The translations under genes and the position numbers were made by a program. Positions 1 through 33,566 of a stretch of 33,566 nucleotides of DNA are shown in pieces. Every line of letters begins with the position of its first letter. Position 1 is the stretch's first letter. The notes under the pieces were generated by a model. The model was not told the DNA's origin and ran no database searches. It was given only the letters and a program-made list of their open reading frames with translations. Source of the stretch: Thermoproteota archaeon (GTDB lineage: Archaea; Thermoproteota; Thermoprotei_A; Sulfolobales; Acidilobaceae); the NCBI GenBank assembly GCA_030549835.1, contig JAUQQR010000016.1:1-33566 (forward strand), written 5' to 3'.

Positions 1-1
1 T

Positions 2-736
2 AGGGGTTTTAATGGTTTGCTATTTGTTAAGCCTATTCTCCAGATAATATTTGAGCTCTTATACTCTCATGGTATTAGGGAGTTCTGTATTGTTACTGGG
101 AGGGGTAAGAGGGCTGTTGAGGATCATTTTACTCCTAACTGGGATCTCGTAGATTACCTTGAGAGTACTGGTAAGAGTGCTTACGCCTTAGAGCTTAAGA
201 GATTCTATGAGATGATAGAGGACTCTATTATTGTCTGGGTTAGGCAGCCTAAGCCGCTAGGCTTTGGTCATGCTGTTCTAATGGCTAAGCCATTTACTGG
301 TGATGATTACTTTATGCTAGTTGCAGGTGATACCGTAATATATCCATGGGATTTTATTGGTAAGCTTCTAGCTATGAGTGGGGGAGTTATTACTCTTAGA
401 GAAGTAGAGGATCCTAGAATTTATGGTGTCGCTGTCATAGATAATGGTAGGATTATTAGGGTTGTTGAGAAGCCTAGGGAGCCTCCATCTAAACTAGCTA
501 TAATGCCCTACTATATCCTACCTCCTGAGATTATGGATTACATTGCTAAGCTTAAGCTAGGTGTTGGTGGCGAAATTCAGCTTACTGACGGTATTCAGGC
601 TATGATAAGTGATGGTTTTGAATTTAAACCTTTAATACTAGATTCTTCATATGAGTTTGCTGATGTTGGGACTCCTGAGGGCTATATTAAGGCTTTAAAT
701 CTAAGTTATAGGTGGAGTTTAGTTGGAGAATATTGA
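2..736 (+). CDS. GalU-like nucleotidyltransferase (5' end cut off by window)
   Basis: Partial gene: the frame is open to the left edge, so the N-terminal GxGTRxxP nucleotide-binding loop lies outside the window. What remains starts near the KP(I/M)L segment of the family (FVKPILQIIFELL) and continues with the IVTGRGK, ALGFGHAV-like (PLGFGHAVLMAK) and LVAGDTVI segments of UTP--glucose-1-phosphate uridylyltransferases. A VVEKP segment, a GEIQLTD segment and DVGTPEGYIKAL near the C-terminus are also present. Family role: UTP + glucose-1-P to UDP-glucose in the cytoplasm. It is first in an overlapping operon with UDP-glucuronate decarboxylase-like and UDP-glucose dehydrogenase genes, which fits UDP-glucose supply. 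The related dTDP-glucose pyrophosphorylase (RmlA) is an alternative, but GEIQLTD and the Ugd neighbour favour GalU. The stop overlaps the next gene by 14 nt. Confidence 0.85.
   Translation, partial: RGFNGLLFVKPILQIIFELLYSHGIREFCIVTGRGKRAVEDHFTPNWDLVDYLESTGKSAYALELKRFYEMIEDSIIVWVRQPKPLGFGHAVLMAKPFTGDDYFMLVAGDTVIYPWDFIGKLLAMSGGVITLREVEDPRIYGVAVIDNGRIIRVVEKPREPPSKLAIMPYYILPPEIMDYIAKLKLGVGGEIQLTDGIQAMISDGFEFKPLILDSSYEFADVGTPEGYIKALNLSYRWSLVGEY
711..717 (+). promoter_or_regulatory. Ribosome binding site GGTGGAG for the TTG start at 723
   Basis: GGTGGAG at 711-717 lies 5 nt before TTG 723, inside the end of the upstream gene. It decides the start of the decarboxylase-like gene, which has no ATG option before its Rossmann fold. 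Confidence 0.6.
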
Positions 737-1748
737 TGACACTGTATTAGAGCTCATAATAGGGCATTTAACAAGTGGGGAGAAATCATACCATGATGGT
801 CTTAGAGTATTAGTAGTTGGTGGAGCTGGGTTTATTGGTAGCTGGTTGTCTGAGTCTCTAGTTTCCCTAGGAGCTAATGTTACATGCTTAGATAATCTAT
901 CGACAGGATCTCTAGATAACATATCTAGGATTAAGGGTAAGAGTAATTTTAAGTTACTCATATCTGATGTTTTAAATGTAGAGCTTAGTGGCGAGTATGA
1001 CCTAGTATTCTATGGAGCTTCTATGCCAGCTCCAGATATGTATATGGCTAATCCTGTTAAGGCTATGCTAACAGATAGTATAGGCTTATACAGGATTCTA
1101 TCTAAGACTCTAGATTGGAGATCTAGAGTTGTCTATATGAGCTCATCAGAAATATATGGTAACCCTGAAGTAGTACCTACACCAGAAGAATACTATGGTA
1201 GAGTTAACCCTATAGGCTTAAGGAGCCCGTATGAGGAGAGTAAGAGGTTTGCTGAAGCATTAACTATGGCATTCTATAGAGAGTATGGGGTAGATGTTAG
1301 AATAGCTAGAATATTTAACACCTATGGTCCTAGGCTAGACCCAAACTCGCCATACTCTAGAGTTGTTACTAGGTTTATTGAGAGAGCTCTTAGAGGAGAA
1401 CCTATAGAGATACATGGGGATGGCTCACAGACTAGGAGCTTCACATTTATAAGTGATACAGTCTCCGGGTTATTAAAGCTAGCCTCATGTAGTAAATGCT
1501 CCGGGGAGGTATTCAATATTGGTAGTATTGAGGAGGTATCAATAATAGACCTAGCTAAGACTATCATAGAATTAACAGGCTCTAAATCTCAAATAGTACA
1601 CGTACCACCTAGACCAGATGATCCTAGGAGGAGGAAGCCTGATATATCGAAGGCTATGAGTAAGCTTGGGTGGACTCCTAGAGTTAGCTTAATTGAGGGT
1701 TTAAAGTTAACTATAGATTGGTTTAAGAGGAGGATTAGCTTTGAGTAG
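723..1748 (+). CDS. NAD-dependent UDP-glucuronate decarboxylase-like (UDP-xylose synthase) of the extended SDR family
   Basis: Extended short-chain dehydrogenase, 341 aa. The GGAGFIG NAD-binding loop is at residues 33-39, after an unusually long lead of about 27 residues. The catalytic set is S141-S142/E143 (MSSSEIYG) and Y170xxxK174 (SPYEESKR). The segments EYYGRVNPIGLRS and ARIFNTYGPR, and the small-residue loop GASMPAP followed by NPVKAM, resemble UDP-xylose synthase more than UDP-glucose 4-epimerase. The predicted reaction is UDP-glucuronate to UDP-xylose + CO2 with tightly bound NAD+. The genes on both sides make UDP-glucose and UDP-glucuronate, which supports this. The TTG start has a GGTGGAG site 5 nt upstream and overlaps the previous gene by 14 nt. 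A dTDP-glucose 4,6-dehydratase or another epimerase remains possible. Confidence 0.8.
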   Translation: MENIDDTVLELIIGHLTSGEKSYHDGLRVLVVGGAGFIGSWLSESLVSLGANVTCLDNLSTGSLDNISRIKGKSNFKLLISDVLNVELSGEYDLVFYGASMPAPDMYMANPVKAMLTDSIGLYRILSKTLDWRSRVVYMSSSEIYGNPEVVPTPEEYYGRVNPIGLRSPYEESKRFAEALTMAFYREYGVDVRIARIFNTYGPRLDPNSPYSRVVTRFIERALRGEPIEIHGDGSQTRSFTFISDTVSGLLKLASCSKCSGEVFNIGSIEEVSIIDLAKTIIELTGSKSQIVHVPPRPDDPRRRKPDISKAMSKLGWTPRVSLIEGLKLTIDWFKRRISFE

Positions 1749-3030
1749 AGAACATATATCAATATTTGGGTTAGGCTACGTAGGCCAAGTTCATGCTGTA
1801 GGCTTCGCCTTACTAAATTATAGAGTTGTAGGGTTTGATGTAGATGATGGTAAGTTGAGAGAGTTATCTAGAGGAGCACCCACAGTATATGAGGAGGGGT
1901 TAAGTGAGGGGTTGAGGAGGGCTTTAGAGAGTAGAATGTTAGAGTTTACAAGTGATCCTATCATGGCAGTTACTAGTACTAATGTAACATTCATAACTGT
2001 AGGGACTCCTAATAGGAGTGATAATACTCAAGATCTAAGCCAGGTTATTGAAGCAGCTAAGATTATAGGGGAGGCTCTAAGAGTTAAGAGGTCATGGCAT
2101 CTAGTAGTTGTTAAGAGTACAGTGCTACCTGGGACTACTGATAGTATTATTAGGAGGGTTATTGAGGAATACTCTGGGCTTAGAGCTTATAGTGACTTCG
2201 GGCTAGCTGTTAATCCAGAGTTTCTTAGGGAAGGTATTGCTTTAAGAGACTTCTTTAAACCTGATAGGATAGTCTTAGGTATTAGAGATGAGAGGAGTAG
2301 AGATCACCTCCTAAAAATCTATGAGCCTATAGATGCCCCTAAAGTAATAGTTGACCCTGTAACAGCAGAAATGGTTAAGTATGCCTCAAATGCTTTCCTA
2401 GCTGTAAAACTAAGTTTTGCTAATGAGATTGGTAACATATGTAAGATTCTAGGTATTGATAGTCGCGAGGTTCTAAGAATTACTGGTATGGATCATAGGA
2501 TTGGCCAACACTACTTCGCTACAGGACTAGGTTTTGGAGGCTCATGTCTACCTAAAGATTTAAGGGCTCTAATAGAATTTACTAAGAGCCTCAAAGTAGA
2601 ACCTAGAATTCTTAAAGCAGCACTCGAGGTTAACGAGAACCAGGTTAATATAGCTCTTAGCCTCCTCAAGAAGCATCTCGGTAGTCTTAAGAATAGGAAG
2701 GTGGGTATTCTAGGATTATCTTTTAAGCCTGGCACAGATGATGTGAGAGAGTCTAGGGGTTTAATATTAGCGTTAAGACTTATAGATGAGGGGGCTGAAG
2801 TCCACGTCCACGATCCTAGAGCCCTATATAACGCTAAGATAATATTAGGGGATAAGGTTATATATCATACTGATGCTAATAGTATGCTTAACTATGTCGA
2901 AGCCGTAATTATAGCCACAGAGTGGTTTGAGTACGAGAACCTAGACTATAAGAATGTAATTGTTGTTGATGGTAGGAGGATTGAGAAGGCTAGGAGAGAG
3001 GCTAGGGTATATGAGGGATTAGCTTGGTGA
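1741..3030 (+). CDS. ugd: UDP-glucose 6-dehydrogenase
   Basis: UDP-glucose/GDP-mannose dehydrogenase family, 429 aa, full length. An N-terminal Rossmann fold opens with IFGLGYVGQV (about 8-17). The central NPEFLREG motif is at 158-165 with E160/E164. The catalytic cysteine C269 sits in FGGSCLPKD, and the C-terminal UDP-binding domain carries LGLSFKPGTDDVRESR. Reaction: UDP-glucose + 2 NAD+ to UDP-glucuronate. The TTG start at 1741 overlaps the upstream stop by 8 nt, and GAGGAGG at 1727-1733 lies 7 nt before it, so translational coupling is likely. With the genes on each side it completes a UDP-glucose to UDP-glucuronate to UDP-xylose route. UDP-ManNAc or GDP-mannose as substrate cannot be excluded from the motifs alone. 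Confidence 0.92.
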   Translation: MSREHISIFGLGYVGQVHAVGFALLNYRVVGFDVDDGKLRELSRGAPTVYEEGLSEGLRRALESRMLEFTSDPIMAVTSTNVTFITVGTPNRSDNTQDLSQVIEAAKIIGEALRVKRSWHLVVVKSTVLPGTTDSIIRRVIEEYSGLRAYSDFGLAVNPEFLREGIALRDFFKPDRIVLGIRDERSRDHLLKIYEPIDAPKVIVDPVTAEMVKYASNAFLAVKLSFANEIGNICKILGIDSREVLRITGMDHRIGQHYFATGLGFGGSCLPKDLRALIEFTKSLKVEPRILKAALEVNENQVNIALSLLKKHLGSLKNRKVGILGLSFKPGTDDVRESRGLILALRLIDEGAEVHVHDPRALYNAKIILGDKVIYHTDANSMLNYVEAVIIATEWFEYENLDYKNVIVVDGRRIEKARREARVYEGLAW

Positions 3031-3035
3031 ATAAT

Positions 3036-4007
3036 ATGGCTAAATACGCTATAACATGCTTCATGATAGTTAGAAATGTCTTAAGCCAGGGGTATCCTTT
3101 CCTAGAGGCTATAACTCAAGCATTACCAGTATGTGATGAGCTCCTAGTATCTGATGGATACTCAACTGATGGAACATATGAGGCTCTACTTAAAGCCTCT
3201 AAGGTTAACAGGAAGATTAAGCTGTTTAGAGAAGAGTGGCCTAACAGGGGATTCCATGAGACGTTGAGAATAGCAACTAATAACTTGAGGTGGAAGTGTA
3301 GAGGAGACTACATATTTTATATCCAGGCTAATGAGATTATACATGAGGACAGCTGGGATTACCTAAGAGTACTCCCAGAAGTATGGCCTAAAGCTATAAC
3401 ATTCAGCCTCCCATACATACTACTATATGGGACACTAAAATTCCATGAGCAGTATAGGCTAAGATATGCTAGAAATCTAGACTACATAGAGGCAATATAT
3501 GACGCATGGGCTCTCGGACTTAAGAAGACATTCATAGCTAGGGAGATACTAAAATCAATAATAAACCCATATCACCTAGCCAGAATAATATATAAGGGTA
3601 TACATAGAATATACGCATTCGAAGGAGGAATACCAAAATACACAGTACCAGTAATACTACCTAAACCAATATATAGATACCAAGCAGTATTCCCAGGAGA
3701 CACTCTAAGAAAAGAACTAGAAAGAGCTAAGAGATGGGGGAAGAGAGAAGATGAAGACATATGGCTAAGAAAACTCAAAGAACTAGAAACCAGTTGTAGA
3801 AACCATAAAGAGCTCATGCATAAAGCATATGAAGATGGAAAAATAGGAATGACTAAGAGAGGACACCAAGTACCAAACTACCCACCAGAGCTCCTAGAAG
3901 TACCAATATCAGAGCATCCAGAAATAATGAGACCACTACTAGAAGACACAGAACACTGCTTCTACTATATTAGAGAAGAAATATATGAAACTATGAGGAG
4001 ACTATAA
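3036..4007 (+). CDS. Family 2-like glycosyltransferase
   Basis: Cytoplasmic GT-A fold glycosyltransferase, 323 aa from ATG 3036. The N-terminus holds a GT2-type start (CFMIVRNVLSQGYPFLEAI), then LPVCDELLVSDGYSTDGTYE and later GDYIFYIQANEII, where family 2 normally has the DxD metal site. Here the second acidic motif reads QANE, which is degenerate. No membrane segment is obvious. The start is taken at ATG 3036 because GGTGA (3026-3030) lies 5 nt before it; an in-frame TTG at 3024 exists. The donor is probably a UDP-sugar made by the three upstream genes (inference). The 3' half has strongly A-ending codons, unlike the start of the operon. Confidence 0.8.
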   Translation: MAKYAITCFMIVRNVLSQGYPFLEAITQALPVCDELLVSDGYSTDGTYEALLKASKVNRKIKLFREEWPNRGFHETLRIATNNLRWKCRGDYIFYIQANEIIHEDSWDYLRVLPEVWPKAITFSLPYILLYGTLKFHEQYRLRYARNLDYIEAIYDAWALGLKKTFIAREILKSIINPYHLARIIYKGIHRIYAFEGGIPKYTVPVILPKPIYRYQAVFPGDTLRKELERAKRWGKREDEDIWLRKLKELETSCRNHKELMHKAYEDGKIGMTKRGHQVPNYPPELLEVPISEHPEIMRPLLEDTEHCFYYIREEIYETMRRL

Positions 4008-4008
4008 C

Positions 4009-5256
4009 ATGAAGACCATAGAAGTCGCTAACATAGACTCATCTACTGGAGGAGGAGCTATAAGAGCCTATAAGATACTATTATATAGAGCTAAGACAGG
4101 AGTTGAGTGCCAATCTCTCCTACTAGGATATAATAGTCAAACACTCAGAGAAAGTAGAGAGAGATGCCCCCCAATAGGATTCGCTCTACCATCTAAAATT
4201 CTAACACTACTACCATTACCTCAGAGCATGAAGAGTGCATTATTACCTTTAAAACTAATATTTTACTTTAAGAGATATGGGAAAATTGATGCTGACATTG
4301 TTATTTCTCACCATGAAACTATTAATAGCTTAAGATTATCAGCTAACTTAGCGGAGACACTAGGATCAAAGAGTTTAGCTATTCTTCAATTACCGCCTAT
4401 TTATGGTAATAAGAGTAGACTTGATAATATTATGGAGGCAGTTCAAACATTTAATTATCTATTAACTACACCCAAACTAGATGTACGGGATATTCCATGG
4501 ATTATGTATATGAGGTCTATATATAGACCCTGGAATGAAGCATTCTACGAGGTGGTAGATTATTATCTCAAGAGGTTTGATATGCTCCTAGCTGTTTCAC
4601 CATCAATTCCATTAGAGATGGGTGAGAATTGGAGTAGTAGAGTTTTATCTCTTAGACCTGGATATGGGTTTGATGAGAATGAGCTTTCACTACTTAGAGA
4701 TCTTAAGTCCCGTAGGGTTCATTCTAAGCCTATTGCCGTTTTTCCTGCTAGGCTCGAAGTTCGAAAGGGCCTGTCTGACTTAGTTCTAGCTACTGGGCTT
4801 ATTGTTAGAGAGCGTAGAGACTTTAAATTATTAGTAATTGGTCGTGGTAGGGATGATATAGTTAGGAGGTTTATGAGTATTGTTTCTAGGTTTAATCTTA
4901 AGGATAATATTATTATGATGGGCTATGTTCCTAGGTATGAGAGTTTTCTTTTAAGGCGTGAGGCTAAGCTTATTCTCTACCCCAGCCATATAGATTCCTA
5001 CTCATACTCTGTTGCTGAGTCTCTACTCATGGGTGTTCCTGTTATTGCCTACGACATTCCAGCTCTCAAGTTGAATTTTGGTGGTGTTGATGGCTTATAC
5101 TTGGTGAGAGAGCTTGATATTGAAGCTTTAGCCCAGAAAGTTCTAGAGCTACTAGAGGCTAGAGATATAAGTGTCGGCGAGCCTAAAGTCAAACTCTATG
5201 ATGAGGTAGCTTTAGAGGAGAAAATTATCCTAGATAAGATAGCTGAGAAAATATAG
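4009..5256 (+). CDS. Family 4-like glycosyltransferase (GT-B fold)
   Basis: 415 aa with the layout of GT4 enzymes. The N-terminal acceptor domain includes an early STGGGAIRAY loop. The C-terminal nucleotide-sugar domain begins at PARLEVRKGLSDL, followed by LLVIGRGRDD, a GYVPRYES segment, then YPSHIDSYSYSVAESLLMG and PVIAYDIPA. The E in the SVAESL segment is the usual donor-binding glutamate of the EX7E region. ATG 4009 has a GAGGAG site at 3995-4000, 8 nt upstream, and starts one base after the previous stop, so it belongs to the same operon. Predicted role: addition of a UDP-activated sugar to a cell-surface or lipid-linked glycan. Codon use switches from A-ending in the first third to T-ending in the last half. 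Confidence 0.88.
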   Translation: MKTIEVANIDSSTGGGAIRAYKILLYRAKTGVECQSLLLGYNSQTLRESRERCPPIGFALPSKILTLLPLPQSMKSALLPLKLIFYFKRYGKIDADIVISHHETINSLRLSANLAETLGSKSLAILQLPPIYGNKSRLDNIMEAVQTFNYLLTTPKLDVRDIPWIMYMRSIYRPWNEAFYEVVDYYLKRFDMLLAVSPSIPLEMGENWSSRVLSLRPGYGFDENELSLLRDLKSRRVHSKPIAVFPARLEVRKGLSDLVLATGLIVRERRDFKLLVIGRGRDDIVRRFMSIVSRFNLKDNIIMMGYVPRYESFLLRREAKLILYPSHIDSYSYSVAESLLMGVPVIAYDIPALKLNFGGVDGLYLVRELDIEALAQKVLELLEARDISVGEPKVKLYDEVALEEKIILDKIAEKI

Positions 5257-5648
5257 CTTAGTTAATTGATCTCCTAGAGATTTTCAGTGTCTAAGTAATT
5301 GAAACTATTTAGCTTTAAGACTATAACTATGTTAAGGATAGTATTAGGGTAGGCGAGATGCAAAGCTTAATTAATAAGAGGAGCTTAACAGAATATAGTG
5401 CCAGCTCTAAGATTAAATCTTGCGAGCCTGAACTTGATGAGGATATAGACAATGTTGAGGTTAGAGTAGATAACTGGAAGTATATGCGTAGACTTAAGCG
5501 TTGCCCATATCAGGAATATAGAACACTAGAGAGTTCTGAGGATTCTAACAGTAGGAAAGCCTAACTATAGTCTTAACTCGTATAAGCTCTCAAATAGTAT
5601 GAAGGTTTTATTAGCTTATAGGTGACTTAGTATTTAGGATTTCCCGGC
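5257..5648. other. 392-bp sparse region after the glycosyltransferase operon
   Basis: It holds no recognisable gene family. Content: one small ORF (5358-5564, listed separately, doubtful) and a TATA-like AGCTTATA at 5613-5620. That box is placed about 30 nt before TTG 5649, so it probably drives the DUF72 gene as a leaderless or near-leaderless transcript. No tRNA, C/D box motif pair or repeat array was seen. Confidence 0.5.
5358..5564 (+). CDS. Doubtful small ORF, 68 aa, hydrophilic
   Basis: I do not recognise this protein. It is short, has no hydrophobic core, and is rich in acidic residues in the middle (CEPELDEDIDNVEVRVD) and basic and aromatic ones after (NWKYMRRLKRCPYQEYRTL). Two cysteines, in KSCEPE and KRCPYQ, could ligate a metal but do not form a CxxC pair. 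ATG 5358 has only a weak upstream purine stretch (GGCGAG directly abutting). A TATA-like TTTAAGAC lies about 45 nt upstream. It could be a real small protein, a decayed gene remnant, or chance. The only support is uninterrupted length in a region otherwise without genes. Confidence 0.25.
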   Translation: MQSLINKRSLTEYSASSKIKSCEPELDEDIDNVEVRVDNWKYMRRLKRCPYQEYRTLESSEDSNSRKA

Positions 5649-6359
5649 TTGGAGGTTTATGTTGGGACTTCTGGATGGCTCTATGACTGGAATATTGGTG
5701 GCTCTTTTGACTGGTATCTAGAGTACTCTAGGCTTAATGCTGTTGAGCTTAACTCCTCATTCTACAGGTTCCCCTTTAAGTCTCAGGTTATTGGTTGGGC
5801 TAGGAGGAGTACTAGGAGGTTCTTAAGATGGTCTATTAAGGTTCATAGGAGTATTAGTCATTATCGTAGACTCAGTGAGGATTCTATAAGTTTATTCTCT
5901 AGGTTTAGGGAGGTTTTCGCTCCATTAGAGGGTATGATAGACTTTTACCTGATACAGCTCCCGCCAAGCTTTGTGAAGAATGAGGTTAATATTGGGAGGC
6001 TTAAGATCTTCTCTAAAGCTATAGACCTCGGTCATAGGCTAGCTTTAGAATTTAGGCATGAGAGCTGGTTTAATGAAGATACTATAGACTTATGCAGGAG
6101 TATTGGGGCTACATTAGTCTCTATAGACACTCCAGTAGCTACATGGATATCTTCAAGTAATAGTATTGTATATGTGAGGATGCATGGGAGGAGTGAGTGG
6201 TATTCTCACAACTATACTCTAGAGGAGCTTCATGAAATAGCAGAGAGGATACTAGATTTGAATCCTGTGAAAGTATATGTGTTCTTTAATAACAACCACT
6301 GGATGCTAGAGAATGCTAGGGTAATGTTAGAGATACTAAGACGTAATTTAGGTGATTAG
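5649..6359 (+). CDS. DUF72 (YecE-like) family protein
   Basis: 236 aa, the usual length for DUF72, a TIM-barrel-like family of unknown biochemical function. Diagnostic segments: VYVGTSGWLYDWN at the N-terminus, LNAVELNSSFYRFP, FYLIQLPPSF, LALEFRHESWF, VYVRMHGR with YSHNYTLEEL, and VYVFFNNNHW near the end. The conserved E, R, H and N residues of the family are all present. The start is TTG 5649. No ribosome site precedes it, but AGCTTATA at 5613-5620 is correctly spaced for leaderless transcription. The gene is alone, convergent with the DadA-like gene 11 bp downstream. No substrate can be proposed from the sequence. Confidence 0.88.
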   Translation: MEVYVGTSGWLYDWNIGGSFDWYLEYSRLNAVELNSSFYRFPFKSQVIGWARRSTRRFLRWSIKVHRSISHYRRLSEDSISLFSRFREVFAPLEGMIDFYLIQLPPSFVKNEVNIGRLKIFSKAIDLGHRLALEFRHESWFNEDTIDLCRSIGATLVSIDTPVATWISSSNSIVYVRMHGRSEWYSHNYTLEELHEIAERILDLNPVKVYVFFNNNHWMLENARVMLEILRRNLGD

Positions 6360-6370
6360 ACTCTCCTATG

Positions 6371-7549
6371 CTATCGTCTCGGTGCTAGCTCCTTAACGGC
6401 TTCCCAGCTAAGCTTAGGCTTAGATCCCTCGATAATATCAGCTACTAGCTCTCCTGTAGCTGGGGCTAGGGTTAAGCCTAGCCTACAGTGTCCTGTAGCG
6501 ACTATAATCTTCATAGTCCCGGGTATGTGCCCTATTACTGGTGTCATTGTTGGGGTGCATGGTCTGAAACCTGTTGTGAGCTCTAATTCTTCAAATCTAA
6601 CCTCTCTAGGTATAGCTAGGTGCCTCCTAACCTTATCTAGGAGCCATTCTACCCTACTTCTACTCCAGTTCCCACTATACCCTAGGAGCTCGAAGAATCC
6701 AGTTATCCTCAATATTCCTGTTGATTTGTGTTGTTGAACTGCTACACCATAATCCTCCATTAGCCCAGGCTTACCTATAATATCTCCTCTAACCGGTATC
6801 TTTACTACTAGTCCTCTAGCAGGCTCTACTCTAGGATTATAGCCTAGTGGTGCTGTTAAATCTCTAGTCCATGAGCCACTAGCTAGTATAGAGTAATCTG
6901 CTTCGATTACTCCAGTCTTAGCTAGGCTAAGCTTAACACGCTCCTCCTCCTGGATTCTTAACACTCTATCATTAATAAATCTCACACCATAATCTTCGAG
7001 GGCTCTAATCATAGAGTCGTGTAGCTTCTCAGGGTCTAGGGCTAGCTCTTCCCTAACAAAGATTCCAGCCTCAAAACCCCTATATCCATAACTCTCAAGT
7101 TCTCTACTATCAATAAGATCACCTCTAACACTCTTAGAGAAAGCTTCAGCATCCTCCCTCCTAAGAAATAAAGCTATAACCCCCCTAGTAGCATCGACAT
7201 CTAAATGCTCTCTAGAGAATAACTCCTCGTAGAGCTCTAAACTCCTATAGCCAAGCTCTCTAACAGCACTAAGCCCAGTAGTACTAACACTCCTATAAGC
7301 ATTAAAGAGCCATGAGAGTCCCGGGCCTGGAATAGATACTCTGACAGGCCCCAAGCCTAGGAGAGCCTTAATAGCATCTAGTAACGTGAACCTAGTAGTT
7401 AAGGCAAATGAGGGGACAATAAAGCCAGCATTAAACCTTGAAGCCTTAACATGGCCAGCATCAACAACTAAGACATTGAAACCACGCCTAACAATATAGT
7501 ATGCTGAGAATAAGCCTATAATACCACCTCCAACCACGACAACATCCAT
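6371..7549 (-). CDS. DadA-like FAD-dependent D-amino-acid dehydrogenase/oxidase
   Basis: DAO-fold flavoprotein, about 392 aa from ATG 7549. The ADP-binding loop VVVGGGIIGLFSAYY lies at the very N-terminus. The RFNAGFIVPS segment corresponds to the (Y/F)ANAG loop of DadA-type enzymes. The C-terminal FAD-closing part is GFRPCTPTMTPVIG followed by TGHCRLGLTLAPATGELVAD. Predicted reaction: oxidative deamination of a D-amino acid (or a related secondary amine such as D-proline or glycine) with electrons passed to a quinone or ferredoxin carrier. A longer reading from 7618 adds 23 residues, but that stretch contains a good TATA box at 7588-7600 (- strand), about 25 nt before a TSS near 7570, so ATG 7549 is preferred. 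The gene follows the AGPS-like gene by 72 bp and probably has its own promoter. Confidence 0.82.
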   Translation of the reverse strand: MDVVVVGGGIIGLFSAYYIVRRGFNVLVVDAGHVKASRFNAGFIVPSFALTTRFTLLDAIKALLGLGPVRVSIPGPGLSWLFNAYRSVSTTGLSAVRELGYRSLELYEELFSREHLDVDATRGVIALFLRREDAEAFSKSVRGDLIDSRELESYGYRGFEAGIFVREELALDPEKLHDSMIRALEDYGVRFINDRVLRIQEEERVKLSLAKTGVIEADYSILASGSWTRDLTAPLGYNPRVEPARGLVVKIPVRGDIIGKPGLMEDYGVAVQQHKSTGILRITGFFELLGYSGNWSRSRVEWLLDKVRRHLAIPREVRFEELELTTGFRPCTPTMTPVIGHIPGTMKIIVATGHCRLGLTLAPATGELVADIIEGSKPKLSWEAVKELAPRR

Positions 7550-7584
7550 GGCACAACCCCAGAATCCTGAGGTGAGAAGAGAGA

Positions 7585-7602
7585 CATATATGTATTTAAG
7601 AT
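7585..7602 (-). promoter_or_regulatory. TATA box for the DadA-like gene
   Basis: On the - strand this reads TCTTAAATACATATATG. It is centred about 45 nt before ATG 7549, giving a predicted TSS near 7570 and a 20-nt leader. It overlaps what would be coding sequence if the longer start were used, so it argues against that start. Confidence 0.5.
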
Positions 7603-7621
7603 AGTATGAAGTGCTCATTTA

Positions 7622-8995
7622 TTAGGTTATTATGTTAGAGTTTAGTATGTTTTTAGGGTCCAAGGCTTTCTTTATACTATTTAGTATTACTGTTGATTGA
7701 CCGGGATCTACTTTCAGCCACTTCCTTCTAAGTAGTCCAACTCCATGGTGGTGGCTTAGTGTTGCTCCAGATTCTAGTGCAGCTTTCATAAATGCTTCTA
7801 CTATGTTCCAGTAGAGTTCTGGGTCTTTCCTATATAGTATTGTGTAGTATAGTGTTGCTCCAGTAATATAGAAGTGTGATGCGTGAGTCATTACGATAGG
7901 CTTCTCTCTAACTTCATCTAGAGCCTTCCTAATGTTCCTGTATACTTGTGGGAGTTTAGACCATGTGGCTGCAACATCTAGAGTCTCAAACCATAAATCC
8001 ATAGAGTCTATTAGCCTTATGTCATCTTCATAGTTGAACCTTGAGGAGAGCCACTTCTTATAAAGCTCTTCGCCAATATACTCTCCACTATTAGCTTCTA
8101 TAATCTCCATAGCCTTACCCCATAATACGTCTAGTATATCTAGGTAGTTAGACTCGTATAGTATGAGTAGTACAGGCTTCTCTCTCCCAAACCTAATAGT
8201 AGACTCGATGTCATCTGATAGTCTTGCTAAGGCTGGTGTTAGACCTCTAGTAATTAACTCTCTAATAATACTAAGTCCTCTCTCAAAGCTTGGGACTTCA
8301 AATGATGCCTCAACCCTATACCTTGGTATAGGTAGTACTCTGAGTATAGCTTTAGTCACTATACCGTAGGCTCCCTCAGAGCCTATAAATAAGTACTTTA
8401 AGTCAGGACCCATAGATGATCTTGGAGCTGTAATACTCCTAGTCCATATAATATCACCTGACGGGAGTACAACTTCTAGGTTTACAGTAATATCCTCTAT
8501 GCTACCATAACCTGTGCTATACTGGCCAGAGCATAGAGTAGCTATACAGCCACCAATAGAGGCTAGGTGGAATGACTGTGGCACATGCCTAATAGTATAG
8601 CCTCTAGAGTTTAGCCAGTCCTCAAGCTCTGATAGGATGACACCAGCCTCTACAGTTACAGTTAAATCATCTATATTGAAGTCTAGAATCTTATTCATCC
8701 TAGATAAGGTTAGGATAATACAGTCATCTCTAGGAGCTGAGGCTCCAGTAACACTAGAACCACCACCATGTGGTATAATACATAAACTATACTCTCCAGC
8801 CTTCCTAACAATATATGAGACTTCACTAGCACTCCTAGGAGCTAAGACTACTGGTGGCTTAGCAGTCCAGGCATTAAGCTTATCTAAGAGCATAGCTAGA
8901 GGCCACCAGTCTCTCGAGTACTTATCAATATCAGCTATGATAATATCATCTCCTAGGGAGCCTATAATATCTCTTAGGAAACCCTCAAGCCCCAA
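7622..8995 (-). CDS. Alkyldihydroxyacetonephosphate-synthase-like FAD-binding oxidoreductase (FAD-linked oxidase/PCMH family)
   Basis: 457 aa from TTG 8995. The PCMH FAD domain shows VLAPRSASEVSYIV, IPHGGGSSVTG (residues 74-84), MNKILDFNIDDLTVTVEAGV, SIGGCIATLCSGQYSTGYGSIEDI and LFIGSEGAYGIVTKAIL. The C-terminal part has SHFYITGATLYYTI, matching the AGPS segment that carries the catalytic tyrosine, and SHHHGVG (H415-H417), the triple-histidine signature of AGPS rather than plain GlcD/D-lactate dehydrogenases. In eukaryotes AGPS swaps the acyl of acyl-DHAP for a fatty alcohol; archaeal members are uncharacterised as far as I know. A GGAGGGAGG site (9003-9011) precedes TTG 8995 by about 7 nt; GTG 9013 is the longer alternative. 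It overlaps the kinase gene, so it is the last gene of the five-gene operon. Confidence 0.8.
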   Translation of the reverse strand: MGLEGFLRDIIGSLGDDIIIADIDKYSRDWWPLAMLLDKLNAWTAKPPVVLAPRSASEVSYIVRKAGEYSLCIIPHGGGSSVTGASAPRDDCIILTLSRMNKILDFNIDDLTVTVEAGVILSELEDWLNSRGYTIRHVPQSFHLASIGGCIATLCSGQYSTGYGSIEDITVNLEVVLPSGDIIWTRSITAPRSSMGPDLKYLFIGSEGAYGIVTKAILRVLPIPRYRVEASFEVPSFERGLSIIRELITRGLTPALARLSDDIESTIRFGREKPVLLILYESNYLDILDVLWGKAMEIIEANSGEYIGEELYKKWLSSRFNYEDDIRLIDSMDLWFETLDVAATWSKLPQVYRNIRKALDEVREKPIVMTHASHFYITGATLYYTILYRKDPELYWNIVEAFMKAALESGATLSHHHGVGLLRRKWLKVDPGQSTVILNSIKKALDPKNILNSNIIT

Positions 8996-10380
8996 CCTAG
9001 AGCCTCCCTCCACATACTAGTATCAATCTTCAAGTCTAGATATCCAGGCTCAGCAGTGTAATCTATATCACTTAACTCCTCTAACTCTCTTACCTTAAGC
9101 CTACCATCATATACTGCTAGGAGGAGTGCTACCCCCCTCCCAGTCCCGTCAACTCCTCTAACCCTCTCTACTCTACGGTTACATGCTGATGCTAGAAGCT
9201 TTAGGTATGATATGCTATTACTTAACCCCCCATCAGCTCTTATCAACTCTCTCCTCCCAGCAATTCTCTCTACAGACTCAACAATACTAGCTACTACTAA
9301 GATAATACTTTCAAGAGCTCCTCTAATAATGTCACTTCTTGAGGTACTATGTGAGAGCCCGTAGATGAGACCTGTAGCTTCACTCCTCCTACTAGGATAG
9401 TCTAGAGCTGAGAGTGATGGTATGAACACAGTACTACCTCTAGCCTCACCTACAACCCTATCTAGATCTTCAACCCTATCTAGAAGTCCAACTCCTACAA
9501 GCCACTCTATGATAGATCCACCTGAGGGGGTAAACCCCTCTATAGCATAGAGAGTCTCCCCCATAAACCTATAGACAACTAAGGGTATGAGAGCCTTCCC
9601 CGGCATAGTGAAATCTCTAGTCACAGCATCAACAAAGACTCCTGTACTCCCAGTAATTTTAAGACATTCCATAGTGAGGCATGAGGATCCAATTATTGAA
9701 GCCTGCTGATCTGCTATGAGAACACTTACATCTACACCTTCAGCTGAGCCTATATAGCTAATATTATCTATAACCTCAGGATCAATAGACTTAGGTAATC
9801 CTAGCACATCATAGACTAGCCATAACCTCTTAAACCCCTTAGGGTGTATTAGGCCTGTGAGAGCCTCATTTGAAGCATCATTAATATACCTTGATGATAA
9901 TAGGTATGCTATATATGAGCTTAGAGTCCCCACATAGGCTTCTCCTCTCTCAACTCTCACCCTAATATCTGGATTTGATTCTAGGAGCCATCTTATCCTG
10001 ACTGCTGGGCTATCAGCTCTAAGTATCCTATTTAGGAGAGGCGCGTGCCTGAGGATCCTATATATAGGTTTCGATATTATATTTTTACTCCTCCTATCCA
10101 TCCATGTAATAATATTGGTTAGAGGGTCCCCCTCCCTACCCCATGCTAGTATTGAGGCCCTATAAGTGGCTATACCTGCAAGCTTAACTCCACGCTCTCT
10201 AAGCCACCTAAAGCTATGGAATAAGGCCTCTCTAACCCAAATAGCATCATGCTCTACAGCATCTCCTGAGGTTGACGTTATTGGAATTCTTATTCTAGTA
10301 TAGTCTACTCTCCTAAACTCATCATCGTAGACACTAATCTTAACTCCAGTACCTCCAATATCAACTACTCCATACTTCAA
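8974..10380 (-). CDS. FGGY-family carbohydrate kinase, glycerol-kinase-like with altered substrate pocket
   Basis: 468 aa. It has FGGY features in order: phosphate 1 loop VVDIGGTGVKISVYD (5-19), TYRASILAW and ITWMDRRS (72-98, aligning with the glycerol kinase NQRET and WQDRR segments), NDASNEALTG (167-176), IADQQASIIGS (222-232), GSTGVF, SGGSIIEWL, and RADGGLSNS near the C-terminus. Compared with E. coli GlpK, Arg83 and Asp245-Gln246 are kept (R74, D224-Q225), but Glu84 is Ala75 and Tyr135 aligns with Asp123. The substrate may therefore be a glycerol derivative or another polyol rather than free glycerol (inference). TTG 10380 is supported by GGTGAG at 10386-10391, 5 nt upstream. It overlaps the FAD-protein gene by 20 nt and sits between it and the AGPS-like gene. 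Confidence 0.8.
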   Translation of the reverse strand: MKYGVVDIGGTGVKISVYDDEFRRVDYTRIRIPITSTSGDAVEHDAIWVREALFHSFRWLRERGVKLAGIATYRASILAWGREGDPLTNIITWMDRRSKNIISKPIYRILRHAPLLNRILRADSPAVRIRWLLESNPDIRVRVERGEAYVGTLSSYIAYLLSSRYINDASNEALTGLIHPKGFKRLWLVYDVLGLPKSIDPEVIDNISYIGSAEGVDVSVLIADQQASIIGSSCLTMECLKITGSTGVFVDAVTRDFTMPGKALIPLVVYRFMGETLYAIEGFTPSGGSIIEWLVGVGLLDRVEDLDRVVGEARGSTVFIPSLSALDYPSRRSEATGLIYGLSHSTSRSDIIRGALESIILVVASIVESVERIAGRRELIRADGGLSNSISYLKLLASACNRRVERVRGVDGTGRGVALLLAVYDGRLKVRELEELSDIDYTAEPGYLDLKIDTSMWREALGWGLRVS

Positions 10381-11323
10381 ATACTCTCACCCTTAAATCT
10401 CTAGAGTTTTCAGGAGCTCTAACTATAGTATAGTCTCCACTTATACTATAGACTCTACCGTTAACCTCAATTCTACCGCCTCCTGGTTTAATGACTAGTA
10501 GTTCTCTAAGGCATGGTGTAAGAGTTTTCGGGAATACTTGAATCTCCCCCTCAACCTTAACTCTCCTATACGTTTGCTCCTCACAGCTTAAGTTTACTGC
10601 TAGAAGTCTACTAGCCTCTAATAGGGCTCCAGGGTTATAGGTCTCGAGTGCAGCATGTCCTACTGGGGGGAGCTCTGGGAACGGATTCCAGGGCTTAAAT
10701 ATAGATATTATTAGGGTATCAGCTTCTAGTGAGCCCTTGTCAAGCTTAATCTCTGATAGTCTATGAGGCCCCTTTAATACTCTAACCTTACTCCTAATAA
10801 CCTCTATATTCTTTGGTATTATTTCCGTGGTTGAGCCTGGGTCTATAATGTAGACTCTTCTACTATACTCTGAAAGCTTCTCAGCTAATAGTACACTATA
10901 CCTATGAGCTCCATAGATTGCTATAGTTCTCCCCGGGGAGAGGCCTGACATTATAAGGTCTAGTGCAGCATGGAATGGGTATACACCTGCAGGCCTATCA
11001 CCAACAATACCCAACTCTATGGGGGTAGCAGTTCTAAACCCTACAGCTACTACTCCTCTATCTATAGTCTCTACACCACTACTAGATACTATAACAGTCG
11101 AGCCTCCCAGCTTAACAGCTGTAGCTTGGAGGCTCACATTAACCTCTAAGCTTATCTCCTCAATGAGGCCTACGACTTCAGAGTCTAAGACTGATATACC
11201 TCCAACTCTATCCCTCATCTCTGAAACCCTAACGTTAAACCCTCTATCTATGAGCTCTCTAGCTAGAGAGAGACCTGAGAGCCCAGCTCCTACTATGTGA
11301 AACTCTATCTCTCTACTCTTCAA
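10361..11323 (-). CDS. Short two-dinucleotide-binding-domain FAD/NAD(P) oxidoreductase, GlpA partner
   Basis: 320 aa, starting at TTG 11323. The FAD-binding GAGLSGLSLARELIDRG loop is at residues 12-28, followed by acidic SEMRDRVGG. A second Rossmann segment IAIYGAHRYSVLLAEKL (about 154-170) would bind NAD(P)H. This is the arrangement of pyridine nucleotide-disulfide oxidoreductase-type proteins found next to GlpA in Thermotoga and Thermococcales glycerol operons. It is shorter than typical partners (about 400 aa or more), lacks a redox CxxC, and ends in about 65 residues of unassigned, probably beta-rich sequence. It probably forms a complex with the GlpA-like protein and passes electrons from glycerol-3-phosphate (inference). 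It overlaps the upstream gene by 11 nt and the kinase gene by 20 nt, so all are one transcript. Confidence 0.72.
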   Translation of the reverse strand: MKSREIEFHIVGAGLSGLSLARELIDRGFNVRVSEMRDRVGGISVLDSEVVGLIEEISLEVNVSLQATAVKLGGSTVIVSSSGVETIDRGVVAVGFRTATPIELGIVGDRPAGVYPFHAALDLIMSGLSPGRTIAIYGAHRYSVLLAEKLSEYSRRVYIIDPGSTTEIIPKNIEVIRSKVRVLKGPHRLSEIKLDKGSLEADTLIISIFKPWNPFPELPPVGHAALETYNPGALLEASRLLAVNLSCEEQTYRRVKVEGEIQVFPKTLTPCLRELLVIKPGGGRIEVNGRVYSISGDYTIVRAPENSRDLRVRVFEVWSS

Positions 11324-12764
11324 CTCTATCTACCCTAAGCTCCTCTACTAGCCATGATCCACTAGTATTCTTAGTAAGACTCCTCGGACTCGCCCCAGTT
11401 AGCTTCTGGAGTATAACTATAGCTCTACCTATACAGTGCTGGCCTTGACATGACCCCATTCCTAGCTTTGTCCTGAATATGATCCCATCTAGTGTTGATG
11501 CTCCTCTCTTTATAGCCTCAATAATATCTGCTAGGCTAACCCTCATACATGGACATATTACGACTCCATCATAGCCTGATATATCTGAGGGGTTTAGGGC
11601 TAGCTTAGCTCTAGTACTTAGAGCATGTATAGTCCTATGAGGTGCTCTTCTAGTAGCTACGAGTTTTAGCCCAGCATCTCTAAGCATTTTAGCTACTATG
11701 AGGGCTATAGCGGGGGCTGCTGTAAGTCCTGGAGACTCTATGCCTACTAGGTTGATGATTCTCTTTGTTAGTGGAGAGTAGCTTATAGAGAAGTCTCCAT
11801 TTATTGTTGAGGGTCTAATACCAGAGTATGCTTTAATAAGCCTCCCCTTAATCTTTACTAGCTCCTTAAATCTCCTAATTACATCTATAATATCCTCAGC
11901 TCTAACTCCCCTATCCTCACGTGAGGCTACTATAGTGAAGCTTGGACCCCAAATAGTATTACCCCACACAGTGGGTATTATGCCTCCACCTTTAGTCTTA
12001 GCAGGTCTCAGTGATGGTAGGGGTGCTACTATACTTTTAACCTGTAGTGTATCGAATACTAGCATAACTCCAAGGAATGTCTTAATCCTCTCAGAGCCTC
12101 CAGTCTTAGATGCTAAGATATCAGAGTCTAAGCCTGCAGAGTTTACGACATACCTAGCCTTAATGGAGCCTCTTGAAGTCTCAATAACTATAATATCATC
12201 TTCAAATCTAAAACCTCTAGCTTCAGTATTAAATAGTAGATCTACACCTCTAGCTCTACACTCATCGAGAAGCCTATATATGAGCTCAAACGAGTCTATA
12301 ACACTATAGCCTTCAACCATGACTGCAGCATAACCCTCAATATTAGGCTCTAGTAGTCTCAGCTCCTCCCCTGTAACTATAGAGACTTTGAAGCCTCTAA
12401 CCCCATATACGAGCTTTAAGATAGCGTATATTACTGGTATGAGTGCTAGCTGAGCCCTAGACCTAGCTACTAGGAGTGCTGGGAGCCTAACCATGTCTAC
12501 CTTAAGCTCTCTCGAAACTTTATCATAGAGCCTATTACCATAGATGGCTAAAATACTCTTAAGAGAATTGAATGGAGGCTGGACTACATGTATAACTCCA
12601 GCATGACCCTTAGAGACTCCAAACCCAGGCTCAGCCTCTCTCTCAACAATGGCAATTGATAGATCAAATTTTGAGAGTTCATAAGCTACTAGTAAGCCTA
12701 CAACCCCGGCTCCTATAATAGCAACATCATACGTCTTAGACTCCACTCTTCCCAGCTCTCTCAA
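11313..12764 (-). CDS. glpA: GlpA-like FAD-dependent glycerol-3-phosphate dehydrogenase with C-terminal [2Fe-2S] BFD domain
   Basis: 483 aa. The N-terminal DAO-type FAD domain has VAIIGAGVVGLLVAYEL (residues 14-30) and VEREAEPGFGVSKGHAGVIH, typical of GlpA/L-2-hydroxyglutarate-oxidase-like enzymes. Further on are VNSAGLDSD and, near residues 325-350, the SGIRPS and VGIESPGLTAAPAIA segments. The tail holds a BFD-like [2Fe-2S] domain with C404, C406, C439 and C444 (CPCMRVS and GSCQGQHC). Predicted reaction: sn-glycerol-3-phosphate (or a related hydroxyacid) to DHAP with electrons going through FAD and the cluster to its neighbour. The TTG start at 12764 overlaps the phosphodiesterase gene by 29 nt. 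No GlpC-type membrane Fe-S subunit is present in the window. The gene symbol rests on domain architecture. Confidence 0.8.
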   Translation of the reverse strand: MRELGRVESKTYDVAIIGAGVVGLLVAYELSKFDLSIAIVEREAEPGFGVSKGHAGVIHVVQPPFNSLKSILAIYGNRLYDKVSRELKVDMVRLPALLVARSRAQLALIPVIYAILKLVYGVRGFKVSIVTGEELRLLEPNIEGYAAVMVEGYSVIDSFELIYRLLDECRARGVDLLFNTEARGFRFEDDIIVIETSRGSIKARYVVNSAGLDSDILASKTGGSERIKTFLGVMLVFDTLQVKSIVAPLPSLRPAKTKGGGIIPTVWGNTIWGPSFTIVASREDRGVRAEDIIDVIRRFKELVKIKGRLIKAYSGIRPSTINGDFSISYSPLTKRIINLVGIESPGLTAAPAIALIVAKMLRDAGLKLVATRRAPHRTIHALSTRAKLALNPSDISGYDGVVICPCMRVSLADIIEAIKRGASTLDGIIFRTKLGMGSCQGQHCIGRAIVILQKLTGASPRSLTKNTSGSWLVEELRVDRVEE

Positions 12765-14439
12765 GTAACCTATACATGTATAAGCCTATAATAGAGAATA
12801 CTACCACAACTACTAATACTATAGGCAACCCTACTAGTCCTGTGATTGAAGCCTTCATAAGGTAAACAAAGAACATAAACCCACTACTCCAATCTGGCGG
12901 AGGGAACCTTACCGTAGAACCGTAACTAATATAGAATGGGGAAGCATATATGAGACTTAATAGTAGTGCTAAGGCTGGTACTGTAACTGTAGGTACTAGA
13001 ATCCTTAAGATTCCAACTCTAAATGGAGTTAACTCAACAATACCTAAGAAGACTCCTAGAATTATACTACTTAGCATTACTACGACTCTTATCTTGCCTA
13101 AGAGCTCTCCAAGTGAATATACATCAGAGAGGCTAGTAGGCCCTCTAGCTATGAAGTATACTAGCCAGTATGTAACCTCATAGACTATGAGTCCAGAGAC
13201 TGTGAGTATTAGAAGCCTCCTAGGGCCGAGGAGGTGTACTCTTAGAGATACATAGAAACCTACTAATACTATAGCTACTAGAATCAAGACTAGAACTAGC
13301 CTCATAGTCACACCCTCACTGTATAGCTTACTAGTAATTAACCTGTATGAATCTAGAGGATCAGCTGTAGGGCTAATCTCTATACCTAAAGCTCCCCCAA
13401 TAGCATCTATAACTCTAAGAGCCTGCTCTCTAGATGCTCTACTATATACCTCAACTCTCTCAGTAGATATATCGAAGCCATCAGCTAAGACTCTACCCAT
13501 AGATAATGCAGGTACTCTCAACCCCATAAGCATAGCTACCGTAGGAGCAATATCATTATGGGTAAAGCTAGTATTATATACTCCAGGCTTAACCCTAGGC
13601 CCTATGAATAGTGTGAAAACCCTCCTAACCTCAAGCTCTGGACCCCCATGATGTCCTACCTTCTTAAAGCCATGATCATTTAACACGACTATTAAGGCAT
13701 CATTACTGGCTATGGACTCTATAAAGTTGAGCGTGAGCTTAGCAATATTAGCTATAGTAGCATTATATTCTGAGCTCCTACTACCAGTACTATGACCTAC
13801 CACATCAATGTCATCAACGCCAACCCAGAGGAAGACTCTATACCCTGCATTTGAGTATTTATTAAAGAGTCTTAAACCCTCAGATAGAGCTATAGCCCCG
13901 TGACCTCCCCCCGTATTAACCCTAGAACACTCATCAATGATATCTGATAATAGCATCTCTATAGAATTATCGCCAGAGCATAGAATCTTAAACCCAGCAT
14001 CCTTAGCTACTCTAGCAATACTATCAACTCCTAGTGATCCATTATAGAAATTAGAGAGTACACTATTAACCTCTGGAGGAGCACCTGTAAGTATAGATGC
14101 CCTCCCAGGAATAGAATATGTAGGTGTATTAGCTAAACCATTAGGGTAAAACGCCCCCATAGATATAAGCTCTCTTAAACTATCATACTTTCCAATTAAA
14201 CTCTCAAGATTATCAACACTTAAACCATCAAGTAGAATAAAGACTAAATGCCTAGCTACAGGCTCCCCAGAAACGCTAACAGGCTCAACCCTCTGTAATA
14301 TATCAATATAGGGATTCCTATAGTTAACCCAACTATCATAAGTCCTCAAAGCAGTATTAGTAGTAGCTAAAGATAAAACCAGAACTATGAGAATAACAGC
14401 CACAATATAAATATAGAATATCCTCAACAAAACCACCAT
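12736..14439 (-). CDS. Membrane-anchored type I phosphodiesterase/alkaline phosphatase superfamily protein
   Basis: 567 aa. An N-terminal membrane anchor (about 6-24) is followed by an extracellular alkaline-phosphatase-fold domain. Putative metal and catalytic residues: D71 (FILLDGL), nucleophile in TPTYSIPGRAS (T107/S109), D212 and H216 (DVVGHSTG), D255-H256 (LNDHGFKK), H263/H264 and H294 (FTHNDIAPT). The C-terminal 190 residues contain about five hydrophobic helices (near 379-399, 406-430, 452-470, 480-500, 528-556). The architecture resembles archaeal AlkP proteins distantly related to PIG-N/PIG-O phosphoethanolamine transferases. It should act outside the cell on phosphodiesters or headgroups. 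It heads the glycerol-phosphate operon: ATG 14439 lies about 30 nt from a TATA box at 14467-14478, so the leader is very short. The exact substrate is unknown. Confidence 0.83.
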   Translation of the reverse strand: MVVLLRIFYIYIVAVILIVLVLSLATTNTALRTYDSWVNYRNPYIDILQRVEPVSVSGEPVARHLVFILLDGLSVDNLESLIGKYDSLRELISMGAFYPNGLANTPTYSIPGRASILTGAPPEVNSVLSNFYNGSLGVDSIARVAKDAGFKILCSGDNSIEMLLSDIIDECSRVNTGGGHGAIALSEGLRLFNKYSNAGYRVFLWVGVDDIDVVGHSTGSRSSEYNATIANIAKLTLNFIESIASNDALIVVLNDHGFKKVGHHGGPELEVRRVFTLFIGPRVKPGVYNTSFTHNDIAPTVAMLMGLRVPALSMGRVLADGFDISTERVEVYSRASREQALRVIDAIGGALGIEISPTADPLDSYRLITSKLYSEGVTMRLVLVLILVAIVLVGFYVSLRVHLLGPRRLLILTVSGLIVYEVTYWLVYFIARGPTSLSDVYSLGELLGKIRVVVMLSSIILGVFLGIVELTPFRVGILRILVPTVTVPALALLLSLIYASPFYISYGSTVRFPPPDWSSGFMFFVYLMKASITGLVGLPIVLVVVVVFSIIGLYMYRLLERAGKSGV

Positions 14440-14466
14440 CTAAAGTGTAGTAGTGTAGAATAGAAG

Positions 14467-14478
14467 TTAAATAATAAG
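14467..14478 (-). promoter_or_regulatory. TATA box of the five-gene operon
   Basis: CTTATTATTTAA on the - strand, centred about 33 nt before ATG 14439. The predicted TSS is near 14447, giving a leader of fewer than 10 nt, typical for the first gene of crenarchaeal transcripts. Confidence 0.55.
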
Positions 14479-14518
14479 CGACTAGCGGTACTCTATCACA
14501 ACCTATAACACATTAAAC

Positions 14519-14564
14519 CTTTAACTCTATAGTTTAGCCTAATCTAACCCTCTAGAGTTTAAGG
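14519..14564. promoter_or_regulatory. 15-bp imperfect inverted repeat between the divergent operons, candidate operator
   Basis: Left arm CCTTTAACTCTATAG (14519-14533) and right arm CTCTAGAGTTTAAGG (14550-14564) match at 13 of 15 positions when one is reverse-complemented, with a 16-nt spacer. The centre (about 14541) is almost exactly midway between the two divergent start codons (14439 and 14653). This suits a dimeric regulator controlling both operons. The regulator is not identified in the window. Confidence 0.45.
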
Positions 14565-14652
14565 CCAGCTCTCAGCAGTTATCATATGCCAGTCTCATGT
14601 AGTCTTGATACATTAATAGTATTTCATAGAGGAATCTTATTAGGTCTCAAGA

Positions 14653-15114
14653 TTGTATGGTTTAATTGGTGTTAATGTCTTGAGCTCCAATACTCTATTT
14701 CCTAGCCGTGAGTGGGCTGAGAGTTATTGTAAGGCTCTCAATGAGTCTCCTGAGTATAAGAGGCTTGGTAGGGGGTGGGTCTGGCCTATACTATTCATTG
14801 TTACAGATCTCCCTCCAGATCTGAGGGCTAGATACCCTTCTGGGACTCCAGGGTTTATTGCAGACCTCTATAATGGAGAGTGTAGAGGCGTAGAGTTCTA
14901 TGATGATGCTAGTAGTGTTGATGCCCCATTTATTATAACTGCTAAGTATAGTGATTGGCTTGATGTAATTGCAGGGAAGGAGTCCCCGGTATCAGCTATT
15001 GTTAAGAGGAAGCTTATACTTAAGAAGGGCGATATGGCTGCAGTATTGAGGTACGCTTCTGCAGCTATGGAGATGGTTAGAGCAGCTCAGAGAGCTGGCG
15101 GTGTTAAAACTTGA
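14653..15114 (+). CDS. SCP2 sterol-carrier-like lipid-binding protein
   Basis: 153 aa, the size of stand-alone archaeal SCP2-fold proteins. Recognisable parts are FPSREWAESYCKALNES at the N-terminus, WPILFIVTDLPPD, the hydrophilic beta hairpin GECRGVEFYDDA, FIITAKYSDWLDVIAGK (the family's typical W..(V/I)..G.. stretch), and the final amphipathic helix DMAAVLRYASAAMEMV. SCP2 domains bind acyl-CoA, fatty acids or other lipids in a hydrophobic tunnel. TTG 14653 fits a leaderless transcript from an ATTAATAGTATT box about 35 nt upstream; TTG 14680 is an alternative. It is followed by an acyl-CoA dehydrogenase gene (82 bp later), so it may present acyl-CoA substrates to it (inference). Confidence 0.82.
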   Translation: MYGLIGVNVLSSNTLFPSREWAESYCKALNESPEYKRLGRGWVWPILFIVTDLPPDLRARYPSGTPGFIADLYNGECRGVEFYDDASSVDAPFIITAKYSDWLDVIAGKESPVSAIVKRKLILKKGDMAAVLRYASAAMEMVRAAQRAGGVKT

Positions 15115-15196
15115 AGACTATATTAGTCTACGCTAAATAATAGGGATTACTATGGGAGACTCTATAAGTATAGACTATATTCTTAGGTGAAGCTCC

Positions 15197-16414
15197 TTGA
15201 AGACACATATATATCCTCTCTCAACAGAATACCTTAACCTATATAATATTATTAGAGAATTTGCATCTAACCGTGAGCGGGAGCTCTTAAAACTTGATAG
15301 AGCTAGCCACGAGGAAGTAGCATTAGGGATTAGGAGGATACTGAGAGAGTCTAGTAGTGTAAGGCTCCTAAGCTTACCAATACCTGAAGATTATGGAGGC
15401 TCAGGCTACTTTACGTTGGGGTCAACAATTGCTCTTGAAGCTCTAGCATTTCATGATGCAGGGCTAGCTACTACAATTGGAGCTATATGGCTAGGCTTAC
15501 TCCCACTAGTTATTGCTAATATGCTAGGTCGTGGAGATATTGGTGAAAGATGGCTTAGGTCATTTAGTGAAGCTGATGCTCTAGGAGAGCCTCAGGTCTG
15601 GGCTTTTGCTATAACAGAGCCTACAGCAGGCTCTGACTATGAGAGGCTGGAGCCTGGAGCTTCACAGCCTGAATTCTTAACATATGCTAGGAGAGAGGGG
15701 GATTACTGGGTTATAAGTGGGAGGAAGATTTTCATATCAAATGGGCCTATAGCTGACTATGTCACAGTATTCGCCTTAACAGATAAGCTGAGGGGAGTAG
15801 AGTCTATGGCTTGCTTTGTAGTTCCAAGTAGAGCTGAGGGGTTTAAAGTAGTTTCAATTATTGATAAGATGGGTCATAGGACTAGTCTTACGGGAGAACT
15901 TGCATTCGAGAATATTAGAATCTCAGAGGAGCATGTAGTATGCCCGCCAGGCTTAGGCTGGGATTTTGTCCAGCTAACATTAGCATACTCGAGAGCTCCT
16001 GTAGGTGGAATAGCTTTAGGTATAGCTAAGAGGGCCTACTTTGAGGCTTTAAATTATGCTATGTCGAGAGTCCAGGGGGGTAAGAGGATTGCTGAGCATC
16101 AGATAGTAAGAGAGAAGTTAGCAAACATGTATATTATGATAGCTGCAGCTGAGTCTCTCATCTATAATATTGTCTCTAGGCTTGAGTCAGAGTTCCCCCC
16201 ACCATTAGAAGACTCAAGTGCTGCTAAGGTATATGCTTCCGATGTAGCCGTCTACGCTTCACTAGAGGCAATGCAGATTATGGGAGGTTATGGGTATACT
16301 AGGGATTTAATAGTTGAGAAGCTTGTAAGAGATGCTAAGTTAACCCAGATATATGAGGGGACTAATGAAATAAATAAGCTCACAATATCAGATAAGATTA
16401 TTAGTAGAGCGTGA
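15197..16414 (+). CDS. Acyl-CoA dehydrogenase
   Basis: 405 aa, full length with all three ACAD domains. Key segments: AITEPTAGSDY (FAD/substrate loop), YWVISGRKIFISNGPIADY, FENIRISEEHV, the helical C-terminal domain with MQIMGGYGYTRD, and IYEGTNEIN with the presumed catalytic base E387, in the place of MCAD Glu376. Reaction: alpha,beta-desaturation of an acyl-CoA with FAD, electrons to ETF. No ETF genes are in the window. TTG 15197 is preceded by AGGTGA (15185-15190) at 6-nt spacing. It follows the SCP2 gene and precedes the acetoacetate-decarboxylase-like gene by 6 nt, so these three are probably one operon. Chain-length preference cannot be read from the sequence. Confidence 0.93.
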   Translation: MKTHIYPLSTEYLNLYNIIREFASNRERELLKLDRASHEEVALGIRRILRESSSVRLLSLPIPEDYGGSGYFTLGSTIALEALAFHDAGLATTIGAIWLGLLPLVIANMLGRGDIGERWLRSFSEADALGEPQVWAFAITEPTAGSDYERLEPGASQPEFLTYARREGDYWVISGRKIFISNGPIADYVTVFALTDKLRGVESMACFVVPSRAEGFKVVSIIDKMGHRTSLTGELAFENIRISEEHVVCPPGLGWDFVQLTLAYSRAPVGGIALGIAKRAYFEALNYAMSRVQGGKRIAEHQIVREKLANMYIMIAAAESLIYNIVSRLESEFPPPLEDSSAAKVYASDVAVYASLEAMQIMGGYGYTRDLIVEKLVRDAKLTQIYEGTNEINKLTISDKIISRA

Positions 16415-16420
16415 TAAGTC

Positions 16421-17173
16421 TTGGTCCTTAAAGGCGGGGTTAAAGGCTATAGTATCCCATTAAACGCTCCACTATACCCTACTCGTACACCAATAGTCTA
16501 CTATGGCTGTAAGGTTCTAGTAGCTATAGCATTAGTTGATGGGAAGACTATAGATTCCATACTACCTGAGGGTGTTAACGTATCTGAGAAGCCCCTAGCA
16601 GCATTCTGGATTGGGGAGTATCCTGCATCTAATGTTGGAGTTTACAATGAGGCTCTAGTAGCAGTACAAGTCTCAACAGATAATCTCCCCCTAGCATACT
16701 ACATACCATACATATATGTTACTAACGATCAAGCCCTAGCCTCAGGGAGAGAGCTATTAGGGGCTCCTAAGAAACTAGCAAAGATAAAGCTTCAGTGGAG
16801 AGATGAAATGATAAGAGGAGTCCTATATAGGGGTTCTAAGCTACTAGAATTATCCCTCAGACCCCTTGAGAAAGGGAGTATTGAGGGTATTAGAGCACTA
16901 GTCCCAGAGGAGATCCCCCTAATCTCTATTAGAACACTCCCACCTCTAAGAGAGAGCCCTGGGGTAGCCCAGCTAGTTCAATGGCGTGCTAAGATAATTA
17001 TAGGAGAGAATCCAAGAATACTTGTAGGCCCTACAGAGGTTAAGCTCTGGGGTACTATCTCAGACCCCCTCAATACAATTAGTGTTGAGGAGGTCCTCAC
17101 AGGGTTTTACCTAGAGTTTGATATGGAGCTTCACGCTGATAGGGTATTGAGAGAGTGGATTCTAAAGCCATAG
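16421..17173 (+). CDS. Acetoacetate decarboxylase-family protein
   Basis: 250 aa, matching ADC length. It retains the ADC core: YNEALVAVQV (N76-E77, matching the Glu76 region), TNDQALASGRELLGAPKKLAKI with paired lysines K117-K118 matching the Schiff-base Lys115/Lys116 of clostridial ADC, and the later GPTEVKLWG strand. Keeping both lysines argues for a catalytic enzyme forming a Schiff base with a beta-keto (or alpha-keto) acid. Many relatives act on substrates other than acetoacetate. The TTG start at 16421 is 6 nt after the acyl-CoA dehydrogenase stop, so the two are likely co-translated. A role in removing CO2 from a keto acid produced by the neighbouring enzymes is plausible but unproven. 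Confidence 0.8.
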   Translation: MVLKGGVKGYSIPLNAPLYPTRTPIVYYGCKVLVAIALVDGKTIDSILPEGVNVSEKPLAAFWIGEYPASNVGVYNEALVAVQVSTDNLPLAYYIPYIYVTNDQALASGRELLGAPKKLAKIKLQWRDEMIRGVLYRGSKLLELSLRPLEKGSIEGIRALVPEEIPLISIRTLPPLRESPGVAQLVQWRAKIIIGENPRILVGPTEVKLWGTISDPLNTISVEEVLTGFYLEFDMELHADRVLREWILKP

Positions 17174-17190
17174 TAGCTTATTTAATATAA

Positions 17191-17230
17191 GATATAAATA
17201 TACTCATAATCATATCATTTTTAAGGTGAG
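17191..17230 (+). promoter_or_regulatory. Internal promoter and RBS for the hydroxyacid dehydrogenase gene
   Basis: TATA-like GATATAAATATAC at 17191-17203 puts the TSS near 17221. GGTGAG at 17225-17230 lies 5 nt before ATG 17236. This suggests the last two genes of the cluster can be transcribed separately from the first three. Confidence 0.5.
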
Positions 17231-17235
17231 AGATC

Positions 17236-18261
17236 ATGTCTACTCAAGCTCCGAGTAGGTACCTAGTTCTTAGTTTTAGTCCTCTACCTGCAGAGCTTAT
17301 AAGGGCCCTAATAGCTCCTTATAGGTCTATGTTAGATAGAGATGTTGATGTTATTGTTTTCCGCGATATTAAAGATTGGGAGAAGCTCTCTACACTTTTA
17401 AAATCTGCTGATGTGATAATTGGAGATTATACTATGGAGGTTCCAATAACTAGAGATATGTGTTATGCTATGGAGAAGGTCAGACTTATAGCTCAGCCTA
17501 GTACTGGGTTTGATCATATAGATATAGATGCGTGTGCTGAGAGGGGAATCCCTGTAGCTAATATTGGTGGTGCTAATGCTATTACAGTAGCAGAGTATAC
17601 TATTATGGTAGCATTAGCTCTACTACGTAGACTAGTAGAGGCTCATGAGAGGACTAGGAGGGGAGAGTGGCCTCAGTGGGAGCTCATGGAGAAGGGATCA
17701 TTCGAGCTTCAAGATAAAACCTGGGGTGTAGTAGGTTTAGGCAGGATTGGGAGAGAGGTTACTAGGAGAGTTAAGGCTTTTAATGCAAACATACTATACT
17801 ATGATAAGATTAGATTTGAGAATATTGAGAGAGAGCTTGGAGTAGAATATGCTCCCCTACCTAAACTCCTAAGAACTAGTGACATAGTATCTCTACACGT
17901 ACCTCTAACCCCAGAGACTAGGCGTATGATTAGTGAGAAAGAGCTTAGACTAATGAAGCCAACAGCAATACTCATAAACCCTGCGAGAGGAGAAGTTGTA
18001 GATGAGGAGGCTTTAGCTAGAGCCTTAGAAGAGAAGTGGATAGCCGGAGCAGCTATAGACGTATATAGTAGGGAGCCTCCAGGTAGGGATCACTCACTCA
18101 TAAGGCTTGCAGCGAGGGGGGACTTAAACATTATTGTAACACCCCACATAGCAGGAGCTACTACAGAGTCTAGAGCTAGGATAATCCAGGTTACAATAGA
18201 TAATGTAATTAGGGTTCTTAGAGGAGAGAAGCCGGTAAACGTTGTCAATATGCCGCTATAA
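17236..18261 (+). CDS. D-isomer-specific 2-hydroxyacid dehydrogenase
   Basis: 341 aa. The NAD-binding fold VVGLGRIGREV has G167, G169 and G172, with D190 ending the second strand (YYDK), indicating NAD preference. The catalytic triad is R251 (NPARGEVVD), E280 (YSREPP) and H304 (VTPHIAGAT). This is the architecture of glyoxylate/hydroxypyruvate reductases, D-lactate dehydrogenases and SerA without an ACT domain; the protein ends soon after the C-terminal helix, so no regulatory domain is present. It interconverts a 2-keto acid and a D-2-hydroxy acid. ATG 17236 has its own TATA box and ribosome site. It lies 10 nt before the ThDP-enzyme gene, so both probably act on related 2-keto acids (inference). 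Confidence 0.9.
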   Translation: MSTQAPSRYLVLSFSPLPAELIRALIAPYRSMLDRDVDVIVFRDIKDWEKLSTLLKSADVIIGDYTMEVPITRDMCYAMEKVRLIAQPSTGFDHIDIDACAERGIPVANIGGANAITVAEYTIMVALALLRRLVEAHERTRRGEWPQWELMEKGSFELQDKTWGVVGLGRIGREVTRRVKAFNANILYYDKIRFENIERELGVEYAPLPKLLRTSDIVSLHVPLTPETRRMISEKELRLMKPTAILINPARGEVVDEEALARALEEKWIAGAAIDVYSREPPGRDHSLIRLAARGDLNIIVTPHIAGATTESRARIIQVTIDNVIRVLRGEKPVNVVNMPL

Positions 18262-18271
18262 GGTGTAATCT

Positions 18272-19951
18272 ATGTATACAGTAGCATCTTATATCATCGA
18301 GGTTTTAAGACTCCTAGGAGTTAAGAGGATCTATGGATTAATAGGGACTAGTATACTAGACTTTATGGATACACTATACGATTATAGAGATAGTTTAAGA
18401 CTCATAACAACGAGGCATGAGCAGTCAGCTGTGAGTATGGCTGATGCAGAGTATAGGGCTACAGGCAATTTAGGAGCTGCAATTGTCCATGGAGGGCCAG
18501 GATTCCTAAATACTATTATTAGCTTAGGTATAGCATTCAAGGATCGCATACCATTAATACTCTTATCAGGTGGTGTTAAGAGGAGGCTTTATGGAACAGA
18601 TGCTATGCATGAAGTAGATCAGGTTGGTATTGTGAGACCTGTAACTAGGTATGCTACTAGGCTTACTAGAGAAGAGGAGCTCCCAGGTATTATGGGTAAG
18701 ATAATTAAATCAGCTATATCTAAGCCTAGAGGACCTGTAATGTTAGAGATTCCAGAGGATATGTGGAGGCGCCTATTAGATGCTAATCCTAGAAGTATTC
18801 TTGACAGTCTAGATGTTATACCTGCGAAGCCGAGCGGAGAGGATATAAGTATTATCTTAGACTACATGGTTAGAGCTGAAAAGCCAGCAATACTAGCTTG
18901 TGGTGAGGTCTCAATTCCAGGTGTTGAGCCCCTACTATTAGAGCTTGCTTGGAGAACAGGGTCTTATATTATAGTTACTGGTAATGCTAGGGGTGCTTGT
19001 GACGAGCTCGATCCTAGGTGTCTTGGTAGAGTAGGCTTCGGTGGAGGCTCTCTCCCAGCAGATAAAGTGTTAGAGTATGCTGACTTCCTCCTAGTTCTAG
19101 GCGATGAGCTTGACGATATATCTACATATGGTTACAATATAGTGCCTAAGGGTGAGATTATAGTTGTTACTGAGAATAGAGTTGTAGAGTTGAGACCATT
19201 CTACTACTCTAAACTAGTATATGCTGACCCATACGAGACTCTAAGAGTTCTAGTAGAGACTTTAAGAGATAGGGGGTTAAAGCTATCTAAGCCTTCCTGG
19301 GACTCTGAAGTAGAGTACTATAAGTCCCTATGGAGCTCCTCAATTAATGAGGCATTATCTAGAGTATACACCGGCTATGTTAACCCCTCAAAATTCTTTA
19401 AGAGACTAGGAGAGAAGCTTCCAGATAAACACCTAGTAACTGGAGGTCAAGGTGTTCATATAGTATACGCTTACGACTTCATCAAGATTAGGAGAGCTAG
19501 GAGATTCCTAGCAGCTACAAGACTAGCAGCAATGGGCTATGCTTTCCCAGCAGCTATAGGAGCTAAACTAGCTCTACCAGACCATGAGGTAATAGCTATT
19601 GTAGGAGACGGGGAGTTCATGATGACAGTAGAAGAGCTTGAAACAGCAGTTAGAGAGAATATACCAGTCAAAGTAGTAATAGTGAATGATTTGTCATATA
19701 GAGTTCTACTCTTAAGACAGAAGATTCAGAGAAGAGGTAGAATAATAGGAACACTCCTAGGGAACCCCTCATTCGAAGCATTAGCCAAGGCCTTTGGAGC
19801 CCGCGGAGTAACAGTAGCAGATGATAGTGAAATAGATGAAGCCATAAATGAAATGCTAGAATCAGATAAACCATTCGTAGTAGACTTAAGAATAAGCCAA
19901 GAAGACATACCACCACTAAACATAGAAGCATCAATAAGAATAGCAGAGTAA
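18272..19951 (+). CDS. Thiamine-diphosphate-dependent enzyme of the acetolactate synthase/decarboxylase family
   Basis: 559 aa with the three-domain POX fold. The N-terminal pyrimidine domain has the activating Glu E50 (TTRHEQSAVSMADAEYRATG region) and GPGFLNTIISLGIAFKDRIP. A middle Rossmann-like domain follows (about 190-330). The C-terminal PP domain carries the ThDP motif GDG (445-447) and ends with N472-D473, where most members have NN. It could be an acetolactate-synthase-like, oxalyl-CoA-, benzoylformate- or indolepyruvate-decarboxylase-like enzyme. There is no ilvN or other ilv gene nearby, which argues against valine synthesis. ATG 18272 has AGGTG about 6 nt upstream, and the gene is last in the cluster. 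The last 130 codons are strongly A-ending. Confidence 0.85.
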   Translation: MYTVASYIIEVLRLLGVKRIYGLIGTSILDFMDTLYDYRDSLRLITTRHEQSAVSMADAEYRATGNLGAAIVHGGPGFLNTIISLGIAFKDRIPLILLSGGVKRRLYGTDAMHEVDQVGIVRPVTRYATRLTREEELPGIMGKIIKSAISKPRGPVMLEIPEDMWRRLLDANPRSILDSLDVIPAKPSGEDISIILDYMVRAEKPAILACGEVSIPGVEPLLLELAWRTGSYIIVTGNARGACDELDPRCLGRVGFGGGSLPADKVLEYADFLLVLGDELDDISTYGYNIVPKGEIIVVTENRVVELRPFYYSKLVYADPYETLRVLVETLRDRGLKLSKPSWDSEVEYYKSLWSSSINEALSRVYTGYVNPSKFFKRLGEKLPDKHLVTGGQGVHIVYAYDFIKIRRARRFLAATRLAAMGYAFPAAIGAKLALPDHEVIAIVGDGEFMMTVEELETAVRENIPVKVVIVNDLSYRVLLLRQKIQRRGRIIGTLLGNPSFEALAKAFGARGVTVADDSEIDEAINEMLESDKPFVVDLRISQEDIPPLNIEASIRIAE

Positions 19952-19961
19952 TCATTATAAG

Positions 19962-19967
19962 TTTTTT
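19962..19967 (+). terminator. T-run after the ThDP-enzyme gene
   Basis: Six consecutive T residues begin 10 nt after the stop codon. This fits an archaeal oligo-T termination signal for the + strand cluster. It overlaps the presumed promoter of the following sRNA candidate, so the assignment is tentative. Confidence 0.35.
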
Positions 19968-19992
19968 AGGGTAAGGATATAATTTATGTTAT

Positions 19993-20052
19993 ATGGCGAT
20001 GATTGTAGCTGGTATTTCTGATTGGTGATTGAAGACGCCAGAGATGAGCCTA
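19993..20052 (+). ncRNA. Candidate C/D box sRNA (2'-O-methylation guide)
   Basis: Box-like elements occur in correct order: C box GCGATGA (19996-20002, one mismatch to RUGAUGA), D' box CTGA (20018-20021), C' box GTGATTGA (20025-20032, degenerate), and a weak D box ATGA (20044-20047). GGC (19995-19997) and GCC (20048-20050) could close a terminal stem. The antisense before D', AGCTGGTATT, is complementary to AATACCAGCT, which as I recall is present in crenarchaeal 16S rRNA just after the 530 loop. The box+5 rule would then direct methylation to about E. coli A535. A TATA-like ATTATAAG (19954-19961) is about 35 nt upstream. The non-consensus D box is the main weakness. Confidence 0.45.
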
Positions 20053-20120
20053 GAATATTCTAGTTTAATTTTAAGTTCTTAGTAGTTATGGTTTAGGAGT
20101 GTTGTTTTTACTGGTTTATT

Positions 20121-20126
20121 AAAAAA
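20121..20126 (-). terminator. T-run downstream of alba
   Basis: Six A on the + strand read as TTTTTT on the alba strand, about 40 nt after its stop. Further T-rich stretches lie on both sides. A simple oligo-T archaeal terminator is likely. Confidence 0.4.
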
Positions 20127-20166
20127 CATTATTTTATTTTCTTATTTACGCTCTTATTTTGCTATA

Positions 20167-20466
20167 TTATTCTTTCTTTAGGCATATTTCTATTCCGCTT
20201 ACTCTTCTTGGTCTCTCTTCTCCTGTTTGTGGATTCTTCACCATTACTTCTTGGCTTGATATTGATACATCTTCTATTACTATACCTTTTGCGAATCTAT
20301 TTCTCACGATTTCTACTGCATCTACAGCTTTGTTAATATTTCTTCCTCTTGCTTTTATTACTACTCTATCTACTCCCTGCTCCATTAGCGTTGTAAGTAC
20401 TGCTAAAACGTAGTTCATTACAGGCTTCTGACCTATTCTTACCTCAGGTGCTCCTTCGCAAGCCAT
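20167..20466 (-). CDS. albA: Alba chromatin protein (DNA/RNA-binding)
   Basis: 99 aa, the standard size. The Alba fold is unmistakable: [17 protein letters not shown] (11-27), [24 protein letters not shown] (helix 2 region), and the C-terminal beta-hairpin strand [13 protein letters not shown]. It coats double-stranded DNA and RNA as dimers in archaea. In Sulfolobus Alba1 the segment is GKKPVMNYV with acetylatable Lys16; here the aligned residue is Gln13, followed by Lys14. ATG 20466 has a GGTGG ribosome site about 7 nt upstream. AAGCTTATAAGC (20524-20535 on this strand) is a well-placed TATA box giving a leader of about 38 nt. It is divergent from the SFM1-like gene. Confidence 0.96.
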
Positions 20467-20524
20467 TTCTATTCCACCCTTCCTACCACATATTATAGGC
20501 CAATTGATTAACTATTTGTTATTG

Positions 20525-20535
20525 CTTATAAGCTT
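20525..20535 (-). promoter_or_regulatory. TATA element CTTATAAGCTT upstream of alba
   Basis: This 11-mer (AAGCTTATAAG on the alba strand) is centred about 64 nt before the alba ATG, predicting a TSS near 20504. The identical 11-mer occurs three more times in this window, always in intergenic DNA. Confidence 0.45.
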
Positions 20536-20609
20536 TTTCTTTTTATATAGATTGAGCTTAATTATTTATATTTTTAGGTTCTAGTAGCATTTTATGGTTG
20601 GATTTAATC

Positions 20610-21227
20610 ATGATTTCTCGTAAGGTTATAGTTATTGAGAACTTAGAGGATAAGATTAGTAGGTGGGTTATCGAGGAGTACATTGAGTCTTATAGGGTTG
20701 CATTAGCTAACGGCTTAGACCTTGTAGTCTCAGGTATTATTCCTGGAGAGCTAGAGTCTATACTAGGTAGGAGTGGGGTCAGGATTGAGCGTGAAGCATC
20801 TAGGCTATACAATAGGGTTGACGCCATACTACTAGACCTTTGGGCTGATAAGATACTAGAACCTGATGAAGCTCAGGCAGCTAACATATTCATAGTAGGA
20901 GGCATAATGGGAGACTACCCGCCTAGAGGTAGAACTAGGCTACTATACGATAAGTACTCATACGCTACTAGGAGAAGCTTAGGATCATATCAGTTTAGCG
21001 TAGATGGAGCAATCAAAGTACTAGCTAAGGTAATTAGAGGGTATAGAGTAGAAGATATAGAAATAGTATACCCCCTAGTAGTTAAGATTAGAGGCCTAAC
21101 AGAGACTGAAATAATACTACCATACGCTTACCCAGTAGAAGATGGCAAGCCACAGGTGAGTGAGAGTATAGTAAGACTCCTAGAGAAGGGTTTAGCGTGG
21201 GATGAGCTTATTAGCCTAGCGCCCTGA
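20610..21227 (+). CDS. SFM1-like SPOUT-family methyltransferase
   Basis: 205 aa from ATG 20610 (an in-frame TTG at 20598 would add four residues). The C-terminal half carries the family's hallmark: IFIVGGIMGDYPPRGRTRLLY followed by a YATRRSLGSYQFSVDGAIKVL stretch, where the knotted SAM-binding site is expected. The N-terminus is an EHEDKxSxW-like segment (IENLEDKISRWVIEEY). Yeast Sfm1 is a SPOUT enzyme that methylates an arginine of ribosomal protein uS3; the archaeal proteins were formerly predicted to be RNA methyltransferases (PF04252). A TATA box ATTTATATTTT at about 20560-20570 supports a short leader. It is divergent from alba. The target (uS3 or RNA) cannot be decided from the sequence. 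Confidence 0.75.
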   Translation: MISRKVIVIENLEDKISRWVIEEYIESYRVALANGLDLVVSGIIPGELESILGRSGVRIEREASRLYNRVDAILLDLWADKILEPDEAQAANIFIVGGIMGDYPPRGRTRLLYDKYSYATRRSLGSYQFSVDGAIKVLAKVIRGYRVEDIEIVYPLVVKIRGLTETEIILPYAYPVEDGKPQVSESIVRLLEKGLAWDELISLAP

Positions 21228-21232
21228 TACTC

Positions 21233-21640
21233 CTAGCCTTTAGGTGGAGCTGTTATCTCTACAGCTTCAGCTTCAAATAGATCCTTCAACTCATCATTAA
21301 CATATAGTGTTACTATGTAGATCTTATTCTCGATATAGCTATCCTCTGATATCATCCTATTATCGAAGCTTATAGTGTATACTGGAATAGTGATCTTAAA
21401 CTTGCCTCTATTCTCCTCTACCAGGCTATACTTCTTAATAGCTTCAATAGTATCCGGGTCTACACTATTAACCTCAACTACTCTTACCTCTCTTAATGCT
21501 ATAAAATCGCTTTCTACAGGATTCCATTCTCCTCCTGCACTTGATAGTATGGTCTTAACTATACTGTATAGTTCACCCTCCTCAACTCTAGACTCTACTA
21601 TCTTACCCTCCTCAGCTCTAATAATTAATATTTTAGCCAA
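21233..21640 (-). CDS. Conserved archaeal small protein, possibly DUF2286
   Basis: 135 aa, soluble, acidic. It begins KILIIRAEEGKIVESRVEEG, a start I associate with the crenarchaeal DUF2286 family, but this is recalled and not searched. The body alternates beta strands and helices (SDFIALREVRVVEV, KITIPVYTISFD, KIYIVTLYVND). No catalytic motif, metal site or membrane segment is visible. TTG 21640 has GGTG about 8 nt upstream and an AATAATATG box about 30-40 nt upstream. It ends 5 nt from the convergent SFM1-like stop. Function unknown. Confidence 0.65.
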   Translation of the reverse strand: MAKILIIRAEEGKIVESRVEEGELYSIVKTILSSAGGEWNPVESDFIALREVRVVEVNSVDPDTIEAIKKYSLVEENRGKFKITIPVYTISFDNRMISEDSYIENKIYIVTLYVNDELKDLFEAEAVEITAPPKG

Positions 21641-21684
21641 TAGTGGTACACCGTGGTATCATATTATTCTAGAGTTATTATTTC

Positions 21685-23010
21685 TCATTCCTTCCTCCTA
21701 AATACAGGTATACCTGGTTTCACTAGCTTTTCTAGATCTAGTATATCATTTATGTATTCTTCGCTGAATCCTAGGTCTCTTAATACTTCTCTTAGAGTTT
21801 TACCTTCAAGTAGCTTTCTTGATACTTCTGCTGCCTTATCATATCCTATTATTGGGGCTATAATTGTTACTAGTGCTTGGCTATTCTCAGCTAATCTTCT
21901 AGCTCTATCTTCTAGTGGTTTAATCATAGTTATTACATGGTCTACTATTTTTCTTAGAGACTCTGATATAATAGTAGCTTGTCTTAGTGAAGCGTATCCC
22001 GCGAGAGTTATACCCATACTCAGCTCAAACTCTCCCAGGAGTGAGGCCATTACTATGCTAGAGTCTAGTCCTACTATATGTGATGATGCCTGCATTACAG
22101 CCTCTACTGTAACTGGGTTAACCTTACCTGGCATCATACTACTACCTGGAACCTCCTGTGGTATATCGATTTCACTTATACCAGTAAATGGGCCTGAGTA
22201 CATTAGCCTTAGGTCTTGGCATAGTCTCCAGAGGTCTAATGCTGTAATCTTTATTGCAGAGCTAACAGCTACGATATCTGTTAGTAGCCTCATAGCCCTA
22301 AAGTTACTTCTAGCAGGCTTAAGGTTTAACCCTGTAAGCTCAGATAGATAACCTATAGCTAAGCTAGGATACTCAGGGTGAGTATTTAAGCCAGTACCTA
22401 CAGCAGTTCCACCTAGTGGAACCTCTAGTAGGAGTTCTGAAGTATACTCTAGTAGCTTATAGTCTCTCTCTAAGGCATCAGCATATGCTTGAAACTCTTG
22501 ACCCATAGTTACTGGGAGTGCATCTCTAAGATGAGTCCTACCAGGCTTAATAACACTACTAGTCCTAATAGCTAAATCCTCTAGACTCTTATAAGCCCTA
22601 CTAAGCTCTACTAGAACCCTATTCTTAACCTCGTATAGCAACGCAACTCTAATAGCCGTGGGTACGACATCATTAGAAGACTGCCCCATATTAACGTGAT
22701 CATTAGGATGTATCTTAGCACCTGAGAGCTCAGAAGCTCTACTAGCTATAACCTCATTAATATTCATATTAAGACCAGTCCCAGAGCCTGTCTGGAAGAC
22801 ATCTACAATAATCTTATCATCATGGAGACCCTCAGCTACTTCAAGGGAGGCCTTCATTATAGCATTAGCAATATTATTATCTAGTAAACCCAGCCTACTA
22901 TTAGCATTAGCAGCAGCATACTTAATTAACCCCATAGCCCATATAATTCTCCTAGGGAAGCGTGTACCTGTATCTAGGAAAACCTCTGTAGCTTTAGGAA
23001 CATACTTCAT
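21685..23010 (-). CDS. fumC: Fumarate hydratase, class II
   Basis: 441 aa from ATG 23010. It has all three conserved regions of the fumarase/aspartase superfamily: TGSGTGLNMNINEVIASRA (C1-like), IHPNDHVNMGQSSNDVVPTA and GTAVGTGLNTHP (C2), and the flexible signature loop GSSMMPGKVNPVTVEAV with the catalytic serine. The QTGSGT and IHPNDHVN segments point to fumarase rather than aspartate ammonia-lyase. Reaction: fumarate + H2O to L-malate in the citric acid cycle. ATG 23010 is preferred over TTG 23025 because GAGGTG (23018-23023) lies 7 nt before it. A TATA box AAATATATAG near 23063 fits. The gene stands alone between a small conserved gene and btpA. Confidence 0.95.
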   Translation of the reverse strand: MKYVPKATEVFLDTGTRFPRRIIWAMGLIKYAAANANSRLGLLDNNIANAIMKASLEVAEGLHDDKIIVDVFQTGSGTGLNMNINEVIASRASELSGAKIHPNDHVNMGQSSNDVVPTAIRVALLYEVKNRVLVELSRAYKSLEDLAIRTSSVIKPGRTHLRDALPVTMGQEFQAYADALERDYKLLEYTSELLLEVPLGGTAVGTGLNTHPEYPSLAIGYLSELTGLNLKPARSNFRAMRLLTDIVAVSSAIKITALDLWRLCQDLRLMYSGPFTGISEIDIPQEVPGSSMMPGKVNPVTVEAVMQASSHIVGLDSSIVMASLLGEFELSMGITLAGYASLRQATIISESLRKIVDHVITMIKPLEDRARRLAENSQALVTIIAPIIGYDKAAEVSRKLLEGKTLREVLRDLGFSEEYINDILDLEKLVKPGIPVFRRKE

Positions 23011-23084
23011 ACTCAAACACCTCAATCTAAGCCCTTAGCTAGAACCTATGAGGATAACTATATATTTTCTAGGTATAACTCCTA

Positions 23085-23963
23085 CTAACAGCCTATTGTA
23101 CTCCTATAGTGTTTAACTAGCTTAGCTAATGCTATAGCTCTATCTTCACTTATAGGATTCTCAGTTCTCCCCCCAACCTTTATACTAGTACCTACTATAA
23201 ACCCGTCTGCTATACTCCAGTATTTTGATATATTAGTGTGTGTTACTCCACTTCCCACATATAGCTGTACTCCTAGCTCTCTAACTACTCCAATAACCTT
23301 CTCTACAGTATCGTATCCAGGCTCTTCTCCAGTTCTAGACCCTGTTAGTATTATAGAGTATATCGGGTATCCACATCTCTCTACGCAATCTCTCACTATG
23401 TTGGTGATATCTGATTCTTCATGTAGGGGGTAGCTATGCTTAACATTAATATCAGCCATTATTAGTAGCCTGTTAAGGTATAAGTCCTCATATATGTTTA
23501 GCTCTTGTAATGCTCTAGCTACTCTCCTAGCCTCTGGGTATAGTATCCCTTCTTGTGATACTCTAAGCTCGCATAGACTATTAATTCTAGTAAACCTAGC
23601 TCCACTAACATGTGTTACTATTATAGACTCATAGCCAGCATTCCTTAAGATGCTAATACCTACAGGGATTGATAATTCCCTCGTAATAGCTGATACAATC
23701 TTCGCTAGCGATGCTATCTGGCCTTTAGAAGCATGTACACTATAAGGTTTATCGCCATAATTCTCTATTATAACACCATCAAAGCCTATAGACTCGTAGA
23801 GTTTAGCTTGATTCAGGGCATACTCTAGTATACTATCGATACCCCAAACCTCCCCCCGGATGTCTGGGAATCTCATCCTCCTATAGCCTGGAGAACCTGG
23901 GAGTGGTGGTAAGTGGACTACACCTATTAGAGGCTTACACTCTTTAAAAATAGCTAGACTCAA
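23085..23963 (-). CDS. BtpA/SgcQ family TIM-barrel protein
   Basis: 292 aa. The family pattern is clear: LIGVVHLPPLPGSPGY at the start, YALNQAKLYESIGFDGVIIENYGDKPY, ISILRNAGYESI, ARFTRINSL, LIMADINVKHSYPL, IILTGSRTG and a final VGSGVTHTNISKYWSIADGFIVGTSIKVGG phosphate-binding-like barrel end. Cyanobacterial BtpA stabilises photosystem I; the archaeal proteins have no photosystem and their function is unknown, probably binding a phosphorylated sugar or nucleotide. TTG 23963 is supported by AGGTG (23971-23975) 7 nt upstream and a TATA box TATAAATATAAG (about 23999-24010). No operon partner is evident. Confidence 0.88.
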   Translation of the reverse strand: MSLAIFKECKPLIGVVHLPPLPGSPGYRRMRFPDIRGEVWGIDSILEYALNQAKLYESIGFDGVIIENYGDKPYSVHASKGQIASLAKIVSAITRELSIPVGISILRNAGYESIIVTHVSGARFTRINSLCELRVSQEGILYPEARRVARALQELNIYEDLYLNRLLIMADINVKHSYPLHEESDITNIVRDCVERCGYPIYSIILTGSRTGEEPGYDTVEKVIGVVRELGVQLYVGSGVTHTNISKYWSIADGFIVGTSIKVGGRTENPISEDRAIALAKLVKHYRSTIGC

Positions 23964-24014
23964 ACTATTACACCTATTTGGGGGGAAAAGAGTTAATACT
24001 TATATTTATAGAGT

Positions 24015-24938
24015 TTAACCTTCAATTTTTAATGCTGTAGTTATCTCCTTATAGCGGTTCCTAACTGTGACCTCTGTTACTCCAGCTACATGGGCGATCT
24101 CCTTCTGAGTCCTCCTATATCCGTGTCTTAGAGCTGCAAGGTATAGTGCTGCAGCTGCTAAACCACTAGGATCTTTACCAGAAGATACTCCTCTCTTCTT
24201 AGCCTCCATTATAATCTTTATAGCATCAACGACTACATCTTCTGATAATGATAGAGCACTAGCTATTCTATAGACAAACCTCTCAGGCTCAATAACAGGG
24301 ATGTTAATATTGAGGTCTCTAACTAGGAGCCTATAGTTCCTGGCGACTTCACGTTTAATATCTGCTTCATGAGCTCTAAGTAATCTTATAATCTCATCTA
24401 CACTACACGGTATCTTATGCCTCCTACAAGCAGCATATAGTGAGGCTGCAACCATAGCCTCAATACTACGACCTCTAGTTAAACCTTTCTGAGCAGCTTC
24501 TCTATAAATCTTAGCAGCCTCCTCTTTAACAGAGTCTGGTAGATCAAGCTTAGCTACGAGGTCATCCATTATGCTCAACGCATGGCTAATATTCTTCTCA
24601 AGACTACTCATTATTCGGCCTAGCTTTAAAGCTCTCTGTAGTCTGAGAGTCTCAGCTCTCTTAGATAAACCCCTAATCTTACGGCTACCAGGCTCTCTAT
24701 AGGGGCCTACTTGAGCCTCTACACCCATATACGGCTTAGAGTATGATATAGCACCACCAACTCTAGACCTCTTAGTCTTCTCCTCTGTAGTATAAGCTCT
24801 CCACTCAACCTCATCAGTTATAATATGCTCTTCTAAGACCTCACCAGTCTCAATACATATTCTAGCACCTCTCTGTGAATCAAAAATAATTTTATCTGGT
24901 GGACATTTAATCTCAGGAGTAGATCCATCTTCTGACAC
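24015..24938 (-). CDS. tfb: Transcription initiation factor IIB
   Basis: 307 aa from GTG 24938. The N-terminal zinc-ribbon remnant reads CPPDKIIFD...CIETGEVLEE: two cysteines kept, two replaced by Asp and Thr, as in Sulfolobus TFB. The B-reader/linker region (EWRAYTTEEKTKRSRVGG) is intact. Two cyclin-like repeats follow (about 105-200 and 205-300), including the BRE-contacting helix-turn-helix RTQKEIAHVAGVTEVTVRNRYKE. It recruits RNA polymerase to TBP-bound promoters. A perfect GGAGGTG (24945-24951) lies 6 nt before GTG 24938, so this start is chosen over GTG 24953. A TATA box (about 24986-25000) predicts a leader near 28 nt, and a strong palindrome lies further upstream. Confidence 0.95.
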   Translation of the reverse strand: MSEDGSTPEIKCPPDKIIFDSQRGARICIETGEVLEEHIITDEVEWRAYTTEEKTKRSRVGGAISYSKPYMGVEAQVGPYREPGSRKIRGLSKRAETLRLQRALKLGRIMSSLEKNISHALSIMDDLVAKLDLPDSVKEEAAKIYREAAQKGLTRGRSIEAMVAASLYAACRRHKIPCSVDEIIRLLRAHEADIKREVARNYRLLVRDLNINIPVIEPERFVYRIASALSLSEDVVVDAIKIIMEAKKRGVSSGKDPSGLAAAALYLAALRHGYRRTQKEIAHVAGVTEVTVRNRYKEITTALKIEG

Positions 24939-24944
24939 CAAAAA

Positions 24945-24951
24945 CACCTCC
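24945..24951 (-). promoter_or_regulatory. Shine-Dalgarno GGAGGTG deciding the tfb start
   Basis: This is the strongest ribosome site in the window. The 6-nt spacing fits GTG 24938 and excludes the upstream GTG 24953, whose codon it would overlap. Confidence 0.6.
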
Positions 24952-25009
24952 ACAGTACCATATCCTCGTTAAGACCAGGATACACCCTTATATACTATAC
25001 AGTCTAAGC

Positions 25010-25037
25010 CTTATAAGCTTAACGCAAAGCTTATAAG
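25010..25037. promoter_or_regulatory. Perfect 11-bp inverted repeat upstream of tfb
   Basis: CTTATAAGCTT (25010-25020), spacer AACGCA, then AAGCTTATAAG (25027-25037). Each arm also contains the self-palindromic 8-mer CTTATAAG, so the site can be read as two 8-mers in a 20-bp repeat. It sits about 70-100 nt before the tfb start and just after the mevalonate kinase stop. It could be an operator or autoregulatory element for tfb, a pair of TATA boxes, or a transcription end signal for the upstream operon. Confidence 0.5.
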
Positions 25038-25042
25038 TCAAA

Positions 25043-26026
25043 TTATAACGTGCTATAGTCTACTCTAGCCCCACTAGCATTTATCAATGTTCTATATACC
25101 TTATATTTTAATAGTCTAGACGTGATAGAGTCTATGATATTATCTTCAATGATAGCTATAACGCATCCACCCCACCCTGCTCCTGTAAGTTTAGCTCCTA
25201 GAGCTCCACTCTCTCTAAGACTATTAACTATCATGTCTAATTCTAGTCTAGAAACTCCTATAGATGATAGGAGTCCATGGTTTATATTCATTAGAGTGCT
25301 GAGTCTCCTCATATCTCCAGCTCTTAGAGCTTCTATAGCATCATCTATTATTGCGTCTGCTGCTCTATAAATATACTCCATTATACTCCAGTAGTCGCCT
25401 GAAAGTCTAAGCACATGCTCTACAGCATCTCTAGTTGATCTCTTAATACCACTATCTATGATTAGTAGAGAGTAGCCCCTAGGTATGTTTACATCTGCTA
25501 TCCTAATAGGCTTCTCTCCCCTCTTATAGACTATAGTTCCACCAGATACAGCTATATTAACATCTATACCACTAGGCTTACCATGTGCAATCTTTTCTCC
25601 TTCAAGAGATACTTCTAGTAACTCATCTTCTCTAAGGGGACTATCATGTAGTGTAGTGTAGGCTAGTGTATAAGCTACACTTGTAGAAGCACTTGAGCCT
25701 AGACCAGCCGATAATGGTATATCACTATCTATAATGACATTGTGGGGTATTATTGTGTAGCCTCTAGACTTGAGACTTCTGAGTATAGCAGTGTAAACCT
25801 CGAATTCTCTATGTATTGGATTCTCTAGGTTTAAGCTTATAGACTCTTCTAGCTTAAGGTTTGGGCTAATAAATCTTATACTACCTCCTCTAGACTCCTC
25901 AACTATAACCCTAGCTCTTAAGCCTATAGCTGTAGCTAGTGCTCTATAACCTCTAACTACGAAGTGCTCCCCAAATAATATAACCTTACCTGGAGCACTA
26001 GCCTCTACTCTCCTCAATAATATCAT
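25043..26026 (-). CDS. mvk: Mevalonate kinase
   Basis: GHMP kinase, 327 aa from ATG 26026 (ATG 26053 would add nine residues lying inside the upstream gene). Diagnostic motifs: SAPGKVILFGEHFVV at the N-terminus, PLSAGLGSSASTSVAY (phosphate-binding GLGSSAS loop), EGEKIAHGKPSGIDVNIA with the catalytic Asp in the SGID segment, and KLTGAGWGGCVIAI at the C-terminus. Reaction: ATP + mevalonate to 5-phosphomevalonate, the entry to archaeal isoprenoid and membrane lipid synthesis. It overlaps the DHPS-related gene and is the last gene of a three-gene operon. The predicted size and motifs are complete; no truncation. Confidence 0.95.
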   Translation of the reverse strand: MILLRRVEASAPGKVILFGEHFVVRGYRALATAIGLRARVIVEESRGGSIRFISPNLKLEESISLNLENPIHREFEVYTAILRSLKSRGYTIIPHNVIIDSDIPLSAGLGSSASTSVAYTLAYTTLHDSPLREDELLEVSLEGEKIAHGKPSGIDVNIAVSGGTIVYKRGEKPIRIADVNIPRGYSLLIIDSGIKRSTRDAVEHVLRLSGDYWSIMEYIYRAADAIIDDAIEALRAGDMRRLSTLMNINHGLLSSIGVSRLELDMIVNSLRESGALGAKLTGAGWGGCVIAIIEDNIIDSITSRLLKYKVYRTLINASGARVDYSTL

Positions 26027-27521
26027 CCCATGGCGTCTTAAGTAGGGGCTCATCTTGAATATATGGTAGGCTGAGCTTTAAAGCTAGCTCAGCCTTAGAT
26101 AACTCATAGCCTAGGTATGCTGAGTGCTCAGGGTCTAGAGAGGCTTTTCTAATTAGAGCTCTAGCTATACTAGTAGCACTCCTACCCTTGACAGCTATAA
26201 TCCCCCCGCGGTGCATTATATATGCTGCTATTATGACTTTATTCTTGTGATCTACAAATATTCTCAGGTAGCCCCTCTTATCCCAGTATGGCTCAATATA
26301 GTTTACAGGTTCAGCTATACTAGTATACTCTTGTGGAACCTGTTCAGGCTGGCTTGAACTCTTAACTATGAGGAGGCTACTATAGGATCCTCTCATAGTA
26401 GACTTCATACTATAAGCTTGAGATGCTACTCTTAAAGCTTCTCTAGCTTCAGCTGTTGAGTGTATTGATTTATATGAGTCTTCTACTACAGAGTATATTG
26501 ATGCTCCAAGCTCCAAGGCTAATGATGCTAGGATAGCGTGTAGTGAGTGGCTATCAGCTTCAACTTCTTCAATAACATTAGCTGAGGAGAACCATAGTGG
26601 GACTCTAAGCTTGGATGCCTCAGAGTACCTATAGATTGTACTAGAGAAGTCTATTAATGGAATACCTACTACTGGATCTATTATAACCTTATACAGCCCA
26701 ATACTCCTAGTAAACTCTAGAGCTTTAACTAGGGAATCAATACTCCTATCACCAATAACTAGTAGGTGATCCTTAGATAAGTAGCCTGAGATCTCCTCAA
26801 TAATATCACATGAAGTAATTACACCTTGAGCCCCAGCATCTAGAGCCCGATAGGCGTGAGACCTAGAAGGAGCCTCGACCAGTATAGGGTAACTTATATC
26901 AGCTACAAGTCTAACCTTAGACTCAAGCTCCTCAGGCTGAGTATCGAATGATGAGCCAACAACGATAATCTTAGCCCCCTCTCTTAGAAATCTGGCTATA
27001 CTCTCCTTAAACTCCTCACCTTTAAGCCTAGCAATAGCCTCTGATGCTAGTATGATTGGAGGCCCTCTTAGGGGGATACTTAGCCCGTTAACCTTGAAGG
27101 CTTCAGTATACTCGTATCTAGGCTCACTAAGGGTTATTATATCCTCAGCTGGCTTTATAGTGTCAAGTTTTCCACCTTCGGTAATATACTTTAGTACTTG
27201 TGGTAAGTGTACTATTGTTCTTGAGGCTTTAAATACTGGCCTATCGATAACATCGCTTATAACCTTAGCGTCTCCTGAGACACTTCCAGGTATTAGTATG
27301 ATCTCCGACTCTCCTAGCTTATCTCTCACTACACTCTTCCCAGAGACTATCTTAGCTATATTCTCTGCTGATAGCATTGATATTGAGTGTACTGGTAGGT
27401 CTACTATATTAACCTCTACGTTTTCAAGTTTAAACGTCTTCATATACTCTACTAGTATATCCTTAGCTACTCTACTTGTCAATAGGGTAACCTTAACCAA
27501 ACTGGATACCCTATCCAACAC
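25998..27521 (-). CDS. Dihydropteroate synthase-related protein (archaeal, TIGR00284-like)
   Basis: 507 aa, close to the length I recall for this archaeal family. The N-terminal domain (about 1-165) resembles the part paired with the pterin barrel (VTLLTSRVAKDILVEYM, IILIPGSVSGDAKV). The central TIM-barrel-like part has AKIIVVGSSFDTQ, YPILVEAPSRSHAYRALDAGA, VITSCDIIEE, YKVIIDPVVGIPLID and VPLWFSSANVIEEVEADSHS, where the conserved N and D of DHPS-like proteins are expected. Its reaction is unknown; true dihydropteroate synthases join pterin and an aryl amine. GTG 27521 overlaps deoC by 11 nt. The operon deoC, DHPS-related, mvk suggests a link to a pterin-like cofactor or nucleotide salvage, but this is only context. 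Confidence 0.75.
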   Translation of the reverse strand: MLDRVSSLVKVTLLTSRVAKDILVEYMKTFKLENVEVNIVDLPVHSISMLSAENIAKIVSGKSVVRDKLGESEIILIPGSVSGDAKVISDVIDRPVFKASRTIVHLPQVLKYITEGGKLDTIKPAEDIITLSEPRYEYTEAFKVNGLSIPLRGPPIILASEAIARLKGEEFKESIARFLREGAKIIVVGSSFDTQPEELESKVRLVADISYPILVEAPSRSHAYRALDAGAQGVITSCDIIEEISGYLSKDHLLVIGDRSIDSLVKALEFTRSIGLYKVIIDPVVGIPLIDFSSTIYRYSEASKLRVPLWFSSANVIEEVEADSHSLHAILASLALELGASIYSVVEDSYKSIHSTAEAREALRVASQAYSMKSTMRGSYSSLLIVKSSSQPEQVPQEYTSIAEPVNYIEPYWDKRGYLRIFVDHKNKVIIAAYIMHRGGIIAVKGRSATSIARALIRKASLDPEHSAYLGYELSKAELALKLSLPYIQDEPLLKTPWDDIIEESRG

Positions 27522-28236
27522 TATTCTCTTTAAACCTTAAGAATGTATCTATTATTAAACCTGCAGAGCTAGACCCAATCCTACTAGCCCCAGCAGCTAG
27601 TGCTAGTAGTGCATCAAAGAATGTTCTAATACCTCCAGAAGCTTTAACAAGTAAGCCTCTAGGTGACGCTAGTTTATAAACCCTATATACTGTTAAGGGA
27701 TCGCCACCCTTAGAGTACACTCCAGTACTAGTCTTAACAAATCTAGCCTTACACTTACTAGACAATTCTACTAGAATCTCAAGCTCACTATCAGAGATTA
27801 GTGGAGCCTCAACAATAACCTTAGATATAGCACCTCCAGATGAAGCTGCATCTATAAGTCTAGAGAGCTCATACTCTAAATCCTCTAAGAGTCTACTCTT
27901 TAATAGCACCAAGTTAGGAACTATATCAACCTCTACTACACCATTAGATACGGAATCTTCAACCTCAATAACCTTGGACTTAGTAGGAGTGAATCCTCCA
28001 GGGAACCCTACAACACTACATAACCTAACACTTCTATCTAATGCATACTCCCTAATAAATCTAACAACTGATGATGGAACAACAGTACAGTAGAAGTTAA
28101 ATCTCGAGGCCTCATCTATGAGTCTATAGTATGAGTCTAAGCTAGCCGTAGGATCTAGGAGTGTAGACTCAATTACTGAAGCTAGACTCTTCAAATCAAT
28201 CCTAATAGCCCCCTCTAATCTACTAGCAATAGACAT
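27511..28236 (-). CDS. deoC: Deoxyribose-phosphate aldolase
   Basis: 241 aa from ATG 28236 (TTG 28254 is also in frame). Class I aldolase barrel: IESTLLDPTAS, CTVVPSSV, LCSVVGFPGG, VVEVDIVPN (substrate-binding Asp104), FVKTSTGVY with Schiff-base K168, LLVKASGGIR with K198, and RIGSSSAG as the phosphate site. Reaction: 2-deoxyribose-5-P to acetaldehyde + glyceraldehyde-3-P. TATA-like CGAATATAGGC (28271-28281, - strand) predicts a 14-nt leader. It is first in an overlapping operon with the DHPS-related gene and mvk. The codons for about residues 82-101 (27934-27993) recur, inverted, as a 60-nt copy upstream of the neighbouring PHP gene. Confidence 0.94.
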   Translation of the reverse strand: MSIASRLEGAIRIDLKSLASVIESTLLDPTASLDSYYRLIDEASRFNFYCTVVPSSVVRFIREYALDRSVRLCSVVGFPGGFTPTKSKVIEVEDSVSNGVVEVDIVPNLVLLKSRLLEDLEYELSRLIDAASSGGAISKVIVEAPLISDSELEILVELSSKCKARFVKTSTGVYSKGGDPLTVYRVYKLASPRGLLVKASGGIRTFFDALLALAAGASRIGSSSAGLIIDTFLRFKENSVG

Positions 28237-28392
28237 ACCATTAAACCCAAACAATTGTAGACTAAGTAAAGCCTATATTCGAGACTTAGAGGAGTTGGAA
28301 CATCAAGAGCGGCAGGATTCAGACACATAATAATAACAACACAACATCTAGCCTTTCAAATGGCTCAATGAATTTTCCGGAACTCAAAAATA

Positions 28393-28403
28393 AAGCTTAT
28401 AAG
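28393..28403 (+). promoter_or_regulatory. TATA-like AAGCTTATAAG ahead of the PHP-gene leader
   Basis: This is the same 11-mer as near alba and tfb. On the + strand it would start transcription near 28424, about 140 nt before ATG 28566. The resulting transcript would include both direct repeats and the deoC-like segment. Confidence 0.4.
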
Positions 28404-28462
28404 GCTAGCCAAATAAAGTAAAGACTGAAATTAATCAATGGGTCTTTATCATTGAGAGGGAT

Positions 28463-28484
28463 AAGCAATCAAGAAAGACTGGAA
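28463..28484 (+). repeat. Direct repeat copy A (22 nt)
   Basis: AAGCAATCAAGAAAGACTGG plus AA. It matches copy B (28545-28566) at 20 of 22 positions. In the overlapping open frame the two copies are read in different phases (S-N-Q-E-R versus K-Q-S-R-K), so similarity is at the DNA or RNA level, not protein. A third partial copy, AAAGACTGAAAT, lies at 28420-28431. Confidence 0.7.
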
Positions 28485-28544
28485 GTCACCTCTAATAGGT
28501 CTAAGGTTATTGAGGTTGAAGATTCCGTATATAATGGTGTAGTG
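28485..28544 (+). repeat. 60-nt inverted duplicate of an internal deoC segment
   Basis: Aligned without gaps to the reverse complement of 27934-27993 (inside deoC), it is identical at 52 of 60 positions by my count, including 40 of 41 at 28503-28543. It fills exactly the interval between direct repeats A and B. It is read in the same codon phase as deoC within an upstream extension of the PHP gene frame. It looks like a captured or duplicated fragment; a decayed single-spacer CRISPR unit with a self-derived spacer is one explanation. Confidence 0.8.
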
Positions 28545-28566
28545 AAGCAGTCAAGAAAGACTGAAA
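28545..28566 (+). repeat. Direct repeat copy B (22 nt)
   Basis: AAGCAGTCAAGAAAGACTGA plus AA. It ends on the A of the proposed PHP start ATG (28566), so the repeat would form the immediate 5' leader of that gene. Confidence 0.7.
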
Positions 28567-29231
28567 TGAGAGTTAAGGTAGAGTTACACTCTCACACATA
28601 TATTAGTGATGGGTCTATGAGCCCAGATGCTATTGTTAAGATAGCTAAGAGTAGAGGCTTAGATGCTATAGCAGTAACTGACCATGACAGCTTTAGGGGG
28701 TCAATACTAGCTAGTAGGTATGCTAAGCTACTAGGCATAGATATACTTGTTCTCTACGGGGCAGAGATTCTAACTGATATTGGGGATGTGTTATTAATTT
28801 GTGTAGAGCCTTTATACGGCGGGATACCAAGAGATGTTTTAGGTCTTAGAGATGTAGCTGTAGAGAATAACTGTGTAACTATAGCTCCACACCCATTCCA
28901 TATCCTTATGCCTAGTGTTAAATCTAAGTTATATGAGAAACCTGAGTTATTTGATGCTATCGAGGTCTGGAATAGTAAGAGTATACCATTATTTAATATA
29001 CCTGCTATAATTGCTGCTAGAAGACTAGGAAAACCTGGAGTCTCTGGGAGTGATGCTCACGTAGCCTCAGCTGTAGGAGTAGCTCCTACTATCATCTATA
29101 CTGATAAACTTAAGTCTGAGGATATAATTGAGGCTATTAGGAGAGGTAGAGTTATACCTACTATTAAGGGTTATAATTTAAAAATACTAGTTGAGGATTT
29201 GGCATGGTCTCTTTTCAGGAGAATACCTTAA
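28566..29231 (+). CDS. PHP-domain metal-dependent phosphoesterase
   Basis: 221 aa from ATG 28566. Four PHP motifs are present: LHSHTYISDG (H8, H10, D15), VTDHDS (D39, H40, D41), GAEI, and IAPHPFH followed by a C-terminal SGSDAH. These bind two or three divalent metals in PHP hydrolases acting on phosphoesters such as nucleoside bisphosphates. It is close to the stand-alone PHP proteins common in archaea; no polymerase or other domain is fused. The open frame continues upstream to 28452, but that extension is made of the direct repeats and the deoC-like copy and is not PHP sequence, so the start at 28566 directly before RVKVELHSHT is preferred. It is divergent from deoC. Confidence 0.88.
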   Translation: MRVKVELHSHTYISDGSMSPDAIVKIAKSRGLDAIAVTDHDSFRGSILASRYAKLLGIDILVLYGAEILTDIGDVLLICVEPLYGGIPRDVLGLRDVAVENNCVTIAPHPFHILMPSVKSKLYEKPELFDAIEVWNSKSIPLFNIPAIIAARRLGKPGVSGSDAHVASAVGVAPTIIYTDKLKSEDIIEAIRRGRVIPTIKGYNLKILVEDLAWSLFRRIP

Positions 29232-29252
29232 AATTGCTGGTTGACAATTAAT

Positions 29253-30515
29253 CTAGAGTTGACCTCTAAGCTTCATAGCTTTAACTACTCTATCTACAGC
29301 TACAGCGTATGCTGCAGCTCTAAGGTTATGCCTAGTCTTATCTAGCTTAGACTCCCAGAAGTTCCACGTGTTATTGAATGATGCTATCATCTTCTCTTCT
29401 AGCTTCCTCCTAGCTTCTTCCTCTGTTATCCACCCTCCTATCCTGTTATTAACCCACTCTATATGGCTCATTATTACTCCTCCAGCATTAGCTAGAATAT
29501 CTGGGGCTATAATGACTCCAGCTTCTGTTAGCATTCTCTCAGCTTCAACTGTTGTTGGGCCATTAGCGCCTTCTACTATAATCTTAGCCTTAATATTCCT
29601 AGCATTAGCCTCAGTTATAACATTCTCTATTGCAGCTGGTATTAGGACGTCTACCTTTAACTCTAATATCTCCTCATTTGTTATCTTCTTCTCAGCTTTA
29701 TCATAGTTTACTACTGTTCCAGTCTTCTCTTTAACACTAATAACTTCACCTACATTAAGACCTCTAGGATTAAATATTCCACCTCTACTATCACTAATAG
29801 CGACTACTATAGCACCCATTTCTTCTAAGAACTTAGCTGCATAGTACCCTACATTACCAAATCCTTGGATAGCTACAGTTCTACCCTCAATCCCTCCCAG
29901 TAGCTTCTTAGCAGCTTCTCTAGCTGATATAGCTACGCCTAAACCTGTAGAGTATATCCTAGCCTCTAAACCTCCAATCTCTACAGGCTTCCCAGTAACA
30001 ACACCATAGTATAACCCGCCCTTAATCCTAGAGAACTCATCAAAATACCAAGCCATAACTTGAGGATTAGTATAGACATCTGGAGCTGGTATATCTAGGT
30101 CTACGCCTAAGTATTCGGCTAATGCAGCGAAATATCCCCTACTCAACCTCTCAAGCTCCCTAATACTTAAACGCTTAGGATCAACCCTAACACCACCCTT
30201 ACCACCACCATAAGGTAAACCAGCTAAACTACACTTCCAAGTCATCCACATGCTTAAAGCAATAACCTCATTCATAGTAACATCTGGATGATAACGAATA
30301 CCACCCTTATATGGACCTAAAGCACTATTATGCTGACTCCTCCAGCCAATAAACACCTTAACACTACCGTCATCCATTCTAACAGGGATCTTAACCTGAA
30401 TAACCCTCTCAGGAGTAGCCAAAGCCTCATAAACATCATAACCTAAACCTAAGAGCTCAACAGTTGATCTAAGCTGCTTCTTAGCCTCCTCATATGGATC
30501 TATATAACTAGTCAT
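29253..30515 (-). CDS. gdhA: Glutamate dehydrogenase
   Basis: 420 aa from ATG 30515. Motifs: GPYKGGIRYHPDV and LPYGGGKGGVRVDP (substrate Lys and catalytic Lys), DIPAPDVYT, the NAD(P)-binding VAIQGFGNVGYYAAKFL, LIPAAIENVI, IIVEGANGPTT, and APDILANAGGVIMSHIEWVNN. It is a complete, small hexameric-type enzyme. Reaction: L-glutamate + NAD(P)+ + H2O to 2-oxoglutarate + NH4+. The Rossmann beta-2 end (AISDSRGG) has Asp, which leans toward NAD but is not decisive. A longer start at 30536 would place coding sequence over a TATA region. GGTGAT (30519-30524) precedes ATG 30515 at close spacing, and TTTATAAATA lies about 35 nt upstream. Monocistronic. Confidence 0.96.
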   Translation of the reverse strand: MTSYIDPYEEAKKQLRSTVELLGLGYDVYEALATPERVIQVKIPVRMDDGSVKVFIGWRSQHNSALGPYKGGIRYHPDVTMNEVIALSMWMTWKCSLAGLPYGGGKGGVRVDPKRLSIRELERLSRGYFAALAEYLGVDLDIPAPDVYTNPQVMAWYFDEFSRIKGGLYYGVVTGKPVEIGGLEARIYSTGLGVAISAREAAKKLLGGIEGRTVAIQGFGNVGYYAAKFLEEMGAIVVAISDSRGGIFNPRGLNVGEVISVKEKTGTVVNYDKAEKKITNEEILELKVDVLIPAAIENVITEANARNIKAKIIVEGANGPTTVEAERMLTEAGVIIAPDILANAGGVIMSHIEWVNNRIGGWITEEEARRKLEEKMIASFNNTWNFWESKLDKTRHNLRAAAYAVAVDRVVKAMKLRGQL

Positions 30516-30536
30516 GCAATCACCAAAATTATACAT

Positions 30537-30922
30537 ATAGATTAATATTTATAAATATACCTTATTATAAGAATTTAGGTAAACAGTAGGACTTTTTACT
30601 CCCACTAGGGAGATTAAGCAATGAATTTAAGTATTTAGCTAGAGGAAAACATTAAACAGGTACGACACGAATCAAAAACATCAAGCAACATGAAGAAAAC
30701 ATCCCCTAAAGGGGATGGAAGAGAGAATAATTAAGAGGTTTCCATGGCGACTCCTATGTACTCTAAATCTTAAGTAATACTATCCTATATGGTGAACTCT
30801 CATATATAAGTTCTAGGCTCCTTGTTGGGGTGGCTCCTAGCATTAAGGATGTTAGAGGTAATTTTTCCAGAATAACTAGTATTGACCTGAGTATGTATAG
30901 CTATAAAGCAATTGCATTAGGC
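30537..30922. other. 386-bp intergenic region between gdhA and the aminopeptidase gene
   Basis: Contents: the gdhA promoter (TTTATAAATA region, 30546-30555), a small hairpin CTCCC-ACTA-GGGAG at 30599-30612, a stronger hairpin at 30700-30717, a good TATA box CATATATAAG at 30801-30810, and the possible small ORF beginning at 30830. The stretch 30661-30700 is A-rich with a loose direct repeat (ACATCAAG/ACATGAAG). No tRNA or known RNA motif was recognised. Confidence 0.5.
30700..30717 (-). terminator. Stem-loop followed by a T-rich stretch
   Basis: CATCCCC (30700-30706) and GGGGATG (30711-30717) form a perfect 7-bp stem with a 4-nt loop. On the - strand it is followed by TTTTCTTC, an intrinsic-terminator look. 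It lies about 205 nt beyond the aminopeptidase stop, so it may end that transcript, or belong to an unrecognised small RNA. Confidence 0.4.
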
Positions 30923-30940
30923 TTATTGGGTGGTGAGTAG
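30830..30940 (+). CDS. Possible 36-aa leaderless small protein
   Basis: GTG 30830 starts a 36-residue frame (VAPSIKDVRGNFSRI..., then TSIDLSMYSYKAIALGLLGGE) ending at TAG 30938. CATATATAAG (30801-30810) is centred 24 nt upstream, exactly the spacing for a leaderless transcript. The residues look protein-like, with an amphipathic C-terminal half. The frame is also open for 17 codons upstream without a start codon, so it could instead be the 3' remnant of a decayed gene. It overlaps the convergent aminopeptidase 3' end by 18 nt. I do not recognise a family. Confidence 0.3.
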   Translation: MAPSIKDVRGNFSRITSIDLSMYSYKAIALGLLGGE

Positions 30941-32407
30941 GTATTGGAATATTAGTCTTACCCCGTATCCTGGCGCCTGGTCTTTGTCTGGCCAGTATGG
31001 TGGCGCAATATATTTAGCTTCGTAGCCCATTCCTGGCCCTGCTATGTCTATGTGGGCAAATGGTTTTCCATGTGCATATCTTTCTAAGAATAGGGCTCCG
31101 TATATTGCTCCTCCTACTCTTGTCCCTGAGTTTGCCATGTCTCCGATTATTGCTGATCTTGTTAGCCATGGTTTATAGTCGTCTTCCATTGGCATTGGCC
31201 ATAGTTTTTCTCCTGTCTTATTTGATGCTTCTAGTAGTTTTTCTTTGAGTCTATTGTCTCTTGTGAATAGTCCTGCTATTAGTGGTCCTAGGGCTACTAC
31301 TATTGCTCCTGTTAGTGTTGCTAAGTCTATTATCTCTCCTGCTTCTAGAGCTTTAGCTGCGTAGGCTATGGCGTCACCTATGATTAGTCTACCTTCAGCG
31401 TCTGTATTAGTTACTTCAACCATTGTTCCATCCCACATTCTTATAACATCACCTGGTAGGTATGAGGAGCCGCTGGGGACGTTTATGACTGCTGGTACTA
31501 GGCCGGCTATATTGACTCTTAGCTGGGCTTTAGCGGCTGCCCATATTACTCCTAGTACTGCCGCTCCTCCAGCCTTATCTGACCTCATATAGAACATTGA
31601 TTCTCCAGTCTTAATATTAATACCTCCACTATCGAATATCACAGTCTTACCAACTAGGGCTATAGGCTTGCTATTAGAGCCTCTATACTTAACTACTATC
31701 ATGACTGGCTTCTCGTTAGATCCCATACCTACATTAACTATACCCCCGAAGCCTTCTCTAACAAGCCTATCATAATCGTAGATTTCAACTTCAGTGTTAG
31801 GTAGTTCTCGGAAGAGCTCAGAGATCTTCTCAGCCAGCTTAGCTGGTGTTACGTCGTGGGGCGGAGCATTAGCTATATCCCTAGCTAGGTATACGCCCTC
31901 AGCTAGTGCTCTAACAGTCTTTAAATCAATATCACTCCTATCTACTAGGATAACCTCTAGACCTGGCTCTCTACTACTCTTAAATGCGTCAAGCCTATAT
32001 GATGCTAGGAGAGACGCTATTAGAGCTTCACTTGCAGCTTCTAAGCTAAGACTCGATAATGCTAGGGCTATACACTTAAACTTACCAGCTACTCTCTTAA
32101 CCCCAGCTGCAAACCCTCTCCTAGAATTCTCAAGTAGGATATACTCTTTAACACTCCTCCTACCAATACCAACATAGACTACAAACTTGCCATCAACAAT
32201 AGCCTCGAAAATACTACCAACATCACCTCTGAATATGTTTAGCTTAACGCTATCTTCTAGAAGCTTATTCCTATCATAGAGCCTCACATAGTCAAGTATA
32301 GGCTTACCCTCATCATCTTGGAAGACTGGCACAATTATAGACTCACATTTAGACTCAAACGGGTCACCATCCAGGACCCCTATACTAGGAGGCCTAGTGT
32401 ATAGCAT
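30923..32407 (-). CDS. pepA: Leucyl (cytosol) aminopeptidase, family M17
   Basis: 494 aa from ATG 32407. The C-terminal catalytic domain holds the full M17 metal set: K254 and D259 (LVGKTVIFDSGG), catalytic K266 (INIKTG), D277 (MRSDKAGG), D336 and E338 within NTDAEGRL, and the nearby catalytic Arg. The N-terminal macro-like domain (about 1-160) is present and more divergent. It removes N-terminal residues from peptides and acts as a hexamer in the cytoplasm. ATG 32407 has GGTG 8 nt upstream; TTG 32413 is an alternative two codons earlier. A TATA-like GATATTTAGG near 32450 (- strand) fits a leader of about 20 nt. It is divergent from the MobA-like gene. Confidence 0.94.
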   Translation of the reverse strand: MLYTRPPSIGVLDGDPFESKCESIIVPVFQDDEGKPILDYVRLYDRNKLLEDSVKLNIFRGDVGSIFEAIVDGKFVVYVGIGRRSVKEYILLENSRRGFAAGVKRVAGKFKCIALALSSLSLEAASEALIASLLASYRLDAFKSSREPGLEVILVDRSDIDLKTVRALAEGVYLARDIANAPPHDVTPAKLAEKISELFRELPNTEVEIYDYDRLVREGFGGIVNVGMGSNEKPVMIVVKYRGSNSKPIALVGKTVIFDSGGINIKTGESMFYMRSDKAGGAAVLGVIWAAAKAQLRVNIAGLVPAVINVPSGSSYLPGDVIRMWDGTMVEVTNTDAEGRLIIGDAIAYAAKALEAGEIIDLATLTGAIVVALGPLIAGLFTRDNRLKEKLLEASNKTGEKLWPMPMEDDYKPWLTRSAIIGDMANSGTRVGGAIYGALFLERYAHGKPFAHIDIAGPGMGYEAKYIAPPYWPDKDQAPGYGVRLIFQYLLTTQ

Positions 32408-32505
32408 CCTCAAGACACCAATGAATAATTCTATTCTATTAGAGAAGCCTAAATATCATAATCTATAAGAGCTAGGCTATAGACACTACACAATGGGTCT
32501 AATAG

Positions 32506-33369
32506 TTGATTTGTGGAATAATCCTTAGCGGTGGCTTATCTAGGAGATTCCAGAAGCCTGGAGAACCATGGACTGATAAAGCCCTCTATAGTATTTATGG
32601 TAAACTTATGATCGAACATTTAATAGATAAACTCTCTAGCATCTCACCTAACATAATAGTAGCTGCAGGCTCTAGCGATAGAGTCAAACTATATAGTAGC
32701 ATAGTTAGAACTAGCAACATAGTATACTCTACAGATGACGAGATGCTCGTAGGCCCACTATCAGGGCTATACTCATCTCTAAAACTATGCACTAATAGCA
32801 TATTCATAGCACTACCTAACGACACGCCATACATACCATTAAAGCTACTAGAGGAGATGATAGAGCTAGTAGAGTCATACGACATAGTATCACCAATACT
32901 ACCAAATGGTCTGATAGAGACAACCATAGTAGCAGGTAAAGTAGATACTGCCAGGTGGATCCTAGAATATCTAAGAGGTAGGGGGAGATCTAAAGTAGCA
33001 GACTTACATAGAGGAGCTCCAAGAATATACCTCATAAATGTTAAGAGTAGAGGGTTTAAACCAGAAGAATTCAAAAATATAAATAGAAGAGAAGACATAG
33101 AAGCTAAGATATCAGACTACCCAGAAGGACCACTAGAAGATGATGTAGAGATTAAGCGAGAATTCAACGTAAGAGATGTAAACGAGAAGAATAGGAGCAT
33201 AATAGGATCACTATGGGGAACACTACTTCTAGGGGGATACCTGGAAGAATTCAAGTTATACACTACAAGAGGAGCATATATGCTAGCAGCATACACCCTA
33301 GAAGACTCACCAAACCACTATGAAAGAGCCCTAGGAAAACTAATAATAGAGTCTCTTAAACCACTATGA
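32506..33369 (+). CDS. MobA-like molybdenum cofactor guanylyltransferase with C-terminal extension
   Basis: 287 aa. Residues 1-190 are a MobA/NTP_transferase domain: ILSGGLSRRFQKPGEPWTDKAL (nucleotide loop, with a small insertion before DKAL), IIVAAGSSDRV, VGPLSGLYSSL, ALPNDTPYIPLKLL (metal-binding Asp), IVSPILPNGLIETTI. Family role: transfer of GMP to molybdopterin or a similar nucleotidyl transfer. The last ~95 residues (from about 193) are beyond the usual MobA length and match nothing I know; they include GSLWGTLLLGGYLEEFKLYTTRGAYML and look helical. TTG 32506 is the start; TATA-like TCTATAAGA (32462-32470) lies about 40 nt upstream. No other moco gene is nearby, so the substrate is uncertain. 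Confidence 0.75.
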   Translation: MICGIILSGGLSRRFQKPGEPWTDKALYSIYGKLMIEHLIDKLSSISPNIIVAAGSSDRVKLYSSIVRTSNIVYSTDDEMLVGPLSGLYSSLKLCTNSIFIALPNDTPYIPLKLLEEMIELVESYDIVSPILPNGLIETTIVAGKVDTARWILEYLRGRGRSKVADLHRGAPRIYLINVKSRGFKPEEFKNINRREDIEAKISDYPEGPLEDDVEIKREFNVRDVNEKNRSIIGSLWGTLLLGGYLEEFKLYTTRGAYMLAAYTLEDSPNHYERALGKLIIESLKPL

Positions 33370-33385
33370 TGATCTAGACTTACTC

Positions 33386-33395
33386 CATATAAAAG
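33386..33395 (+). promoter_or_regulatory. Strong TATA box CATATAAAAG
   Basis: It is centred about 25 nt before the left arm of the hairpin at 33413 and just after the MobA-like gene. It predicts a transcript starting at 33413-33418. Confidence 0.55.
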
Positions 33396-33412
33396 CTTCT
33401 AATCTACCGTTT

Positions 33413-33550
33413 CCCATCCTAGGTTTCTGTATACTCCTAGGATGGGTTGTGCCTCTTGTCCCACTATTCGCAGTGGCTGCCTAGCCACTCTACGCGGGGG
33501 TCCCGGGTACCATTTGAGCCTAACGGCACAAGGGCTCACATCTAGTTTTT
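33413..33550 (+). ncRNA. Unidentified structured RNA candidate
   Basis: The segment is markedly GC-rich against its AT-rich surroundings and folds strongly. There is a perfect 11-bp stem CCCATCCTAGG (33413-33423) with CCTAGGATGGG (33436-33446), a 7-bp stem AGTGGCT/AGCCACT (33472-33478 with 33483-33489), and a long-range pairing TTGTGCC (33447-33453) with GGCACAA (33525-33531). A TATA box is at the right distance upstream, and T-rich TTTTTATCTTT (33546-33556) could end it, giving a transcript of about 135 nt. GC-rich islands in AT-rich hyperthermophiles are usually structured RNAs. I found no 5S, tRNA, SRP or RNase P signature. It could also be the leader of an rRNA operon beyond the window. 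Confidence 0.55.
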
Positions 33551-33566
33551 ATCTTTAGGATAGGAT

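Follow-up and report, generated by a model that had tools for sequence, protein, structure and literature searches.

The element at the contig end

The window analysed here is the whole of contig C38, 33,566 nucleotides long, from a 1.42 Mb archaeal genome assembled in 68 contigs (G000). Positions 33407 to 33566 carry, on the minus strand, the right-hand part of a protein-less, non-autonomous (MITE/PATE-like) element of about 266 bp. Read 5′ to 3′ on that strand, its parts and flank are as follows.

33546 to 33566, minus strand: linker of the miniature element, directly 5′ of the scaffold; kept in full-length miniature copies and missing from tnpB-linked copies.
33407 to 33545, minus strand: very probable omegaRNA (reRNA) scaffold of about 139 nt, 5′ end at 33545 and 3′ end at 33407; assigned by a covariance-model match of 152 bits (the window copy is itself in the model's training set), by continuity with the tnpB frame in homologues and by covariation across 80 loci.
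33387 to 33406, minus strand: flanking DNA, the would-be guide of about 20 nt, UAGAUUAGAAGCUUUUAUAU, predicted for the window copy from the rule that TnpB takes its guide from the flank (PMC8612924).

Just ahead of the element, an ORF at 32506-33369 resembles, by eye, a MobA-like nucleotidyltransferase.

The first-pass annotation of this region described an independent RNA gene; the locus is instead not unique but one copy of a dispersed transposon end. A DNA search of the same genome found 27 places matching query positions 26/28-187, and a covariance model gave 47 matches. Alignment of 20 copies, together with alignment of their flanks, revealed sharp borders, the element starting on the plus strand with CCGTTTCCC at 33407. 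Flanks on either side vary from copy to copy, the sequence beyond the fixed right end being different in each, and no target duplication was seen. Left flanks carry T at -3 in 11 of 14 cases and at -5 in 10 of 14, a TAM signal too weak to call. At copy C67a, the reading frame of a gene had seemed to be restored on taking out 261 bp; this was withdrawn, as the gene's homologues end at the insertion point.

Full-length copies measure 256-266 bp, and the window copy runs beyond the window end into contig C1, as far as the left end AGGGTTGATAGC / AGGGTTGATAGCTG. The last 127 bases of the window are identical in C1, and from this exact overlap we infer the C38-C1 junction. In C1, the remainder of the element is followed by ORFs of protein length, which rules out the pre-rRNA leader that a 16S rRNA gene just past the window would have made of this RNA. 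The overlap resembles a k-mer overlap and suggests that C38 and C1 are neighbours. Assembly breaks fall at or near copies of the element at the window end (33566) and at the ends of C1, C29, C36, C45, and C59.

The best explanation, which we hold with high confidence, is that the window ends in the right end of a miniature IS607-derived transposon whose minus strand encodes an omegaRNA scaffold. It stands on four observations: the repeat and its boundaries, a fold backed by covariation, continuity with tnpB in homologues, and a tnpA remnant behind the same left end.

A covariation-supported fold

Both strands of the region fold well: -53.9 kcal/mol for the plus strand (z = -3.8, none of 200 shuffles as good) and -54.4 for the minus strand (z = -3.7). 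As the two fold equally well, the strand is not decidable from folding. Nor do the copies give a strand signal of their own, since they contain G-U and A-C cells in nearly equal numbers (53 and 48). Strand was assigned from homologues, where the minus strand continues the reading frame of TnpB C-termini, and the fold is listed in that orientation. The percentages and pair counts below come from an 80-locus alignment made with a covariance model fitted to the nested structure, so that they lean upward.

33516 to 33537, minus strand: stem 1 (33533-33537 with 33516-33520), loop containing CCGTT; 5 of 5 pairs altered on both sides, 93.4% paired.
33522 to 33526, minus strand: 5′ strand of the pseudoknot, CCGUU, in the stem-1 loop; 93.6% paired.
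33449 to 33510, minus strand: stem 2 (33506-33510 with 33449-33453), which closes around stem 3 and has a single A-C mismatch in the window copy.
33458 to 33500, minus strand: stem 3, with an outer arm (about 33493-33500 with 33458-33464) and an inner hairpin (33483-33489 with 33472-33478); helices 92.9% and 84.0% paired, 13 of 13 pairs altered on both sides.
33413 to 33446, minus strand: stem 4, the perfect 11-bp terminal hairpin; 95.1% paired, 9 of 9 pairs altered on both sides.
33407 to 33411, minus strand: 3′ strand of the pseudoknot, AACGG, the 5 nt with which the element ends at the flank; assigned by covariation and by an ISDra2-like topology (PMC10097598).

The perfect hairpin noted earlier is present (33413-33423 with 33436-33446), as are the further GC-rich stems. 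Compensatory changes, which the first-pass annotation had proposed to look for, are abundant: 30 of 32 pairs are altered on both sides and 93.1% of cells are paired. The covariation score is 0.500, compared with 0.059-0.097 for slid partners and 0.155 after shuffling. The window copy retains 30 of the 32 pairs, has CGGGA where CATGA is common (69 of 80), and carries the stem 2 mismatch. Stem 2, which was examined by separate segment matching, reads GTGCC/GGCAC in window-type relatives and CCACC/GGTGG or AGTCC/GGGCT in other tnpB-linked RNAs. A pseudoknot between GUGCC in the stem-1 loop and GGCAC (33449-33453) was dropped because the GGCAC arm covaries with 33506-33510.

The retained pseudoknot is absent from the covariance model, and 93.6% of its cells are still paired. 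Its outer pair changes from CG to GC in 20 sequences, mainly from a second genome of the same genus, G002 (loop GCGUU/GCGTT, end AACGC), many of which are related copies representing few independent events. In the omegaRNA of ISDra2, the stem-1 loop likewise forms base pairs with positions -6 to -2 ahead of the guide (PMC10097598).

An Rfam scan gave no family above the gathering cut-off, and a tRNA scan returned nothing. The structured RNA is real and without an Rfam family, as first described, and its fold is strongly supported by covariation; it is nevertheless identifiable, as the omegaRNA of a TnpB. As an object it is of a known kind, the right end of a non-autonomous transposon with its omegaRNA, and goes unrecognised by Rfam.

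Continuity with tnpB places the RNA on the minus strand

In contig C47, a copy lies directly behind a TnpB C-terminus containing a zinc ribbon and a RuvC-III-like motif, and the reading frame enters the repeat on the minus strand. This remnant ORF, ending ...CSKCGFAHDRDVVGSWNTALKLDVSPCAVRLKGCP, continues straight into the RNA. It matches Cas12f1-like_TNB (E 8.7e-15) and guided_TnpB of NCBIfam (E 1.8e-14), the latter with a score under its curated cut-off, as expected of a fragment. In a named relative from the Desulfurococcaceae, Zestosphaera tikiterensis, a TnpB frame of 227 aa passes uninterrupted into a copy with 77% identity, which has the same GGGAAACGG boundary. In the same archaeal family, about 15 further tnpB genes terminate in RNAs of like architecture, their common plan being GATG, stem 1 with loop GTGCCGTT, CCACCCATGA, stem 3, GGTGG, stem 4, AAACGG, and a variable flank. 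At all of these loci, as in the relative G050, RNA and tnpB share a strand and the RNA overlaps the gene's 3′ end; the window copy has lost its tnpB by deletion.

The first-pass annotation had favoured the plus strand, proposing a stand-alone non-coding RNA with its own TATA promoter and a T-run terminator. That reading can point to a suitably spaced TATAAAAG at 33388-33395, to the T-run at 33545, and to a good fold, yet we give it hardly any credence. The TATA box lies in the flank, within the would-be guide and outside the repeated unit that begins at 33407; a TATA-like hexamer occurs within the 45 bases ahead of the hairpin in 4 of 18 copies and in none of the other 14, and the supposed promoter is best read as chance flank sequence. 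The T-run is present (33545-33550) but is part of the miniature-copy linker and is missing in tnpB-linked copies. Finally, in the homologues this sequence forms, on the opposite strand, the 3′ portion of tnpB.

On the minus strand, most miniature copies have two GTTTATAAG motifs, of which one lies in the left end and the other some 40 bases ahead of the omegaRNA; both are candidate archaeal TATA boxes for this RNA. In a second subtype of miniature copies (C68, C29, C45), the motif ahead of the omegaRNA is missing.

An IS607-like parent element

The parent of the miniature element is assigned as IS607-like because a tnpA remnant shares its left end and because a relative carries a TnpA-TnpB-omegaRNA element. 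The remnant, in contig C41, has the same left end as the window element, followed by a helix-turn-helix and the start of a serine recombinase (HTH_17; transpos_IS607, E 2.5e-16, likewise a fragment scoring below the curated cut-off). Miniature copies retain about ten tnpA codons (EKYYSTREV) before the deletion. In the relative, G050:C133 has a TnpA of 218 aa, followed by a TnpB frame of 332 aa and then by an omegaRNA of the window type. The genome G000 also has an IS607 TnpA frame of 224 aa, above the curated cut-off and without an internal stop (C58:66889-67443), which is rather different in sequence. It lies near a miniature copy at C58:65270-65451.

An origin from IS200/IS605 elements, with their Y1 transposase, was assumed at first and dropped on finding the IS607 TnpA remnant. 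Ends bearing an omegaRNA are typical of IS200/IS605 and IS607 elements alike, and it is chiefly general TnpB models that match the window-type TnpB. Against this, no Y1_Tnp was found in genome G000, C41 has an IS607 TnpA frame behind the same left end, and G050 places IS607 TnpA beside TnpB and a window-type omegaRNA. We therefore regard an IS200/IS605 derivative as most unlikely. The left AGG and right GG of the element are compatible with IS607 crossover, the terminal GG of AACGG being a possible counterpart of the IS607 crossover dinucleotide (PMC10711439), yet the element copies of G002 end in GC and not GG.

Judged from sequence, the window element is a core-deleted derivative of this IS607-like parent, comparable to PATEs. 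We propose that internal deletion of an element comprising tnpA (serine recombinase), tnpB, and the omegaRNA would have yielded the miniature form. The scaffold, with its four stems and pseudoknot, stops where the transposon does, which would make the adjoining flank the guide. An IS607 TnpA probably moved the elements in trans. The omegaRNA, if transcribed, would be bound by TnpB supplied in trans, and the TnpB-omegaRNA complex may then cut the empty site, leading to the element being copied back.

Comparison with known elements

Like the omegaRNA (reRNA) of ISDra2, the window RNA is a right-end RNA that overlaps the 3′ end of tnpB in its linked forms and ends at a boundary followed by variable flank (PMC8612924, PMC10097598). 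In both, the fold comprises four stems and a pseudoknot that joins the stem-1 loop to the nucleotides immediately preceding the guide. The window RNA differs in having no Rfam match, in being archaeal, in having lost tnpB in most copies, and in deriving from a parent with an IS607-type transposase.

IS607 elements such as ISXfa1 (PMC10711439) and ISFba1 (PMC11061315) share with the parent of the window element a TnpA with a MerR-like helix-turn-helix and serine recombinase, a TnpB, and a reRNA. They cause no target duplication, and none was seen for the window family, whose right end with GG also fits them. Having no Rfam match, the window RNA is not recognised as the RAGATH-18 RNA of ISFba1-like elements. 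It also overlaps the tnpB frame, whereas the ISFba1 RNA is described as independent of the coding sequence (PMC11061315).

PATEs from Haloquadratum (PMC3119063) and Halanaerobium (PMC7290912) are likewise transposase-free core-deletion derivatives with palindromes near their ends and no target duplication. The Halanaerobium PATE has the same plan, consisting of a left end, the last 58 nt of tnpB, and a 160-nt right end (PMC7290912). PATEs derive from IS605-type elements, however, and the window element from an IS607-like one, so it is best called PATE-like and not a PATE in the original sense. The Sulfolobus MITEs SMN1 and SM3A, compared by description only, are also short (164-320 bp) non-autonomous repeats moved in trans, in archaea of the same phylum; their description includes no omegaRNA (PMC3718332).

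State of the system and breadth of the family

The assembly of genome G000 yielded six TnpB matches, all short or broken, and no intact cognate TnpB. Among the G000 copies, the omegaRNA core is 84.9% alike and the body (left part) 91.5%. Because all TnpB found is broken and the left part drifts more slowly than the omegaRNA part, the system is probably worn out in G000. The copies look like ageing relics, a reading drawn from the lower likeness of the core together with the near-equal frequencies of G-U and A-C.

G002 presents the opposite picture. The core is 95.2% alike over 18 copies (93.5-96.8% within body types), and the adjacent body 81-94%. This likeness may reflect use of the RNA, constraint on a transposase end, or recent homogenisation. 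The G002 loci (L153-L172) carry a related omegaRNA in 18 or more copies, whose cores are nearly identical and whose 5′ bodies are of several kinds; some include a tnpB C-terminal remnant.

Dispersed copies might alternatively be selected solo omegaRNAs, forming a genome-wide guide set for a trans-acting TnpB or a TnpB-derived regulator. If so, the RNA would be kept or spread for use by such a protein in trans. The G002 core, more alike than the adjacent body and common to several body types, argues for this, as do the many copies in many genomes. In G000, however, core and body show the reverse relation and no intact cognate TnpB was found, and conservation of the end could serve transposase binding instead. 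We consider a selected guide set unlikely and retain the miniature transposon as the explanation for the window; use of orphan guides in trans is directly testable in G002-like organisms.

The family is widespread: covariance-model matches occur in 23 of 48 genomes of the archaeal family and in at least 110 of 214 genomes of the order, with up to 15 candidates scored per genome. TnpB is the ancestor of the CRISPR nuclease Cas12. The analysis yields a covariation-supported omegaRNA family outside Rfam and backs the guide-RNA pseudoknot of TnpB/Cas12 with compensatory change. GC-rich structured repeats in AT-rich archaeal genomes can thus be transposon guide-RNA ends that lack their nuclease.

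The Rfam families sot0042 and HgcC appear to be RNAs of the same kind, GC-rich and archaeal, although neither matches the window RNA. In Zestosphaera tikiterensis, L064:964-1115 (minus strand) matches HgcC (E 5e-4) and sot0042 (E 6e-7), neither score reaching its family's cut-off. These matches overlap at the 3′ terminus of another tnpB gene, 997-1917 on the minus strand, which has a Y1-like TnpA frame upstream, and because of this position HgcC looks like an omegaRNA family.
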